A stretch of 64,000 nucleotides of DNA. Origin: Alistipes sp. Lineage in GTDB: Bacteria; Bacteroidota; Bacteroidia; Bacteroidales; Rikenellaceae. Position 1 is the first letter of the stretch. Each line of letters starts with the position of its first letter. The stretch lies in contig JAFTOU010000012.1 of the NCBI GenBank assembly GCA_017463615.1, positions 44,931 to 108,930 on the forward strand, given 5' to 3'. The notes beneath the pieces were generated by a model, which saw only the letters and a program-made list of their open reading frames with translations, ran no database searches and was not told the origin of the DNA. Positions 1 to 64,000 of the stretch are shown here, one piece after another. The translations under genes and the position numbers were made by a program.

Positions 1-1107
1 TCGCAGTTTACTCTTAGTTGCACGATAGCAGGTGCGACTGAGGGTGAGCAGGTGTGTCTGATATATCCGATTAAGCGCGGAGAGGTTTGGCATAGGCAGT
101 GTGATACATCCTATATAAACACGGGTAAGGCTCGCTTTGAGGGTGTGGCAGAGGGGGTTGTGCCAGCATCTTTGGTCTTTGCCAATATGGATGAGGTGGA
201 GATTTTCGTTGAGCCGTCGGATGTGGAGCTTTATGCAGAGCGCAATGCGCCGTACGACTACTCAATAAGTGGGTTGAGCATAGATGACGAGTTGAGAGAG
301 TACTGCAAATTCTTCGCCTCCTACAATCGTGATATTTACAACAGGCTATCTCTGATACAGCGCAAAAATGAGCTGTGGGCTGAGGCGTATGCTAAAGGAG
401 CGGATAATACAGAGAGTCTATGGGCAGAGTTTAACCACCTTGTGGCGGAGTATAGGACTAAGGCGGCTGAGTGGGCTGCAATGGCGGTAGAGTTTGCAGA
501 GCAGCACCCCGACTATGCAATCTTGCCAAATATTATTGATAGATTTGTGCGTAGTGGGTATGATGTAGCGACTGCAGAGCAGATGTGTGACAATCTATCC
601 GACAAGCAGTGCCAGAGCCTACTTGGGGAGCTGATGACAATCCGCAGAGATATAGATAGCCTTAATGGTGGGCGGGTTGGCAGCAGGGCTCTTGAATTTA
701 CACTCAGCTCGGTGGACGGCGATAGGGTAAAGCTACCGAAGTGCAACCCCGAAGGGTATCTGCTTCTTGATTTTTGGGCGAGTTGGTGTCAGCCCTGCAT
801 AAAAGAGATTCCGAATATTCGGCAGCTAAACGAACAATACTCTGATAGACTGCAGATTATCAGTATATCGTTGGACAACGACCCTGACCAGTGGCTTAAT
901 GCTGTGAAGAGGCATAATCTAACGGAGTGGACTCAGCTGCTTGCAAATAATACAGATGCGGAGGAGTATTATTTCTCCGAGCAAGCCGATATCTCTGCAG
1001 CCTATGGCGTAGAGCAGATACCTTGCTTTATACTTATAGATGACGCTGGAACAATCATTGGTCGCTATCAGCACCTAACCGCACAGCAGAGTATAAAATA
1101 TCAATAA
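1..1107 (+). CDS. TlpA-like thiol-disulfide oxidoreductase with DUF4369 domain (5' partial)
   Basis: The reading frame is open from base 1, so the gene begins before the window; 368 codons are visible. The N-terminal part, with the beta-rich pattern around residues 1-80, resembles DUF4369, which precedes thioredoxin domains in many Bacteroidetes exported proteins. A helical middle part follows. From about residue 220 there is a TlpA/ResA-type thioredoxin fold with the WCQPC active site at 784-798. Proteins of this type reduce or exchange disulfides on the periplasmic side of the membrane, and a signal peptide or lipobox would be expected in the missing 5' end. A GTG at 52 is a possible internal start but the homologous N-terminal domain extends upstream of it. 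The gene is convergent with the nitroreductase at 1130. Confidence 0.85.
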   Translation, partial: SQFTLSCTIAGATEGEQVCLIYPIKRGEVWHRQCDTSYINTGKARFEGVAEGVVPASLVFANMDEVEIFVEPSDVELYAERNAPYDYSISGLSIDDELREYCKFFASYNRDIYNRLSLIQRKNELWAEAYAKGADNTESLWAEFNHLVAEYRTKAAEWAAMAVEFAEQHPDYAILPNIIDRFVRSGYDVATAEQMCDNLSDKQCQSLLGELMTIRRDIDSLNGGRVGSRALEFTLSSVDGDRVKLPKCNPEGYLLLDFWASWCQPCIKEIPNIRQLNEQYSDRLQIISISLDNDPDQWLNAVKRHNLTEWTQLLANNTDAEEYYFSEQADISAAYGVEQIPCFILIDDAGTIIGRYQHLTAQQSIKYQ

Positions 1108-1129
1108 ATTGCGCAACAAATAGCTACTC

Positions 1130-1738
1130 CTACTCCGAGAAGACCTTGCGGCGGGCGGAGAGGGGGAGGTGCTGGGTTTTTTCGGAGGGGAGGCTGAGGG
1201 GTGTGCCGAAGGGCATTTGGGCGACAAGTCGCCAGTGCGGGGCGATGTCCCACTGGGCAGCGACAGCCTCGTCTATAAGTGGATTATAGTGTTGCAGGGA
1301 TGCGCCGAAGCCAAGCTCCTCAATGGCTGTCCAGATGGCGAACTGGTGCATAGCCGAGGTATGGGCGGAGTACTCCTCAAACTTATCGGCATAGGTCGGG
1401 AACTGCTTTTTCATACTCTCCACCACCTCCATATCCTCGTAGAAGAGCACCGTTCCGCAGCCCGCAGCGAAGTAGTTGTCTATCTTTTCGCGGGTGCCGA
1501 TATACGCCTCGGCGGTGATAATCTCAGACAGAGCCTGCTTGACGATGCCCCACAGGCAGATGTGGTGGATGCCAAATAGAACAACAATGCGCGTAGACTG
1601 AGAGTTATATGCCGATGGTACGGCAAGCATTATGCGGTCTATAGTATGTACAATCTCCTCCTCAGATACAGACTTGGCTGCGCTTATGGCATAATAGCTT
1701 CGGCGACGCTCTATCGCCTCAATAAATGTTCGTTTCAT
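1130..1738 (-). CDS. Nitroreductase family protein (Frm2/Hbn1-like)
   Basis: This 202-residue protein has the single-domain nitroreductase fold of the Frm2/Hbn1-like group: an N-terminal RRSYYAI segment for FMN phosphate contact, a SAYNSQSTR segment near residue 45, and a C-terminal GFGASLQHYNP segment. Such proteins are FMN-dependent NAD(P)H oxidoreductases acting on nitro compounds or quinones in the cytoplasm; the physiological substrate is unknown. The chosen ATG at 1738 starts the conserved MKRTFIEAI segment; a start at 1795 would add 19 residues with no family match. The gene stands alone, divergent from the DUF819 gene and convergent with the TlpA-like gene. No clear TAnnTTTG element was found upstream. 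Confidence 0.85.
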   Translation of the reverse strand: MKRTFIEAIERRRSYYAISAAKSVSEEEIVHTIDRIMLAVPSAYNSQSTRIVVLFGIHHICLWGIVKQALSEIITAEAYIGTREKIDNYFAAGCGTVLFYEDMEVVESMKKQFPTYADKFEEYSAHTSAMHQFAIWTAIEELGFGASLQHYNPLIDEAVAAQWDIAPHWRLVAQMPFGTPLSLPSEKTQHLPLSARRKVFSE

Positions 1739-1831
1739 AGCTGCTTTTTTAGTTATCAGTCTGCAAATAGTACGCCATAACTTATAGATGCGCACCCCTA
1801 AATACTATCGGCTCTGCCGACACCTTTGAAA

Positions 1832-1861
1832 AGCTAATAGCCAATGGCTAACAGCTAATGG
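1832..1861. repeat. Short inverted/direct repeat cluster
   Basis: The motif AGCTAAT occurs at both ends of this stretch around a palindromic AGCCAATGGCT core. It lies just upstream of the DUF819 promoter in the divergent intergenic region. It could be an operator or a remnant of a noncoding repeat; nothing in the sequence decides. Confidence 0.35.
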
Positions 1862-1864
1862 TAT

Positions 1865-1896
1865 TTTGCTTTGTTTCATATTTTTGCCTATATTTG
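1865..1896 (+). promoter_or_regulatory. Promoter of DUF819 gene
   Basis: A -33 element TTTG (1865-1868) and a -7 element TATATTTG (1889-1896) are separated by 20 bases, matching the Bacteroidetes primary sigma factor consensus. The start codon is at 1917, leaving a leader of roughly 15 bases. Confidence 0.7.
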
Positions 1897-1916
1897 CATA
1901 ACAAACACTAATCCTT

Positions 1917-3086
1917 ATGATTGTAGTTGAATATCTATTGCTTATAGCGATGTTCTGCCTTACGCCCGCCGTGGTGATATGGCTCTGCGGGCGATTTCCG
2001 CTGTTGGATAAGTTAGGCCCGATAATGGTGCTCTATGCCATCGGTATGGTTGTGGGAAATCTGCCATTTATGCCCGATACGATGAAGGTACTGCAGGAGA
2101 TGATTCCCAATGTGGCTATTCCGCTGGCGATACCGATGATGCTCTTTGGTTGCACATTCTCAAAAAATGAAGGTAGACTGCAGCTAAAACTTATTCTGAG
2201 TGGCTTTAGCTCTGTGGCTATTGCGGTGATTATCGGCTACCTGCTCTTTGGGTGCAAGGTTACTTCAGGGGCTGAGGTGGGCGGTATTATCTCGGGTATG
2301 TATACGGGAGGAACGCTCAATGCAGCGGCTCTGCAGGCGATATTCCGTATTGAGAACGAGATTTATGTGCTTGTGAACTCCTACGATATTATTATCTCGT
2401 TCCTATATTTTATCTTTCTCTTCAGCTTCGGCATTAGGATGTTCCGCCGGCTATATGGCGAGAAGACAACCAAGCAGTTGTCGCAGAGTGATAGGGTAGA
2501 GATTGAGGGGACAATTCAAGACGCAAAGGCAAATCCTTACAGCGGTATGCTCTCAAAGGCGGGTCTTAAGAGCGTGGGCACGACCGTAGGTATTACGCTC
2601 GTTGTGGTAGCCCTCTCGGCAGGTGTTGCGGTTGTGATGCCTCAGGGATGGTTTATGGTCGTGTTTATACTGTTGCTGACCACCTTGGGTGTCGCGGCTT
2701 CGTTTGTAAAGCGCGTGCGAGAGCTTAAGTATAGCTACGATATGGGTATGTACCTTATCTACATCTTCAGCCTTGCTATAGCCTCTATGGCAGACTTCTC
2801 AAACCTAAATCTCGCCCAGGGGGTAAATCAGATGGCATTTATGACCTTTGCGGTCTTTGTCTCGCTGGCTATACACGCCATCTTCTGCCGCCTTATGCGC
2901 GTAGATGCCGACTCCATGGTAATCTCCTCGGTGGCATTTATCAACTCGCCACCATTCGTGCCGATGGTATCTGTCGCGATGAATAATAAAAAGACCCTTG
3001 TCACAGGCCTCGCCGCCGGCGTTGCGGGCTACGCCCTTGGTAACCACTTCGGCTACCTAATGTCCGAACTACTACAGAGGTTGTAA
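1917..3086 (+). CDS. DUF819 family integral membrane protein
   Basis: The 389-residue protein is strongly hydrophobic, with about ten predicted membrane-spanning helices and a short charged cytoplasmic stretch near residues 175-205. The GMYTGGTLNAAALQ and INSPPFVPMVS segments are typical of DUF819, a family of predicted inner-membrane transporters or permeases with no established substrate. It is preceded by a good promoter and followed by a strong terminator, so it is probably monocistronic. The start at the first ATG lies 21 bases after the -7 element. Confidence 0.85.
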   Translation: MIVVEYLLLIAMFCLTPAVVIWLCGRFPLLDKLGPIMVLYAIGMVVGNLPFMPDTMKVLQEMIPNVAIPLAIPMMLFGCTFSKNEGRLQLKLILSGFSSVAIAVIIGYLLFGCKVTSGAEVGGIISGMYTGGTLNAAALQAIFRIENEIYVLVNSYDIIISFLYFIFLFSFGIRMFRRLYGEKTTKQLSQSDRVEIEGTIQDAKANPYSGMLSKAGLKSVGTTVGITLVVVALSAGVAVVMPQGWFMVVFILLLTTLGVAASFVKRVRELKYSYDMGMYLIYIFSLAIASMADFSNLNLAQGVNQMAFMTFAVFVSLAIHAIFCRLMRVDADSMVISSVAFINSPPFVPMVSVAMNNKKTLVTGLAAGVAGYALGNHFGYLMSELLQRL

Positions 3087-3092
3087 TAGCTA

Positions 3093-3127
3093 AGCAGTCA
3101 GATACACTGACTGCTTTTTTGTTTTTT
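3093..3127 (+). terminator. Intrinsic terminator after DUF819 gene
   Basis: A perfect 9-bp stem (AGCAGTCAG / CTGACTGCT, loop ATACA) is followed by a run of T interrupted by one G. Confidence 0.9.
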
Positions 3128-3146
3128 TATCTCATGGGGAACTCGA

Positions 3147-3191
3147 ATTATGTGCAGCGCACATAATCAGCGACGAGATAGCGCAGTCGCT
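3147..3191. repeat. Two adjacent inverted repeats
   Basis: ATTATGTGC and GCACATAAT (3147-3167, 3-base loop) form a perfect 9-bp hairpin. It is followed by AGCGAC and GTCGCT (3169-3191). Both lie in the 130-base gap between the DUF819 terminator and the terminator of tRNA-Asp. There is no T run, so they do not look like terminators. The function is unknown. Confidence 0.5.
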
Positions 3192-3262
3192 GTAAGGCTT
3201 GCACACGAGCAGCGCAATCTGCACAACAAGTAGCCGATGTAGTTGGCTGTCCTCAGATGTAA

Positions 3263-3295
3263 ATACAAAAAAAGAGATAACCTTTCAGTTATCTC
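3263..3295 (-). terminator. Terminator downstream of tRNA-Asp
   Basis: An 8-bp perfect stem (GAGATAAC / GTTATCTC, 3274-3295) is followed on the minus strand by seven T. It lies 7 bases beyond the tRNA 3' end. Confidence 0.85.
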
Positions 3296-3301
3296 CTTCA
3301 G

Positions 3302-3375
3302 CGGTGCGTAGGGGACTCGAACCCCTGACCCCGTGCGTGACAGGCACGTATTCTAACCAGCTGAACTAACGCACC
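3302..3375 (-). tRNA. tRNA-Asp (GTC)
   Basis: The minus strand folds as a 74-base cloverleaf: acceptor GGTGCGT/ACGCACC, D arm with AGCTGGTTA loop, anticodon stem CGTGC/GCACG with loop CTGTCAC (anticodon GTC), and T arm AGGGG/CCCCT with loop TTCGAGT. The discriminator base is G, as expected for tRNA-Asp. CCA is not encoded. Confidence 0.95.
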
Positions 3376-3422
3376 AGAACCTGTTGTTCATCAGTAGTGT
3401 TCTTCCTTCCTGATTGCGAGTG

Positions 3423-3454
3423 CAAAGATAGAGCAAAAAATTCTTTCCTCCAAA
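3423..3454 (-). promoter_or_regulatory. Promoter of tRNA-Asp
   Basis: On the minus strand TTTG (3451-3454) and TATCTTTG (3423-3430) are separated by 20 bases. The tRNA 5' end is about 48 bases downstream, leaving a short leader for RNase P to remove. The promoter lies just beyond the end of rsmD on the same strand. Confidence 0.75.
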
Positions 3455-3483
3455 CTTTTTTGCAACTTTTTTCAAAAAAAATA

Positions 3484-4017
3484 TCACTTTTTGAAGAAAG
3501 AAAATTGCACACTTCCGTAACTTCTTGATTGCCAAAATAATGGATGATTCTCAAAATTATACTTATCGGAGTGCTCAAAGATGAAGATTCCCTCCTCGTT
3601 AAGGATATTGCTATCAAGAACCAGTCCTACGACCTGCTCAAGCCCCTCCAAATCGTACGGAGCATCGGAGAAAACAATGTCAAAACTCTTTGGGCAGCTA
3701 CGCAGGTAGAGGAAAACATTTGCCTTGACGGCATAGATATTCTCTGCTCCGAGTGAGCGAGCGGTATTGCGGATAAAGTTGTGGTGCACGGCGTTAATCT
3801 CTACAGATGTAACACTTCGTGCTCCGCGCGAGGCGAACTCGTAGCTCACAGAGCCGGTGCCGGCAAAGAGATCCAGCACATCGCACTGCTCAAAGTCCAC
3901 CAGATTGGTGAGGATATTAAACAGATTCTCCTTAGCGAAGTCCGTCGTAGGTCTTGCTCGCAAGTTCTTAGGTGGGTTGATTGCACGCCCACGATATTTT
4001 CCACTGATTATTCGCAT
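3484..4017 (-). CDS. rsmD: 16S rRNA (guanine966-N2)-methyltransferase RsmD
   Basis: The 177-residue protein starts with the family signature MRIISGKYRGR and carries SAM-binding motif I (DLFAGTGS, residues 49-56). The catalytic motif, usually DPPY or NPPY, reads DAPY at residues 118-121; the first proline is replaced. RsmD methylates the exocyclic amine of G966 of 16S rRNA in the 30S subunit. The start codon overlaps the end of the DUF3822 gene by about 10 bases, which suggests coupling in a three-gene operon with the genes at 4008 and 4585. Length is normal. Whether the DAPY variant lowers activity cannot be told from sequence. Confidence 0.9.
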   Translation of the reverse strand: MRIISGKYRGRAINPPKNLRARPTTDFAKENLFNILTNLVDFEQCDVLDLFAGTGSVSYEFASRGARSVTSVEINAVHHNFIRNTARSLGAENIYAVKANVFLYLRSCPKSFDIVFSDAPYDLEGLEQVVGLVLDSNILNEEGIFIFEHSDKYNFENHPLFWQSRSYGSVQFSFFKK

Positions 4018-4613
4018 ACAACCTTATAGTACTTTTTCAGCGCCTTTGCGTACTGCTTAGGTGCTATAATATATATAGGTATACCCGCGTCTGTTGATGT
4101 AGCGGCGAGGATATGTGCAACATAGAAGAGCAGCTCGTCTGTAGACTCTATCTCCAAAGCCTCGGCCGTCTGCAGTCCGTCGTTATAGAGGCGGAGGTAG
4201 CAGATATTCTCGGCAAGCTCTACTGCAAGGCACTTCTCGTCGCTATGAGAGTCTGCAAGCAGTGGGGTAGTGAGCACAAGGCGTGCACCAAGCTGCTCAG
4301 CAAGGCTCTGATAGGCGTTGCGATTGATGGCGATAGCTGCGACCATCTGGTTATGCGGTGCGCTATAGATGGCAACCTCCTCTGCCGAAGGGTTCTGACC
4401 AGTGATGGCAAGAGCCTGCTCGGCTGTAACAGTAGCGGCAAGCGCCTGAGGAAGTAGGGTAGCGCGAGCGGTATCTACCATAACGACAACATTCCCGCTG
4501 CCCTCGGCAGTTGAGCCGAGAGTAGATGCAGAAAAAAAGCGTCCACCCGAAGCGAGACGGATGGACACTTTAATTGTGGAGTTTTTAGAGCTCCTCCCAG
4601 TTACCTGCCTCAT
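4008..4613 (-). CDS. DUF3822 family protein
   Basis: This protein of about 201 residues resembles DUF3822, a Bacteroidetes family found directly upstream of rsmD and possibly related to an actin-like ATPase fold. Its N-terminal STIKVSIRLASGG segment and C-terminal IPIYIIAP segment fit that family. It is shorter than the roughly 250-270 residues I expect. The ATG at 4613 overlaps the upstream gene by 29 bases; a GTG at 4568 is an alternative start just before the conserved segment. The product is probably cytoplasmic with no known activity. Gene order (membrane protein, DUF3822, rsmD) is conserved in the phylum as I recall it. Confidence 0.65.
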   Translation of the reverse strand: MRQVTGRSSKNSTIKVSIRLASGGRFFSASTLGSTAEGSGNVVVMVDTARATLLPQALAATVTAEQALAITGQNPSAEEVAIYSAPHNQMVAAIAINRNAYQSLAEQLGARLVLTTPLLADSHSDEKCLAVELAENICYLRLYNDGLQTAEALEIESTDELLFYVAHILAATSTDAGIPIYIIAPKQYAKALKKYYKVVCE

Positions 4614-5229
4614 TGTTACCTCTCTCCATTGAGCCGAACTTGATGCCCGGATACTTATTGAGAACATTCAGACAGTTGTCTACCAGGTTGATAACCTCCT
4701 GACGATAAACAACGGTATCAAGGAAGTTGATGTAAGGTGCGCGGCACTCTACAGTAGGGATGACAATCTTAGACTCGGTAGTGAGGATTGTAGCCTCCAG
4801 ATAGAACTCCTTATTGTCTGAATAAGGGATGTAGCGGAGATTGCGAATATCCTCATCTGAAAGGTGCTTGAACAGAGAGTCCTTAACTGAATAGGTGAAC
4901 TTCTCTACATTCTTAAACTTGCGACCATACTTCTTACGAGCCTGAGCCATAGCTACAGAGTCGTCCTCGTCGATAAGTCGGCGCTCACCCTCCATAGTCT
5001 CGTTGAGTACGAAGTTGATAAGAGAGTCAAAGTCTGCAGTAAAGTGCTGGTACTTACTCTTGAACTGACGCTCTGCGGTACGAATGTCCTTGATACGAGT
5101 GATAACCGCCTTCTCGCGAGTCTTCTGCTCCTCAGCAAACTTGATAGGTGTTGAGATAAGTACATAGACATAGAAGCCCAGACCTGCAGCTGCCAAAGCA
5201 AGCACTAATTGAAGTAATTTCTTTCCCAT
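4585..5229 (-). CDS. Conserved hypothetical protein with one N-terminal membrane helix
   Basis: The 214-residue product begins MGKKLLQLVLALAAAG and has one membrane helix at about residues 5-25, followed by a charged, helical region and a mixed domain. It resembles an uncharacterised Bacteroidetes family encoded beside DUF3822 and rsmD. The layout of a short cytoplasmic tip, one helix and a large extracytoplasmic domain recalls pilin-like or anchored periplasmic proteins, but I see no prepilin cleavage site. The open frame extends 49 codons upstream to 5376, but the ATG at 5229 starts right before the membrane helix and leaves room for the divergent promoter of the helicase gene. It is the first gene of the rsmD operon. 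Confidence 0.7.
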   Translation of the reverse strand: MGKKLLQLVLALAAAGLGFYVYVLISTPIKFAEEQKTREKAVITRIKDIRTAERQFKSKYQHFTADFDSLINFVLNETMEGERRLIDEDDSVAMAQARKKYGRKFKNVEKFTYSVKDSLFKHLSDEDIRNLRYIPYSDNKEFYLEATILTTESKIVIPTVECRAPYINFLDTVVYRQEVINLVDNCLNVLNKYPGIKFGSMERGNNEAGNWEEL

Positions 5230-5268
5230 TTTTAGAAATAATTTTAATTTATAATTTTTTTTATTTAG

Positions 5269-5299
5269 TTGCAGAGCTACGAAAAAAATGCTAAGTTTG
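5269..5299 (+). promoter_or_regulatory. Promoter of RecD-like helicase gene
   Basis: TTG (5269-5271) and TAAGTTTG (5292-5299) with about 20 bases between fit the Bacteroidetes consensus. The start codon is at 5322. Confidence 0.6.
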
Positions 5300-5321
5300 T
5301 AGCCAAATAAAACAACTGAAA

Positions 5322-6740
5322 ATGCAAAGCACCACAATTGCGACCCAAATTTACGCAAAATTATTGTTTCAACCAACTGAAAACCAAAAAAAAATCATCA
5401 ATTCTTTGTCAGAATATCTCGCGGATGATGATTTTTCAAGATTTTTTGTGCTAAATGGTTACGCCGGAACGGGTAAAACAACCCTTATTGCCGCCGTGGT
5501 TTCGGGTCTTAAGTCGTTGGGTATCAAGACCATACTGCTCGCACCAACGGGTCGTGCCGCAAAAGTACTGTCGCAATACACCTCTCAGAAGGCTTTTACT
5601 ATCCACAAACGCATCTATCGCGAGCAGACAAACGCAAAATATGAGTCAAAATTTTCGCTCAACCTAAATCGCGAGTCGGAAGCGGTGTTCATCGTAGATG
5701 AAGCATCTATGCTCTCAACGGGTAGCAGTTCGGACAAGACCCTCTTTGGAAGTGGTTCGCTGCTTGAAGATTTGATACAGTATGTTCGCAGTGGCAAGTA
5801 CTGCAGGTTGATACTTGTTGGCGACTCGGCGCAGCTGCCGCCAGTGGGGGATGACTTCAGTCCTGCGCTATCTCCTGCGGAGCTGTTGCCATACGGCGAT
5901 GTGGAGTATCAGACGATGGACGAGGTGGTGCGTCAGGAGCAGACATCGGGCATACTTTTCAACGCTACGCTGGTAAGGTGTATGCTTGAGAATGGGATAT
6001 ACGAGATACCGCACTTGGAGATGGACTATCCTGATATTGAGCGAGTTAGTGGTGGCGAGTTGCTTGAGAAATTGCAGGAGTGCTACGACCGCTATGGACG
6101 CGATGAGACGATAGTTATCACCCGCTCAAACAAGCGTGCAAATCGCTACAACGAGGGTATTCGTCGCCATACACTCTATGCCGAGGAGGAGATAGAGAGT
6201 GGCGATATGCTGATGGTTGTGAAGAATAACTACCACTACACCGAGCGTATAGAGGACTGCCCGATGAGTTTTATTGCCAACGGCGATATCGCCCGTCTGA
6301 AGAGGATTCGCCGCTTTGAGCAGTTCTACGGCTTCAGGTTTGCAACGGCGGTGCTGGAGTTTGCTGACTACGACAATACGGAGATAGAGTGCAAGATACT
6401 GCTTGACACCCTCGCCTCGGAGTCCCCATCGCTGACATACGAGCAGCAGCAACAGCTCTTCTACGAGGTGGAGAAGGACTACGAGGATATAAAGAGTAAA
6501 ATCAAGCGTTTCAAAGAGATACGCGAGAATCCATACTACAATGCGCTGCAGATAAAGTTTTCATACGCAGTCACTTGTCATAAGGCACAGGGTGGTCAGT
6601 GGAGCGCGGTATTTATTGATAGATTCCTCTTTGGCGACGAGCCGATGAGCAAGGATATGCTCCGATGGTTCTATACAGCCCTCACGCGAGCTACAGAGCG
6701 AGTATTTTTAGTCAATTTTGACGATAGTTTCTTTGAATAA
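5322..6740 (+). CDS. RecD-like DNA helicase / AAA ATPase (superfamily 1)
   Basis: The 472-residue protein carries Walker A GYAGTGKT (residues 46-53), Walker B VDEASML, motif III GDSAQLPPVG and a UvrD-type C-terminal motif VI (YTALTRATE) near the end, preceded by VTCHKAQGGQW. This is the short RecD2/Dda-like SF1B helicase common in Bacteroidetes, expected to unwind DNA 5' to 3' using ATP. It lacks the long N-terminal extension of full RecD2. It is encoded directly upstream of mutS, and the mutS promoter overlaps its last codons. A role in repair or replication restart is inferred from family and context. Confidence 0.85.
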   Translation: MQSTTIATQIYAKLLFQPTENQKKIINSLSEYLADDDFSRFFVLNGYAGTGKTTLIAAVVSGLKSLGIKTILLAPTGRAAKVLSQYTSQKAFTIHKRIYREQTNAKYESKFSLNLNRESEAVFIVDEASMLSTGSSSDKTLFGSGSLLEDLIQYVRSGKYCRLILVGDSAQLPPVGDDFSPALSPAELLPYGDVEYQTMDEVVRQEQTSGILFNATLVRCMLENGIYEIPHLEMDYPDIERVSGGELLEKLQECYDRYGRDETIVITRSNKRANRYNEGIRRHTLYAEEEIESGDMLMVVKNNYHYTERIEDCPMSFIANGDIARLKRIRRFEQFYGFRFATAVLEFADYDNTEIECKILLDTLASESPSLTYEQQQQLFYEVEKDYEDIKSKIKRFKEIRENPYYNALQIKFSYAVTCHKAQGGQWSAVFIDRFLFGDEPMSKDMLRWFYTALTRATERVFLVNFDDSFFE

Positions 6741-6762
6741 TCGCCTAAAATAGCTATCTTTG
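6732..6762 (+). promoter_or_regulatory. Promoter of mutS
   Basis: TTTG (6732-6735), 19 bases, then TATCTTTG (6755-6762) is a near-perfect Bacteroidetes promoter. It overlaps the end of the helicase gene. The mutS ATG begins 7 bases after the last base of the -7 element, so the predicted transcript is leaderless or nearly so. Confidence 0.8.
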
Positions 6763-6768
6763 CCAATT

Positions 6769-9435
6769 ATGGCAGTAGAGAAAAAATATGTTGAGACACC
6801 CTTGATGAAGCAGTACTACCAAATCAAGGCTGTACACCCCGATGCGATACTTCTTTTCCGCGTCGGAGACTTCTATGAGACCTTTGGCGACGATGCTATA
6901 GCGGCATCGGCAATCCTCGGCATCACACTTACAAAGCGTGCTAATGGCGCAGCGTCGGCAGTAGAGCTTGCAGGCTTTCCATACCATGCTGTGGAGACCT
7001 ATCTGCCAAAGTTGGTGCGTGCAGGTAAGCGTGTGGCTATCTGCGAGCAGCTTGAGGACCCAAAGACTGTCAAGGGACTTGTTAAGCGCGGTGTGATAGA
7101 GTTGGTCACCCCGGGTGTTACGCTGAGTGATAACTTGGTGGAGAATAAGGAGAATATATACCTCGCCTCTGTCTGCTTCGGCAAGGAGAAGACGGGTGTA
7201 GCATTTCTGGATATCACTACGGGTGAATTTTTCGTTGCCGAGGGCGATGATAGGTATGTAGATAAGCTGATATCAAGCCTTGCGCCGAAGGAGATTGTCT
7301 ACCAGCGTGGCTGTGAGGAGCGTTTCCGCACTGCCTTTGGAACAAAGCACTACACATATCGTCTGGAGCAGTGGGTATTCTCCTATCAGGTCAATGTAGA
7401 CAAGCTCTGTACCCAGTTTGGCACTCAATCTCTGCGTGGCTTTGGCGTGGAGGGGATGAACGAGGGTATTACCGCTGCGGGAGCGATTCTCTACTACCTT
7501 GAGTTTACCGAGCATAAGCAGATTGCCCATATCAGCTCTATCTCTCGTCTTGACCAGAACGACTATGTTTGGATTGATAAGTTTACCATTCGCAACCTTG
7601 AGCTCTTTAGCTCTAATGGTGGCGACAAGAGTTCGTTTGCAAAGGTTATAGACCGCACGCAGACCCCTATGGGTGGACGACTGTTGCGACGATGGATAGC
7701 GATGCCGATACTTGATATTGAACGCATTACGCGCCGTCAGGATGTAGTGGCGTCCTTTGTGGAGAATAGCCAGCTGGCATACGCCGTAAGGGAGCAGGTG
7801 AGTAGCATTGGCGACCTTGAGCGTATCGCTTCGCGTGTGGCGTCTATGCGTGTCACTCCGCGAGAGTTGGTGCAGCTGAAGAACTCGCTGGCGGCCATTG
7901 AGCTTCTCAAGGCAGCGCTGGAGTCTACAGACTCGCCAGTGCTGCACTCCATAGCCGAGAAGATTGATACTCTGGAGGCTGTGCGTCAGCGTTTAGAGCA
8001 CGATATATATCCAGATCCTGCGGTAAATCAGATTCAGAAGGGCGGTATTATTGCCGATGGCGTAAATGCGGAGCTGGACGATTTGCGTCGCGTGGCTCTG
8101 CATGGCAAGGATGTGCTGCAGACCATTCAGCAGCGCGAGAGTGAGGCTACGGGTATTCCGTCGCTCAAGATTAGCTACAACAATGTCTTTGGCTACTATA
8201 TAGAGGTGCGCAATACCTATAAAGATAGGGTGCCAGAGAACTGGATTCGCAAGCAGACACTGACCGCTGCCGAGCGATATATTACAGAGGAGCTTAAGGA
8301 GTACGAGACCAAGATTTTAGGCGCCGAGGAGCGTATGCTTGTGCTGGAGCAGCAGATTTACAACGAGTTGCTTGCCTATATCTGTCTACACCTCAAGCAG
8401 TTGCAGGCGGATGCTAAGGCTGTGGCGACGATAGACTGTCTGCTCAGCTTTGCAACCCTTGCCGTAGAGCGAGGCTACTGTCGTCCGACGCTTGACGATG
8501 GCGTAAAGATTGAGCTCAAGGCGGCACGCCACCCTGTGATTGAGACCCTGATGGGGGTAGGGGAGCAGTATATCCCGAATGACCTTGTGTTAGATTCCGA
8601 CAACGAGCAGATAATCATTATCACAGGTCCGAATATGTCGGGTAAGTCGGCACTGCTCCGCCAGACGGCTCTCATTGTGCTTATGGCGCAGATGGGTTCG
8701 TTTGTGCCAGCTGCAAAGGCTCATATCGGCATTGTAGATAAGATATTTACCCGCGTGGGTGCGAGTGATAATATTTCGCAGGGTGAGTCTACATTTATGG
8801 TTGAGATGTTGGAGAGCGCAAGCATCCTGAACAATATCTCTAAGCGAAGCCTTGTGCTGCTTGACGAGATTGGTCGCGGAACAAGTACCTACGACGGTAT
8901 CTCTATAGCTTGGTCTATGGTTGAGTATCTACACAACCATCGCAACCTGCAGCCACGAACACTCTTTGCTACGCACTATCATGAGCTCAACGAGCTGGAG
9001 CAGATGTGTCAGCGTGTGAAGAACTACCATGTATCGGTGCGCGAGGTGGATAATACAATCGTCTTCCTGCGTAAGTTGGAGAAGGGTGGTACGGAGCACT
9101 CGTTTGGTATTCATGTGGCGCGTATGGCAGGTATGCCGACATCTATCGTAGAGCGCGCAACGACCATACTAAAGAGTCTTGAGCAGGTCTATGGCGACAA
9201 TGAGATTGTCCCTTCAGTATCTCCATCGGCACGCAAGCGCTCGCGCAAGCCTTCGCCATCTGTGGCAGGTGCAGTGCAACCAGCTGCCGATGCAATACAG
9301 CTCTCAATGTTCAAGATTGATGACCCTGTGCTCATAAAGATACGCGACCAGATTAAAGACTTGGATATCAACAGCTTAACGCCGTTACAAGCACTTAATC
9401 TGCTATCCGAAATCAAGAAGTTGGCAGAGGAGTAG
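6769..9435 (+). CDS. mutS: DNA mismatch repair protein MutS
   Basis: The protein of 888 residues recognises mismatches and starts methyl-independent repair in the cytoplasm. Domain I contains the mismatch-stacking Phe-Tyr-Glu in GDFYETF (residues 33-39). The C-terminal ATPase has Walker A GPNMSGKS (about 620-627) and Walker B with the signature DEIGRGTSTYDG. A Lys/Arg/Ser/Pro-rich linker at about residues 815-845 leads to a short C-terminal helical tail. The ATG at 6769 is preferred over an in-frame TTG at 6760, which lies within the -7 element of the promoter. Transcription would stop at the large palindrome at 9444. Confidence 0.97.
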   Translation: MAVEKKYVETPLMKQYYQIKAVHPDAILLFRVGDFYETFGDDAIAASAILGITLTKRANGAASAVELAGFPYHAVETYLPKLVRAGKRVAICEQLEDPKTVKGLVKRGVIELVTPGVTLSDNLVENKENIYLASVCFGKEKTGVAFLDITTGEFFVAEGDDRYVDKLISSLAPKEIVYQRGCEERFRTAFGTKHYTYRLEQWVFSYQVNVDKLCTQFGTQSLRGFGVEGMNEGITAAGAILYYLEFTEHKQIAHISSISRLDQNDYVWIDKFTIRNLELFSSNGGDKSSFAKVIDRTQTPMGGRLLRRWIAMPILDIERITRRQDVVASFVENSQLAYAVREQVSSIGDLERIASRVASMRVTPRELVQLKNSLAAIELLKAALESTDSPVLHSIAEKIDTLEAVRQRLEHDIYPDPAVNQIQKGGIIADGVNAELDDLRRVALHGKDVLQTIQQRESEATGIPSLKISYNNVFGYYIEVRNTYKDRVPENWIRKQTLTAAERYITEELKEYETKILGAEERMLVLEQQIYNELLAYICLHLKQLQADAKAVATIDCLLSFATLAVERGYCRPTLDDGVKIELKAARHPVIETLMGVGEQYIPNDLVLDSDNEQIIIITGPNMSGKSALLRQTALIVLMAQMGSFVPAAKAHIGIVDKIFTRVGASDNISQGESTFMVEMLESASILNNISKRSLVLLDEIGRGTSTYDGISIAWSMVEYLHNHRNLQPRTLFATHYHELNELEQMCQRVKNYHVSVREVDNTIVFLRKLEKGGTEHSFGIHVARMAGMPTSIVERATTILKSLEQVYGDNEIVPSVSPSARKRSRKPSPSVAGAVQPAADAIQLSMFKIDDPVLIKIRDQIKDLDINSLTPLQALNLLSEIKKLAEE

Positions 9436-9443
9436 CGATAAAA

Positions 9444-9496
9444 AAGTGAATTGACCCCAAAAGTTTTTTGTCCAAACTTTTGGGGTCAATTCACTT
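9444..9496. terminator. 23-bp perfect palindrome acting as bidirectional terminator; resembles IS ends
   Basis: The arms 9444-9466 and 9474-9496 are perfect inverted repeats of 23 bases around a 7-base loop. The core of each arm reads TGAATTGACCCCAAAAG. On the minus strand the stem is followed directly by a T run, and on the plus strand by CTCTTTTTTA after a short gap, so it can end both mutS and udk transcripts. The arm sequence is much longer than a usual terminator and looks like the inverted repeats of IS3-family (IS150-type) elements; this comparison is from memory. Confidence 0.8.
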
Positions 9497-9508
9497 GCGA
9501 CCTCTTTT

Positions 9509-10126
9509 TTATTTCTCAACGATAGAGCGGATATTCTGTATCAACATCTGCACCGCGACGGAGTTGAAGCCACCCTCGGGGATAATCACATCGGCATACT
9601 TCTTACTTGGCTCAACAAACTCTTCGTGCATAGGTTTTACCGTTGTGGTATACTGACTGATGACAGACTCCATACTACGGCCACGCTCGCGGACATCCCT
9701 GAGTATACGGCGAGCAAGGCGCAGGTCGGCATCGGTATCTACAAAGACCTTGATATCCATCAGCTCGCGCAGCTCCTTATTCTCAAAAATCAGGATGCCG
9801 TCAATGATAATAACCTTTGACGGAGCAACAGTGACGCGCTCGTCGGTGCGGTTATGTTCCACAAAGGAGTAGACAGGACGCTCAATGGTCTGGTTATTCT
9901 TTAGCGCGCGGATATGCTCCACAAGCATATCGGTATCAAACGACTGCGGATGGTCGTAGTTGAGCTGTGTACGCTCCTCGTAGGTAAGCTCAGGGTGCGC
10001 CTTATAGTAGTAGTCATGGCAGAGTGTAGCCACATCATCACCACGGAAAGCCTCCTGAAGTCGCTTTACAAGGGTACTCTTACCCGAACCTGTGCCACCT
10101 GCGACACCAATAACCGTAACTTGCAT
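9509..10126 (-). CDS. udk: Uridine kinase
   Basis: The 205-residue protein has Walker A GGTGSGKST (residues 10-18) and the uridine kinase layout including YYKAHPELTYEER and the DGILIFENKELRELMD stretch. It phosphorylates uridine and cytidine to UMP and CMP in pyrimidine salvage in the cytoplasm. Length is normal. It follows gyrB on the same strand but a terminator lies between them and no clear promoter was found upstream, so low-level readthrough or an unrecognised promoter is implied. Confidence 0.95.
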   Translation of the reverse strand: MQVTVIGVAGGTGSGKSTLVKRLQEAFRGDDVATLCHDYYYKAHPELTYEERTQLNYDHPQSFDTDMLVEHIRALKNNQTIERPVYSFVEHNRTDERVTVAPSKVIIIDGILIFENKELRELMDIKVFVDTDADLRLARRILRDVRERGRSMESVISQYTTTVKPMHEEFVEPSKKYADVIIPEGGFNSVAVQMLIQNIRSIVEK

Positions 10127-10144
10127 AGTAGTAATGTTTTAGGT

Positions 10145-10176
10145 ACAAAAAATGGGAACAGCATAGGCTATTCCCA
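10145..10176 (-). terminator. Terminator of gyrB
   Basis: The minus strand forms a stem TGGGAA-T-AGC / GCT-G-TTCCCA (one T-G pair) with loop CTAT, followed by six T. It separates gyrB from udk. Confidence 0.8.
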
Positions 10177-10193
10177 CTCTCTATTTGGTATGA

Positions 10194-12158
<1,965 letters not shown>

Positions 12159-12188
12159 TTAAGTTTTAATTACTTCCTAAAAATCACA

Positions 12189-12220
12189 CAAAGATAGATT
12201 TTTTTTCTCAAACAACCAAA
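12189..12220 (-). promoter_or_regulatory. Promoter of gyrB
   Basis: On the minus strand TTTG (12217-12220), 20 bases, TATCTTTG (12189-12196). The predicted leader is about 28 bases. Confidence 0.75.
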
Positions 12221-12245
12221 TCTAAATCAAAGATTTAGGCTATTT

Positions 12246-12980
12246 TTATTCATCAAATTCCACCTCACGCACTTCGCCCTTGCTGAATAGCAGCGTGCGA
12301 GCAGGATAACTCTCTACCAAAGCGGTGTTGTGAGTGGCCATAACTACTGCAGTCCCTGCCGCTGCAATGTCGTGAAAGAGGCGTACAATACCCTCTGCCG
12401 TTACGGGGTCAAGGTTGCCTGTAGGCTCGTCGGCGAGTATCAATTTTGGAGAATTTAGTAGTGCGCGAGCAATCATAAGTCGCTGACACTCACCACCTGA
12501 GAGCTCAAATGGAAACTTAGCATCAGCGCCCTTGAGTCCCACCTGCTCAATCACCTCTGTGATGCGCTGGTGAATATCCTGTTTGTCGCTCCAACCCGTA
12601 GCACGAAGGGCAAAGGCGAGATTGTCGTAAACATTGCACTCCGAGAGCACCTGCAGGTCCTGAAAGACAATACCCATACTGCGGCGAAGCTCAGGCAGTT
12701 TATTGCTCTTAAGCGTGCGCAAATCAAAGCCCACGACGCTGCCACTGCCCTCAAAGAGTGGCAATGCACCATAAAGGGTCTTAAGCAGCGAGCTCTTACC
12801 ACTACCCACGCGACCGATAAGGTAGACCACCTCGCCCGCGTAAACGCTGATATTCACGCCACTAAGCACACGCTCGCCACACTCAAGATAACTCTTCTGA
12901 GTCAGATTCTTAAACGGTACTGCGCTATGATACACCGCAATATCCTGCAGTCTAACTACACAATCTCTACTCTGTGTCAT
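12246..12980 (-). CDS. ftsE: FtsE-like ABC transporter ATP-binding protein
   Basis: The 244-residue ATPase has Walker A GRVGSGKSS (residues 56-64), the signature LSGGECQR and Walker B LILADEPTGNLDP. The order and the ELRRSMGIVFQDLQVL Q-loop match FtsE, which with FtsX links septal peptidoglycan hydrolysis to cell division at the inner membrane. ftsX is not adjacent, which is usual in Bacteroidetes. The ATG at 12980 is chosen because the additional upstream codons to 13031 cover the promoter region. MacB/LolD-type ATPases are alternatives, but the stand-alone context favours FtsE. Confidence 0.8.
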   Translation of the reverse strand: MTQSRDCVVRLQDIAVYHSAVPFKNLTQKSYLECGERVLSGVNISVYAGEVVYLIGRVGSGKSSLLKTLYGALPLFEGSGSVVGFDLRTLKSNKLPELRRSMGIVFQDLQVLSECNVYDNLAFALRATGWSDKQDIHQRITEVIEQVGLKGADAKFPFELSGGECQRLMIARALLNSPKLILADEPTGNLDPVTAEGIVRLFHDIAAAGTAVVMATHNTALVESYPARTLLFSKGEVREVEFDE

Positions 12981-13000
12981 AATACTCTTTTTAGAAGTGG

Positions 13001-13031
13001 TAAAGATAGTAAATTTTAGGCAAAGAAACAA
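13001..13031 (-). promoter_or_regulatory. Probable promoter of ftsE-like gene
   Basis: On the minus strand TTG (13029-13031), 20 bases, TATCTTTA (13001-13008); the last base of the -7 element deviates from consensus. Confidence 0.45.
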
Positions 13032-13047
13032 CTATTGGCAGCTTGTT

Positions 13048-13078
13048 TTTGAGATTTGACAAAAATGCACTATCTTTG
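13048..13078 (+). promoter_or_regulatory. Promoter of tmRNA
   Basis: TTTG (13048-13051), 19 bases, TATCTTTG (13071-13078). The mature tmRNA 5' end lies 15 bases downstream. Confidence 0.75.
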
Positions 13079-13092
13079 CACCACTTACAATC

Positions 13093-13492
13093 GGGGGTGA
13101 CCGGTTTTGACAGCAGGTAGAGTTTGATTGTAAGCACGCCGAGCATTGTGTGGGGTCTCGTAAATCGCAACACTCAAACTACAAATGGCAATAATAGCTA
13201 TGCACTCGCTGCCTAATTTTCTGGGAAAATTAGCTTAATTGATGCACACAAGGTTTGCGTCAACGAGTATCCCGAACTGCTATCCCGCTCTCTGATAGCG
13301 TGTTCATATGGGGTATCATCAATGGAGAGATAGTGCGATATGTGCCTCGGTTATCGTGCGAGATTTAGGGGCTGGGGTCAGGGTCTTGGCTGTTGTCTGC
13401 CGAACTTTGACAGAAGGACTAAACGACAACTAAGCGTGTAGAAAGCATTTGGGTTCCTTGTTTGGACGCGAGTTCGACTCTCGCCACCTCCA
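13093..13492 (+). ncRNA. ssrA: Transfer-messenger RNA (tmRNA)
   Basis: This roughly 400-base RNA rescues stalled ribosomes with SmpB. The tRNA-like part is visible: 5' GGGGGTGACCGG pairs with 3' CACCTCC, and the T arm is GCGAG-TTCGACT-CTCGC. Discriminator A is at 13492; CCA is not encoded. The tag frame at 13187-13216 reads GNNSYALAA followed by TAA, if the resume codon is GGC as in related genera; an upstream resume codon would lengthen it. The C-terminal ALAA is the usual protease recognition end. A promoter precedes it and a terminator follows. Confidence 0.95.
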
Positions 13493-13497
13493 CTGCA

Positions 13498-13527
13498 AAA
13501 AGACGGATATTCTTCCGTCTTTTTTTG
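13498..13527 (+). terminator. Terminator of tmRNA
   Basis: Stem AGACGGA / TCCGTCT followed by seven T. The mirror A run before the stem means it can also end the convergent feoAB-glycosyltransferase transcript. Confidence 0.9.
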
Positions 13528-14730
13528 TTAGCGAATTTCGCGCTCGTAGGCGGTGCGGATGGCGCTCCAGGTGTAGAGCGCAGATGCGATGTCGTACAGC
13601 TTCTGATTAGGAGCAGATGGCTGACAAAGTAGAGTAGCAAGCGACTCTGAATCTGAGAAGTAGAGGGCGTTACCTAAAGTTGTTTCGCGGTTATAGACGA
13701 CATCGTAGGCGACAATCTCGCGGGCAAAGAACATAGCCTCCACAAGCGATGGGTTTGTACCGCCAGCACTATGGCCGTGGATATATCGCGAGGCGTTATT
13801 TCGCAGCGCAAAGAGCGTCTTTAGATCGTAGATTGGGTCAGAGAGTGTGATATTGTCATACTCGCCATACTGAGCTCGCAAATTACGCCCATATTCGCTA
13901 CGATTCCAGTTGCCAACAAAGAGCAATCGCGCACCACTACGGGTAGCTGCCTCAAGGATGATATGGCAGTTATTTTCAGGTTCTATACGGCAGAGCGCAA
14001 AGGCGTACTCGTTAGGCTTAACGCCCAGAGAATCAAGTGCCTTAATCTGGTCATCTAAAGCAACACTTTGCAGTACATGGTCGCCACCATAGGCGATAAG
14101 AACAGAGCGTAGATTATACTGCTGTTGCACATAGTCGGCAATACCCTTATTATCGGAGATAATAGTGTCTGAAAATCGCACAGCGGCGCGCTCGGAGAGT
14201 CTGAGAAACCAGCGAGCCATAGTGCCCCACTTCTGACGGCGATGCTCCAGACCGTCTATATTGGTAACAACCTTAGCGCGGCTAAAGAGCCTAAAGATAG
14301 GCAGAAATATCGCACCCGAGACGCCCAAAATAAGCACGGTATCATATCCGCCGAGTGCGCGAATGAGTGAAAGTATATCGTAAGGTATGCTCGCTATACC
14401 ATTGGCTCTCAGTGGGATATAGCGCAGAGTGGCACCCTTATAACTCTCTAACTTTTCGGGCATATCCTTGCTGCTACAGAAGACCGTATAGTCTATCGGA
14501 GCGTCGGTCTGAACAAGATTTTCAACCAGCGACTCAAAGCCTCCATAGCGGGCAGGAATACCCTGCGTGCCGATGATAGCGACACGAGTACGCCTTGAAC
14601 AGCTACTCTGACACTCGCCACTACGGCTACCACAGCCGTGGCAAGGGTTGCTAATCTCAAGCCAGATATAGCGGCCTAAGAAGAGCGCTGCGAGGAGTAC
14701 AACTATCAGAGTGACAATGGTTTGAATCAT
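13528..14730 (-). CDS. Fusion: FeoB-associated Cys-rich membrane peptide plus DUF1972 family glycosyltransferase
   Basis: The 400-residue protein begins with one membrane helix (about residues 3-24) followed by four cysteines (30, 33, 40, 44) in the pattern CHGC-x6-C-x3-C. This first part looks like the small FeoB-associated Cys-rich membrane protein usually encoded alone after feoB. From residue 48 it runs in frame into VAIIGTQGIPARYGGFESL, the start of a DUF1972/GT4-type glycosyltransferase, with a Rossmann C-terminal half and the GTNPSLVEAM motif. The ATG overlaps the feoAB stop as ATGA, so translation is coupled. No internal ATG or GTG separates the parts. The glycosyltransferase part probably transfers a sugar, perhaps rhamnose, to a surface glycan. 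Confidence 0.75.
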   Translation of the reverse strand: MIQTIVTLIVVLLAALFLGRYIWLEISNPCHGCGSRSGECQSSCSRRTRVAIIGTQGIPARYGGFESLVENLVQTDAPIDYTVFCSSKDMPEKLESYKGATLRYIPLRANGIASIPYDILSLIRALGGYDTVLILGVSGAIFLPIFRLFSRAKVVTNIDGLEHRRQKWGTMARWFLRLSERAAVRFSDTIISDNKGIADYVQQQYNLRSVLIAYGGDHVLQSVALDDQIKALDSLGVKPNEYAFALCRIEPENNCHIILEAATRSGARLLFVGNWNRSEYGRNLRAQYGEYDNITLSDPIYDLKTLFALRNNASRYIHGHSAGGTNPSLVEAMFFAREIVAYDVVYNRETTLGNALYFSDSESLATLLCQPSAPNQKLYDIASALYTWSAIRTAYEREIR

Positions 14731-17090
14731 ATCAGTTGAACTATACGATAAACTAAAAATGCGAGTATCCAAGCAACTGTCGTAGAGTAGAGCACCGAGG
14801 CCAAAGCCCAGCGTTTGCCATACTCAGAGGCGATAGCTGCAAGCGTAGCCAAGCACGGGAAGTAGAGCAGGATAAATGTCAGGAATGCCAGCACGGAGGC
14901 GGTGGTAAAGTCTCCACTGCTGACCAGTCGCTCGCGCAGGTTGTCTTCGCGCTCCGCATCGGTTACAACCTCCTCATTATCAGCATAGAGCACACCCAGA
15001 GTGCTGAGCACGATTTCCTTTGCAGGCACGCCCGAGACGATAGCTACGCTACTCTTCCAATTCAGTCCCATAGGGCGGAAAACTGGCTCGCAAGCCTTGC
15101 CGATACGACCCATATATGAGTTCTCGTAGTGCTGCTGTGCGCTCTGCCCCTCGCTCTGCATAGGGAAGTAGGTCAGCGCCCAGACAACCACCGAAGCGAC
15201 TAAAATAAGACCTCCCATCTTACGCAGGTACTGAGCACAGCGCTCCCACATGTGCGACAAGGTGGCCTTCATAGTAGGTACGCGGTATGGCGGAAGCTCC
15301 ATAACGAAAGGGGTGTCATCTGTAATAGTCATCACGCGGCGCAGCAGTCGTGCCGTAAGGATTGCCACGACAATGCCGAGCAGGTAGAGTCCAAAGAGTA
15401 TTGCAGCCGACTTAGCACCGAAGAATGTACCCAAAAAGAGGACATATATAGGCAGTCGCGCGCTGCAAGATGTAAAAGGTATAATCAGGGCGGTAATAAG
15501 TCGCACACTTGGCGACTCAATGGTTCGGGTAGCCATAACCGCTGGGACATTACAACCAAAGCCCATAATGAGCGGTATGAACGACTTACCATGCAGACCC
15601 GTCTTGTGCATCAGCTTATCCATAATAAAGGATGCGCGAGCAAGGTAACCCGAGTCCTCCATAAAGGAGATAAACAGATAGAGAATCACGATGTTAGGCA
15701 GAAAGACTATAACGCTACCCACGCCACCAATAACGCCATCTACCACAAGGTCGCGCAGAATACCTGCAGGCAGCAACATGTCAAAGAGTCTACCAACAAG
15801 TGCAACGCCACTCTCAAGCCACTGTTGCGGGTACTGACCCAGACTAAAGGTACAGTAGAACATCAGCCACATCAGGGCGATGAAGATAGGGTAGCCCCAG
15901 ATGCGGTGGGTGACAATCTCGTCAATGTAGTAGGATATATCGCGACGATTGGCTGGCTTGCGGTGGTATGTCTCGCGCAGAGCGCCAGAGATAAAGCCAT
16001 ACTTCTGGTTGGCAAAGGTGGTCTCTATATCCTCGTTGCTATCAAGGTCGGAGGCCAGATGCTCCTGCTCCTGACGGACAACAGCCATCCAGTTATCAAA
16101 GGCGGGCTTATCCTTGAGCATATCCACAACCTCGCTATCGTTCTCCAGCAGTTTCATTGCGAAATATCGCGGAGGGAAGCACTTAGGCAGCGATTCACGA
16201 CTCGCCTTGAGTACGCGGGCGAGGGTGGTTACACTCTGCTCTACAATGCCCTGATTGATATGGATATGGCGCGCACGAGGCTCTGTGCCCTCATAGACGG
16301 CGATAATGGTATCAAGCAGCTCCTCAATACCGCGACCCGTGTGCGAGACAACGGGAATCATCGGCGTACCCATCATCTGACCAAGCAACTGGTAGTCCAG
16401 CGTATCGCCCGAAGCCTCCAACTCGTCGTACATATTGAGTGCAACGACCATATTCTGGCTCATATCAATAAGCTCGGTGGTGAGGTATAGATTGCGCTCT
16501 ATATTGGAAGAGCAGACCACATTGAGAACAACATCAGGCGGAGAGGTGACAAGGTGCTCGCGAACAAAACGCTCCTCGGGAGAGTATGCCGATAGGGCGT
16601 ATGTTCCCGGCAGGTCGGTGATATGAAACTCGTAGCCACCGTGGTAGAAACGACCGCTCTTAGAGCCGACAGTAACGCCGCTATAGTTACCCACATGCTC
16701 GTTTGCACCGGTGATGCGGTTAAAGAGCGAGGTCTTGCCACTATTAGGATTGCCGACAAGGGCGATATTTATGTGGTGCTTACGGCGGGAGATAATGCTC
16801 TCAACGCTCTGATCCTCGGTAGTGCCCACCTGCGCCATCTGCGCCTTGAGTCGCTCAATAGCCTCAGCCTCTGTGATAACCTCAATCATCTGAGCCTCAG
16901 CACGGCGGAGAGTGATGCTGTAGCCGAGAATCTTGTACTGTATAGGGTCGCGCAGTGGAGCATTGAGCACAACCTCCACCTCGGAGCCACGGACAAAGCC
17001 CATCTCCATAATACGGCGACGGAAACCTCCGTGTCCCAGAACCTTTACAACCGTTGCGGACTCGCCCGCCTTTAGCTCAGATAGACGCAT
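14727..17090 (-). CDS. feoB: Ferrous iron transporter FeoA-FeoB fusion
   Basis: This protein of about 787 residues imports Fe2+ across the inner membrane. Residues 1-75 are an SH3-like FeoA domain. The G domain starts at about 105 with G1 GNPNSGKTS (113-121) and G3 DLPGTYALS. The C-terminal half has the Gate motifs and about ten membrane helices. FeoA-FeoB fusion is normal in Bacteroidetes. The ATG at 17090 is chosen because it starts the FeoA domain; the further 16 upstream codons overlap the promoter. The promoter and a 20-bp palindrome lie immediately upstream, suggesting iron control. Confidence 0.95.
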   Translation of the reverse strand: MRLSELKAGESATVVKVLGHGGFRRRIMEMGFVRGSEVEVVLNAPLRDPIQYKILGYSITLRRAEAQMIEVITEAEAIERLKAQMAQVGTTEDQSVESIISRRKHHINIALVGNPNSGKTSLFNRITGANEHVGNYSGVTVGSKSGRFYHGGYEFHITDLPGTYALSAYSPEERFVREHLVTSPPDVVLNVVCSSNIERNLYLTTELIDMSQNMVVALNMYDELEASGDTLDYQLLGQMMGTPMIPVVSHTGRGIEELLDTIIAVYEGTEPRARHIHINQGIVEQSVTTLARVLKASRESLPKCFPPRYFAMKLLENDSEVVDMLKDKPAFDNWMAVVRQEQEHLASDLDSNEDIETTFANQKYGFISGALRETYHRKPANRRDISYYIDEIVTHRIWGYPIFIALMWLMFYCTFSLGQYPQQWLESGVALVGRLFDMLLPAGILRDLVVDGVIGGVGSVIVFLPNIVILYLFISFMEDSGYLARASFIMDKLMHKTGLHGKSFIPLIMGFGCNVPAVMATRTIESPSVRLITALIIPFTSCSARLPIYVLFLGTFFGAKSAAILFGLYLLGIVVAILTARLLRRVMTITDDTPFVMELPPYRVPTMKATLSHMWERCAQYLRKMGGLILVASVVVWALTYFPMQSEGQSAQQHYENSYMGRIGKACEPVFRPMGLNWKSSVAIVSGVPAKEIVLSTLGVLYADNEEVVTDAEREDNLRERLVSSGDFTTASVLAFLTFILLYFPCLATLAAIASEYGKRWALASVLYSTTVAWILAFLVYRIVQLI

Positions 17091-17097
17091 AACGGGG

Positions 17098-17129
17098 CAA
17101 AGGTAGCAAAAAGCTATGATATTTACAAA
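17098..17129 (-). promoter_or_regulatory. Promoter of feoAB
   Basis: On the minus strand TTTG (17126-17129), 20 bases, TACCTTTG (17098-17105). The feoAB ATG starts 8 bases after the -7 element, so the mRNA would be almost leaderless. Confidence 0.75.
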
Positions 17130-17135
17130 TATCAT
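17116..17135. promoter_or_regulatory. Perfect palindrome overlapping the feoAB -33 element (candidate iron-responsive operator)
   Basis: ATGATATTTACAAATATCAT is a 20-base palindrome with 9-bp arms and a 2-base centre. It covers the -33 TTTG and part of the spacer and abuts the stop codon of the efflux gene. Its size and AT-rich form resemble Fur or DtxR-type boxes. Confidence 0.55.
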
Positions 17136-18493
17136 CAACTACCCAAAGATAGGTAGAGCTTGATGTAGGCAAGGTACTGTTGGGCAATGATATTTGAGTA
17201 CTCCATCTGCGTGTTATAGAGTGTTCGCTCGGCGTCAATCACATCAAGGTAGGAGGCAAGCCCGTTGCCATAGAGTGCCCGCGTAAGGGTAGAGATACGG
17301 TCGTTGGAGGCTATAAGTGCACGATAACGCTCAGACTCTCTGCGAGTTGTAGCAATCTCTACCAGAGCACTCTCAACCTCCGATAGGGCTGTGATAAAGC
17401 TCTGGCGATAGGCATACAGAGCCTGATTATAGAGCTCTACGGCTGCTCGCTCCTGACTCTTCAGCGCACCGAAACGGTATATCGGCTGTGCAAAACTGAG
17501 CAGGGTACTCCACACCCAACTATCGCCCTTAAATAGACGCGAAATATCGTCCGAGACCACACCTCCCTCGGCGGTAAGCATCAGCGTAGGTAGGCGAGCT
17601 ATACGCGCTTGCTTTGCCTTAGCAGCAGAGGCAACGAGGGTTGCGTATGCGCTTGCAACATCCGCACGGCGATAGAGTAAATCGGATGGCAGTCCTACGG
17701 GGATATCTATTGAGGGCGAGTCCGTTAGGCGCGTTATCTCAAGTTGTTTATAGATAGTTGTATCCTGCACGCTACTACCCGTAAGGGCTGTAAGGGTAAC
17801 CATAGTCTGTCGCACCTGCTGCTCGTAGAGCGGGATATCTGCTTGGGCGGTATAGAGCAGACTAAGAGCCTGTTCGCGGTGTAGACCCGTAGCCAACCCA
17901 CGCACAAAGAGCGAGTCGGTAAGGCGTGCCGTCTGGGCTCTGAGTCGGGAGCTCTCAATAGCGATAATCAAATCGCGCTGATACTTGAGCAGGGTATAGT
18001 ATGTGGTTGCCACCTGCGCCGCCAACGATAGCCTTACGCCACGATACTGCCACTGAGCATACTCAACCTCAGCGGAGGCCTGTGTTGTAGCCGCGCGCAG
18101 TGAGCCAAAGAGGGGTATCTCCCAGCTTGCAGCGGGCTCTATGGCGTAGTGTTGCGTTGTAGGCTGACCCGAAATGCCCACCTCGCGCCCCAAAGAGAAG
18201 GATGGTAGGTACTGAGAGCGAAGCTGACGAAGCGACTGCTGCGCTTGCGTGATTTTAGAGGCGGCAACAAGCAGGTCGTTATTCTGAGCCAAAGTGGTGG
18301 TTATAAGGCGATTAAGGGTTGTATCGCCAAACACACGCCACCACTCGGTAGCTTGATAGGCGCTATCGGCAAGGGGCACACTCTCGCCACTTTGGTAGGC
18401 AAAGCGAGGGGGTATATCAACCGTAGGAGAGATAAGTCGTGGATTACACCCGACAGCAAGCAGTAGGACAAGTGCTAAGATACTCTGTTTCAT
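17135..18493 (-). CDS. TolC/NodT-type outer membrane efflux lipoprotein
   Basis: The 452-residue product starts with a lipoprotein signal (MKQSILALVLLLAVGC, Cys at 16) and has the duplicated OEP domain typical of NodT/OprM efflux channels, with TEWWRVFGD after the signal and ERTLYNTQMEYSNIIAQQ-type segments near the end. It would form the trimeric outer membrane duct of the efflux pump. Its start overlaps the RND gene by 4 bases. It is the last gene of the three-gene efflux operon. Confidence 0.93.
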   Translation of the reverse strand: MKQSILALVLLLAVGCNPRLISPTVDIPPRFAYQSGESVPLADSAYQATEWWRVFGDTTLNRLITTTLAQNNDLLVAASKITQAQQSLRQLRSQYLPSFSLGREVGISGQPTTQHYAIEPAASWEIPLFGSLRAATTQASAEVEYAQWQYRGVRLSLAAQVATTYYTLLKYQRDLIIAIESSRLRAQTARLTDSLFVRGLATGLHREQALSLLYTAQADIPLYEQQVRQTMVTLTALTGSSVQDTTIYKQLEITRLTDSPSIDIPVGLPSDLLYRRADVASAYATLVASAAKAKQARIARLPTLMLTAEGGVVSDDISRLFKGDSWVWSTLLSFAQPIYRFGALKSQERAAVELYNQALYAYRQSFITALSEVESALVEIATTRRESERYRALIASNDRISTLTRALYGNGLASYLDVIDAERTLYNTQMEYSNIIAQQYLAYIKLYLSLGS

Positions 18494-21400
18494 CGTCTTA
18501 CAATTCGTTTTACAAGGTAATAGAGGGCAGGGTAGAGCACCGCTCCGAAGGTGGTAGCTACGACCATACCTCCCACAAGGGCAATACCCATAATATTTCG
18601 CGCTGTGGAGTAGACACCACTCGCCACAACCAGCGGCATAGAGCCGAGAACAAAGGCTGCTGCGGTCATTACGATAGGTCGCAGTCGCATCTTCGCAGCC
18701 TCCACGGTAGCCTCCAGCAGTGGTTTTCCCTCGCTCTGCAGGCGTGAGGCGTACTCAACAACGAGGATTGAGTTCTTAGCCGCCAAGCCGATAAGCATAA
18801 CGATAGAGATTTGCGTGTAGATATCTATCACAAACTTACTGCTGACAATATGCGCCAGAGCGATAAATGCCAGCGCCCCGACAACGGCAAGCGGCACAGC
18901 TGTGATGATAGCTATAGGCAGGCTATAACTCTCGTAAAGCATTGAGAGTATGAGGAATACAAAGACAACAGAGATTGCATACACCAACCAACTATTGCCA
19001 CCCTCGCGACTCTCAAGGGCTGTAGTTCCGCTCCACTCAATACCCATATTCTGCGGCAAAATAGCGGCAGCGACACCCTCAATAGTAGCCATAGTCTGCG
19101 CAGTAGACACCCCCTCGGCTGGGGTTACGGTGACCTCCGCGGCGTTGTAGAGGTTAAATTGTCGCTCAAAGGCTGTGCCGAGAACATCCTCTACGGTAAC
19201 GAGGGTAGAGAGGGGTATACTCTGACCATCAGTCGTAGTTACGAAGTAGCTATCCAACGAGCCGCTACCCTGGCGATAGTCAGGCGCTGCGGCGATATAA
19301 CTACGATAGAGACGCCCAAAGCGGGTAAAGTTGTCAATATACTGCCCGCCCAGCAGGGTGGTAAGTTCGCCATAGAGATTACTCAACTTCACACCCTTCA
19401 TCATCGCTTGCGCACGGTCTACGACAATGCGCTTCTGTGGCACGCGGTTATTAAACTGTGTTACGGCGCGAGCAATCTGCGGCTGAGAGTTAAGTGCAAC
19501 AAGCAGAGTTTCAAGATTTTGAGCAAGGTAATCGCTACCTCGTCCCTCCCTATCTGTCAGGGCAAAGGTAACACCCGAGACAACGCCCAAGCCAGGTATT
19601 GCAGGCTGGATAAAGGCGTAGCCAACAACCGCAGGTGCCATAGGGGCAATCTGCTCGGAGATGATGGCCGCCAGTTGCTCTGCCGAGAGTTTTCGCTCCT
19701 TATAGGGCTTTAGTCGCACGAAAATTACACCACTATTGGTTGCAGCACCGCCTGAGAGCATATTAAAGCCCGCGACAACGGCACTACCTGCCACCTCCTT
19801 ATGGCTCACAACAACGCTATCAACCCGCTCCATGGCGCGCTGAGTAACCTGCAAAGATGATGGCGCAGGGGTATTGACCGCCACCATAAGATAACCCTGA
19901 TCCTCGTCTGGCAAAAAGCCCGCAGGTAGGATATGCCACAGCGCAACGATACCCACAACGATAACAAGCATAGCCACAATGGTCAGCTTTATCCGCTGCA
20001 CGGCGCGAGTCGTAAGAGCTGTATACCGTTCAAGCAGTCGCTCAAAGGCGCGATTAAATGCCCCAAAGAGGCCTTTGCGCTCGCCCTGCTGTGGTTTAAG
20101 CAGTACTGCACATAAGGCTGGCGAAAGTGTTAGTGCACAGATAGTTGAGAAGAATACCGACACGGAGATAGTGATACCAAACTGTTGAAAGAGTTTGCCC
20201 GTAACTCCACCCGTAAACGAGACGGGTATAAAGACTGCCAGCAACACCACCGAGGTGGCAATAACCGCACCGCTAACCTTATCCATAGCAGCGACGGTCG
20301 CATCATAAGGGCTCTGCCCCTGCTCAATACCGCGCTGAACAGCCTCCACAACCACAATAGCGTCGTCTACAACCAGTCCGATAGCCAGCACCAAAGCCAG
20401 CAGCGAGACTACATTTATACTCAGTCCAAAGAGCGGAAAGGCGATAAATGTACCCACGATAGAGACTGGTATAGCCACCACAGGGATAATCGTAGCGCGC
20501 CAATCTTGGATAAAGAGGTATATAATAGCCACCACAAGCAGCAGTGCCGCCAGCAGGGTAAAGGCTATCTCCTCAATACCTGCGCGGATGCTCTGCGTAC
20601 CATCTACAATAGTAGTATAGCTAACTCCATCGGGAAAACTCTGAGCTGCGATGCGCATCTGATTCTCAACCTCTTGAGCTACTGTAACGGCATTACTTCC
20701 AGGTTCCTGATAGACCACCATTACGGCGGTAGGTTTGCCGTCATAGTGCGACGATGTACCATAGCTCTGTGCACCAAGGCTTACATCGGCGACCTGACTG
20801 AGGAGCACCTGCCTACCATCGGCGGTACTCTTGACGACGATATTCTCAAACTGCTCAGCAGTAGAGTACTGCGCTGGCAGGGTTACAGTATAGGTGTAGT
20901 ATGTCCCCTCAGGGGCAGGCTCTGCACCAAACTGACCTACGGGATAGGCTGCCGACTGAACAGCGATAGCGTTGGTAACATCCTCCACAGAGAGGTTGTA
21001 GTACTCCAGCACATCGGGCTTGAGCCACACGCGCATAGCGTACTCGGCAGCGCCCATAATCTGCACCTTACCCACACCATCTATCATCAGTAGTCTATTC
21101 TGCAGGTTTATGTAGGCGTAGTTTGAGACAAACTGCTCATCGTAGCGGCCGTCGCTAACAATGGCATAGACCATCAGAAATCCCGTCTGGCTCTTGCGCG
21201 TAACCACACCCTGCTGAACAACCTGCGAGGGAAGTAGTGGCGTGGCTGTGGCGACATTATTCTCTACCGCTACAGCATTCATATCGGGGTCAGAGCCTGG
21301 CGTAAAGGTCACCTGCAGGTTCATCGTGCCGTCCGAGCCACTGACCGCCTCCATATAGAGCATATCGCTTACACCCATAATACTCTGCGCTATAGGTGTA

Positions 21401-21585
21401 GCTACGCTCTGACTCACTCGCTCAGCATCCGCACCGCTATAAGTGGCACTGACCTCCACCACGGGCGGGGTTATGTCGGGATACTGCTCTATGGAGAGCG
21501 AGAATATGGATATCAACCCCAAAAAGAGCACAATCACACTGAGCGATATAGCTGCTATGGGTCTGGAAATGAAGAAGTTTTTCAT
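18490..21585 (-). CDS. RND efflux pump inner membrane transporter (HAE1/AcrB family)
   Basis: The 1031-residue protein has 12 membrane helices in the AcrB arrangement, starting MKNFFISRPIAAISLSVIV, with two large periplasmic loops. Helix 4 contains LAIGLVVDDAIVVVE, the proton-relay aspartates, and helix 10 the conserved VMLIGLAAKNSILVVE. Length fits hydrophobe/amphiphile efflux pumps that export drugs, bile salts or similar compounds by proton antiport. It overlaps both neighbours by 4 bases, so adaptor, pump and channel are translationally coupled. No regulator gene is adjacent. Substrate cannot be deduced. Confidence 0.95.
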   Translation of the reverse strand: MKNFFISRPIAAISLSVIVLFLGLISIFSLSIEQYPDITPPVVEVSATYSGADAERVSQSVATPIAQSIMGVSDMLYMEAVSGSDGTMNLQVTFTPGSDPDMNAVAVENNVATATPLLPSQVVQQGVVTRKSQTGFLMVYAIVSDGRYDEQFVSNYAYINLQNRLLMIDGVGKVQIMGAAEYAMRVWLKPDVLEYYNLSVEDVTNAIAVQSAAYPVGQFGAEPAPEGTYYTYTVTLPAQYSTAEQFENIVVKSTADGRQVLLSQVADVSLGAQSYGTSSHYDGKPTAVMVVYQEPGSNAVTVAQEVENQMRIAAQSFPDGVSYTTIVDGTQSIRAGIEEIAFTLLAALLLVVAIIYLFIQDWRATIIPVVAIPVSIVGTFIAFPLFGLSINVVSLLALVLAIGLVVDDAIVVVEAVQRGIEQGQSPYDATVAAMDKVSGAVIATSVVLLAVFIPVSFTGGVTGKLFQQFGITISVSVFFSTICALTLSPALCAVLLKPQQGERKGLFGAFNRAFERLLERYTALTTRAVQRIKLTIVAMLVIVVGIVALWHILPAGFLPDEDQGYLMVAVNTPAPSSLQVTQRAMERVDSVVVSHKEVAGSAVVAGFNMLSGGAATNSGVIFVRLKPYKERKLSAEQLAAIISEQIAPMAPAVVGYAFIQPAIPGLGVVSGVTFALTDREGRGSDYLAQNLETLLVALNSQPQIARAVTQFNNRVPQKRIVVDRAQAMMKGVKLSNLYGELTTLLGGQYIDNFTRFGRLYRSYIAAAPDYRQGSGSLDSYFVTTTDGQSIPLSTLVTVEDVLGTAFERQFNLYNAAEVTVTPAEGVSTAQTMATIEGVAAAILPQNMGIEWSGTTALESREGGNSWLVYAISVVFVFLILSMLYESYSLPIAIITAVPLAVVGALAFIALAHIVSSKFVIDIYTQISIVMLIGLAAKNSILVVEYASRLQSEGKPLLEATVEAAKMRLRPIVMTAAAFVLGSMPLVVASGVYSTARNIMGIALVGGMVVATTFGAVLYPALYYLVKRIVRR

Positions 21586-22682
21586 AGCACCTTAACCTTT
21601 TGACCGTTAGTGAGTTTAGCACTGCCATCCAAAGCGACACTCTCGCCCGCAGCAAGTCCCGAAACGGCAACCACGCCATCGTGTGGGGCACCGAGGGTTG
21701 TAACCTTGCGGTAGTGGACTGTAGAGTCGGCATCAATAACCCACACCGACTCCTCGCCCTGAGTCTGCTGCAGGGCGCTCTGGGGTACAGTTATACGCAT
21801 CTTGGGCATACCGATAGAGGTCGTTACGCGAGCAAATTGACCCGACTTGAGCAGGTAGTGGGGGTTGGGAAAGGTTACTACTATTATAATAGTGCCCTCG
21901 GTATCTGCCACAGCACTCTTGGTATAGCTATAGCTGCCCACAAACGGGTACTGCCTACCATCTGCCAGCGTGAGCACTATATCCGAGAGTAGCGACTCGT
22001 TATTGTAGGTAAAAGAACTGCGCCCCGAGAGGTTTAGGTACTGCGCCATAGGTATTGCAACCTCGCAGCAGAGGGTATCTACATTCTCTATGCGCGTGAG
22101 GGTGGCAAACTTACTACCAGGACCGACAAAATCGCCCACATAGGCCTCGGAAGCCGATATAACGCCATCTATCGTGGCGCGGATGGTTGTATACTCAACC
22201 TCCAACTGCGCATTCTTAAGCGCCTGCTCTGCTGAGGCTATGGATGCCTTTGCTGCCTCATACTGGGCTCTATAGCCGTCAAACTGAGCCTGACTGATTG
22301 CATCTATAGCCACAAGAGGCACGGCGCGATTGTAGTTATTCTGTGCCTCTATGGAGTTTGCCACCGCCGTTGCAAGGGTAGCCTTAGCGGCAAGCATATC
22401 TGCCCGCTGCTGACGGTCGTCTATGCGGAAGATTACCTGCCCCTTGCGCACGGGCATACCATTACTAAATAGCTTGGCCGAAAGAAAACCACTCACTCGC
22501 GGTTGGATGACGGCGATATAGTTTGGCTGTAGGGTAGAGATAAAACTCTGCCTCACAATAGCGCTATCTACCCCTGCACGAACAACCTCTACAGCCTCCG
22601 TCTGACTACCACCATTGCTACCACTCCGAGCACAAGCTAACAGACAGAGAACGAACACAATACAGATATAATTAGACCTCAT
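21582..22682 (-). CDS. RND efflux periplasmic adaptor (membrane fusion protein) lipoprotein
   Basis: The 366-residue protein has a lipoprotein signal with a lipobox at LLAC (Cys 17), a lipoyl/barrel-sandwich half VIQPRVSGFLSAKLFSNGMPVRKGQVIFRID-type region near residues 58-90, an alpha hairpin at about 100-165, and beta-barrel and membrane-proximal domains. It bridges the RND pump and the outer membrane channel. It is the first gene of the operon. The 170-base intergenic region upstream shows no clear TAnnTTTG on this strand, so the promoter was not located. Confidence 0.94.
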   Translation of the reverse strand: MRSNYICIVFVLCLLACARSGSNGGSQTEAVEVVRAGVDSAIVRQSFISTLQPNYIAVIQPRVSGFLSAKLFSNGMPVRKGQVIFRIDDRQQRADMLAAKATLATAVANSIEAQNNYNRAVPLVAIDAISQAQFDGYRAQYEAAKASIASAEQALKNAQLEVEYTTIRATIDGVISASEAYVGDFVGPGSKFATLTRIENVDTLCCEVAIPMAQYLNLSGRSSFTYNNESLLSDIVLTLADGRQYPFVGSYSYTKSAVADTEGTIIIVVTFPNPHYLLKSGQFARVTTSIGMPKMRITVPQSALQQTQGEESVWVIDADSTVHYRKVTTLGAPHDGVVAVSGLAAGESVALDGSAKLTNGQKVKVL

Positions 22683-22779
22683 ATTAGATGAATTTTACAC
22701 CTCAAAGGTCAAAAAATATACCGTATTAGTGCTCTATATGGACTTTTTGAACAAAAAGATTAAAATAATTGCAAAAATG

Positions 22780-22811
22780 TTTGCATAATTGCAAAACCCT
22801 TCTTACATTTG
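22780..22811 (+). promoter_or_regulatory. Promoter of Hc1-like gene
   Basis: TTTG (22780-22783), 20 bases, TACATTTG (22804-22811). The leader is about 33 bases and rich in A and T. Confidence 0.75.
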
Positions 22812-22850
22812 TATAAACAAAACCGTTTTATTTAATAAAAACTTAAAATT

Positions 22851-23027
22851 ATGAAAGCATTAGTAGAGAAAATTAACGCACAGATTGCTGATTTCCAGGT
22901 TAACGCTGCTGCTCAGGTAGAGAAGGGCAACAAGGCTGCAGGTACACGCGCTCGCAAGGCTGCTCTTGAGCTTGGCAAGCTCCTTAAGGAGTTCCGCAAG
23001 GTTTCTGTTGAGGAGGCTAAGAAATAA
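22851..23027 (+). CDS. Histone H1-like (Hc1 family) DNA-binding protein
   Basis: This small gene encodes 58 residues, about a quarter of them Lys or Arg, with the helix-forming centre EKGNKAAGTRARKAALELGK. It matches the small Hc1-like proteins of Bacteroidetes, thought to bind DNA nonspecifically as nucleoid proteins. Its own promoter and terminator make it monocistronic. Codons such as GCT, AAG and CGC dominate, which suggests high expression. Confidence 0.9.
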   Translation: MKALVEKINAQIADFQVNAAAQVEKGNKAAGTRARKAALELGKLLKEFRKVSVEEAKK

Positions 23028-23045
23028 GCATCTGAGGCAAGATAG

Positions 23046-23074
23046 AAGGGAGGGCTTTGACCCTCCCTTTTATG
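23046..23074 (+). terminator. Terminator of Hc1-like gene
   Basis: Stem AAGGGAGGG / CCCTCCCTT with loop CTTTGA, then TTTATGTTTT. Confidence 0.85.
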
Positions 23075-23090
23075 TTTTATATATTAGATA

Positions 23091-24233
23091 TTAGAACGAC
23101 TCCGAAATCCCAATAACTACACCATTTACGCGCTTACCAGAGATTAGGCAACCAATGCCATAATCGACCCTCACATCTATAATATTACCATATTTATACC
23201 TCAGACCGATGCCATAATTTGGTAATGTATTGCGCCACTTAAAATCAGTCAGTGAAGCAAAGCTATTTCCGCCACCGCCCCAAATAGCGACTCCTATGCC
23301 ATTCCAGATATGCTGGCGCAGCTCTACCTGCGCCGTAGCTATATTCCTATCCATAAATCGCCCCTCGTAGTAGCCTCGCATACGGCTATTATCGCCTAAC
23401 TGTGGAAACAACTGCCACGGGGTGGTTGTACTATTACTCTGCGCATAGAGTTCGGCAGCCAAGGTAGCACCCTTCCATAGCGGTTGGTAGTAGATAGCTT
23501 GCACTATGCTGCGATAACTCGTAGATGAGGTATCTCCGAGCACCTTTGGACGCGCCGCTACCTGAAAGAGCGCCATTCCGCCACGCTGGTCGTAACCGTT
23601 ACTCCTGCGACTATCATACTTCAGAGTTAGTGATAGGGTAGTGGTAAGCACCTCGTTACCTCCGCCAGTAAGCTCCGCAAACAGCTCACTATCATCAGAT
23701 TTGGTGTCTATATGGTCTAATCTTACAGCGGGTCTGATATACAAATTCTTCCAGATGCGGTAGTTATACCCCACCTCGCCGTGCTGACTGTCTGAGGAGT
23801 AGAGTATCGGAGTGTTCTCCATCGCAGCGCTGTAGCCAATGCCCCAGAAATTTACATTTCTACCCGAGGCTGCAATGTAATAGTCAAGGGTGTGTCTGTC
23901 ATTCTTGAACCTATTTACGCCACGCAGGGATATGCTATAGAAGCCCTTGAGCGTTGCGCTGGCTTGTAGCGTGATGGTAGAGGCATTTGTTGCACCCTTT
24001 AGCTTGTAACTGCCCGAGGTGGCAACAGCAGCGCCCCAGCCTATGCTTGTAGAGTATATCGGCGCAGCAGAGAAGTCTAACTTGAAATTATCCGACTTCT
24101 TAGGACTTACCGTTGGGGTATACCTATAGTGTAGCGTATCCCTGCCATTGACAAGGACACTCTGCTCCTGCGCCTGAACAGCTACCACCACCAGCGCTGC
24201 CGCAATAGATACTATATACCGCCTAAGACCCAC
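23091..24233 (-). CDS. Omp85/BamA-like outer membrane beta-barrel protein
   Basis: The 380-residue protein has a signal peptide (cleavage near AVQAQ) and alternating beta-strand pattern to a C-terminal phenylalanine (GISESF), typical of outer membrane barrels. The QLGDNSRMRGYYEGRFMDRN segment resembles the RGY-x-GRF motif of the surface antigen/Omp85 barrel. No POTRA domains are visible, so it is a short barrel-only member whose partner or substrate is unknown. It begins right at the end of the tyrosine phosphatase gene (1-base overlap) and is the last gene of the operon. Confidence 0.75.
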   Translation of the reverse strand: MGLRRYIVSIAAALVVVAVQAQEQSVLVNGRDTLHYRYTPTVSPKKSDNFKLDFSAAPIYSTSIGWGAAVATSGSYKLKGATNASTITLQASATLKGFYSISLRGVNRFKNDRHTLDYYIAASGRNVNFWGIGYSAAMENTPILYSSDSQHGEVGYNYRIWKNLYIRPAVRLDHIDTKSDDSELFAELTGGGNEVLTTTLSLTLKYDSRRSNGYDQRGGMALFQVAARPKVLGDTSSTSYRSIVQAIYYQPLWKGATLAAELYAQSNSTTTPWQLFPQLGDNSRMRGYYEGRFMDRNIATAQVELRQHIWNGIGVAIWGGGGNSFASLTDFKWRNTLPNYGIGLRYKYGNIIDVRVDYGIGCLISGKRVNGVVIGISESF

Positions 24234-24706
24234 TATTTACCTGTCAAATGTTGAAGTAACTGCTCGCAACCATTCTCAAGCATATCCAGCACAAGCTCAA
24301 AGCCCTCCACACCCTCGTAGTAAGGGTCAGGAACATAGGTATACTCCGGATGAATGGTTATAAACTGCACCATACGATAGAGCTTGTCAAGATACTTACG
24401 CTCTGGTGCTAAGCGACTTACGCGCTCGTAGTTGCTATCGTCCATAACGATAATCATATCAAAGTCGTAGTAGTCCTGCTCGCTTATCGGGCGTGCGCGA
24501 TGGATAAGGTTGTAGCCACGCTTCGCCGCCGCGCTGCGCATACGTGGATCGGGTAGACTGCCCCTATGTCCAGAGTATGTACCCGCCGAATCTACCTCTA
24601 TGCTATCCTGTAGTCCGCGCTGCTGAATCATCTGCTCCAATATCCCATTTGCTGCAGGGGAGCGACAGATATTTCCGAGGCAGACAAAAAGTACTCGTTG
24701 TTTCAT
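24233..24706 (-). CDS. Low molecular weight protein-tyrosine phosphatase
   Basis: The 157-residue protein has the P-loop CLGNICRS (residues 9-16; nucleophile Cys 9, Arg 15) and the general acid in VPDPYYEG near residue 125. These enzymes dephosphorylate tyrosine on cytoplasmic proteins such as capsule BY-kinases, but no such kinase is nearby. It lies 2 bases after the GH78-like gene in the glmM operon. Confidence 0.93.
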   Translation of the reverse strand: MKQRVLFVCLGNICRSPAANGILEQMIQQRGLQDSIEVDSAGTYSGHRGSLPDPRMRSAAAKRGYNLIHRARPISEQDYYDFDMIIVMDDSNYERVSRLAPERKYLDKLYRMVQFITIHPEYTYVPDPYYEGVEGFELVLDMLENGCEQLLQHLTGK

Positions 24707-24708
24707 AT

Positions 24709-26949
24709 CTATTCCGTTGCTATAATGTTATACTCGCCCGCCGTGAGGGTTAATTCCGCGGCTCTATGCTCACCGCAAGTTACAGCGCTATATCCCTGTG
24801 GCGCAACCACTTGAGCTGTGGTACCTTGAGGAACAGTTAAGGTAATCAACAGCCCAGCAAGCGAGCGCTTTGCACTCATTGCTATATTGCCGTACACGGT
24901 CGGCACTGTGCACTCAACCCTGCGACACGAGCCGAGGTTAGGACAGAGTCTAAAGCTCTTAAACTGAGGCTCTACAGGCTCAATACCAGCGATATACTGC
25001 GAGAGAATTGTCAGTCCTCCGCCACTCCACGCGTGGTTGTAAGTGCCGTTTCCACTCTTGTACTTCATACCTCTGCCACCGGTGTACTCCCACCCCTCCC
25101 AGAGGGTTGTATGTGGCGCGGCAACCATAGTTCCAAAGCGATGCTCCATACGCTTAAGCGCCTCGCGGTGGTAACCCATAACACACAGAGCCTCAAGTAC
25201 ATACTTCTCCATATATGGGCTTGCGTTGTAGTACTTAGCAAAGAAGTCGCGCATAATAGGGTAGCGCTCCTGCGGCACAAAGCCAGCCAAGACTGCCATC
25301 GCCTGCACGCGGTCGTCGGGAACATCTTTGTAGCCCACGCTCTTGTAGTGTTGCAGCTTCGCGTCCCAGTAGGCGCTGTTGAACGAGTGGCGCATCTTAT
25401 CCAACATCTGTTCCGCCATCAGCGCATCTGTGCCGTGACCCGTAAGGCGAGCCATCTGAGCAAAACCCTTGAGCGCAAGGGCGTACCAGCACTGCTGCAG
25501 GGCAGGTTTATCTATATTCTTGCCCCAGTCGCCCCAGTACCAACCTCCGCGACGAACATCTACCAAACCGCTATTCTGAGGATTCCACACCTCAAATAGA
25601 TACTTGCGCACGCGAGGGTAGACCTCTGCAATCGTTGCGCTATCTCCCGTAAGCATATAGTAGGTCCAAAAGCCATAGTAACCCACACTTGCAAGCATTT
25701 GACAAGGCAGCTCGCTCTTGTACCAACCAGGCACCGGAGAGGCTATAACGCCATTTGCCTGCTGCCAGTTCATCAGCTCCAATATAGCCTTACGAGTGAG
25801 CAGATGTGCCTTAGAATCAAACAGATAGCCCGCCTCGCCAAGCTCTACAACCACATCGCCCCACCACTGAGCACGCTCGCGGTCTGGGCAGTCCATATAG
25901 TTGTCGCGCATAGTGACATAGAGCGTTCTTGCAGCCTTATTCCACAACTCGTTGCAGAAGAGGTTGTCGCACTCAAAGCTACCGACAAAGTCGCAGTCGT
26001 AACCACTCTCGCGGTAGAGCAACTTCACAACCTCCACGCCCTCTGGTATATAGTAGAGCACCGAGTGTCCATTTGCCCAGATTGGGGTCTCAAACTCCTG
26101 CTCGCCATCGGTTGTGATATACTCAGTTTTGAAGCTACGCGCCTCGCCAATCCAGTAGTCGTCGGTGCAGATAGTAATCTTCTGACCCGCCGTAGCCTTG
26201 ATGCGCATATATGGCGTCACATGGCAGTTGTAGGGCAGAGTACACTCGTATGCACCCTCATCATTGCGAGAAATTGTCTGATACTCAGTAAGTTCACTCC
26301 AGCGCCATTGCGGTATAGGGCGCTCTACGAAATCGCCCCACTCTGCCCGCTGAGTAGTCACCTCCACAGCATTGCTCCACACCGAAGAGTCAAACTCTGC
26401 CGAGGCAAAATCTACAGCCTTGCCAGCATCATAGCCCACATTTGCACCCGCCAAGCGATACTGCTTTTGACCCTTTGGATTCTCATCCTCTGGCGCCCAG
26501 TAGGCATCATATCGCACCGCCTTCCAGCTGCTATCGCTCACTACATTGCCAAAGCGAGTATCCAACTCAAACCATAATCCTGGCACTGCTGAAGGTCTGT
26601 GACTGAAGGAGTTACGACCGTAGTATTGAACCAATACTGCAACCACATTTCGTCCTCGCTTAAGGTTTGGGACATCTGCAAAGGTGTCGCAGTAGCTATC
26701 CGTAGGTGTCGGGCCACGCTTAAGTCCACCCTCGCGAACAACCAACTCTCCATTGACATAGAGCCAATACTTTGTGTCGGCAGCGATGCGTAGCGATACG
26801 CCCGAAGTGGTTGATAGGGTAAACTCCTTGCGAAAACATTGCCACTCTCCGTCGGCGATGGTCTCGGCGGTGGTAATTATCTGCGGCTGCTTTGAGCAGG
26901 AGCAGAGCAGCAGGGCCGAGAGTATTAAGAGTCTGTATAAGTTCTTCAT
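24709..26949 (-). CDS. GH78-like alpha-L-rhamnosidase lipoprotein
   Basis: The 746-residue protein has a lipoprotein signal (MKNLYRLLILSALLLCSCSK, lipobox LLCSC). It contains a beta-sandwich with RIAADTKYWLYVNGELV typical of the GH78 N-terminal domain, then an alpha/alpha barrel with MDCPDRERAQWWGD, the GH78 catalytic region, and a C-terminal beta domain. It is predicted to cut terminal rhamnose or a related sugar from glycans outside the cytoplasm. No SusC/SusD pair is nearby, so it is not part of a typical polysaccharide utilisation locus. The general acid is probably the Glu in this DRER stretch. Confidence 0.82.
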   Translation of the reverse strand: MKNLYRLLILSALLLCSCSKQPQIITTAETIADGEWQCFRKEFTLSTTSGVSLRIAADTKYWLYVNGELVVREGGLKRGPTPTDSYCDTFADVPNLKRGRNVVAVLVQYYGRNSFSHRPSAVPGLWFELDTRFGNVVSDSSWKAVRYDAYWAPEDENPKGQKQYRLAGANVGYDAGKAVDFASAEFDSSVWSNAVEVTTQRAEWGDFVERPIPQWRWSELTEYQTISRNDEGAYECTLPYNCHVTPYMRIKATAGQKITICTDDYWIGEARSFKTEYITTDGEQEFETPIWANGHSVLYYIPEGVEVVKLLYRESGYDCDFVGSFECDNLFCNELWNKAARTLYVTMRDNYMDCPDRERAQWWGDVVVELGEAGYLFDSKAHLLTRKAILELMNWQQANGVIASPVPGWYKSELPCQMLASVGYYGFWTYYMLTGDSATIAEVYPRVRKYLFEVWNPQNSGLVDVRRGGWYWGDWGKNIDKPALQQCWYALALKGFAQMARLTGHGTDALMAEQMLDKMRHSFNSAYWDAKLQHYKSVGYKDVPDDRVQAMAVLAGFVPQERYPIMRDFFAKYYNASPYMEKYVLEALCVMGYHREALKRMEHRFGTMVAAPHTTLWEGWEYTGGRGMKYKSGNGTYNHAWSGGGLTILSQYIAGIEPVEPQFKSFRLCPNLGSCRRVECTVPTVYGNIAMSAKRSLAGLLITLTVPQGTTAQVVAPQGYSAVTCGEHRAAELTLTAGEYNIIATE

Positions 26950-26988
26950 AATTGGCGGTTAGGTTGGTTTTGGTTGGGTTGCTGCCGA

Positions 26989-28632
26989 TTACTTTACAGC
27001 AAATGCAGTAGGAGTGCTGATAGTCTGACTATAGCTTTCGCCCGTTGGGGTAGTGAAGGTAACAACAATCTCCGAGTTGGCCTTCAGAGCCTTTGCGCGG
27101 AACATATTAGCGGCAAGGGAGAGGCGATTGGTCTTGCTGCTCTCCTTCTTTGTCTCAAAGATATTTGGCTTTGCAAATACAACCTTTGCAGCCATAGGGT
27201 CGCTATCGGTAACCTTCTCAACCTTAAGCTCTTTGCCATTCTCAGTAATTGTCAGCGTAGAGCCCTGCTCCCAAGCCCAGCAGTTCACATAGATATAGTT
27301 TGCGTACTTGCCCTTTGAGTAGTCTGTCTGGTTGCGCTGCAGACGACACAGATACTTAAGCTCTGCGCTCGCCTTGTAGGCCTTAGCCACCTCGTTCATA
27401 TCGTAGACACGGAAAGGAACCTCCGAGCCACCCTCTGTGCTATACCAACGCTTGGTAAACTTATCGCCCTCAAATGTGCAGACATAGAAGCCAGCATCTG
27501 CGCCATCCTCGCCGATATTTACGCCCCACTTGCTCGGTGTATTCCACAAATCGCCACCGATAGAGGTAACATTATACTCCACGATATTTGGGTACTCAGG
27601 GTGCACAAACGACATTGTGCGGTGTGAGTGGCCCGAGAATACCTTTACGCTCTCAAAATCTTTGAGAAGCTCTACCAGTAGCTCGGTCTTACCATCCACA
27701 AAGCCGTAGACCTGCTCGCCCTCGCCATTATAGGTAAACATTGGCGCGTGCATACATACAACCACAGGTGTACTCTTCTCCACTGTAGCCAAATCTTTAG
27801 CCAACCACTGCAGCTGTGCATCATCTACATAGAGGTCGTAGTTACGGCTACCAACAACACCCTTGGCGGTCTTCTGATTCTCCTTAGGCTCGTTCTTGTA
27901 GACGATATTATCCAGCATCACAAAGTGCACACCGCCACGATTCATTGAGTAGAATGTAGGACCAAAGGTGTTGCAGAAACGCTGAATAGCCTTCACATTT
28001 GGATTATCTGTAGATGCTACAGATGGGTCGTAGTCGTGATTTCCATGAATGCAGTAGAACGGCATAGGGAACTGACTGTCAGCAAGATGCTGTGGTACGC
28101 TCTCAATATCCATACCCGTAGCATACCAGAACCTATCCCAAGTGATATCGCCCAAGCAGACAGATATTACCCCTGGATGGTCGGCAGCTGCGCGGTTGAT
28201 TGCAGGCATAGCCAACTCTCTAAAGTGCTTAACATCCTCGCGCTTAGGGTCGTTGCAGAAGTGGGTATCTGAGAACATCAGCACAGAGAACTTGCTGTCG
28301 TCAATCTTCTGAAGCTCAAAGTCGTGGCGCTCCTTAACATCCGCCTCGGCAGTAGTGCGCGCCCAGAATGCAGGTCGCACAGAGTCTGCCATAGCAGGCT
28401 CATAACCCGATGGGGTAGTGATATATACCAAGCCGTATGGCTTTGTAGAGGCGATATTGTAGACGCCCCTCTCGTTTGTCAGCACAATCTGCTCGCCATC
28501 TGTCACAGCCACGCCAGCAACGGGCTTATTGTCGCACTTTACAACGCCTGTAAGGGTAGTGCCTTTAGGAGAGCAAGAGACAATCAGAGCAACGAGTGCT
28601 ACTGATGCAAGTTTAGTTAGTAGCTTTTTCAT
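26989..28632 (-). CDS. Calcineurin-like metallophosphoesterase lipoprotein (three-domain)
   Basis: The 547-residue product has a lipoprotein signal (LIVSCS, Cys near 20), an N-terminal carboxypeptidase-regulatory-like beta domain (about 28-110), a metallophosphoesterase core with SDTHF, GD, GNHDYD and GHSH metal-binding motifs, and a C-terminal beta domain. This MetallophosN-Metallophos-MetallophosC layout is common in Bacteroidetes exported phosphoesterases of unknown substrate. Its start overlaps the M20 gene stop by one base (TAATG). Confidence 0.88.
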   Translation of the reverse strand: MKKLLTKLASVALVALIVSCSPKGTTLTGVVKCDNKPVAGVAVTDGEQIVLTNERGVYNIASTKPYGLVYITTPSGYEPAMADSVRPAFWARTTAEADVKERHDFELQKIDDSKFSVLMFSDTHFCNDPKREDVKHFRELAMPAINRAAADHPGVISVCLGDITWDRFWYATGMDIESVPQHLADSQFPMPFYCIHGNHDYDPSVASTDNPNVKAIQRFCNTFGPTFYSMNRGGVHFVMLDNIVYKNEPKENQKTAKGVVGSRNYDLYVDDAQLQWLAKDLATVEKSTPVVVCMHAPMFTYNGEGEQVYGFVDGKTELLVELLKDFESVKVFSGHSHRTMSFVHPEYPNIVEYNVTSIGGDLWNTPSKWGVNIGEDGADAGFYVCTFEGDKFTKRWYSTEGGSEVPFRVYDMNEVAKAYKASAELKYLCRLQRNQTDYSKGKYANYIYVNCWAWEQGSTLTITENGKELKVEKVTDSDPMAAKVVFAKPNIFETKKESSKTNRLSLAANMFRAKALKANSEIVVTFTTPTGESYSQTISTPTAFAVK

Positions 28633-29990
28633 TATGCAAAGTATTTATAAAATAAAGGTATAGACTTGAGTCCCAACTCAAACTGGTCAAGACCGTAGCT
28701 CTCGTTAGGCGAGTGGATTGCATCCTTAGACAGACCGAAGCCCATGAGGATAGACTTAATGCCCAGCACCTGCTCAAAGCAGCTGATAACGCCAATAGAG
28801 CCACCCGAATATACTGGCACTGGCTTTACGCCAAACACCTCTGCAATAGCCCTCTCGGCAGCCTTGTAGGCCTCCATATCCGTTGGCGAAACATAAGGTA
28901 CACCGCCGTGTGTAGGGCGCACATCCACCTTAACACCCTTAGGTGCAAGGCTCTTGAAGTACTCCTTGAAGAGCTTTGTAATCTTATCAGGGGTCTGATA
29001 CGGCACCAAGCGCATAGTAATCTTCGCGCTCGCTACGGCAGGGATAATGGTCTTGCTTCCCTCGCCAGTGTATCCGCTCCACATACCGTTAATCTCAAAA
29101 GTAGGGCGTACACCCACGCGCTCAAGGGTTGTGTAACCCTCCTCGCCAGCTACAGTTCCAACACCGAGCGACGACTTATACTTGCGGGTACAGAATGGCA
29201 CGCGATTGAGAGCCTTGCGCTCTGCAGCCGAGAGCTCGCGCACATCATCGTAGAAACCTGGTATAGTTATGCGACCCTGGCTATCAACAACTTGCGACAG
29301 CATCTTGGAGAGCACCATAGCAGGGTTGTGAACAGCACCGCCATAGATACCCGAGTGCAGGTCGGCAGCGCCATTTGCTACAGAGACCTCCACGCCCGCA
29401 AGACCTCTCAGGCCACAGGTGATAGATGGAGTCTCAAGGCTGAGCATAGATGTATCTGACACCAGAATAACATCCGCCTTGAGCATCTTCTTGTGGGTTG
29501 CGCAGAACTTACTAATCTGGGTAGAGCCACTCTCCTCCTCGCCCTCAAGCAGGAACTTAACATTGCAAGGGAGCGAATCGGTTGCACACATAGCCTCAAA
29601 GGCCTTGATGTGCATAAACGACTGACCCTTATCGTCATCCGCACCACGACCATATATTCTACCATCCTTAATCACTGGCTCAAATGGCTCTGAGGTCCAC
29701 TCCTCCAGTGGCTCTGGTGGCATAACATCGTAGTGACCATAGACCAGCACGGTCTTAGCCTTTGGCGATACAATCTTCTCGCCGTAGACAATCGGAGCGC
29801 CCTCCGTAGCGATAACCTCGGCGCTATCTGCACCTGCCTTTACAAGGGCAGCGCACAGATGCTCTGCGCAACGCTGACGAGCATCGGCATACTCCGTAAC
29901 GGCACTGATAGATGGGATGCGAAGAAGCTCAAACAACTCCTCCAAAAAACGAGACTGATTCGCCTCAATATATTCTCTTACTTTATCCAT
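28632..29990 (-). CDS. M20 family dipeptidase
   Basis: The 452-residue enzyme has the zinc-site motifs VYGHYDVMPPEP, GRGADDDKGQ and EGEEESGS, the dimerisation/lid domain at about 195-350 and a late SIGVISCFEQVLG stretch. It belongs to the dipeptidase/carnosinase-like branch of M20 and is expected to cut dipeptides in the cytoplasm (no signal peptide). It lies 12 bases after glmM and is coupled to the phosphoesterase gene. The substrate is not known. Confidence 0.9.
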   Translation of the reverse strand: MDKVREYIEANQSRFLEELFELLRIPSISAVTEYADARQRCAEHLCAALVKAGADSAEVIATEGAPIVYGEKIVSPKAKTVLVYGHYDVMPPEPLEEWTSEPFEPVIKDGRIYGRGADDDKGQSFMHIKAFEAMCATDSLPCNVKFLLEGEEESGSTQISKFCATHKKMLKADVILVSDTSMLSLETPSITCGLRGLAGVEVSVANGAADLHSGIYGGAVHNPAMVLSKMLSQVVDSQGRITIPGFYDDVRELSAAERKALNRVPFCTRKYKSSLGVGTVAGEEGYTTLERVGVRPTFEINGMWSGYTGEGSKTIIPAVASAKITMRLVPYQTPDKITKLFKEYFKSLAPKGVKVDVRPTHGGVPYVSPTDMEAYKAAERAIAEVFGVKPVPVYSGGSIGVISCFEQVLGIKSILMGFGLSKDAIHSPNESYGLDQFELGLKSIPLFYKYFA

Positions 29991-30002
29991 TTTTATATAG
30001 TT

Positions 30003-31391
30003 TTATAGATTACAAATCTCGCTAATTTCTGCGATAAATCGCTGTGCCAAATCATCCGCCTCGGCAGCCGATTTTGCCTCGGTGTAGATGCGGATAATAG
30101 GCTCTGTATTTGACTTGCGCAGGTGTACCCAACTCTCTGCGAAGTCAATTTTTACACCGTCTATATCGTTCACATTCTCAGAGGAGTAACGCTGCTTCAT
30201 CTCAAGCAATACTTTATCTACATCTATAGCTGGTGTAAGCTCAATTTTATTCTTAGATGCAAAGTATGCCGGATAGGTAGCGCGAAGGGCTGTCATCGTC
30301 ATATTTTTCTTTGCCAAATAGGTCAAAAATAGGGCAGTACCGACAAGCGCATCGCGACCGTAGTGAAGCTCCGGATAAATCACTCCGCCATTGCCCTCGC
30401 CGCCGATAATTGCGCCAGTCTGCTTCATCATCGCAACTACATTAACCTCTCCTACAGCTGAGGCTGTGTAACTACCACCGTGACTGAGTGTTACATCGCG
30501 CAGCGCACGAGAAGAGCTGAGGTTTGAAACGGTATTGCCAACCTGCTGCGAGAGGATGTAGTCTGCAACCGCCACAAGGGTATACTCCTCTACGAACATC
30601 GTACCATCCTCGTTCACAAACGCCAGACGGTCTACATCGGGGTCTACAACGATACCCAAATCTGCACCCTCGCGAACAATAACCTCCGAAATCTCGGTCA
30701 GATTCTGCGGCAGAGGCTCAGGGTTATGAGCAAAGTGTCCCGTAGGCTCGCAGTTAAGCTCTACAACCTCGCATCCAAGCTCGCGCAGCAGCTTAGGGAT
30801 AACCACGCCACCGACAGAGTTTACAGCATCCACAACCACCTTGAATTTACGAGCGCGAACAGCCTCAATATCCACCAGTGGCAGGGCAAGCACCTGACGG
30901 ATATGCTCATCGTTAAAATCCTCACGCAGAATAACTTTACCCAAGTTATCTACATCTGGATAGCAGTAGCTATCGTCGTCTGCCAAAGATAGCACCTGCT
31001 TACCCTCAGCGTCGTTCAGAAACTCGCCATTCTCGTTGAGGAGCTTGAGTGCATTCCATTGCTTAGGGTTGTGCGATGCGGTGATGATAATGCCACCATC
31101 TGCCTTATGGGTTATAACTGCCATCTCCGTACCCGGGGTGGTGCACAGACCCACATTGATAACATCTACGCCACAGCCGAGCAACGTGCCCTCAATAATA
31201 TCTTCAACCATCGCGCCCGAGATTCGAGCATCACGGCCCAAGACAATACGCAGGCGTTTACCCCCGTTTTTATTGTGCATAAAGCGGGCATATGCCGTAG
31301 TAAACTTGACGATGTCAATAGGAGTAAGATTCTCTCCGGGCTGATTTCCGATAGTTCCGCGGATGCCCGATATGGACTTAATAAGTGTCAT
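30003..31391 (-). CDS. glmM: Phosphoglucosamine mutase (GlmM-like)
   Basis: The protein of about 462 residues has the phosphohexomutase active-site serine in ITASHNPKQWNALKL, the metal loop DPDVDRLA and the sugar-binding GEGNGGVIYPE and C-terminal phosphate-binding RKSNTEPIIRIY. The GlmM reaction converts glucosamine-6-P to glucosamine-1-P for UDP-GlcNAc and cell wall synthesis; phosphomannomutase is an alternative within the family. The ATG at 31391 starts the conserved TLIKSISGIRGT; a start at 31421 adds ten unlikely residues. It leads the operon down to the Omp85-like gene. Confidence 0.88.
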   Translation of the reverse strand: MTLIKSISGIRGTIGNQPGENLTPIDIVKFTTAYARFMHNKNGGKRLRIVLGRDARISGAMVEDIIEGTLLGCGVDVINVGLCTTPGTEMAVITHKADGGIIITASHNPKQWNALKLLNENGEFLNDAEGKQVLSLADDDSYCYPDVDNLGKVILREDFNDEHIRQVLALPLVDIEAVRARKFKVVVDAVNSVGGVVIPKLLRELGCEVVELNCEPTGHFAHNPEPLPQNLTEISEVIVREGADLGIVVDPDVDRLAFVNEDGTMFVEEYTLVAVADYILSQQVGNTVSNLSSSRALRDVTLSHGGSYTASAVGEVNVVAMMKQTGAIIGGEGNGGVIYPELHYGRDALVGTALFLTYLAKKNMTMTALRATYPAYFASKNKIELTPAIDVDKVLLEMKQRYSSENVNDIDGVKIDFAESWVHLRKSNTEPIIRIYTEAKSAAEADDLAQRFIAEISEICNL

Positions 31392-31425
31392 TTTTTTATT
31401 TTTAATAAAAAAGTTTTGCAAAATT

Positions 31426-31456
31426 TTTGAAATACGATGTAAATATATTACTTTTA
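31426..31456 (+). promoter_or_regulatory. Probable promoter of nucleoside phosphorylase operon
   Basis: TTTG (31426-31429), 19 bases, TACTTTTA (31449-31456); the -7 element deviates at its last position. It interleaves with the divergent glmM promoter. Confidence 0.4.
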
Positions 31457-31470
31457 TGCCAATTATCCAA
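31440..31470 (-). promoter_or_regulatory. Probable promoter of glmM operon
   Basis: On the minus strand TTG (31468-31470), 20 bases, TATATTTA (31440-31447). The leader would be about 40 bases. Confidence 0.4.
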
Positions 31471-31497
31471 CACTAAAACGATATAATAACGATAATT

Positions 31498-32382
31498 ATG
31501 ACTGAAAAGAGGACAATACCAGCTTCGGAACTCATTATGAATGAGGACGGTACAATATTCCACCTGCACCTTCTCCCCGAGCAGATTGCAGATATTGTCA
31601 TCCTTGTAGGTGACCCAGGGCGTGTGGAGATGGTTGCCTCATTCTTTGATACACGCGAGTGTGAGGCTGCTAATCGCGAGTTTAAGACCATCACCGGTAC
31701 TTACAAGGGTAAGCGTATGACCGTACTCTCTACCGGTATCGGCATTGGAAATATTGACATCTGCGTAACCGAGCTTGATGCCCTTGCAAATATTGACTTT
31801 GCTACTCGTCAGGTTAAGGAGACCTTCCGCCAGCTGACACTTGTCCGTCTGGGCACTTCGGGTGCACTGCAGGCTGATATCAAGGTCGGTGAGGCTATCT
31901 TCGCTCGCACATCTGTGGGCTTTGACGGTCTGCTGAACTACTATGCCGGCAGAAACGATGTCTGCGACCTTGAGATAGAGCGCGCCTTTATGGAGCACAC
32001 AGGCTGGAATGAGCTTCTTCCAAAGCCATACTTCGTGGATGCAGACCCTATGCTCGCAGAGCTGTTCAAGGATACCACCCGTGCGGGCATTACCATTGCC
32101 GCTCCGGGCTTCTACGCTCCGCAGGGTCGTTGGGTGCGCCTGCAGCCGCAGGATTTGCAACTGAACGAGAAGATTGAGTCCTTTGAGTTCGCTGGTCGCA
32201 AGATTACCAACTTTGAGATGGAGAGTTCCGCTCTGGCGGGTATGGCAGCACTTATGGGTCACCGCGCAGCGACAATCTGCACAATCATCGCCCAGCGTAT
32301 TGCTCTGGATGCTTGCACCGACTACAAACCATTTGTGCGTCAGATGATTGCTAATGCACTGGATAAGCTGGCAACACTATAG
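31498..32382 (+). CDS. Nucleoside phosphorylase (uridine phosphorylase-like)
   Basis: The 294-residue protein belongs to the NP-I nucleoside phosphorylase family. GDPGRVEMVA provides the phosphate-binding residues, VRLGTSGALQ the central strand, and FEMESSALAGMA the nucleoside-binding Glu-Met-Glu. It would split uridine or a related nucleoside to base and ribose-1-phosphate. It is longer than E. coli Udp because of an insert near residues 180-215. It lies 34 bases before dnaN and may be cotranscribed with it. Confidence 0.85.
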   Translation: MTEKRTIPASELIMNEDGTIFHLHLLPEQIADIVILVGDPGRVEMVASFFDTRECEAANREFKTITGTYKGKRMTVLSTGIGIGNIDICVTELDALANIDFATRQVKETFRQLTLVRLGTSGALQADIKVGEAIFARTSVGFDGLLNYYAGRNDVCDLEIERAFMEHTGWNELLPKPYFVDADPMLAELFKDTTRAGITIAAPGFYAPQGRWVRLQPQDLQLNEKIESFEFAGRKITNFEMESSALAGMAALMGHRAATICTIIAQRIALDACTDYKPFVRQMIANALDKLATL

Positions 32383-32416
32383 AAATTATAATTCAAACAA
32401 ATAAAACAACAGAAAG

Positions 32417-33541
32417 ATGAAATTTACAGTATCAAGTTCTGCGCTTCTGTCTGTACTCTCAACAACAGGCAAAGCTATCAACAACAAGAGTTCACTCCCA
32501 ATCCTTGAGCACTTCCTTATGGAGTTGAAAGATGGCGTCCTTCGCGTAACCGCTTCCGACTCCGAGACCACACTTGTAGGTACGCTTGAGGTAGATAATG
32601 TAGAGCGCGAGGGTATGGTTGCCGCTCAGGCAAAGGTGCTCCTTGATGTGCTTAAGGAGTGCTCTGAGATGCCTCTGACATTTGATGTAAACGAGGGCAC
32701 TTGGGAGATTAAGATTACATGGCACAGCGGTGGCTCTTCTATCCCTGGTGCAAACCCTGTAAGCTATCCTACAAGCAAGACCCTTGGCGAGGATAAGACC
32801 GAGGTTACCCTGGATGTAGACACCCTTATCAACGGTATCAACAAGACCATCTTCGCTACTGCTGACGATGAGTTCAAGCCGATGATGAATGGTATCTTCT
32901 TCAACATTGAGAACAACGGCATTACCTATGTTGCTACCGACGCTCGCAAGTTGGTTAAGTACACTGCCGAGTATGAGTGCAACGCTACTGCATCGTTCAT
33001 CCTACCTAAGAAGCCAGCAAACCTACTCAAGACTATGCTTCTCAAAGAGGAGGAGGATGTAACCATCAGCTTTGACCAGAGCAACGCTATCTTCACACTG
33101 AAGAGCTACACCCTTATCTGCCGCCTTATTGAGGGTAACTATCCAAACTACAATGTGGTTATCCCTGCAGCAAACCCTAACAAGATGCTCATTGACCGCG
33201 TAGAGTTCCTCAATGGCATCAAGCGTGTGGCAGTTTGTGCAAACTCAGCTACAAACCTTATCCGTCTGGATATTGCAGACAACAAGCTGACCCTTACTGC
33301 TCAGGATGTAAACTTCTATGTATCGGCAAATGAGACTGTAAACTGCTCTTACGACGGTCAGCCAATCTCTATCGGTTTCAAGTCTGGCTTCCTTGTAGAG
33401 GTTCTGACAAATATTGAGACTCCAACCGTTCTGGTAGAGCTTGCAGACTCTTCTCGTGCAGGTGTATTCAAGCCTGTATACGATGATGTTCAGAGCACAT
33501 CTACTCTGATGCTCATTATGCCTATGGTTATCAGCGCATAG
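32417..33541 (+). CDS. dnaN: DNA polymerase III subunit beta (sliding clamp)
   Basis: The 374-residue protein starts MKFTVSSSALLSVLSTTGKAI and shows three repeated clamp domains, including FEVNIENNGITYVATDARKLV-like central features and a C-terminal VYDDVQSTSTLMLIMPMVI end. It forms the ring that tethers DNA polymerase III to DNA. It is followed after one base by a DnaQ-like exonuclease, a sensible replication pairing. Length is normal. Confidence 0.96.
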   Translation: MKFTVSSSALLSVLSTTGKAINNKSSLPILEHFLMELKDGVLRVTASDSETTLVGTLEVDNVEREGMVAAQAKVLLDVLKECSEMPLTFDVNEGTWEIKITWHSGGSSIPGANPVSYPTSKTLGEDKTEVTLDVDTLINGINKTIFATADDEFKPMMNGIFFNIENNGITYVATDARKLVKYTAEYECNATASFILPKKPANLLKTMLLKEEEDVTISFDQSNAIFTLKSYTLICRLIEGNYPNYNVVIPAANPNKMLIDRVEFLNGIKRVAVCANSATNLIRLDIADNKLTLTAQDVNFYVSANETVNCSYDGQPISIGFKSGFLVEVLTNIETPTVLVELADSSRAGVFKPVYDDVQSTSTLMLIMPMVISA

Positions 33542-33542
33542 T

Positions 33543-34310
33543 ATGAAGTTAAACCTTAAAAGACCGATAATCTTCTTTGACTTGGAGACTACCGGTACTG
33601 ATACTACGACAGATCGCATCGTTGAGATTTCAATGGTGAAGATCTCACCCGACGGAGAGAAGACGATAAAGACCCGCCGCATCAACCCTGAGATGCCGAT
33701 ACCTGCCGAGGCTACGGCGGTACACCACATCACAGACGAGGATGTAAAGGAGTGCCCGACATTCAGGCAGATTGCAAAGTCGCTCAAGGCCTTTATGGAG
33801 GGTTGCGACTTTGGCGGCTTTAACTCAAATCGCTTTGATTTACCGGTGCTTGTAGAGGAGTTTTTGCGTGCGGAGGTCGATGTAGACTTCCGCAAGCCTC
33901 GTTATATTGATGTGCAGAACATCTTTCACAAGAAGGAGGAGCGCACTCTCTCGGCTGCATACCGCTTCTACTGCGGTAAGAATCTTGAGGATGCACATAG
34001 CGCAGAGGCAGATACCCTTGCAACATACGAGGTACTGCTGGGTCAGCTGGAGCGTTACGATGATTTGGAGAACGATGTGGAATTTCTCTCTAAGTACTCT
34101 ACTCGCAACCAGACTGCCGACTTTGCAGGTCGCATAGGCTACAACGAGCAGGGTGAGGAGATCTTCACATTCGGCAAGTACAAGGGCTGCTCAGTGGCAG
34201 AGATATTTACCAAGGAGCCAAGCTACTACGACTGGATGATGAAGGGCGACTTCCCGCAGTACACCAAGAAGATTATTACGGAGATAATGCTCCGAAACAG
34301 GAAGTTTTAG
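33543..34310 (+). CDS. DnaQ-like 3'-5' exonuclease with exonuclease X-type C-terminal domain
   Basis: The 255-residue protein has the DEDDh motifs: FFDLETTGTD (residues 11-20), the FGGFNSNRFDLPVL region, and HSAEADTLATYEV. The last 60 residues (FTFGKYKGCSVAEIF...YYDWM) match the small domain seen at the C terminus of exodeoxyribonuclease X-like proteins. It probably acts as proofreading epsilon subunit or a repair nuclease. It lies between dnaN and the LysM gene with 1-2 base gaps. Confidence 0.9.
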   Translation: MKLNLKRPIIFFDLETTGTDTTTDRIVEISMVKISPDGEKTIKTRRINPEMPIPAEATAVHHITDEDVKECPTFRQIAKSLKAFMEGCDFGGFNSNRFDLPVLVEEFLRAEVDVDFRKPRYIDVQNIFHKKEERTLSAAYRFYCGKNLEDAHSAEADTLATYEVLLGQLERYDDLENDVEFLSKYSTRNQTADFAGRIGYNEQGEEIFTFGKYKGCSVAEIFTKEPSYYDWMMKGDFPQYTKKIITEIMLRNRKF

Positions 34311-34312
34311 AT

Positions 34313-36052
34313 ATGATTAAACGAATCGGTATTGCCGCTCTGATGGCTATCTTCGCATGCGGAGTAGCCTCGGCACAGAGTGGGCAGACAGTCTATATAG
34401 GCGGTGCTAAATATACGGTATACACCGTCGCTAAGGGCGATACTCTCTACTCGCTCTCTAAGCGCTATGGCGTAACCACTGAGGAGCTGATGCAAGCAAA
34501 CCCTACGCTTGCTCAGGGACTTAAGGCGGGGGAGAATATCAAGATTCCGCAGAAGGGCGTTGCAAATGCCAAGTCCGAGAAGAAGAAGGCTAAGGCTGCA
34601 AAGAAGCTCTTTCGCAACCACTATGTCCGCAAGGGGGATACGCTGTACTCTATTGCCAGAATCTATGGCATATCTATGGCGACCCTCACTGCCGACAACC
34701 CAGATGTAGACCCTGCGCACCTTGCAATAGGGCAGATGCTCTATATTCGTCGCAGCGAGATTGGTACCGTTTCGGAGGAGCCGGAGATAACACCTACCAC
34801 TCCAGAGCAGACGCCTGAGCAGAGCACTCCAACCACTCCTACTCAACCAGAGGAGCCGAGCGTTGTAACTCCGCAGCTAACAACCCCTCCAGAGCGGGAG
34901 CAGGGTAGTGTTACTACACCCGAGGCGGAGGATATCGTTGCAGACTTCCAGTTCCGCACACTACTCCCTGGGGAGCGTGCAGAGGTTGCGCTGATGTTGC
35001 CACTCACTGCGGGCGAGCGTCGTCAGACAAACTTCGTGGACTTCTATCAGGGCTTCCTGTTGGCTGCCGACCATCTTCGTCAGCAGGGCTATCAGTCGCA
35101 CATCCACCTCTACAACACCGCGCATAGCGATGAGAAGGTGGCGCAGATTATTGATAGCGGCGAGCTTGAGCGTTGTAATATCATCGTTGGTCCAGTCTAC
35201 GAGGATACCCTTATCCCCGTTGTTCGCTATGCTGAGCGCCACTCTATCCCTGTCGTATCTCCGCTGGCAAATCTTACTCAGGCTACCGGAGGCAACCTCT
35301 TCCAGATGTCGCCACGCCCAGAGAGCAAGTACGACAAGATTAAGAGCCTATTTGATGGCAACAAGAGGGTAGTAGTTATCTCTGGCGAGAATAACGATGC
35401 CGACTTTGAGGATGAGGTTAAGCAGATGTTGGGCGATATGCCTTACACCACCCACCAGTATATCTACGAGCACCCATCTATCATAGAGAAGCGCGAGAAG
35501 GCTCGTGCTGAGGGTGCGAATGTTCCCCCTTCGCCAAGCGACCTCTCGCCACTGATGGAGAGTAGCGACGATACACTATTTATCATCCTCGCAGGTACAG
35601 AGGTGGAGACAGACCGTATCCTCGCAGCGTTAGCTTCGGCAAAGATTTCGCTGACAGCTCGCTCTATAAAGGTTCCGCCGTATGTAGTGTTTGGCAATAA
35701 CAAGTGGGGCAGATATCGCAACATTGACCGCGCGCTATTCTTCTCCAACAATGTCATTATGCTCTCTACATACCACACCGACCGCACACAGCGTGCAACG
35801 CGCGACTTTGAGGCCGAGTATGTAAAGGCCTTTGGCGCAATGCCGTCGCTCTATACCTATCGCGGCTACGATGCGGCGATGGTGTTTATCCGCTCGCTCT
35901 ATGGCGGTATGGACTCTACGCTTACGGGCCAGAGATTTGTTCCGCTGCAGACCCCATACTCGTTCACTCAAGATGAAAACTCTAAGGTGCGCATAAATGG
36001 CGAGTGGGTGAGGATTAACTACAATAGCAACTTTACCATCACAACCGAGTAA
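34313..36052 (+). CDS. Exported LysM protein with periplasmic-binding-protein-like domain
   Basis: The 579-residue protein has a signal peptide (cleavage near VASAQS, residue 21), two LysM domains (about 36-80 and 103-147) that bind peptidoglycan, a Pro/Thr/Glu-rich linker (about 155-205), and a C-terminal domain from about 215 resembling type I periplasmic ligand-binding folds (LpoA/LivJ-like). Together this suggests a cell-wall-bound sensor or activator, perhaps comparable to LpoA; that role is inference. Its stop codon overlaps the start of rex by one base. Confidence 0.82.
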   Translation: MIKRIGIAALMAIFACGVASAQSGQTVYIGGAKYTVYTVAKGDTLYSLSKRYGVTTEELMQANPTLAQGLKAGENIKIPQKGVANAKSEKKKAKAAKKLFRNHYVRKGDTLYSIARIYGISMATLTADNPDVDPAHLAIGQMLYIRRSEIGTVSEEPEITPTTPEQTPEQSTPTTPTQPEEPSVVTPQLTTPPEREQGSVTTPEAEDIVADFQFRTLLPGERAEVALMLPLTAGERRQTNFVDFYQGFLLAADHLRQQGYQSHIHLYNTAHSDEKVAQIIDSGELERCNIIVGPVYEDTLIPVVRYAERHSIPVVSPLANLTQATGGNLFQMSPRPESKYDKIKSLFDGNKRVVVISGENNDADFEDEVKQMLGDMPYTTHQYIYEHPSIIEKREKARAEGANVPPSPSDLSPLMESSDDTLFIILAGTEVETDRILAALASAKISLTARSIKVPPYVVFGNNKWGRYRNIDRALFFSNNVIMLSTYHTDRTQRATRDFEAEYVKAFGAMPSLYTYRGYDAAMVFIRSLYGGMDSTLTGQRFVPLQTPYSFTQDENSKVRINGEWVRINYNSNFTITTE

Positions 36053-36705
36053 TGTCTAACATTCCGACAAATATTCCCGAAAAGACCATTGAGCGACTGA
36101 GCGAGTATCGCCGCACGCTGCTCAAGTACCATCGTCAGGGTGTGACACACATCTTCTCGCATGTGCTGGCTGGTATTCACGGCATTACCGCTGTGCAGGT
36201 GCGTCGCGACTTGATGCTTATCGGCTTTACCAGCGATGCAAAGCGTGGCTACGATGTGGCTGTGCTGATAGATTTTATCAGCAATATCCTCTACGGCAGC
36301 AGCACTACAAATATCGCTGTTGTGGGCATGGGGCACCTCGGTCAGGCGATTACTAAGTACTTCAACAGCAAGCAGTTAAAACTCAAGATTACCGTTGCCT
36401 TTGATATTGACCCTGCAAAGGTGGGAACGACCATAGACGATATTCCGTGCTATGCGATGACCGACTTTGAGCAGGTTATGGAGAGCAACGACATCAGTAT
36501 CGTTATCCTCTCGCTGCCGGCTAAGGCGGCTATGGAGCTTGTTGTGCCGATTATCAATGCGGGCATTAAGGGTGTACTCAACTTTACATCCGCACCGCTC
36601 AACTTCCCGCAGGGTATTGTTGTTGAGAATTACGATATTACAACCATTCTTGAGAAGGTTGCCTACTTTGTAAAGGCAGCCGAGGAGAACGAAGCAAATC
36701 AGTAA
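36052..36705 (+). CDS. rex: Redox-sensing transcriptional repressor Rex
   Basis: The 217-residue protein has the N-terminal winged helix ending TAVQVRRDLMLIGF (about 46-59) and a Rossmann NADH-binding domain with VGMGHLGQA (91-99) plus the swapped C-terminal helix. Rex senses the NADH/NAD+ ratio and represses fermentation and respiration genes when NADH is low. No Rex box was recognised in this window. It is part of the dnaN-to-YhhN gene string with tight spacing. Confidence 0.94.
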   Translation: MSNIPTNIPEKTIERLSEYRRTLLKYHRQGVTHIFSHVLAGIHGITAVQVRRDLMLIGFTSDAKRGYDVAVLIDFISNILYGSSTTNIAVVGMGHLGQAITKYFNSKQLKLKITVAFDIDPAKVGTTIDDIPCYAMTDFEQVMESNDISIVILSLPAKAAMELVVPIINAGIKGVLNFTSAPLNFPQGIVVENYDITTILEKVAYFVKAAEENEANQ

Positions 36706-36706
36706 T

Positions 36707-37432
36707 ATGCAGATAATCAGAGGTTTTGACTCCCTACCAGCTATTGCGCACCCAGTTGCCACAGTAGGCTCCTACGACGGAGTTCATCTGGGACATCGTG
36801 TGCTTATAGAGCAGGTTATTGCCCGTGCAAAGCGTCGTGCAGGGCAGAGTGTTGTCATAACCTTTGAGCCACATCCGCGCATCACTTTGGGGCAAGCCGA
36901 GGGGCTGAAGATACTCTCCACTGCCGAGGAGAAGGCACTGCTGCTGGAGCAGTTGGGTGTTGATTTTATGCTTATCATCCCCTTTGACACCGCCTTTAGT
37001 CGCCTCTCGCACGAGCAGTTTATCGCCGACTACCTTATCGCCAAGTTGGGCATTGAGGAGCTTGTTGTGGGATACAACCACCACTTCGGGCATAATAAGT
37101 CGGGCGACTACGGCTACCTTGCCGAGCAGTCGCACATAGAGGTTACCCAGATAAGCCAGCAGCTGGTAGATAGCCAGAAGGTAAGCTCTACGGTTATCCG
37201 CCAAGCGATTGAGAGTGGCGATATGTCACTGGCAACGACGCTGCTGGGACATACCTATATTATAATAGGTAGTAGCGACAGCAGGGGAGCGGTGGCGGTT
37301 GATAGATACAAACTTCTTCCACCTTGTGGAGTATATAGTGCCGTAGTTGACGGCAAAAAGAGTGAAGTAAGAGTTGAGCAGAGTGAGTTTTTTTGCAATG
37401 TCAAACAGAGTAAAACAGTTATAGAACTATGA
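36707..37432 (+). CDS. ribF: RibF-like FAD synthetase domain protein with truncated riboflavin kinase part
   Basis: The 241-residue protein has an intact FMN adenylyltransferase half: VGSYDGVHLGH (20-30), FEPHPR (53-58), VVGYNHHFGH (120-129) and SSTVIR (160-165). Normal RibF is about 305-315 residues with a C-terminal riboflavin kinase domain. Here only about 60 residues remain (181-241). The hallmark G-x-PTAN kinase motif is absent, replaced by GSSDSRGAVAVDRYKLL before PPCGVYSAVV, and the last part is unlike the family. It probably makes FAD from FMN but not FMN from riboflavin. The reading frame is otherwise undisturbed. Confidence 0.8.
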   Translation: MQIIRGFDSLPAIAHPVATVGSYDGVHLGHRVLIEQVIARAKRRAGQSVVITFEPHPRITLGQAEGLKILSTAEEKALLLEQLGVDFMLIIPFDTAFSRLSHEQFIADYLIAKLGIEELVVGYNHHFGHNKSGDYGYLAEQSHIEVTQISQQLVDSQKVSSTVIRQAIESGDMSLATTLLGHTYIIIGSSDSRGAVAVDRYKLLPPCGVYSAVVDGKKSEVRVEQSEFFCNVKQSKTVIEL

Positions 37433-37836
37433 TTACACACGACACAAAGCTACGCGTGCTATACCGCGATACCGACAAGATGGGCGTTGTCTACCACGCC
37501 AACTATATTGTATTCTACGAGGCGGCTCGCAACGAGATGTTCCGCTCTATAGGACTACCATACACAATGCTTGAGCAGATGAATATCGTAATGCCTATCG
37601 TGGAGGTTGAGTCTAAGTACAAGGCCCCTGCATACTACGACGATATGCTCACTATCCGCGCAACTATCAAGGAGTTACCCGTTGTGCGTGCCATTGTGGA
37701 GTATGAGGTCTACAACGAGGCAGGTCAGTTGCTCAACACTGGAAAGACCGTTCTGGGATATGTAAACACCGAGCGTATGCGTCCTTGCCGCGCTCCTCAG
37801 CAGTTTGTAGATGAGTTGCAGAAGTACTTTGAGTAA
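37429..37836 (+). CDS. YbgC/FadM-type acyl-CoA thioesterase
   Basis: The 135-residue hotdog-fold protein has the motif YRDTDKMGVVYHANYIVFYEAAR near its start, including the catalytic Asp of the 4-hydroxybenzoyl-CoA thioesterase group. It hydrolyses acyl-CoA or acyl-ACP in the cytoplasm. Its start overlaps the ribF stop (ATGA). Substrate unknown. Confidence 0.92.
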   Translation: MITHDTKLRVLYRDTDKMGVVYHANYIVFYEAARNEMFRSIGLPYTMLEQMNIVMPIVEVESKYKAPAYYDDMLTIRATIKELPVVRAIVEYEVYNEAGQLLNTGKTVLGYVNTERMRPCRAPQQFVDELQKYFE

Positions 37837-38452
37837 TCGCGCTGTTATCGCCACCTATCTGGCACTCGTTGCCCTCTATTTCTGTCGTGGAATGTTGGGC
37901 ATAACGGGCAGCCTATGGATGGATATTACCAAAACTGCACCCGTACTCTTCCTCGGCATATCCACTTGGTTATCAGGCGGAAAGAAGCTGTTACCTGTAG
38001 CATTACTTCTATCAGCCGCGGGCGATTTGGCGGGCGAGGAGCATAGCTTCTTGATGCAGATTTCGCTCTTTGCGCTGGCACATATTGCCTACATCTTCCA
38101 CTTCGGCGCGCGGGCAGGGTTTAGTCGCCGTAAGGCTATCTATATCGCCATTTGGGCTGTCTGCCTACTGCTGATTGGCGGCTATATAATCTCGCATATT
38201 GACACCGTGGTAATCAAGGTTGCCTGCTCGGTATATATGCTACTTATCGGCACTATGGTTGCCACAACATTTACCATTCGCTCCGCCTACCGCTGGCTCT
38301 ACATCGCCTCGGCAATGCTGTTTCTATTCTCCGATAGCTGCATCGCGTGGAATAAGTTTGTAGAGCATTTTGCACACGCTGGCGTGATAATTATGTCCAC
38401 CTACTTCGCTGCGCAGGGTATCTTTGCGTGGCTCTACCTGAAAAAAGAGTAG
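37811..38452 (+). CDS. YhhN-family membrane protein (lysoplasmalogenase-like)
   Basis: The 213-residue protein has about seven to eight membrane helices and the YhhN-type conserved acidic residues (AAGDLAGE, FLFSDSCIAWNKF). Characterised relatives hydrolyse lysoplasmalogens in the inner membrane. The ATG at 37811 overlaps the thioesterase gene by 26 bases; a TTG at 37829 is the alternative. It ends the operon; a hairpin with weak T content follows. Confidence 0.85.
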   Translation: MSCRSTLSNRAVIATYLALVALYFCRGMLGITGSLWMDITKTAPVLFLGISTWLSGGKKLLPVALLLSAAGDLAGEEHSFLMQISLFALAHIAYIFHFGARAGFSRRKAIYIAIWAVCLLLIGGYIISHIDTVVIKVACSVYMLLIGTMVATTFTIRSAYRWLYIASAMLFLFSDSCIAWNKFVEHFAHAGVIIMSTYFAAQGIFAWLYLKKE

Positions 38453-38456
38453 TCAT

Positions 38457-38479
38457 TAGCATATATTGCATATATGCTA
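38457..38479. repeat. Inverted repeat after YhhN gene
   Basis: TAGCATATA / TATATGCTA with loop TTGCA is a perfect 9-bp hairpin 4 bases after the YhhN stop. AT content is high and the following bases are A-rich then TTTT, so it is a weak terminator at best. Confidence 0.45.
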
Positions 38480-38498
38480 CAAAAATTTTAGCGAAAAT

Positions 38499-38514
38499 AA
38501 CTAAGGTTTTAGTT
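38499..38514. promoter_or_regulatory. Operator 1 for BlaI-like repressor
   Basis: AACTAAGGTTTTAGTT has perfect 6-bp arms around a 4-base centre. It overlaps the -33 element of the operon promoter. Its centre is exactly 20 bases from that of operator 2. Confidence 0.7.
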
Positions 38515-38543
38515 GCAAAACTAAACATTTAGTTATACCTTTG
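38513..38543 (+). promoter_or_regulatory. Promoter of blaI-blaR1-like operon
   Basis: TTG (38513-38515) and TACCTTTG (38536-38543) with 20 bases between. One operator overlaps the -33 element and the second fills most of the spacer. The start codon is at 38574. Confidence 0.7.
38519..38534. promoter_or_regulatory. Operator 2 for BlaI-like repressor
   Basis: AACTAAACATTTAGTT has the same arms as operator 1 (AACTAA/TTAGTT) with a different 4-base centre, and lies between the -33 and -7 elements. Confidence 0.7.
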
Positions 38544-38573
38544 TAGTGGAAAATGATTTAACACACAAACAAT

Positions 38574-38945
38574 ATGAAGAACACAAGACAAGAGCTTACT
38601 CGTGCAGAGCTTGATATTATGCAGATACTTTGGCGCATTGAGAAGGGGTTTGTAAACGACATTCTGGAGGCTATGCCAGCTCCGAAGCCCGCTTACAACA
38701 CCGTATCTACCATTGTGCGCATACTTGAGAAGAAGGGCTTTGTGGCTCACAAGGCGTTTGGCAAGAGCCACGAATACTATCCCACAATCACTCGTCAGCA
38801 ATACACCAGCACCTTTATGTCGGGTGTTCTTGAGAACTTCTTTGGTGGCTCTGTGGGCAATATGGTCAGCTTTCTCTCTAACGACAAGGGCATATCCGTA
38901 AGCGAGGCAGACGAGATTATCAAGATGTTAAAGGAGAAGAGGTAG
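38574..38945 (+). CDS. BlaI/MecI-family transcriptional repressor
   Basis: The 123-residue winged-helix protein starts LTRAELDIMQILWRI and has PKPAYNTVSTIVRILEKKGF, the recognition helix and wing of BlaI/MecI/CopY repressors, then a dimerisation tail. It is expected to bind the two AACTAA-N4-TTAGTT palindromes in front of it and repress itself and the peptidase gene, with release by proteolysis by the neighbouring M56 protein. The two genes are one base apart. Confidence 0.92.
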   Translation: MKNTRQELTRAELDIMQILWRIEKGFVNDILEAMPAPKPAYNTVSTIVRILEKKGFVAHKAFGKSHEYYPTITRQQYTSTFMSGVLENFFGGSVGNMVSFLSNDKGISVSEADEIIKMLKEKR

Positions 38946-38946
38946 T

Positions 38947-40542
38947 ATGTACGCAGTTGAAACAACTATCTGTAGCGCACTATTCTACGCCCTCTACCGC
39001 CTATTTATTGAGGGTAGGGTAGCGCATCGCGTCGCAAGGGCCTATATAACTGGCTCAATGCTGCTTGCTGTGGTTATCCCACTCTTGGAACTGCCAATTC
39101 TGCCAGCGGAGAGGAGTGTTGAACTTTCCATAACGCAATTCTCTGTGATTACCCCTGCCGAGAGTACTGCGCAAGGCGATATTCAAACCGCGCAGAGCGT
39201 AGATTGGATAGCTATCCTTGTGTGGGTGTACAGCGCCATAACACTACTGTTTATGGTTCGCCTCGCGGTTGGCATTGTAAGAATTGTATCTCTACGCCGC
39301 CACTCGCACCTTATTCCGCACAAGGGCTACACGATGGCTGTAAATAGCTCTATACCAACTGTTTTCAGCTTTGGTAGAACTATCTTTACGCCTCAGGGTG
39401 AGCTCTGTGAGCAGATAGTGATGCACGAAAAGAGCCATATCGCGCACCATCACACCACCGAGCGCATACTCTTTGAGTCTCTGCGCACGCTGATGTGGTT
39501 TAACCCATTCGTTCACTTCGCTTTCCGAAGCATACAGCAGGTGCAGGAGTGGGAGGCTGATGGCGATGTGATTAGCAGTGGCTACGATATTTACGAGTAT
39601 AGACAAATCATTTTCCACCAACTCTTTGAGTATACTCCGGATATTACCTGCGGGTTGAATAGTAATTTAACCAAAAAACGATTTATTATGATGACTAAAC
39701 TAAAGATGGGCAGATATCACTATCTGCGTATATTGGCAGTAATCCCGATTGCGGTGGCTATGATTTTTGCATTCGGCAGCGTAAAAGCGCAACCAGAACA
39801 GCAGGATGTAGAGCCGACCATTGTCAAATCTTTTGACATCAAGAGCACTATAAAGATAAGCAAAGGAGGCAAGGAGATTCTGCTAAACAATCAGCCAGCT
39901 ACAATAGAGCAGCTCGTAGAGATTGTAAAGCAGGGTATTGATAGCATTGCCACAATTACGGCCGATAACGATGTTCCAATGGGCGCAGTTGCAGATGTCA
40001 AGGCAGCCCTGCGCGAGGGTGGCGTTACAAAGGTCAATTACAGCACTTCTGAGCCAACAACTCCTACTGCAACAGAGACTACAACAAAGAGCATCAAGGA
40101 GCGTAACATCCTGATTGTCAATATTGACGCCGAGGGTAATGTCACCGTCAGGGGCAAGGAGTGTAACCCGCAGCAGCTCAAGCGCACGGTCAAGGATTTT
40201 ATCCGCAACTATCACATCTACGCACTCAATACTCGCAAAATTCATATCGTTCCTAAGCGCGACGACTACTCCGAGTATGGCACCGTTGGGCTCAATATGC
40301 CAGATGGCAAGCGTATGTGTTGCACTGTAAGCAAGGGCATTGTAAGCATCTGTAGCGAGCTTCCAAAAGAGTCTGCAGCTGTTGAGAGCACATCGGCTGC
40401 GATTTACGAAGCCTTTATGGAGCTGCGCAACTACTTCTCTCGCCGCATCTACAACAGTGAGTATGCCGACCTTGACGAGGTATACAAGGCGGAGATTAAC
40501 AAAGCCGTTCCGTTAAATATTTCGCTTGCAGAGAGGCAGTAG
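38947..40542 (+). CDS. M56-family (BlaR1-like) membrane metallopeptidase
   Basis: The 531-residue protein has N-terminal membrane helices, a cytoplasmic zinc peptidase domain with HEKSH (160-164) and a later QEWEAD glutamate, and another membrane helix at about 258-276. The C-terminal region to 531 is extracytoplasmic and does not contain the penicillin-binding SxxK/KTG motifs of BlaR1, so it should sense something other than beta-lactams directly. It probably cleaves the BlaI-like repressor on signalling. No beta-lactamase gene is nearby. A terminator follows. Confidence 0.87.
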   Translation: MYAVETTICSALFYALYRLFIEGRVAHRVARAYITGSMLLAVVIPLLELPILPAERSVELSITQFSVITPAESTAQGDIQTAQSVDWIAILVWVYSAITLLFMVRLAVGIVRIVSLRRHSHLIPHKGYTMAVNSSIPTVFSFGRTIFTPQGELCEQIVMHEKSHIAHHHTTERILFESLRTLMWFNPFVHFAFRSIQQVQEWEADGDVISSGYDIYEYRQIIFHQLFEYTPDITCGLNSNLTKKRFIMMTKLKMGRYHYLRILAVIPIAVAMIFAFGSVKAQPEQQDVEPTIVKSFDIKSTIKISKGGKEILLNNQPATIEQLVEIVKQGIDSIATITADNDVPMGAVADVKAALREGGVTKVNYSTSEPTTPTATETTTKSIKERNILIVNIDAEGNVTVRGKECNPQQLKRTVKDFIRNYHIYALNTRKIHIVPKRDDYSEYGTVGLNMPDGKRMCCTVSKGIVSICSELPKESAAVESTSAAIYEAFMELRNYFSRRIYNSEYADLDEVYKAEINKAVPLNISLAERQ

Positions 40543-40555
40543 AGAGTATCAATTA

Positions 40556-40600
40556 GACAGACAAGGCGCCGAGTTTTTGGCTCCTTGTCTGTCATTTTCT
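40556..40600 (+). terminator. Terminator of blaI-blaR1-like operon
   Basis: Stem GACAGACAAGG / CCTTGTCTGTC (11 bp, extended by an inner GCC/GGC) followed by ATTTTCT. Confidence 0.8.
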
Positions 40601-40683
40601 GCCAAAGTGGCAGAGGCACAAGCTATGGCACACCCTTTGAGAGATAGAGAGCCAAAGTGCAAACAATAAAAACTTACAATATC

Positions 40684-42708
40684 ATGGCAAATATTAAGAG
40701 TGGTACAATCGGGGTGACTACCGAAAATATCTTCCCCGTAATTAAGCAGTTCTTGTACTCCGATCAGGAGATTTTCTTGCGCGAGCTTGTGGCAAACGCT
40801 GTGGATGCTACAGAGAAGCTCAAGACCCTTGTATCTACAGGCGCATACAATGGCGAACTGGGCGAGGAGGCCATCAAGGTCGCTATTGACGCTGAGGCTA
40901 AGACGCTGACAATCACCGACCGCGGTATCGGTATGACCGCCGACGAGGTTAATCGCTACATCAACCAGATTGCATTCTCAAGCGCCGAGGAGTGGGTTGC
41001 CAAGTACAAAAATCAGGCTATTATCGGACACTTTGGACTCGGCTTCTACTCTGCATTTATGGTGGCAGATAGGGTAGAGATTCTCACCCAATCCTACAAG
41101 GATGGCGCAAAGGCTGTGCGCTGGAGCTGTACTGGCTCGCCAGAGTACGAGATGGAGGAGCTTGCAGAGTCGCACGACCGTGGCACGACAATTACCCTGC
41201 ACCTCTCGGAAGATTGCGCGGAGTACACCCAGAGCAGCCGCATCAGCACTCTGCTGAACAAGTATTGCCACTTTATGGCTGTGCCGATTGTTTTTGAGGA
41301 GAAGACCATCAACAACACCGCACCGCTCTGGCGCGTAAAGCCTGCCGATATTACCGACGAGCAGTACAAGGAGTTCTACCGCGAGCTCTATCCGATGTCC
41401 GAGGAGCCGCTGTTCCACATTCACCTCAATATCGACTATCCGTTCCACCTGACGGGTATTCTCTACTTCCCTCGCATCCAGAACAACTTTGATATTCAGC
41501 GCAATAAGATTTCACTCTACTGCAATCAGGTGTTTGTAACCGACTCTGTAGAGGGTATTGTTCCCGAGTATCTTACTCTGCTGCACGGAGTTATTGACTC
41601 GCCAGATATTCCGCTCAATGTATCGCGTTCATACCTGCAGTCGGATAGCAATGTGAAGAAGATTTCGTCTTACATCACCCGCAAGGTTGCCGACCGTCTT
41701 GCCGAGCTATTCAACACCGCCCGCGAGGATTATGAGCAGAAGTGGGACGATTTGAAGATTTTTATTGAGTATGGCGTGCTTACCGACGAGAAATTTGCCG
41801 AGAAGGCGGGTCAGTTTATGCTCTGGAAGAGCATTGACGGCAAGTACTTCACAGCCGAGGAGTACCGCAACCTTATCACTGAGAATCAGACAGATAAGTT
41901 CGGCAATCTGATTATCCTCTACACCGACGATGCCGCTGGCAAGCACTCGTTTATTGAGGCTGCAAAGGCTAAGGGCTACAGCGTGCTGGAGATGAATGGT
42001 CAGCTTGATAGCCACTACATCCAGTACTATGAGAGCAAGAACGAGAAGGTGCACTTCGCCCGCATAGATAGCGATATTGTAGAGAACCTTATCCGCAAAG
42101 AGGAGGAGACTAAGATGTCGCTCTCGGATACCCAGCAGCAGATTCTCCAGACTGTATTTGACAGCGCACTACCAGAGGCTGAGAATACAATTATCAGCGT
42201 AACCTTTGAGGCTATGCCGGAGAGTAGCCAGCCGGTAGTCATCACCCGCAACGAGTTTATGCGCCGCGCAAAGGAGATGGCACGCAATGGTGGTGGTAGC
42301 TATATGGGCTTGAGCTACAACCAGATGCAGGACTTCTATACGCTAGTTATCAACGGCAATAATCCTATCATCCACACCGTGCTTGACCAGGTAGAGAAGA
42401 GCTACGGCGAGTCGCTGAAGAATATTAACGCAGCCATAGATGCCGCTCGCTCGGAGCAGAGCCGCTTTGACGAGGTTATAAAGGGCAAGAGCCACGACCA
42501 GCTCACCGAGGAGGAGAAGAGTATGCAGAGCGAGCTTGAGACCAAGCTCTCCGAGCTCACCTCGCAGCGCAACGCCCGCCTCAAAGAGATTGGCGCCGAG
42601 AATAGCACCGTCCGCCAGCTCGCCGACCTCGCCCTTCTTGAGGCAGGCCTGCTCTCCGGCGAAAAACTCTCGCAGTTCATCGCCCGCTCAATGGCTATGC
42701 TGAAGTAG
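40684..42708 (+). CDS. htpG: Molecular chaperone HtpG (Hsp90)
   Basis: The 674-residue protein has the GHKL ATPase N terminus with LVANAVDATEKL, DRGIGMTADE and GHFGLGFYSAFM, then the middle domain with FNVQRNKISLYCNQVFV-like stretch and the C-terminal dimerisation domain. It folds and stabilises cytoplasmic clients in an ATP-driven clamp cycle. The ATG at 40684 starts the conserved NIKSGTIGV segment; the frame opens ten codons upstream but lacks a family match. No TAnnTTTG promoter was found in the 140-base upstream gap. Confidence 0.96.
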   Translation: MANIKSGTIGVTTENIFPVIKQFLYSDQEIFLRELVANAVDATEKLKTLVSTGAYNGELGEEAIKVAIDAEAKTLTITDRGIGMTADEVNRYINQIAFSSAEEWVAKYKNQAIIGHFGLGFYSAFMVADRVEILTQSYKDGAKAVRWSCTGSPEYEMEELAESHDRGTTITLHLSEDCAEYTQSSRISTLLNKYCHFMAVPIVFEEKTINNTAPLWRVKPADITDEQYKEFYRELYPMSEEPLFHIHLNIDYPFHLTGILYFPRIQNNFDIQRNKISLYCNQVFVTDSVEGIVPEYLTLLHGVIDSPDIPLNVSRSYLQSDSNVKKISSYITRKVADRLAELFNTAREDYEQKWDDLKIFIEYGVLTDEKFAEKAGQFMLWKSIDGKYFTAEEYRNLITENQTDKFGNLIILYTDDAAGKHSFIEAAKAKGYSVLEMNGQLDSHYIQYYESKNEKVHFARIDSDIVENLIRKEEETKMSLSDTQQQILQTVFDSALPEAENTIISVTFEAMPESSQPVVITRNEFMRRAKEMARNGGGSYMGLSYNQMQDFYTLVINGNNPIIHTVLDQVEKSYGESLKNINAAIDAARSEQSRFDEVIKGKSHDQLTEEEKSMQSELETKLSELTSQRNARLKEIGAENSTVRQLADLALLEAGLLSGEKLSQFIARSMAMLK

Positions 42709-42736
42709 CGTTCAGTTGCACATAATGACAAAAAGA

Positions 42737-42770
42737 AGCCTGTTTACGATTGTAGACAGGCTTTGTTCTT
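42737..42770 (+). terminator. Terminator between htpG and the M15 peptidase gene
   Basis: AGCCTGTTTAC / GTAGACAGGCT (one T-G pair, 4-base loop) with T-rich flanks on both strands, so it can serve both convergent transcripts. Confidence 0.8.
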
Positions 42771-42783
42771 TTACTGAAAGGAG

Positions 42784-43482
42784 CTACTTCTCAAAATGTT
42801 GGTAATCTTTGATTGTGCGGTAGTCGCCGCCCCATTCAAAGCCGTGCTGGAGGAATAGGCGGCAGCATAGGTCGTCGCGGTCTATTTTGTATGGAAATGC
42901 GCCGTAGCGATTGACATACTCTGTAGCCGTTGCAGGTGCGACATATACTCGGTCGGGGTAGACCTTTACATAAGGGTTATAGAGTGGGTTGATATCCACC
43001 GCCATGCCTCTACTATGTGCCGAGAGGCGAGTGCCCCCAGGGGTGGGGCGGTAGTTGAACGCCGAGGAGTTGTTAGCTCGCATAGAGGCCTCGTCGTCGG
43101 CATTATACTCATCTACCAGCACCATTCGCTCTATCGGATATTCAGCCTCAAAGAGCGCGCTAAGTATCGCCACAATATCGGATGCAATGGCGCGATTAAC
43201 AACCATCTCTCCCAGTGTAATCTCGCCCTTGTCGGTAATGTGCAGAGCCTTGATATACCTCAGTTCGCCACGCGGAATAGTATACTCTGCCTTATAGCTC
43301 TTGCCCTGCATACGGGCGAAGGTCGCATCGTCTATCTCGCAGATACTAAAGTAGTTATCCACGCCCGCACGCTCCACCTCTGCACGAGATATAACGCTTC
43401 CTGCACGCCACGGATTTGGCGTACTCTGTGCATCAGCCACGACAAAGGCGAGCAGGGCGACGATAAACGATAGCACTCTCAT
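42784..43482 (-). CDS. M15-family metallopeptidase (exported)
   Basis: The 232-residue protein has a signal peptide (cleavage near VADAQS) and the M15 zinc site: His 156 and Asp 163 in SAHSRGMAVD and His 229 near the C terminus after FEWGGDYRTIKDYQ. M15C-type enzymes cut L-Ala-D-Glu or D-Ala-D-Ala bonds in peptidoglycan peptides in the periplasm. It overlaps the acyltransferase gene start/stop by one base and is the last gene before the terminator. Confidence 0.87.
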   Translation of the reverse strand: MRVLSFIVALLAFVVADAQSTPNPWRAGSVISRAEVERAGVDNYFSICEIDDATFARMQGKSYKAEYTIPRGELRYIKALHITDKGEITLGEMVVNRAIASDIVAILSALFEAEYPIERMVLVDEYNADDEASMRANNSSAFNYRPTPGGTRLSAHSRGMAVDINPLYNPYVKVYPDRVYVAPATATEYVNRYGAFPYKIDRDDLCCRLFLQHGFEWGGDYRTIKDYQHFEK

Positions 43483-44579
43483 TATCCCACGATATACTTG
43501 CCAAATGGCAGCTTAGAGATTACCAGCGCCACAACTGCGCAGATAGCGAATGTGATAGCTGTAGAGAGCAGCATTGTAAGCGGTGTAGCCAGACCCCAGC
43601 TTGTAACCAGTGCGAAGATAGCCACCAGCACAAACATGTGCATCATGTACATTCCGTAGCTGACCTTTGAGATAGGCAGAACGATATTGCGATAGAGCCA
43701 CCCCTCGCAGTTAATCTTCTTAAATACAAGGAACACAGATAGCGACATCATAGCTACGCTCACCGAGCAGAAACGCCAGCTCTGCTCCATCTGCACAGCC
43801 AAGTCAATGCTCTCGTTTACAGGATACTCCGACGGAATCTGACACCAGAACCATACAGTAGCGATAGCGTAGCCCACAATCCACATAGGCAGTGCCACAG
43901 CGATAGTCTTACGCCACGACCAATCTACATAGGTGCGGATATAGTGCGCCAGTACAACATAGCCGATAAAGCCACTGATGTAGTAGAGCGAGCCAAACTC
44001 GTTCCAGTTAGCCTCGCCGTAGACCTCGGCTCTGCCATAGAGCAGCAGTGCCAGCTGGTGCAGGAAAGGCACAAGGGTAGTGAATGCCCACGCAGCGATA
44101 AATATCTGCTCGCCACGCTTGCTCACGCGCTCAATCCACGGCGAGAAGAGCGGCATTGCCACATATACGCCGATAAGCATATATACAAACCACAGATGTC
44201 CCGAGTGCATATTGAAGTTGAGCGTCAGGTTTGCAAGGTTACCCACTCTATCTACCTCGCCACCGCCCCACATAGGCACTATGGCATAGAGGATGCTCCA
44301 CACCGCCAGCGGAATGATTATTCGCGTAAATCGGCGGCGGAAGAACGACGAAGCATCGCCCTTTAGCGGAAAGAGCAGATAGCTTGAGGTCATAATAAAC
44401 AACGGCACAGCGCATCGGAGAGCCGAGTCAAAGATAGTCACCCAGAAGGCATCGCTACTATTAGCGATATATGTACCTAAGCCACCGAGGTAGAAGGGCT
44501 CGCAAGCGTGTACAAGGATTACCATAAAGCACGCCACAACGCGCAGGTAGTCCAGAAAAACAACTCTTTGGTTATTCAT
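43482..44579 (-). CDS. Acyltransferase family 3 membrane protein
   Basis: The 365-residue integral membrane protein has about ten helices and the acyltransferase-3 opening FLDYLRVVACFMVILVHA with the conserved His. Such enzymes O-acetylate or otherwise acylate surface glycans. The ATG at 44579 starts right before this motif; the frame opens seven codons earlier. It follows trxA but a weak terminator lies between. Confidence 0.87.
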   Translation of the reverse strand: MNNQRVVFLDYLRVVACFMVILVHACEPFYLGGLGTYIANSSDAFWVTIFDSALRCAVPLFIMTSSYLLFPLKGDASSFFRRRFTRIIIPLAVWSILYAIVPMWGGGEVDRVGNLANLTLNFNMHSGHLWFVYMLIGVYVAMPLFSPWIERVSKRGEQIFIAAWAFTTLVPFLHQLALLLYGRAEVYGEANWNEFGSLYYISGFIGYVVLAHYIRTYVDWSWRKTIAVALPMWIVGYAIATVWFWCQIPSEYPVNESIDLAVQMEQSWRFCSVSVAMMSLSVFLVFKKINCEGWLYRNIVLPISKVSYGMYMMHMFVLVAIFALVTSWGLATPLTMLLSTAITFAICAVVALVISKLPFGKYIVG

Positions 44580-44598
44580 AGCATAGTAAGTATACAAC

Positions 44599-44621
44599 AA
44601 GCCCGCCCAGAGGACGGACTT
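44599..44621 (-). terminator. Probable terminator of trxA
   Basis: The minus strand forms AAGTCCGTCC / GGGCGGGCTT with two T-G pairs and loop TCT. Only a short T-rich tail (GTTGTAT) follows. Confidence 0.5.
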
Positions 44622-44636
44622 ATCAGTGAGTATCTA

Positions 44637-44951
44637 TTAGAGCAGAGCCTCAATCTTTGCAACAAGGTCATTGCGAGAGATTGCGCCTACATGCTTGTCT
44701 ACAACAGCGCCATCCTTGATAAATACGAGGGTAGGGATGTTGCGCACGCGGTATGTAGCAACTACATCGTCAGAGCTATCTACATCGCACTTACCGATGT
44801 TTACGCGGTCTGCATACTCCTCAGCAAGTTCCTCTACGATTGGAGCGATAGTACGGCAAGGACCGCACCACTCTGCCCAGAAATCAATAACTACAGGCTT
44901 GGACTGTGCCAAAATCTCCTCAAAATTCTCATTTGTAATGTTAAGTGCCAT
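44637..44951 (-). CDS. trxA: Thioredoxin
   Basis: The 104-residue protein has the active site WCGPC (28-32) and the cis-proline region RNIPTLVFIKDG. It reduces cytoplasmic disulfides with thioredoxin reductase. It lies 30 bases after dnaE with no promoter of its own seen, so it is probably cotranscribed with dnaE. Confidence 0.96.
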   Translation of the reverse strand: MALNITNENFEEILAQSKPVVIDFWAEWCGPCRTIAPIVEELAEEYADRVNIGKCDVDSSDDVVATYRVRNIPTLVFIKDGAVVDKHVGAISRNDLVAKIEALL

Positions 44952-44981
44952 AATCTTTTGTTTTTAAGTTATTTATAATTG

Positions 44982-47900
44982 TTAATTCAATCTATACTGT
45001 ACATTGTATCTCTCTAAAATCTTGCGAACATCATCGTCAAAGAGCACCTTTAGTTTCTTGGCGTGCATATTCACACTAACACCCGACTCAACATCGTAGA
45101 GCGAGACCTTTACCGCCGTCTTACCCTTAGAGTGCTTAGCTGCTTCGTAGAACTCAGTGACGAACTCCTGACTAATATCGGCAGCATTGAGGTAGAGCGT
45201 TATGCTCTGAATACCATCCACCACATCCTGCAGCTGGGTTATAGAGCCGATATTGAAGAATGTGCGCTTGATAGGGTTGAGCTTGTGCACATCATCCTTA
45301 TCAAAGGTCTCAAACGAGCGCACCTCGCCACGGATAAGCAGGTAGTAGTCTGGATGGAGGAAGTTGCGGAAGCGCTCAAAGTCCTTGCGCTTCAACCTTA
45401 TCTCAGTCTTATCTGTATAGTCCTCTATGCCGAGTATTCCATACTGATACTTTCCATCTGCCGTTGTACGCTCCTCGCCCGAGACGGTCACGCAGGCAAA
45501 GACAAGCTCCTTGCCGGCATTCTCCTCCAGACGATTAAGGTCCGAGATAGTGGCGTTGCACATGTGGTCAATCACTGGCTTATAGTCATCCAGCGGGTGT
45601 GAGGAGAGGTAGATACCCACCACCTCGCGCTCCTTACCCAGTCGCTTGAGGGTGCTCCACTCGTCGCACACCGGCACCTTCGGCTGCTGAATACCGCTAC
45701 CGTTAAGCTCGGCAAACATACTGAACAGACTCTGCTGCGCGTTGAGCTTCTCCTCTATCTGTCGCTGACCATAGCGCACAAGCTGCTCAAGGAATGTCAC
45801 TGGAGAGTCCTTACTCTCTGGAGCGAAGAACTTACAGCGCGAGAAGGTTGTGATATTATCAAAGCAACCCGCATACGCCATACTCTCCAGACACTTACGG
45901 TTTACCACAGAGTAGTTTACACGCTCAAAGAAGTCGTATATATCCTTATACTGACCGCCACGCTCGCGCTCGTCAATAATAGACTGCGCAGCCGCCTCGC
46001 CAACACCCTTAATAGCCGCCAAACCGAAGCGGATATCGCCATTGCGGTTACTTGAGAATCGGAGCATAGACTCGTTCACATCGGGACTAAGCACCTTGAT
46101 ACCCATCTGCTGGCTCTCGTTGATATACTCCGTAAGGGTAGTGATATCGTTCAGGTTACTACTCAGCAGCGCCGCCATATACTCCGACGGGAAGTTAGCC
46201 TTCAGATATGCAGTCTGATAAGCCACCCACGAGTAGCAGGTTGCGTGCGACTTATTGAAGGCGTAGGATGCAAACTTCTCCCAGTCTGCCCAAATCTTCT
46301 CCAGCACATCCTTGTCGTGACCGTTACGAATACCACCCTTGAGGAACTTAGGCTTGAGAGCATCCAGCTTATCCTTCAGCTTCTTACCCATCGCCTTACG
46401 CAGCGTATCGGACTCACCACGGGTAAAGTCGGCAAGCAGACGCGAGAGGAGCATCACCTGCTCCTGGTATACAGTAATGCCGTAAGTATCCTTCAGATAC
46501 TTCTCCATTATCGGAATATCGTAGACAATAGGCTTGCGACCCTGCTTACGGTCAATAAAGTCTGGAATGTAGTCCATAGGACCTGGGCGATAGAGTGCAT
46601 TCATCGCAATCAAATCCTCAAAGACACTCGGTTGAAGCTCGCGCAGGTACTTCTGCATACCTGGGGACTCAAACTGGAATGTACCCACCGTGCGACCCTC
46701 GCAGTAGAGGCGGTATGTGGCTGGGTCATCAATCGGAATAGCGTCTATATCAACCTCAATACCCTTAATGCGGCGGATGTTCTCAATGGCATCCTTCATA
46801 ATGGTGAGGTTCTTCAGACCCAAGAAGTCCATCTTGATAAGACCCGTATCCTCAATTACAGAGCCCTCGTATTGTGTAACGAGCATCTTCTCGCCCGTCT
46901 CCTTATCGTCGGCAGTAGATACAGGCACCCAGTCGGTAATATCGTCACGACAGATAATCGTTCCGCAGGCGTGCACACCCGTACCGCGCACATTACCCTC
47001 AAGCTGCAGCGCATACTTTATCGTATCGCGCATAATCGGGTCGGAGGAGTTGGCAGCCTCCTGCAACTCAGCAACATAGGCTATAGAGTTTGCAAGGTTT
47101 ACCTTCAGCTGCTTATCCTTATTCTTAGGGTCTGGAATACGCGCAGGGATTAACTTACAGAGGCGGTCGGACTCCGAGAGTGGCAGCTGCTGCACGCGGG
47201 CAACATCCTTGAGTGCCATCTTGGTGGCCATAGTACCGTATGTGATGATATGGGCAACCTTCTCCTTGCCATACTTGTTTGTCACCCACTCAAGCACGCG
47301 ACCACGACCCTCATCGTCAAAGTCGATATCAATATCGGGCAGAGAGATACGGTCAGGGTTGAGGAATCGCTCAAACAGTAGGTCGTACTTAATCGGGTCT
47401 ATCTGCGTAATGCCCAGGCAGTATGCCACCGCCGAGCCCGCTGCAGAGCCTCGGCCAGGGCCTACCCATACACCCAACTCCTTACGCGCCGCAGCGATAA
47501 AGTCCTGCACGATAAGGAAGTAGCCAGGGAAACCCATCGTCTTCATAATGTGCAGCTCAAACTTCAGTCGCTCTGCCGTCTCCGCATCCAACGGGTCGCC
47601 ATAGCGCCTCTTTGCGCCTATCATCGTAAGGTGAGCCAAATAGTCAGCCTCAAACTTTATACGATAGAGGCGGTCGTAGCCACCCAGATTCTCAATCTTC
47701 TTCTGGGCATCCTTCTCGGACATTATCTCGTTGCCATTCTCGTCGCGAGTAAACTCGTTATAGAGGTCCTGCTCCGTAAATCGTGCACGATACTGCTCCT
47801 CCGTACCGAAATCGGCAGGAATGTCAAACATAGGCATAATCGGCGCGTGGTCTATAGAGTAGAACTCCACCTTATCGCAAATCTCAAGGGTATTTGCCAG

Positions 47901-48998
47901 TGACTCGGGATAGTCGGCAAAGAGCTCGCTCATCTCGGCACGGGTCTTCATCCACTCCTGCTTGGAGTAGAGCATACGGTCAGGACTATCAAAGTCCTGA
48001 CGCGAGTTGATTGTAATCAGGCGGTCGTGCGCCTCGGCATCCTCCTCGTTCACAAAGTGGACATCGTTTGTGCATATCAACTTTATATTATGCTTACGCG
48101 CCAGAGCTACAAGGTGCTCGTTTACCTGCTGCTGAAGAGGGTAGGTCTCGTGATTTGCACGCTCTACGGTAGCCTTATGGCGCTGAAGCTCAAGGTAGTA
48201 GTCATCGCCAAAGATGCTCTTATGCCAGAGGATAGAGCGCTCTGCCTCCTCCATTCTGCCTGCGAGCAGCAGCTTCGGAATCTCGCCACCGATACACGCC
48301 GAGCAGCAGATAATGCCCTCGTGATAACGCTCAAGGTCGCGGTGGTCTGTACGCGGACGGTTGTAGAAACCATCTGTCCACGCGCGAGAGACTATCTTGA
48401 TAAGGTTTTTGTAACCCTGCAGATTCTTCGCCAGCAGGATAAGGTGCCAACCACCTCTATCCTCCTTCACCTCCTTACGCTTCAGACGCATATCCTCGCG
48501 GGCAACATATACCTCGCAACCGATAATCGGCTTAAAGTCGTCAATCGCCTGCAGGGCTGCAATCTTCTCGTCGGCAGTCTCTACCGAGTAGCCAAACTCC
48601 TTCTCCATAGACTCTACAGAAGAGAGCAGAGAGCGAAGATTCGCCAACTCCTCGTTATCCTCAAGCGAATATACCGTGCTGGCAGCTATCTGCGCCTGCT
48701 TTTCACTAACAAGCGTAGAGAGCTCCTGCTTATAGGCATCAAGGTCTGGATGCTCTGCAGAGGTGTCCACCATACGCTGGCGTAGCTTGACAAGCGACTT
48801 GATACTATCGTGCTTAGCCTTATTCTTCTTGCCGACATAGTTCCAGAACTCCTTGATACCGAACATATTACCGTGATCTGTTACGGCAATACCCGGCATA
48901 CCATCCTTCAGAGCCTTGTCTACCAGACGACTGATGCTCGCCTGTCCGTCAAGAAGTGAGTACTGAGTATGTACATGTAGGTGTACGAAATTCTGCAT
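44982..48998 (-). CDS. dnaE: DNA polymerase III subunit alpha
   Basis: The 1338-residue protein starts MQNFVHLHVHTQYSLLDG, the PHP domain. The polymerase core contains GPGRGSAAGSAVAYCLGIT and PDIDIDFDDEGR with the catalytic aspartates, followed by the HhH domain, an OB fold (VTVSGEERTTADGKYQYGILGIEDYTD region) and a C-terminal domain. It is the replicative polymerase. Residues about 58-153 form an extra, mostly helical, charged insert inside the PHP domain, which makes it longer than the typical 1160-1250 residues. The ATG at 48998 is preferred over one five codons upstream. Confidence 0.95.
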   Translation of the reverse strand: MQNFVHLHVHTQYSLLDGQASISRLVDKALKDGMPGIAVTDHGNMFGIKEFWNYVGKKNKAKHDSIKSLVKLRQRMVDTSAEHPDLDAYKQELSTLVSEKQAQIAASTVYSLEDNEELANLRSLLSSVESMEKEFGYSVETADEKIAALQAIDDFKPIIGCEVYVAREDMRLKRKEVKEDRGGWHLILLAKNLQGYKNLIKIVSRAWTDGFYNRPRTDHRDLERYHEGIICCSACIGGEIPKLLLAGRMEEAERSILWHKSIFGDDYYLELQRHKATVERANHETYPLQQQVNEHLVALARKHNIKLICTNDVHFVNEEDAEAHDRLITINSRQDFDSPDRMLYSKQEWMKTRAEMSELFADYPESLANTLEICDKVEFYSIDHAPIMPMFDIPADFGTEEQYRARFTEQDLYNEFTRDENGNEIMSEKDAQKKIENLGGYDRLYRIKFEADYLAHLTMIGAKRRYGDPLDAETAERLKFELHIMKTMGFPGYFLIVQDFIAAARKELGVWVGPGRGSAAGSAVAYCLGITQIDPIKYDLLFERFLNPDRISLPDIDIDFDDEGRGRVLEWVTNKYGKEKVAHIITYGTMATKMALKDVARVQQLPLSESDRLCKLIPARIPDPKNKDKQLKVNLANSIAYVAELQEAANSSDPIMRDTIKYALQLEGNVRGTGVHACGTIICRDDITDWVPVSTADDKETGEKMLVTQYEGSVIEDTGLIKMDFLGLKNLTIMKDAIENIRRIKGIEVDIDAIPIDDPATYRLYCEGRTVGTFQFESPGMQKYLRELQPSVFEDLIAMNALYRPGPMDYIPDFIDRKQGRKPIVYDIPIMEKYLKDTYGITVYQEQVMLLSRLLADFTRGESDTLRKAMGKKLKDKLDALKPKFLKGGIRNGHDKDVLEKIWADWEKFASYAFNKSHATCYSWVAYQTAYLKANFPSEYMAALLSSNLNDITTLTEYINESQQMGIKVLSPDVNESMLRFSSNRNGDIRFGLAAIKGVGEAAAQSIIDERERGGQYKDIYDFFERVNYSVVNRKCLESMAYAGCFDNITTFSRCKFFAPESKDSPVTFLEQLVRYGQRQIEEKLNAQQSLFSMFAELNGSGIQQPKVPVCDEWSTLKRLGKEREVVGIYLSSHPLDDYKPVIDHMCNATISDLNRLEENAGKELVFACVTVSGEERTTADGKYQYGILGIEDYTDKTEIRLKRKDFERFRNFLHPDYYLLIRGEVRSFETFDKDDVHKLNPIKRTFFNIGSITQLQDVVDGIQSITLYLNAADISQEFVTEFYEAAKHSKGKTAVKVSLYDVESGVSVNMHAKKLKVLFDDDVRKILERYNVQYRLN

Positions 48999-49092
48999 AG
49001 TAAGTTCTATCATATTGCTGTCGTTTTAGTGGTTTACATCCCCAAAAATAGGGTAGCGATGTGCCAATTCACGACAGGTTTAATATCCGACA

Positions 49093-49100
49093 CAAATATA
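49093..49100 (-). promoter_or_regulatory. Candidate -7 element of dnaE
   Basis: TATATTTG on the minus strand, 95 bases before the dnaE start. No TTTG or TTG lies 19-21 bases upstream, so the call is weak. Confidence 0.35.
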
Positions 49101-49131
49101 AGACTTTTTTTGAGGATTTATGGAACAACTC

Positions 49132-49162
49132 TTGTAAGTTTTCAATAAAATCATTAAATTTG
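49132..49162 (+). promoter_or_regulatory. Promoter of DUF2007 gene
   Basis: TTG (49132-49134), 20 bases, TAAATTTG (49155-49162); start codon at 49189. Confidence 0.6.
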
Positions 49163-49188
49163 ATACGCAAACCAAAAAACATAAAGAT

Positions 49189-49398
49189 ATGCAAACGCGG
49201 GAACTTGTTGTAATCGCCGAGTACAACTCTTATTTAGAGGCTGAAATGGCAAAGAGCATCGTGGCAAGTGCCGGCATCTATGCCGAGATTCGCAATGAGT
49301 ATATGTCTACAGCATACGCCGTAGCTATACCTCCCCAGTTGTTAGTTCCGTATGAGGATGCCGAGCAGGCCGAGGCGCTGCTCAAAATTCATCCGTAG
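49189..49398 (+). CDS. DUF2007 family small protein
   Basis: The 69-residue protein LVVIAEYNSYLEAEMAKSIVASAGIYAEI...LLVPYEDAEQAEALL has the ferredoxin-like DUF2007 fold, named putative signal-transducing (PII-like) protein but without known function. It has its own promoter. Its last 17 bases overlap the end of aroE on the opposite strand. Confidence 0.85.
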   Translation: MQTRELVVIAEYNSYLEAEMAKSIVASAGIYAEIRNEYMSTAYAVAIPPQLLVPYEDAEQAEALLKIHP

Positions 49399-50113
49399 CA
49401 CTCCAAATCTCCCAAGAAGCCTCCGCCTGAGCAGTGAACATCTCACCGCCACCGACCACTGTAGCACCCCTCTGCGCTCCGCGCTCAAGGAATAGGGTCT
49501 TTGCAGGGTTGTATATCAAATCAAAGAGGATGTGCTTCTGACCTATCGCTCCGTAGGGAATCTGCGGAGAGGCATCGGTGTGTGGATACATACCGACTGG
49601 CGTAGCATTTACAATAAGGGTCGCACGAGCAACCACCTCCTCGGTCAGCTGCTCGTAGCTAATAGCCTCCGCCGTAGCCTTGCGCGAAACCAAGGTAATC
49701 TCCATATCCAACTCGCGCAGCACATGGAGCACCGCCGCAGCAGCACCGCCCGTACCGAGCACAATAGCTCGCTGACCTCGCAAATCGTAAGGGGCAAGCG
49801 TAGCGCGGATACCCACAACATCTGTATTATAGCCGTGCATACGCCCCTCAGCATCTATCTTCACACAGTTCACAGCACCCACCGCCGCAGCCTCTGCGCT
49901 GACAGTTGCAAGATAGGGGATAATCGCCCTCTTGTAGGGAATTGTGACATTAAAGCCCGAGAGCCTATTTCGCAAGTTCTCTACCTGCTCAATGCTCTCA
50001 ATAGGGTAGAGGGTGTATTGTGCATCAATACCCTTAGTTGTAAACTTCTCTGTAAAATACGCCGCCGAGGCTGAGTGCCCGAGGGGATAACCTATAAGTC
50101 CATACTCTTTCAT
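49382..50113 (-). CDS. aroE: Shikimate dehydrogenase
   Basis: The 243-residue enzyme reduces 3-dehydroshikimate with NADPH in aromatic amino acid synthesis. The substrate-binding GYPLGHSASAAYF, the catalytic region FNVTIPYKRAIIPYL (Lys of NVTxPxK) and the NADP loop VLGTGGAAAAVL are all present. The ATG at 50113 starts the conserved MKEYGLIGYP; an upstream start at 50161 falls in a terminator hairpin. Its promoter places the transcript start at or next to the ATG. Confidence 0.95.
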   Translation of the reverse strand: MKEYGLIGYPLGHSASAAYFTEKFTTKGIDAQYTLYPIESIEQVENLRNRLSGFNVTIPYKRAIIPYLATVSAEAAAVGAVNCVKIDAEGRMHGYNTDVVGIRATLAPYDLRGQRAIVLGTGGAAAAVLHVLRELDMEITLVSRKATAEAISYEQLTEEVVARATLIVNATPVGMYPHTDASPQIPYGAIGQKHILFDLIYNPAKTLFLERGAQRGATVVGGGEMFTAQAEASWEIWSATDEF

Positions 50114-50117
50114 AGCG

Positions 50118-50148
50118 CAAAGATAAAAAAAAGTGCGATACGGCACAA
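50118..50148 (-). promoter_or_regulatory. Promoter of aroE
   Basis: On the minus strand TTG (50146-50148), 20 bases, TATCTTTG (50118-50125). The ATG begins 5 bases after the -7 element. The -33 element lies in the loop of the upstream gene's terminator hairpin. Confidence 0.7.
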
Positions 50149-50159
50149 CCATATCGCAC
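50125..50159 (-). terminator. Terminator of DUF3276 gene, overlapping the aroE promoter
   Basis: GTGCGATA / TATCGCAC perfect 8-bp stem (50133-50159) followed by eight T on the minus strand. Confidence 0.85.
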
Positions 50160-50178
50160 AAAAGTTAAGCAGCAAAAA

Positions 50179-50466
50179 CTACTCAAAAAACTCCGGCTTA
50201 TTCTCCTTGATAAAGTCGATAACCTCGTTCAGGCCCTCGGTAAACTTAGAAAAGTCCTCCTTGTAGAGGAAAATCTTGTGACGGTCGTATGAGAATGAGC
50301 CATCGGCATGGCTAACCTTGCGCGACTCGGTGATAGTGAGGAAGTAGTCCCCACCGCGCGTAGCTCTGACATCAAGGAAATATGTGCGGCGACCCGCCTT
50401 TATCGCTTTAGAGAGAATCTGGTCGCCATAATCCTCTCCCTCCAATTGGTGTGCTATAGATGACAT
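50179..50466 (-). CDS. DUF3276 family Pur-alpha-like nucleic-acid-binding protein
   Basis: The 95-residue protein (RTYFLDVRATRGGDYFLTITESRK ... HKIFLYKEDFSKF) matches DUF3276, a Bacteroidetes/spirochaete family with the PUR fold that binds single-stranded DNA or RNA. The ATG at 50466 is preferred because it lies about 30 bases after the -7 element, whereas the longer start at 50499 falls on it. It is monocistronic, with its own terminator. Confidence 0.88.
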   Translation of the reverse strand: MSSIAHQLEGEDYGDQILSKAIKAGRRTYFLDVRATRGGDYFLTITESRKVSHADGSFSYDRHKIFLYKEDFSKFTEGLNEVIDFIKENKPEFFE

Positions 50467-50496
50467 CTGCGTGTTATATAATGTGTGTACTGAGTA

Positions 50497-50504
50497 CAAA
50501 TGTA
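50497..50504 (-). promoter_or_regulatory. -7 promoter element of DUF3276 gene
   Basis: TACATTTG on the minus strand. The upstream position has a T run (GTTTTTT) rather than a clear TTTG. Confidence 0.5.
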
Positions 50505-50554
50505 GTCATTATTTTGCGACTAAAAAACTTTTTGCAGTAATTTTTTATTAAAAA

Positions 50555-50597
50555 ACGATAAAATATAACAATAGCAGCCTTTTGAAGACTGCTATTG
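50555..50597 (-). terminator. Terminator of hisS operon
   Basis: CAATAGCAG / CTGCTATTG perfect 9-bp stem (50569-50597) followed on the minus strand by TTATATTTTA. Confidence 0.7.
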
Positions 50598-50622
50598 CCA
50601 TAACTTACTCAAAAAGAGGGTG

Positions 50623-51996
50623 CTAAATCTCAAACGAGAGGGTATAGAAGTGCTCCTTTACTTTCTCCACAAAGTTTGAGAATGGAACTACAATCTGCTC
50701 GCCAGTATCCATAGCCTTTACGGTCGCAACGCCCTGCTCAAGCTCGTTGCTACCGACAATTACCACATACTGAACACCCTTGCGATTTGCATACTCCATC
50801 TGCTTCTTCATCTTTGCGCTATCTGGATATAGCTCGGCAGATATACCCTCGTTGCGCAGTGCATTCACAAGGGTCAAAGAGGCCATGGCCTCCTTATCGC
50901 CCAGATTGACAAACAAGAACTTTGACGAGCAAGCAAGATATGCAGGGAAGAGGTCAAGACCTACCATAACATCGTAGATACGGTCAGCGCCAAACGAGAT
51001 ACCCACACCCGAAACATCCGACAGACCGAAGATACCAGTCAGGTTATCGTAGCGACCACCACCACAGATTGAGCCGATAGCGAAATCGTTTGCCTTAACC
51101 TCAAAGATAGCGCCGGTGTAGTAGTTCAGCCCGCGAGCCAGCGAGAGGTCAAGCTCAATGTTGAGATTATAGCCTGCAGCAGCAACATAGTTGAATACTG
51201 TACGCATCTCCTCTACGCCCAACAGACCCGTCTCTGAGTTAGCAAGGATAGTTGCCAAAGTATCTAATTTCTCGGCAGTTGTGCCACTCAGCTCAAGTAT
51301 TGGTTGAAGTTTAGCAATAGCCTCCTGCTCAATGCCACGCTCGGCGAGCTCTGCCTTCACATTATCAAGACCAATCTTCTCCAACTTGTCAATCGCCACG
51401 GTGATATCAATCATCTTATCGGCGTGACCCATAACCTCTGCGATACCGTAGAGAATCTTGCGGTTGTTCATCTTCAGCGTAACTGAGATACCCAGACGGG
51501 CAAACACCTCCTGAACAATACCCACAAGCTCAACCTCGTTGAGCAGCGACTTTGAGCCGATAACATCCACATCGCACTGGTAGAACTCGCGGTAGCGACC
51601 CTTCTGCGGACGATCTGCTCGCCATACCGGTTGAATCTGGTAGCGCTTGAATGGGAAGACAATCTCGTTCTGGTGCTGCACAACAAAGCGCGCAAATGGG
51701 ACGGTAAGGTCATAACGCAGACCCTTCTCGCAAATCTTTAATGCCTCAGTCAGCTCCGATGGCTGCAACTTTGCAGCATAGTCGCCCGAATTGAGAATCT
51801 TGAAGAGCAGCTTGTCGCCCTCGTCGCCATACTTACCGAGCAGGGTAGAGAGGTTCTCCATCGCCGGCGTCTCAATCGGCGCATAACCATTGAGCTCAAA
51901 TACCGAGCGAATAGTGTTAAAAATATAGTTACGACGCATCATCTCCATAGGAGAGAAGTCGCGCGTACCCTTTGGAATAGATGGTTTCTGTGCCAT
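50623..51996 (-). CDS. hisS: Histidine--tRNA ligase
   Basis: The 457-residue class II synthetase has motif 1 near the N terminus ([12 protein letters not shown]), motif 2 ([23 protein letters not shown]), the histidine A motif [11 protein letters not shown] and motif 3 ([11 protein letters not shown]). It charges tRNA-His. It lies 6 bases after the DUF4062-TPR gene and is the last gene of the ettA operon. Confidence 0.96.
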
Positions 51997-52002
51997 AATT
52001 AA

Positions 52003-53883
52003 TTATATTTGTTTTTTGTTCTCAATCAAACTCTTTACATAGTCAATATTCTCCTTGCATTGCTGCAACATTGGATGACTCTCAGGCAAAATTCTCTCAA
52101 AAATAGACATAGCCTTAGAGAGACACTCCAGCGACTTGTCGTAATCGCCCAAGCGGCTATACACACAGCCAACATTGTTGTACGACTGGGCAGTGTATGG
52201 ATGGTCTACACCCAAAACCTGCTCACGAATCTCCAACGCCTTGAAATAGAGCTCCTCTGCCTTCGCGTAATCGCCTAAGTGGTCATAAACACCACCGATA
52301 TTGCTGTACGAAAGGGCTGTATGTGGATGCTGGAGTCCCAACACCTTTTCCCGCACAGCCAGAGAGTCAAGATGGTACTGCAGAGCCTTATCATACTGAC
52401 CTAAGCTGCTATAAACACCGCCAATGTTATTATACAAAGTGGCTATATCCGGATGCTCTGCGCTCAAAATCTTCTCGCAAATCTTCAGTGCCTTAGAATA
52501 ACAGCTCAATACACTATCGTAATCACCCAAATAATCGTAGACGCTACCAACATTATTGCACGAAATAACCGTGCTGATATGGTCTGCTCCCAAAACAGTC
52601 TCGTGAATAGCCAATCCTTTAGAGAAGTACTCCAAAGCCACCTTGTAATTACCCAAGAGGCTGTAAGCCGTTCCAATCTCGTTGTAGCAAGTTGCAACCT
52701 CCGCACTCTGCTCTCCGAATAGACGCTTACTTAGCTCTGCTGCCTGAAGGGCAACCTCAAGAGCCGCCTGATACTTGCCATACTTCGTAAGGAAATCAAA
52801 GTAGTCCGAGAGCAACTTATGCAGTTTCGCCTCCCCGTAGTTACACTCCAAGGCTAATTCTAACGCCTTTTTGTAGATACTTTCGGTATTGGTAATGCGC
52901 TGGTCAATCGTATATTTCTCATCAGCAAGCATATACGACGCTCTGATAAGCAATTCATCAACCGACTGCTTGCCTACAGATTTAATCTCGCGGACACCCT
53001 TGAGAATCTCGTCTGCATCGCGCTCCGCCTCATCCAGCACAGCATTTGCCTCGCCGACCTTTCCCTCATTAAAGAGCTCCACGGCGCGCTTCATACGCTC
53101 CGTAATTCGCTCGCCCGCAAATTGAGCCACGCGGACAGCTGCTCCAAGCAGTATCTGTTCGTGCTCCTGTAGTTTCTCGCGTATCTCGTTTCGCTTCTGT
53201 CTCTTTTTATTCAGTCGCTCCTCCTTAATAGCAGAGAGTGGTGCGGCAGACTCCAGCTCCTCAATATCCTCCTCAAGCTCCTGAAGTTGGTTACGCAGCT
53301 CCCTATATCGCTCATTTTCAGCAGCGAAGGCTACATTATCAAGATGGGCCACAACAACCTCGTCTATCTTAACCTGAGAGTTCTCTACCTTTACCAAGTT
53401 GGTGTTGAGGTATCGCTCTAACTGCAGCACAAAGTCCAACTGGAGTTTATCAATGCAGTCAAATTTGTTGTAGAAGTGTCCGTAGCTATAACCTTTATCA
53501 AAGGAGGCCTTGAACTCCTGCATCTCAGCAGAGGTATCGCTCGGCTCTTTGAAAAAGATATATATTTTATTCGGCTTGCGGCCAGCCCGCAACTCCTCGT
53601 TTGCAATATCCAGCTCTGCTTTGGTATAGTCGCCGAACTTCTGCCAGAACAAGACAACGCAGATATCGCAAGTTTTCAGCTCGCGATTATACTCCTCCTG
53701 CTTATGCTCCATACCCATAGAAGAGTCCAGGAACTCCCACTTGACACTCTCCAGTGCGACTCCTCGGGCGGTATAGATTTTATTCAGGTGCGCAAACAGA
53801 GAGTCAAACTCCTTCCTTTCGGTTGTAAGTTCGTCCGAAGATGCGATAAACACCTTGACTACTCTGTGATTGCGTTCTGGCAT
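52003..53883 (-). CDS. DUF4062-like domain plus kinesin-light-chain-type TPR protein
   Basis: The 626-residue protein has an N-terminal DUF4062/TIR-like module (about 8-155) opening KVFIASSDELTTERKEF, with ICVVLFWQKFGDYT at 74-87 and KIYIFF. A coiled coil covers about 185-245, a helical linker runs to about 390, and five 42-residue TPRs occupy about 397-606, each with an NNIGxVYxxLGDYxxAL core and a spacer LGxxHPxT. DUF4062 modules are N-terminal to effector or sensor proteins, some linked to defence. No signal peptide. It lies 6 bases from hisS and 19 bases from ettA. Function is unknown; a stress or defence role is inference. Confidence 0.75.
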   Translation of the reverse strand: MPERNHRVVKVFIASSDELTTERKEFDSLFAHLNKIYTARGVALESVKWEFLDSSMGMEHKQEEYNRELKTCDICVVLFWQKFGDYTKAELDIANEELRAGRKPNKIYIFFKEPSDTSAEMQEFKASFDKGYSYGHFYNKFDCIDKLQLDFVLQLERYLNTNLVKVENSQVKIDEVVVAHLDNVAFAAENERYRELRNQLQELEEDIEELESAAPLSAIKEERLNKKRQKRNEIREKLQEHEQILLGAAVRVAQFAGERITERMKRAVELFNEGKVGEANAVLDEAERDADEILKGVREIKSVGKQSVDELLIRASYMLADEKYTIDQRITNTESIYKKALELALECNYGEAKLHKLLSDYFDFLTKYGKYQAALEVALQAAELSKRLFGEQSAEVATCYNEIGTAYSLLGNYKVALEYFSKGLAIHETVLGADHISTVISCNNVGSVYDYLGDYDSVLSCYSKALKICEKILSAEHPDIATLYNNIGGVYSSLGQYDKALQYHLDSLAVREKVLGLQHPHTALSYSNIGGVYDHLGDYAKAEELYFKALEIREQVLGVDHPYTAQSYNNVGCVYSRLGDYDKSLECLSKAMSIFERILPESHPMLQQCKENIDYVKSLIENKKQI

Positions 53884-53902
53884 AATGTGCAGTATCTAAA
53901 TT

Positions 53903-55582
53903 TTACTCGTTCTCTGTCAGCTTGCGGTACTTAACGCGCTTTGGTGCGGTATCAAGACCCTGAGCCTTCTTCCACTCCTCGTACTCGGAGTATGAACCCT
54001 CGTAGAAGACAACATTGCCGTCGCCCTCAAACGAGAGGATATGTGTTGCAACACGGTCAAGGAACCAACGGTCGTGCGAGATTACAACAGCACAACCTGC
54101 GAAGTTCTCCAGACCCTCCTCCAATGCACGCAGGGTATTTACATCAATATCGTTGGTAGGCTCATCAAGCAGGATGACATTTCCCTCCTCCTTAAGCGCA
54201 AGGGCGAGGTGCAGTCGGTTACGCTCACCACCCGACAGAACGCCGCACTTCTTCTCCTGGTCTGCACCGGTGAAGTTGAAGCGAGCAACATAGGCACGAG
54301 CATTTACCTGACGGTTGCCCAGTGTGATAAGGTCGCTATTTTGCGAGATAACCTCATAGACGGTCTTCTCAGGGTCAATAGAGGCGTGCTGCTGGTCTAC
54401 ATAGGCGAGTTTCACAGTCTGACCTACGGTAAATGTACCGCTTGTAGGCTGCTCCAGACCCATAATCATACGGAAGAGGGTAGTCTTACCCGTTCCGTTA
54501 GGACCGATAACACCCACGATACCTGCTGGTGGAAGTTGGAAATCAAGACCCTCATAGAGCACGCGGTCACCATAAGCCTTGCTTACACCGTGAGCCTCAA
54601 TTACTACATCGCCCAAACGAGGTCCGTTAGGGATGTAAATCTCCAGCTTCTCCTCCTTCTGCTTTGTATCCTCGTTGAGCATACGGTCGTATGCCGACAG
54701 ACGAGCCTTGCTCTTAGCGCGACGACCCGCAGGTGCCATATTCACCCACTCAAGCTCGCGCTCCAGAGTCTTGCGACGCTTGCTCTCCTGCTTCTCCTCC
54801 AGAGCCATACGGCGAGTCTTCTGCTCCAGCCAGCCAGAGTAGTTACCCTTCCAAGGAATACCCTCGCCACGGTCAAGTTCAAGAATCCAACCAGCTACAT
54901 TATCAAGGAAGTAACGGTCATGGGTTACGGCAATAACGGTACCCTTATACTGCTGCAGGTGCTGCTCCAACCAGTCAATAGACTCAGCGTCAAGGTGGTT
55001 GGTAGGCTCATCCAGAAGCAGTACATCCGGCTGCTGCAACAGCAGACGACACAGAGCCACACGACGACGCTCACCACCCGACAGTACGGCTACACTCTGC
55101 TCTGGGTCTGGACAGCGAAGTGCATCCATAGCACGCTCCAGCACGCTATCAAGCTCCCAGCCGTTTACCTGGTCAATCTTCTCGTAAACCACACCCTGAC
55201 GCTCAATGAGAGCGTTCATCTCGTCGTCAGACATTGGCTCACAGAGCTTCATATTTATCTCCTCGTACTCCTTGAGCAGGGCAACGGTCTCAGCGCAACC
55301 CTCCTCCACAACCTCGCGGACGGTCTTAGAGTTATCCAGCTGAGGCTCCTGCTCCAGATAGCCTACAGAGTAGCCAGGAGAGAATACAACCTCGCCCTGG
55401 AAATTTTTGTCAATACCTGCAATAATTTTCATCAGGGTAGACTTACCCGAGCCGTTGAGACCGATGATACCGATTTTTGCACCATAGAAGAATGAAAGGT
55501 AGATGTTGTTAAGCACCTTTTTCTGATTGGTAAAGGTCTTTGAGACACCAACCATTGAGAAGATAATTTTTTCGTCTGCCAT
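53903..55582 (-). CDS. ettA: Energy-dependent translational throttle protein EttA (ABC-F)
   Basis: The 559-residue protein has two ABC ATPase domains: Walker A GLNGSGKST and GPNGTGKTT, signatures LSGGERRR and LSGGERNR, and Walker B LLLDEPTNHLD and ILLDEPTNDID, joined by the charged linker with RRMALEEKQESKRRK. There are no membrane helices. EttA binds the ribosomal E site and gates elongation according to ATP/ADP. It heads an operon with the DUF4062-TPR gene and hisS. The upstream fold-back element ends 2 bases before its start. Confidence 0.93.
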   Translation of the reverse strand: MADEKIIFSMVGVSKTFTNQKKVLNNIYLSFFYGAKIGIIGLNGSGKSTLMKIIAGIDKNFQGEVVFSPGYSVGYLEQEPQLDNSKTVREVVEEGCAETVALLKEYEEINMKLCEPMSDDEMNALIERQGVVYEKIDQVNGWELDSVLERAMDALRCPDPEQSVAVLSGGERRRVALCRLLLQQPDVLLLDEPTNHLDAESIDWLEQHLQQYKGTVIAVTHDRYFLDNVAGWILELDRGEGIPWKGNYSGWLEQKTRRMALEEKQESKRRKTLERELEWVNMAPAGRRAKSKARLSAYDRMLNEDTKQKEEKLEIYIPNGPRLGDVVIEAHGVSKAYGDRVLYEGLDFQLPPAGIVGVIGPNGTGKTTLFRMIMGLEQPTSGTFTVGQTVKLAYVDQQHASIDPEKTVYEVISQNSDLITLGNRQVNARAYVARFNFTGADQEKKCGVLSGGERNRLHLALALKEEGNVILLDEPTNDIDVNTLRALEEGLENFAGCAVVISHDRWFLDRVATHILSFEGDGNVVFYEGSYSEYEEWKKAQGLDTAPKRVKYRKLTENE

Positions 55583-55584
55583 AA

Positions 55585-55777
55585 AAGGTATGTTCTATAA
55601 ATTAGTTATTATTTTTTCATTTTTGAGTAGATTCTATTGCGGTCGCTTTTGGGACTATTTTGGTCTATTTCGCATCTTTTCGCAGTTACAATAGGCTATT
55701 GCGCCCTTAAAAGAGATGCAAAATAGCCTCAAAATATCCTCCAAAATCGCCTCGTCCTAATTTATAGAACCTACCTT
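55585..55777. repeat. Fold-back repeat element, copy 1 (193 bp), in the ettA leader
   Basis: The ends AAGGTATGTTCTATAAATTA-G (55585-55605) and its inverted partner (55757-55777) match at 20 of 21 positions. The interior also folds on itself: TATTTTG and GCATCTTTT blocks on the left recur inverted on the right, around a CAATAG-G-CTATTG centre, so the whole element can form one long imperfect hairpin. It begins 2 bases upstream of the ettA ATG, and the ettA promoter lies beyond its far end, so it is transcribed as leader. A shorter relative is at 60739 and a lone end at 58459. Confidence 0.8.
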
Positions 55778-55815
55778 AATTGTCGTTATAATACTCGGGG
55801 TACTATATATTTGGG

Positions 55816-55847
55816 CAAAGATAGTAACTTTTAATACATTTTGCAAA
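55816..55847 (-). promoter_or_regulatory. Promoter of ettA operon
   Basis: On the minus strand TTTG (55844-55847), 20 bases, TATCTTTG (55816-55823). This gives an unusually long leader of about 230 bases that contains the fold-back element. On the plus strand TATATTTG at 55806-55813 is a candidate -7 element for rubrerythrin without a well-spaced -33. Confidence 0.65.
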
Positions 55848-55886
55848 GTTTTTGCACCGTAACCACCGAATAAAAAACAAAGTACT

Positions 55887-56465
55887 ATGAAAAGCATCAA
55901 AGGCTCTACAACAGAGCAGAATCTACTCAAGGCATTTGCTGGTGAGAGTCAGGCACGCAACCGCTACTCATTCTTCGCCTCGGTGGCTAAAAAAGAGGGC
56001 TACGAACAGATTGCAGCCACATTCTTAGAGACCGCCGAGCAGGAGAAAGAGCACGCAAAGCGATTCTTCAAATTTATGGAGGGTGGACTGGCGAATATCT
56101 ACGAGGCGACCTATCCCGCAGGAAAGATAGGTACAACAACCGAAAATCTCCTTGCTGCAGCGCTGGGCGAGAAGGAGGAGTGGGATATCCTATATCCGAC
56201 ATTTGCGCAGATGGCAGACGAGGAGGGCTTTATGGAGATATCCGCCGCATTTCGCAACATCGCCACCGTGGAGGCGGAGCACGAGAGGCGATATATGCAG
56301 CTACTGAGTCGCATTACGGCGGGCGACTTCTTCCACCGCAACGAGGAGATATGGTGGCAGTGTCGCAACTGCGGGTATATCGTAAAGCTAAAAGATGCCC
56401 CGAAAATCTGTCCGACCTGCATCCATCCGCAATCATATTTTGAGCCGATGAAGACAAACTATTAA
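55887..56465 (+). CDS. Rubrerythrin
   Basis: The 192-residue protein has the ferritin-like diiron four-helix bundle (FAGESQARNRYSFFA, ETAEQEKEHAKRF, EAEHERRY) and a C-terminal rubredoxin-like iron site with two CxxC pairs (CRNCGY and CPTC). It reduces hydrogen peroxide in the cytoplasm of anaerobes. It is divergent from ettA and ends in a strong terminator. Confidence 0.96.
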   Translation: MKSIKGSTTEQNLLKAFAGESQARNRYSFFASVAKKEGYEQIAATFLETAEQEKEHAKRFFKFMEGGLANIYEATYPAGKIGTTTENLLAAALGEKEEWDILYPTFAQMADEEGFMEISAAFRNIATVEAEHERRYMQLLSRITAGDFFHRNEEIWWQCRNCGYIVKLKDAPKICPTCIHPQSYFEPMKTNY

Positions 56466-56470
56466 AGCAC

Positions 56471-56508
56471 AAAAAGCCCATCTGAGAGTCATCAGGTGGG
56501 CTTTTTTA
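56471..56508 (+). terminator. Terminator of rubrerythrin gene
   Basis: AAGCCCA / TGGGCTT stem with an inner CTGA/TCAG pair, followed by six T. Confidence 0.9.
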
Positions 56509-56562
56509 TTGGCATGTCATTCTGCTATACCCATCGCCATACAGACCATAGCGCACAGATAT

Positions 56563-56593
56563 TTTGCATTTGGAGTAAATTATACTACCTTTG
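56563..56593 (+). promoter_or_regulatory. Promoter of PagL-like gene
   Basis: TTTG (56563-56566), 19 bases, TACCTTTG (56586-56593); leader of about 30 bases. Confidence 0.75.
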
Positions 56594-56628
56594 CGCCGAT
56601 TTTTTGGGTTAGTTATCAGTAAAATTTT

Positions 56629-57909
56629 ATGGTTAATAGAAGATTCCTCACAACATTACTATGTCTACTGCTCTGCAGCGGCATTGCAGCAGCTAAAGAT
56701 GCAAACAAGTTCTACAAGAGCGGCAACGACCGATTCTCATTCAAAGTGCAGCCATTTATGGGCACATATCTTATGCCGAGCAGCAACCTCTCAGAGATCA
56801 ACCCCAATGGCCCTGCAGGCTTGAATTTAGGCGTTGAGTTTCCATCCTCGCAGCAGCGTCCGTGGCAGCAGTATCTGAACAATCCGACCGTAGGTCTGGG
56901 TATGTCGTACATTGACATGGGACACAAGACCATGGGCGAGGGTATTGCCGTATATCCATACATAATGCTCAACGGCTTCCGCTCCCAGTACTTCAACCTC
57001 AAGGTTAAGCTCGGCTCGGGGTTGGTAGCGCTCAGCCAACACTACTACAAGGCCCTTGACGAGCCTATTCCAAACAAGACATTTGCAACCACACTAAACG
57101 CCTATCTTACTGGAGGTCTGAACCTTGAGTTCCCGATAACGCGCAACATTACACTCAACGGCGAGCTGGGCTTCTTCCACATGAGCAACGGCCGTACTCG
57201 CGAGCCGAATAAGGGTGCAAATGTCCTCTACGGAGGTGTCGGCTTGGTGGCAACCATAAACCCTACCGCTGAGGATGAGCGACAGCCGATTACATTCCCC
57301 GACCTGCCATACAAGTGGAGCCTGAACATCACTGCCGCCTCGGGAGTGCACGCGGCGGATAGAACAGATGCAAACCGTTTTGCTATCTTCTCGTTCCATG
57401 TGGGTGCGATATACAACACCTGCAACTGGCACGGCATTGGTCTGGGTGCAGACCTATTCTACAACGATGCCATAGGTAACCCAATGACCAACAGAGGTAT
57501 GTATCGCATAACTAATGAGAGATGGCGTCGTATGCGTGGTGGTCTATCGCTGAATAACGAGTTCAAGTTCGGTAACTTCACAGCTATGCTTGACTGGGGT
57601 GTATACCTCTTCAACCCCGTGCGTAACCTATACGCCAACGACCATCCAATATACGGTCAGGGTCGCCGTCCTCTATTCTACAAGTCGGAGGGTACGGGTA
57701 CAGACGAGCGATTCCACTACATCCGCTTCGGTATCAAGTATCGCGTCTACGACAACATCCACCTGCAGGCGCTCGCTAAGACCCATATGCACATCTGCGA
57801 GCTGATAGAGTTCGGTATAAGCTATCAAATTCCGTTTGTTCATAAGGGTAAGCGCATAAACAACAAAAAGATTTTCCACCACCGTCGCAACTGGTGGAAG
57901 GAGTACTAA
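56629..57909 (+). CDS. PagL-like acyloxyacyl hydrolase / lipid A deacylase family outer membrane protein
   Basis: The 426-residue protein has a signal peptide (cleavage near GIAAAKD) and a beta-barrel pattern. GFFHMSNGRTREPNKGAN (about 181-198) contains the His 184 and Ser 186 and the N-x-G-x-N pattern of the PagL lipid A 3-O-deacylase site. Bacteroidetes members are longer than PagL of Pseudomonas, as here. It would remove acyl chains from lipid A at the outer membrane. It has its own promoter and terminator. Confidence 0.85.
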   Translation: MVNRRFLTTLLCLLLCSGIAAAKDANKFYKSGNDRFSFKVQPFMGTYLMPSSNLSEINPNGPAGLNLGVEFPSSQQRPWQQYLNNPTVGLGMSYIDMGHKTMGEGIAVYPYIMLNGFRSQYFNLKVKLGSGLVALSQHYYKALDEPIPNKTFATTLNAYLTGGLNLEFPITRNITLNGELGFFHMSNGRTREPNKGANVLYGGVGLVATINPTAEDERQPITFPDLPYKWSLNITAASGVHAADRTDANRFAIFSFHVGAIYNTCNWHGIGLGADLFYNDAIGNPMTNRGMYRITNERWRRMRGGLSLNNEFKFGNFTAMLDWGVYLFNPVRNLYANDHPIYGQGRRPLFYKSEGTGTDERFHYIRFGIKYRVYDNIHLQALAKTHMHICELIEFGISYQIPFVHKGKRINNKKIFHHRRNWWKEY

Positions 57910-57947
57910 AAAAAGTAGGGCTGTTTTGTAACAGTCCTACTTTTTTT
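57910..57947 (+). terminator. Bidirectional terminator after PagL-like gene
   Basis: AAAAAGTAGG-CTGTT / AACAG-CCTACTTTTT with loop TTGT and a long T run on each strand. Confidence 0.9.
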
Positions 57948-58012
57948 GAGAGCGCAGCGAGGGAAGATGTTATTGCCACGCTCTCGCCTAATAAAAAACC
58001 TATCGTAAAACT

Positions 58013-58456
58013 CTACTTGTACTGAGCAACCTTGCGTGCCTCGCGAGAGATACGGTCCTCAATACGATAAAGTTTCTCTACCTGAAGAGGCTCAATAACC
58101 TCTGCAAAAATCCACAGATACTTCTGCTTCACAGACGATGTGTTGATGGTGTTAGAGAGGCGGGTAGCTGCAACCTTGAGTGCATTCTCGTTTGTCAGCT
58201 CCTCCTTGCGCACCTTAGCACCTTTGTTGTCTGCGACCTTGGCAATAGTCTTGCGATACTCGCGGTATACCGGTTCAAAGGCAACATACTGTACATCAGT
58301 GAGTTTCAGTTCATCCTTAAGCATCTGCAGACGGGTGTTCATCAACTCCTCGTGCTTCGCTTTATTAACCTCCTTAGGGTTCTTCGCCTGCGCCAGCGCA
58401 TCCTGCGCAAATAGTGCCATCACGGCAAAAATTGCTACATAAATAATCTTTTTCAT
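58013..58456 (-). CDS. Spy/CpxP-like periplasmic protein
   Basis: The 147-residue product has a signal peptide (cleavage near ALAQA) and is helical, with the motif ELKLTDVQY resembling LTxxQ of Spy/CpxP chaperones. Such small proteins buffer envelope stress by binding unfolded proteins. It follows an ECF sigma factor and a small membrane protein, suggesting an envelope stress regulon. A lone copy of the fold-back element end lies 2 bases upstream of its start. Confidence 0.7.
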   Translation of the reverse strand: MKKIIYVAIFAVMALFAQDALAQAKNPKEVNKAKHEELMNTRLQMLKDELKLTDVQYVAFEPVYREYRKTIAKVADNKGAKVRKEELTNENALKVAATRLSNTINTSSVKQKYLWIFAEVIEPLQVEKLYRIEDRISREARKVAQYK

Positions 58457-58458
58457 AA

Positions 58459-58479
58459 AAGGTATGTTCTATAAATTAG
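58459..58479. repeat. Lone terminal repeat of the fold-back element family
   Basis: The same end as copy 1 (GGTATGTTCTATAAATTAG) lies 2 bases before the Spy-like gene start. No inverted partner follows; the next gene stops at 58487. Confidence 0.75.
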
Positions 58480-58486
58480 TAATTAG

Positions 58487-58804
58487 TTATAACAAAGTCA
58501 TATCTTCTGCATACTCAACCATATCGGCAGAGAGTTCATAGAGCGCATCCTCTGGCGCCTCTGCCACAAGCTCCATAAACTGCTCGTAGTATGTAGGCTC
58601 CGTAAGCTCCATATATCCCAGCACCACAAAGCAGAGCACCACCGCCACAGCAAACGAGAGCGACCAACGCAACACTCGCGCACCTTTATTACTCTTTGCC
58701 TGCTGCCCCCTAACCGCTGCGCAGGCACGAATCTTCATTCGTTCCATAGCGCCATCCTCAAGGCGGTAGGGCATACTCTTCATTCTATCCATATCGTTAC
58801 TCAT
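58487..58804 (-). CDS. Small single-helix membrane protein (possible anti-sigma factor)
   Basis: The 105-residue protein has a basic, Met-rich N-terminal half (about 1-43), one membrane helix (about 46-65) and an acidic C-terminal tail. It overlaps the ECF sigma gene by 8 bases. The topology of a cytoplasmic N terminus and a short external tail fits an anti-sigma factor or modulator, but there is no recognisable zinc anti-sigma motif. Confidence 0.6.
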   Translation of the reverse strand: MSNDMDRMKSMPYRLEDGAMERMKIRACAAVRGQQAKSNKGARVLRWSLSFAVAVVLCFVVLGYMELTEPTYYEQFMELVAEAPEDALYELSADMVEYAEDMTLL

Positions 58805-59357
58805 AATCTAACTGGCTTACTAACTGTTTAATACGCTTGGCTGCGTAGTGGTAATTTGTCTTTAGTGTTGCAACACTCTGACCCGTAATCTGCGAAATCT
58901 CCTCAAACGACAACTCGTCGTAGTATCGCATATTAAAGACCAGCTTCTGCTTCATCGGCAGTGCCAATATCGCCCGCTGGAGCTTTATGGCAATCTGGTC
59001 GGCACTCGGGTCAATCTCCGCCTCAAAATCGGAGACAAGGGTGTTTGACAGCGAGTCTAACGAGGCAAAAATATGTTTTCTTCTACGCTTGAGAGCCTTG
59101 AGAGCCACCGTGGTTGCAATCTTATAGAGCCACGCCACCAACGAACTCTCCGTCTCGCCCCTGAAACCACCCACTGCCGAGTATGCCGTAACGAAGGTAT
59201 CCTGCAGGGCATCCTCCGCCTCCTCGTGTTGCACGACAATACGGCGTATATGCCAGTAGAGTCGCTCGCTGTATCGCTCAATTACAACCTCAAACGCCCT
59301 AACCGCATACTGCTCCGACTTCAGAGTGTTGATAATTTGAGTTATATCAGCATTCAT
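58797..59357 (-). CDS. ECF-type RNA polymerase sigma factor
   Basis: The 186-residue protein has region 2 (FEVVIERYSERLYWHIRRIV ... EEAEDALQDTFVTAYSAV) and region 4 (MRYYDELSFEEISQITGQSVATLKTNYHYAAKRI). It directs RNA polymerase to a stress-type regulon, probably including its own operon with the membrane protein and the Spy-like protein. The ATG at 59357 is chosen over a TTG at 59366. A 47-base gap separates it from capA. Confidence 0.92.
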   Translation of the reverse strand: MNADITQIINTLKSEQYAVRAFEVVIERYSERLYWHIRRIVVQHEEAEDALQDTFVTAYSAVGGFRGETESSLVAWLYKIATTVALKALKRRRKHIFASLDSLSNTLVSDFEAEIDPSADQIAIKLQRAILALPMKQKLVFNMRYYDELSFEEISQITGQSVATLKTNYHYAAKRIKQLVSQLDYE

Positions 59358-59404
59358 AACTTGCAAGCGATTTCACCTTATTAGATACGCAATGTGGGCA
59401 AAGG

Positions 59405-60457
59405 TTAAAAAATCTTCGCACAATTTGTCATAAAATTTTTGTAAGCCGCACGCTCGTCGGCTCTCAGAGAGATAGTATCGCCAACAGATTTCGGCAATAC
59501 CGTATAGTCGCAGTGGCGCACCCAGACAGGCACAATATCCACCCAGAATTGGCAATCATCACCATCCTTAACAACCTCCAACTGGGCTATAATGCCGCCA
59601 TCGCTGCCCGCCGTGCGCTGGTTGGAGATAAAGTTGCCGAGGGAGTAGAGCGTAACAGCACGCTTCGTCACCTCAGCCCCCTGAACGACATGGGGATGCG
59701 AGCCGATAACAACCTGACAGCCATCACGATGCAACACATCCGCCACCGTGCGTTGCTCTCTACTTGTGCGCATTGAATACTCCGCACCCCAGTGCAGAAA
59801 GGCGATGGTGCAGTCCGCATCCTTACATCGCGCAATATCCGCCTTCATCTGCAGTGTATCAAGCAGGTTTACCAAAGTCCCCTTCGGGGTAGGAATACCG
59901 TTTGTGCCGTAGGTGTAGGAGAGCAGAGCAAGGCGAATGCCATTGCGGTTGATTATCAACGGGTTGCGGTTGGTATAGTCCGTACTATCACGAAAAGTTC
60001 CAGTGCTCTGTATGCCGTTGCGGGCAAGTATCTCTATCGTAGAGGCAACGCCCTTAGCGCCTGCATCTAAGGCGTGATTGTTTGCCGTAACAGCCACATC
60101 TACGCCCGCATCGGCGAGAGCCTCAGCAAGCTCGGCAGGGGCGCGAAAAGCAGGGTAGCCGCTATATGGCGCGGTGTCGGATAGGGTAGTCTCAAGATTT
60201 ACAATAGCGAGGTCGGCAGCCTCAAAAATAGGCTTTATATACCTAAAGCAAGGCTTGAAGTCGTAACCACTACCTCGCTTTGCTTTAGATACTTGCGGCG
60301 AGTGCGCCATAACATCGCCCGCAAAGATAATCTTCAGGCGCTGCAGTGGCTCTGCTTGTCCGAATTGGGGCGGCTCAGGCTCAATAAAAGCGACCACGTA
60401 CCACAGCGACAGCAGTGATGCACAGACCAAATAGAGTATCGGACAAAGACTTCTCAA
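59405..60457 (-). CDS. CapA/PgsA-family protein
   Basis: The 350-residue protein has an N-terminal membrane anchor (about 7-25) and a calcineurin-like CapA fold with FAGDVMAHSPQ, NLETTLS, TANNHALDAG and LHWGAEYS plus GSHPHVVQG. Family members act in poly-gamma-glutamate synthesis in some bacteria, but the Bacteroidetes proteins are widely distributed and uncharacterised. It overlaps the DUF4491 gene by 4 bases. Confidence 0.88.
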   Translation of the reverse strand: MRSLCPILYLVCASLLSLWYVVAFIEPEPPQFGQAEPLQRLKIIFAGDVMAHSPQVSKAKRGSGYDFKPCFRYIKPIFEAADLAIVNLETTLSDTAPYSGYPAFRAPAELAEALADAGVDVAVTANNHALDAGAKGVASTIEILARNGIQSTGTFRDSTDYTNRNPLIINRNGIRLALLSYTYGTNGIPTPKGTLVNLLDTLQMKADIARCKDADCTIAFLHWGAEYSMRTSREQRTVADVLHRDGCQVVIGSHPHVVQGAEVTKRAVTLYSLGNFISNQRTAGSDGGIIAQLEVVKDGDDCQFWVDIVPVWVRHCDYTVLPKSVGDTISLRADERAAYKNFMTNCAKIF

Positions 60458-60738
60458 TCTCTCTTCTCTCGTTTAGGAAACCAACCCCTTCTCACTCGCT
60501 CGCGCTGCTCAAATAGCTCGCCAATGCTCCAGAACGACGACGCGCCCCAAACAGCCAGCAGGGTAGACCACAGCACATCTGCTATCATCAACGACCCTAC
60601 AACCGCAGCTAAACCCATCAGCGCAAACACCCACCAGCACTTAACGCCAAAGTAGTACTCGCTCTTGATAACAATGGGATGAAACAACCCGATAATCAAA
60701 AACGTCGCAACACCTATAATCAAACCTGTAAAGTACAT
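60454..60738 (-). CDS. DUF4491 family membrane protein
   Basis: The 94-residue protein starts MYFTGLIIGVATFLIIGLFHP, with three predicted membrane helices and a conserved WSIGELFEQRERVRRGWFP tail, matching DUF4491. Function unknown. A fold-back element (copy 2) abuts its start codon. Confidence 0.88.
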   Translation of the reverse strand: MYFTGLIIGVATFLIIGLFHPIVIKSEYYFGVKCWWVFALMGLAAVVGSLMIADVLWSTLLAVWGASSFWSIGELFEQRERVRRGWFPKREKRD

Positions 60739-60843
60739 AAGGAATGTTCTATAAATTAGTAAATTCGTTATCGTTTTGAGTAGATTCTATCGCGGGCACT
60801 TTGCGGCTTAAATTGCCTCGCCCTAATTTATAGAACCTCCCTT
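60739..60843. repeat. Fold-back repeat element, copy 2 (105 bp), in the DUF4491 leader
   Basis: Ends GGAATGTTCTATAAATTAG (from 60739) and CTAATTTATAGAACCTCCC (to 60843) are inverted repeats with two mismatches. The interior shares GAGTAGATTCTAT and TTGCCTCG-CCTAA blocks with copy 1 but lacks its central hairpin. It directly touches the DUF4491 start codon. Confidence 0.78.
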
Positions 60844-60860
60844 TATCAAATAATTTTCGG

Positions 60861-60891
60861 TAAAGGTATACAAAATTTCACAAACAGCCAA
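60861..60891 (-). promoter_or_regulatory. Probable promoter of DUF4491-capA operon
   Basis: On the minus strand TTG (60889-60891), 20 bases, TACCTTTA (60861-60868). It lies beyond the far end of fold-back copy 2, so the element would be transcribed. Confidence 0.45.
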
Positions 60892-60903
60892 CTCCGCATA
60901 CTA

Positions 60904-60934
60904 TTGCTCATTTGCAAAACTTTTTCTAATTTTG
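60904..60934 (+). promoter_or_regulatory. Probable promoter of the 6S-like RNA
   Basis: TTG (60904-60906), 20 bases, TAATTTTG (60927-60934). The transcript would start near 60940 with a TGTCGCG / CGCGACA hairpin (60938-60962). Confidence 0.5.
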
Positions 60935-60999
60935 TGGTGTCGCGAGCAATTTCCACGCGACAGACATATTTTGATGAAAGTGTATTAGCTTTTATCCTT

Positions 61000-61148
61000 G
61001 ACACGAAATCTGGAAAATTTCATTATCACAAGGGGAGCAACACACTCGTCACTCCGTATTGTATAGTCTGGGGTGCTTTTTGCCCTATGCTCAATACGAG
61101 TGTGGGGTATTGTTTATTTGTGATAAGGGCATTCCAGAGCCTCGTGTC
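61000..61148 (+). ncRNA. ssrS: Candidate 6S RNA
   Basis: About 149 bases fold into one long hairpin with the 6S plan. The closing stem is GACACGA / TCGTGTC, then CTGG / CCAG and TTATCACAA / TTGTGATAA; a large central bubble (GGGGAGCAAC opposite GGGGTATTGTTTAT) follows; then a terminal stem ACACTC...GTATTG / CAATACGAGTGT and an apical loop with ATAG / CTAT. 6S RNA binds the housekeeping RNA polymerase through such a bubble. The ends and length are approximate and no terminator is obvious. The overlapping open frame on the plus strand does not look like a protein. Confidence 0.55.
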
Positions 61149-61229
61149 AGATAAACTAATCAGTTCCACACTTTCTTTTTATATTAACTGCACATTCGGA
61201 GTTGGTGGGCAAAATAAACATAAATAGTT

Positions 61230-61360
61230 ATGGGATTTTTTGATTTTCATCCAGATTTATTTGGCGACTAATAGCTAGCGGAAAAGGCGCTGGGTTTGAC
61301 ATTCTCACATCCTTAATAATCGCTATTATCACATTGACAATTGGAATATTAATAAAATAA
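61230..61360 (+). pseudogene. Possible decayed small gene
   Basis: An ATG at 61230 opens MGFFDFHPDLFGD and stops at once; in another frame the sequence continues SGKGAGFDILTSLIIAIITLTIGILIK to a stop at 61358-61360, which would be a membrane helix. This looks like a short membrane protein gene broken by a frameshift, but it could be chance in AT-rich DNA. Confidence 0.35.
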
Positions 61361-61371
61361 ATTAATATAAT

Positions 61372-61824
61372 ATGAACATATTACGTTGGATAATAAGTGC
61401 TCCTATTTCAATCGCTATCTGGGGATTGTTATGTATTGTTATAGAGTGGCTTCTTGGTTGGATTTTTAAAATCCTCTACTATATCATGTTTTGGGGTACT
61501 CGATATGATGTTCCTAAGTTTTTTGATTGGGAATATAAACTTCAAGATTTTAAAAATTTCATATTCATAACTTGCTTTAGTACATTAATTAGCGCTGTCA
61601 TTTCTGGTATTATTGGAGGCTTGATATGTCCTAAAAATCATAGCGTCGCAACAACTTGGCTATTTGGTATCATTATTATACCAATACTAATTTTTAGTTG
61701 CGTAGCATTTTGGGATACCGAACATTGGTTTTATTCTTCAGTTTGGATTATAGATATGATTATATCGGGAATCTTGTTTGTAGCAGGTGCCGTTGGTGCT
61801 AATTCCGCTTTAAAAAATAATTAA
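61372..61824 (+). CDS. Hypothetical four-helix membrane protein
   Basis: The 150-residue protein has about four membrane helices (roughly 8-40, 62-87, 93-113 and 123-145) and is rich in Ile and Trp. I do not recognise it. The DNA is clearly more AT-rich than the neighbours, and codons such as AAA, ATT and TTT dominate, which suggests recent transfer. It lies 7 bases before the next small gene. Confidence 0.6.
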   Translation: MNILRWIISAPISIAIWGLLCIVIEWLLGWIFKILYYIMFWGTRYDVPKFFDWEYKLQDFKNFIFITCFSTLISAVISGIIGGLICPKNHSVATTWLFGIIIIPILIFSCVAFWDTEHWFYSSVWIIDMIISGILFVAGAVGANSALKNN

Positions 61825-61831
61825 TTATCGT

Positions 61832-62086
61832 ATGAAAAAGATTTTTGGTTTTATTTTAGTAATTTGCTGTTGCGCTGTGTGCGCATTTGGCAATGGTTAT
61901 GGAAGTGTTCAGCAAATATCGCAGAACAAAGCGACTTATGTATACATCTGCACGGGTGGGCACGCAACAAAGTACCATCGTCACAGCAACTGCAAGGGGT
62001 TAGGAAACTGTAAAGGTGAGATTAAGAAGGTCTCTGAGGTTGATGCAATAAGGCAAGGTCGCACAAGGTGCAAAATATGCTACTAA
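61832..62086 (+). CDS. Small exported protein with Cys/His-rich zinc-ribbon-like domain
   Basis: The 84-residue protein has a signal peptide (about 1-19) and a tail VYICTGGHATKYHRHSNCKGLGNC...GRTRCKICY, with Cys 40, 54, 60, 80, 83 and His 49/51. This repeated pattern resembles small Ada-like/zinc-ribbon modules often found alone or behind nucleases in Bacteroidetes (recalled, not searched). Metal binding is likely; function unknown. Confidence 0.65.
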   Translation: MKKIFGFILVICCCAVCAFGNGYGSVQQISQNKATYVYICTGGHATKYHRHSNCKGLGNCKGEIKKVSEVDAIRQGRTRCKICY

Positions 62087-62103
62087 TATCCACACACAAA
62101 CAC

Positions 62104-62132
62104 CCAAGCCGTCCCTTTTGGAGACGGCTTGG
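62104..62132. terminator. Hairpin between convergent genes
   Basis: CCAAGCCGTC / GACGGCTTGG perfect 10-bp stem with a 9-base loop. No T run follows on either strand, so termination is inferred from position. Confidence 0.55.
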
Positions 62133-62151
62133 ATGTTGATAGAGGGGTGGT

Positions 62152-63513
62152 TTAGAAGCTATACTTGAGCAGGAGGTTGATGCGGTTGGCGTGGTTGCTG
62201 TCGCTGTTCATATTTTTGCGGTGAGCCCAGAGGTATTCGGCGGCAATCTTGAAGCGCGAGGAGAGCGAGTAGAAGACATTGCCAAAGACATACTGACCTC
62301 TACGGTACTGGTCGTCAGCGTAGTAGCCATTCTTATGCTGCACCTGCACCATTGAGTATCCGCCCGAGACGAAGAGGTTTGGCAAGATATTGAGTTGGAT
62401 AGCCGCCTGGCAGCCCCACATAGGCATTGTCTGGATGCGGGTAGGGTCTGCAGGGTTTGGTGTAAAGTCCAGACCTGCACCCGTAAGGTCCTGGATATAA
62501 GGGGTTATACCCTCGCCGTAGACGCCATTCATAAAGAGCTGAATCATCTTTGTGATGTGGATATTACCGCTTGCCTGTACGCCCCAGCCGAACAGGTCGG
62601 TAGTGGTCTGTCGCGCATCGTTATAGAGGTACATATTGCGCAGTACTGCCGAGGCGCGGATATGACTCTGGCGATGTTTGCCCCACATATACTGCAGGTA
62701 GAGTGGGAAGTCGGGCACGCGCTGAGGCACAGCCATAAAGGTATTACCATAAGTTCCCGACACATTCGGCATCTCGGCTGCAACGCCAAACTTCATGTGG
62801 TTATCCAGAAATGCCAGTTCGTAGCGAATCATCGTGGCAAAGTTGAAGTTATAGGCGTTAGGACCCTGAAAATCAATGGTCGTAGGTGCTGCCGTAAGGT
62901 CACAGAAGGTGGTCACATCACGACCGAAGGTAAAGCCCGCAACCGAAGCGTAACCAGAGCGCAAGCGAGGGGTGTAACTTCCCTCTCTACCGCCACGGAA
63001 ATCGGCGTCAAAGTAGATTACAACGGGATTTTTCAGTCGTTTCGGGTTGGCGATAGCTCGCAGGTAGAGGCGCGAAGTTGTTGCATCCATACCCAGCGCC
63101 TGACGATTGGCAAACGAGGACTCAATAGGCACATCATACGGCACCATATCTATATTATCCACCGCATCGTCAAAGCTGTAGCTCGCTCTGAGCGCCACAT
63201 ATCCACCAATGGCAAAAGAGAAGCTGTTTTTGCTATTGGCAAAGACCACATTTGGCTCGTCTACCTGCTGCACACCCACGCGTGTAGCTTTGCGATGATC
63301 CGCCACGGCAGCCTTAGCGGCAGCATTCTGCTGTACAATAGATTTCTGCTGCGCCAACGCTGGGTTGTTGCTCCATATTGTATCGGACTCCTTTACCGAT
63401 ATAATATAGACGGTAGGCTCGCCAGCCTTGTCATAACGCCCCCAGTGGCGTCTCTGAGCCGCTGCAGTCAGCACTGTGCCGACTGTCAAGCAAAGAAGTA
63501 AAAGTTTTCTCAT
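62152..63513 (-). CDS. DcaP-like outer membrane porin
   Basis: The 453-residue protein has a signal peptide (cleavage near VLTAAAQ), a short helical N-terminal region and a barrel pattern ending in aromatic YSF. The IGGYVALRASYSFDD and VIYFDADFRGG segments are typical of the DcaP-like trimeric porin family of Bacteroidetes. It probably lets small anions or dicarboxylates cross the outer membrane. The ATG at 63513 starts the signal peptide; the frame opens eight codons upstream. Confidence 0.8.
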   Translation of the reverse strand: MRKLLLLCLTVGTVLTAAAQRRHWGRYDKAGEPTVYIISVKESDTIWSNNPALAQQKSIVQQNAAAKAAVADHRKATRVGVQQVDEPNVVFANSKNSFSFAIGGYVALRASYSFDDAVDNIDMVPYDVPIESSFANRQALGMDATTSRLYLRAIANPKRLKNPVVIYFDADFRGGREGSYTPRLRSGYASVAGFTFGRDVTTFCDLTAAPTTIDFQGPNAYNFNFATMIRYELAFLDNHMKFGVAAEMPNVSGTYGNTFMAVPQRVPDFPLYLQYMWGKHRQSHIRASAVLRNMYLYNDARQTTTDLFGWGVQASGNIHITKMIQLFMNGVYGEGITPYIQDLTGAGLDFTPNPADPTRIQTMPMWGCQAAIQLNILPNLFVSGGYSMVQVQHKNGYYADDQYRRGQYVFGNVFYSLSSRFKIAAEYLWAHRKNMNSDSNHANRINLLLKYSF

Positions 63514-63802
63514 AACATAAATGTTTATATTCAACACGCCTGATATTTTACAAGATATATGCCAATCGCAACTCTTGATAAAAATCAGCTATTGACATTT
63601 ATTTTATTTTTTACTAACTTTTGCAAGAAAAGATAACTCGCTTAGAATAAATCGGTTGGTCGGATTGCTTGGAAATTGGGTAACGAGATAGCAACCGTTC
63701 GTATTTCTGAATTCTTCATTGTTATGCTCCAATGTAATAACTCTTGACCTCGCGAAGGTGTCAAAAAAAATGTTATTCAGAAATTGATTTTTCAAAAGAT
63801 TA
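63514..63802. other. AT-rich intergenic region without a clear gene
   Basis: A 63-codon open frame on the minus strand (63604-63795) encodes FRNTNGCYLVTQFPSNPTNR-like text. Short peptides of this kind recur in Bacteroidales annotations, in my recollection, and may come from a noncoding repeat. An imperfect hairpin TTGACCT / AGGTGTCAA lies at 63744-63764. Nothing else is supportable. Confidence 0.4.
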
Positions 63803-63834
63803 TTTGCCCATTTCGGACAATCAAATTAATTTTG
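63803..63834 (+). promoter_or_regulatory. Promoter of YjbR/MmcQ gene
   Basis: TTTG (63803-63806), 20 bases, TAATTTTG (63827-63834); start codon at 63860. Confidence 0.65.
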
Positions 63835-63859
63835 CGTTATAAAAGAAAGGAAGACCACT

Positions 63860-64000
63860 ATGGATTTGATGGATTGTCGGGAGTATATTATGTCATTGCC
63901 AATGGCAGAAGAGTGTCAGCCGTTTGACGATGATATAGTCGTGTACAAAATATGTGGTAAATGGTTTGCTACCATAATTTTTTCACGAGGTAATTATATC
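63860..64000 (+). CDS. MmcQ/YjbR family protein (3' partial)
   Basis: The first 47 codons read MDLMDCREYIMSLPMAEECQ-like text with PFDDDIVVYKICGKWFATI, the opening of the MmcQ/YjbR (DUF419) double-wing fold, which is thought to bind DNA. The gene runs off the window. A promoter lies 26 bases upstream. Confidence 0.8.
   Translation, partial: MDLMDCREYIMSLPMAEECQPFDDDIVVYKICGKWFATIIFSRGNYI

Follow-up and report, generated by a model that had tools for sequence, protein, structure and literature searches.

A MITE-like element of Alistipes with a covarying RNA fold, retained close before start codons

MITEs that act on mRNA are already known. The closest described system is that of the Correia/NEMIS elements of Neisseria, MITEs of about 107-155 bp bounded by 24-bp inverted repeats; their transcripts, in the available parts of the reports, form long hairpins and are cut by RNase III at the repeats (PMC2229807, PMC10969869). 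The ERIC elements of enterobacteria are also small, mobile and intergenic; according to the available text, they are co-transcribed and affect mRNA in a way that depends on their orientation (PMC2229807). A MITE described in Porphyromonas gingivalis, according to the accessible text of the report, comes from the same order as the bacterium analysed here (PMC4596501). We found no description of the present element in the open-licence literature. The sites presented below are best read as copies of a MITE-like, non-autonomous element with a directional structured RNA as its interior.

The element and its distance from start codons

The window, that is the whole stretch of 64,000 nucleotides of Alistipes sp. 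DNA analysed here, contains three sites for which the earlier note had proposed a common end sequence, all of them on the minus strand (Table 1). When a single mismatch was allowed, the end TGTTCTATAAATTAG was indeed matched five times, at the positions given in that note, with an extra two-mismatch match at 23073, whereas dinucleotide shuffles of the window yielded a mean of 0.08 matches with up to two mismatches. Element borders were defined by the inverted repeats (GG...CC). The adjacency of the ends to ATG codons was confirmed, but not the proposed gap of 0-2 bases, the spacers being 4, 2 and 4 nt for ettA, DUF4491 and the 147-aa gene, respectively. The family searches agreed with the names ettA and DUF4491; the 147-aa gene, called Spy-like, has an LTXXQ match that falls below the cut-off. 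Since the spacer of the full element reads TTTT and its other flank TTAA (55776-55779), the ettA copy has no intact 4-bp duplication.

Table 1. Coordinates in the window of the three sites, of the parts of the full element and of the adjoining genes
Feature	Position	Strand	Evidence
Full element, 189 bp, upstream of ettA	55587..55775	-	covariance-model match C35:100517-100705 of the genome, 194.8 bits; alignment and fold
Full element, left repeat strand	55757-55775	-	alignment and fold
Full element, core hairpin	about 55639-55756	-	alignment and fold
Full element, A-rich unpaired linker	about 55606-55638	-	alignment and fold
Full element, right repeat strand	55587-55605	-	alignment and fold
Spacer of 4 nt from right end to ettA ATG, TTTT on the minus strand	55583..55586	-	sequence
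ettA, gene behind the full element	53903..55582	-	NCBIfam TIGR03719, 915 bits (cut-off 806.75)
TATCTTTG, fits TAnnTTTG, 40 nt upstream of the full element	55816..55823	-	motif count over 21 copies
Relic with the right end only, 4 nt from the ATG of the 147-aa gene	58461..58479	-	exact match to right end
147-aa gene behind the relic	58013-58456	-	LTXXQ match (Pfam) below threshold, 19.3 bits (cut-off 24.3)
Internally shortened element with both ends kept, 2 nt before the DUF4491 ATG	60741..60841	-	covariance-model match C35:105671-105771, 86.4 bits
DUF4491 gene behind the shortened element	60454..60738	-	Pfam PF14898, 145.2 bits

The genome assembly (2.38 Mb in 67 contigs, 93% complete) contains the 13-base end TTCTATAAATTAG 51 times exactly and 66 times with at most one mismatch, as compared to two matches for the reversed pattern. 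Together with the shuffles of the window, these counts rule out a chance likeness of the ends. The full element used as BLAST query gave 41 matches in the genome. The covariance-model search suggested in the earlier note was performed with a model built from 51 copies; it returned 64 rows at E<=1, the first 34 of which (E<=1e-4) were distinct sense matches. Two of these were cut by contig ends, leaving 32 for the start-codon count, in which a start was defined as a codon opening at least 50 codons.

The right end lies 2-12 nt before a start codon in 25 of these 32 matches. Two further right ends are located 17 and 27 nt from a start and five have no start nearby, one of them (L439) with only 107 nt of right flank. 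By comparison, of the 30 matches with a readable left flank, one had its left end 12 nt or less from a start. Eight right-end-only relics were recognised by eye beyond the covariance-model matches, seven of them 0-10 nt before an ATG, and a single clear left-end-only relic was seen (L063). The copies of this genome are thus positioned with regard to start codons, as had been suspected. Among the genes behind elements, recA, alaS, meaB, folE, dnaG and a gyrase/topoisomerase A gene scored above the NCBIfam cut-offs, rpoD-like and typA genes scored below (the typA query being cut by the locus end), and two other proteins had no NCBIfam family at E<=1e-60.

Mobility and biased retention

The element belongs to a family of about 190 bp with terminal inverted repeats of about 19 bp at both ends in all 21 full copies aligned, and with no gene called inside. 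The copies align from GG to CC and their flanks are unrelated. In other genomes, 17 of 40 full copies are bordered by an exact 4-bp target duplication (5.3 in shuffles, with 0 of 1000 as high) and the 4-bp flanks mismatch at 0.22 per site (0.43 when shuffled). The duplicated targets, TTAA and TATA among them, are 4-mers rich in A+T and are often palindromic. The outermost base pair was discarded as a case of covariation, a border set one base further in showing the 4-bp duplication instead. The target duplications of this genome are insignificant (3 of 21 identical, 1.4 in shuffles). Its 4-bp flanks mismatch at 0.55, as against only 0.019 and 0.031 per site for the 20-base ends, a rate that is capped because the copies were selected with limited end mismatches.

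Insertion sites without the element were also recovered. At a gene which we take, by eye, to be homoserine dehydrogenase-like, the site is empty in all three relatives. The alaS element occupies the same place in G027 and in this genome, and the site is empty in G005 and G028; among the regions listed, 28 of 30 lack the element before alaS and two have it. The alaS copies of G027 and of this genome do not group in the tree, so that the shared insertion may result from independent insertion or gene conversion. Before the gyrA/parC-like gene, this genome has a full copy, G028 a clear right-end relic and both G027 and G005 degraded relics, and no copy was seen by eye in the other 26 of 29 upstream regions. 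The exact duplications in other genomes and the empty sites bear out the MITE-like nature that had been proposed. Among the loci listed and read, all from draft MAGs, no two ends separated by over 250 bp formed a convincing pair (leaving out a 3772-bp spacing in L208), and no transposase with matching ends was found in the four G318 loci translated; no autonomous parent can thus be named.

Matches were found in 11 of 61 genomes by DNA search and in 20 of the 61 genomes of the genus by end-pattern search, this genome being included in both counts. Among the matches listed, most come from ruminant-hindgut Alistipes and Rikenellaceae MAGs and a few from Prevotella and Bacteroidaceae. We set aside 29 viral contigs with a 16-base match, which is likely due to chance by rough expectation. 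One genome, G024, has undergone a burst: 42 matches came from the 40 scored of 134 candidates, many being 98-99% identical, and its end matches with at most two mismatches number 99 plus 75.

To count retention, we used 87 full copies and, since automatic gene calls had missed four starts evident on inspection, the simpler rule of an ATG opening at least 50 codons within 12 nt of an end, and defined the amplified clade as a 27-row clade of the tree; many loci were drawn by the left-end pattern, which does not select for starts. The right end is followed by such an ATG in 17 of 21 copies of this genome and in 22 of 39 from other low-copy genomes, as compared to 2 of 27 in the amplified clade. 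The corresponding numbers for the left end are 1 of 21, 1 of 39 and 0 of 27. When the distance is extended to 25 nt, five right ends and eight left ends of the amplified clade are counted. Fisher tests gave p = 1.9e-7 (this genome) and 5.7e-5 (other low-copy genomes) against the amplified clade, and 7e-7 and 1e-7 between right and left ends in the two low-copy sets, with 0.53 in the amplified clade; these values are too small because copies are related and some correspond to a single locus present in two genomes. Insertion directed to start codons is ruled out, the recently amplified clade having no short-distance or orientation bias. Since 2 of 27 copies of that clade lie before an ATG versus 22 of 39 in the other low-copy genomes, it is retention, and not insertion, that is biased to start codons. 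The earlier idea of a MITE-like leader or structured RNA selected at starts therefore stands for the MITE nature, the start-codon bias and the covarying stems, but not for an insertion itself directed to starts.

RNA fold and transcription

The fold is kept by compensatory change. Across the 51 copies, 97.5% of the cells of 55 counted pairs are paired and 28 of these pairs have changed on both sides; the covariation score is 0.290, versus 0.119 in shuffles and 0.031-0.074 with slid partners, in a test that favours the fold because the structure was derived from the same sequences. Strong covariation of the stems, the absence of which would have spoken against the earlier proposal, was thus recovered. 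In the 21 copies of this genome alone, both partners have changed in 28 of the 64 predicted pairs. RNAalifold gave -43.1 for the sense and -29.9 for the antisense strand, and the 50 pairs found in both directions include 47 G-U versus 18 A-C cells in sense lettering. An A-rich unpaired linker separates the core from the right repeat.

At gathering scores, Rfam models identified only tmRNA and a tRNA in the window, with no match to the element, and nine element loci had no Rfam match at E<=1. Of 294 other genomes of the order, 11 had a match to the covariance model at E<=1e-3; two genomes from a different genus within the family had none. These relatives across the order have other end repeats and a core that is similar by eye, with GAGCAGATTT, GCAATGCGGGCATTGTGACCGA, AAGATGCC and variants; a start-codon bias is not evident among them. 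Two copies of the type with other end repeats are present in this genome (one, L442, lies 10 nt upstream of an ATG), and four G318 copies have 3-bp TWA duplications, as read by eye.

In 12 of 21 copies, the 150 bp preceding the left end contain the motif TAnnTTTG, which we take to be the Bacteroides/Bacteroidota promoter motif (mean 1.4 and maximum 5 in mononucleotide shuffles; 6 of 21 on the opposite strand as a control). It was found inside none of the 21 elements, nor in their last 40 nt plus the 12 nt beyond. Several other copies are located in short gaps between co-directional genes. From these positions, the element probably lies in sense inside leaders or between cistrons.

Possible role at the start codon and comparison with known systems

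In the available text of a study on Prevotella bryantii, a start-region structure of -5.2 kcal/mol gave 0.12 of protein and one of -11.1 kcal/mol gave 0.007, and the value was 1.34 for a -9 kcal/mol hairpin placed at -21 (PMC3155529). The same text describes Bacteroidota as having no Shine-Dalgarno pairing and as sensitive to start-codon structure (PMC3155529), which makes a stable hairpin at starts a testable paradox. The two element ends contribute about -20 kcal/mol by computation. For 17 copies, the predicted unpaired fraction of the start region was 0.29 with the intact element, 0.48 with its last 55 nt only and 0.49 without it. With the element inverted in place, the predicted openness was 0.30, so that the intact fold leaves the direction unexplained, and an explanation of orientation by its openness found no support.

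We favour, with a probability of roughly 0.6, the view that this MITE-like element is a mobile structured mRNA leader, retained before starts and serving core genes as a post-transcriptional module. It would be transcribed together with the gene, either from the promoter upstream of that gene or within an operon, and would become a leader or intercistronic segment, and copies would persist where the right strand and A-rich linker act as the region of translation initiation. Unless opened or cut, the closing helix is expected to prevent translation; one or the other must happen, or genes such as recA and alaS would be nearly silent. Most likely a double-strand RNase would cut it, RNase III being our preferred candidate in view of the Correia/NEMIS reports, or a bound factor would open it; in either case some 55 nt of unpaired leader would remain ahead of the AUG. 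We propose more tentatively that a transposable element may have built a regulon, one mobile RNA leader in fixed register before the AUG placing about two dozen genes (recA, alaS, dnaG, ettA, typA, folE, rpoD-like, gyrA/parC-like) under a shared translational or RNA-processing switch, with a common RNA core under different end repeats across Bacteroidales.

Retention could also be passive, although we find this rather unlikely: an element without any leader role would land in A+T-rich 4-mers and be deleted elsewhere, copies against essential starts would not be cleanly deletable, and inverted ones would be harmful and removed. Such targets (TTAA, TATA) are common before starts here, the amplified clade is unbiased and the right-end relics fit deletions forced to spare the ATG. 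Passive survival alone does not, however, account for the sense-strand covariation, nor for the end repeats of this genome mutating far less than the 4-bp flanks. The covariation itself might stem from folding of single-stranded DNA during transposition rather than from RNA function, the start bias being then a separate matter of tolerance. The presence of the fold in all classes, including young copies away from starts, and in order-wide relatives without evident start bias is compatible with this explanation, which we nevertheless judge improbable, the sense (mRNA) strand folding better, a difference of which G-T pairs in DNA could give a part.

Slightly less probable still, in our opinion, is an outward promoter, by which the right end would drive the gene from a start site near the ATG and gene-pointing copies would be kept. 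It would account for the direction, the distance and the right-end-only relics, and promoters can arise at the ends of Correia elements, according to the available part of one report (PMC2649163), but TAnnTTTG, the sole motif assayed, was located upstream of 12 of 21 copies and in none of the elements or their right ends.

A mobile structured leader raises the question of how mRNAs with a start-adjacent hairpin get opened and would offer a test of whether post-transcriptional control modules can be spread by transposons; it also adds a structured RNA family without Rfam match. To our knowledge, no MITE is kept in one orientation a few nucleotides before many core-gene starts with a covarying fold. 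The 4-bp A+T-rich duplications (3-bp TWA in G318) and the ends starting with GG or GA recall IS5-type insertion sequences, from which the element differs in that no transposase with matching ends was found in the loci examined. Correia/NEMIS elements have another sequence, phylum and target, and cutting is reported for them and proposed here; the available parts of the reports on them mention no single fixed orientation and start-codon register. The main effect described for ERIC elements is on the transcript upstream of them, by way of an RNase E site, and the available text on them mentions no register at start codons (PMC2229807). The Porphyromonas gingivalis MITE, according to the accessible text, differs in that it carries a minisatellite (PMC4596501). 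Relative to the MITEs known to act on mRNA, the present element is distinguished by its register, its orientation and its conserved RNA core.

Gene neighbours of the copies in the window

The full element is located between ettA and the divergent rubrerythrin gene, and no NCBIfam match was obtained for the small gene next to the right-end relic.

Genes neighbouring the element copies (window coordinates)
Gene	Position	NCBIfam	Remark
Rubrerythrin	55887-56465	NF045767	Divergent from ettA
Small gene after the ECF sigma factor gene	58487-58804		End adjoins the right-end relic
ECF sigma factor	58797-59366		Followed by the small gene

Variant copies and contig ends in the same genome

Two copies in this Alistipes genome (L441 and L442) carried a different end repeat (AAGCTGTTTG / AAACTGTTTA) with the same core, and an ATG lies 10 nt beyond L442. 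Four contig ends (C3 end, C15 end, C21 start and C44 end) fell within element copies, all near-identical and of one subfamily, indicating that the assembly was broken by these repeats.

Copies and relatives in other genomes

In G024, a different genome that holds a burst of copies, a tandem array of right ends was observed behind the element's right end at four loci (L093, L106, L107 and L114), with a repeat unit of ~27 bp terminating in AACATCCC; the array reaches the ATG in some cases. Relatives of ~260 bp in Prevotella MAGs (L175 and L188) were bounded on each side by a left-type end and carried an additional segment in their interior. Young, near-identical copies of related elements were recovered in G295 (L446, L455, L461 and L467) and G318 (L447, L456, L462 and L468), whose hosts belong to families of the order other than that of the Alistipes genome; the four G318 copies exhibited, as judged by eye, a 3-bp TWA duplication.
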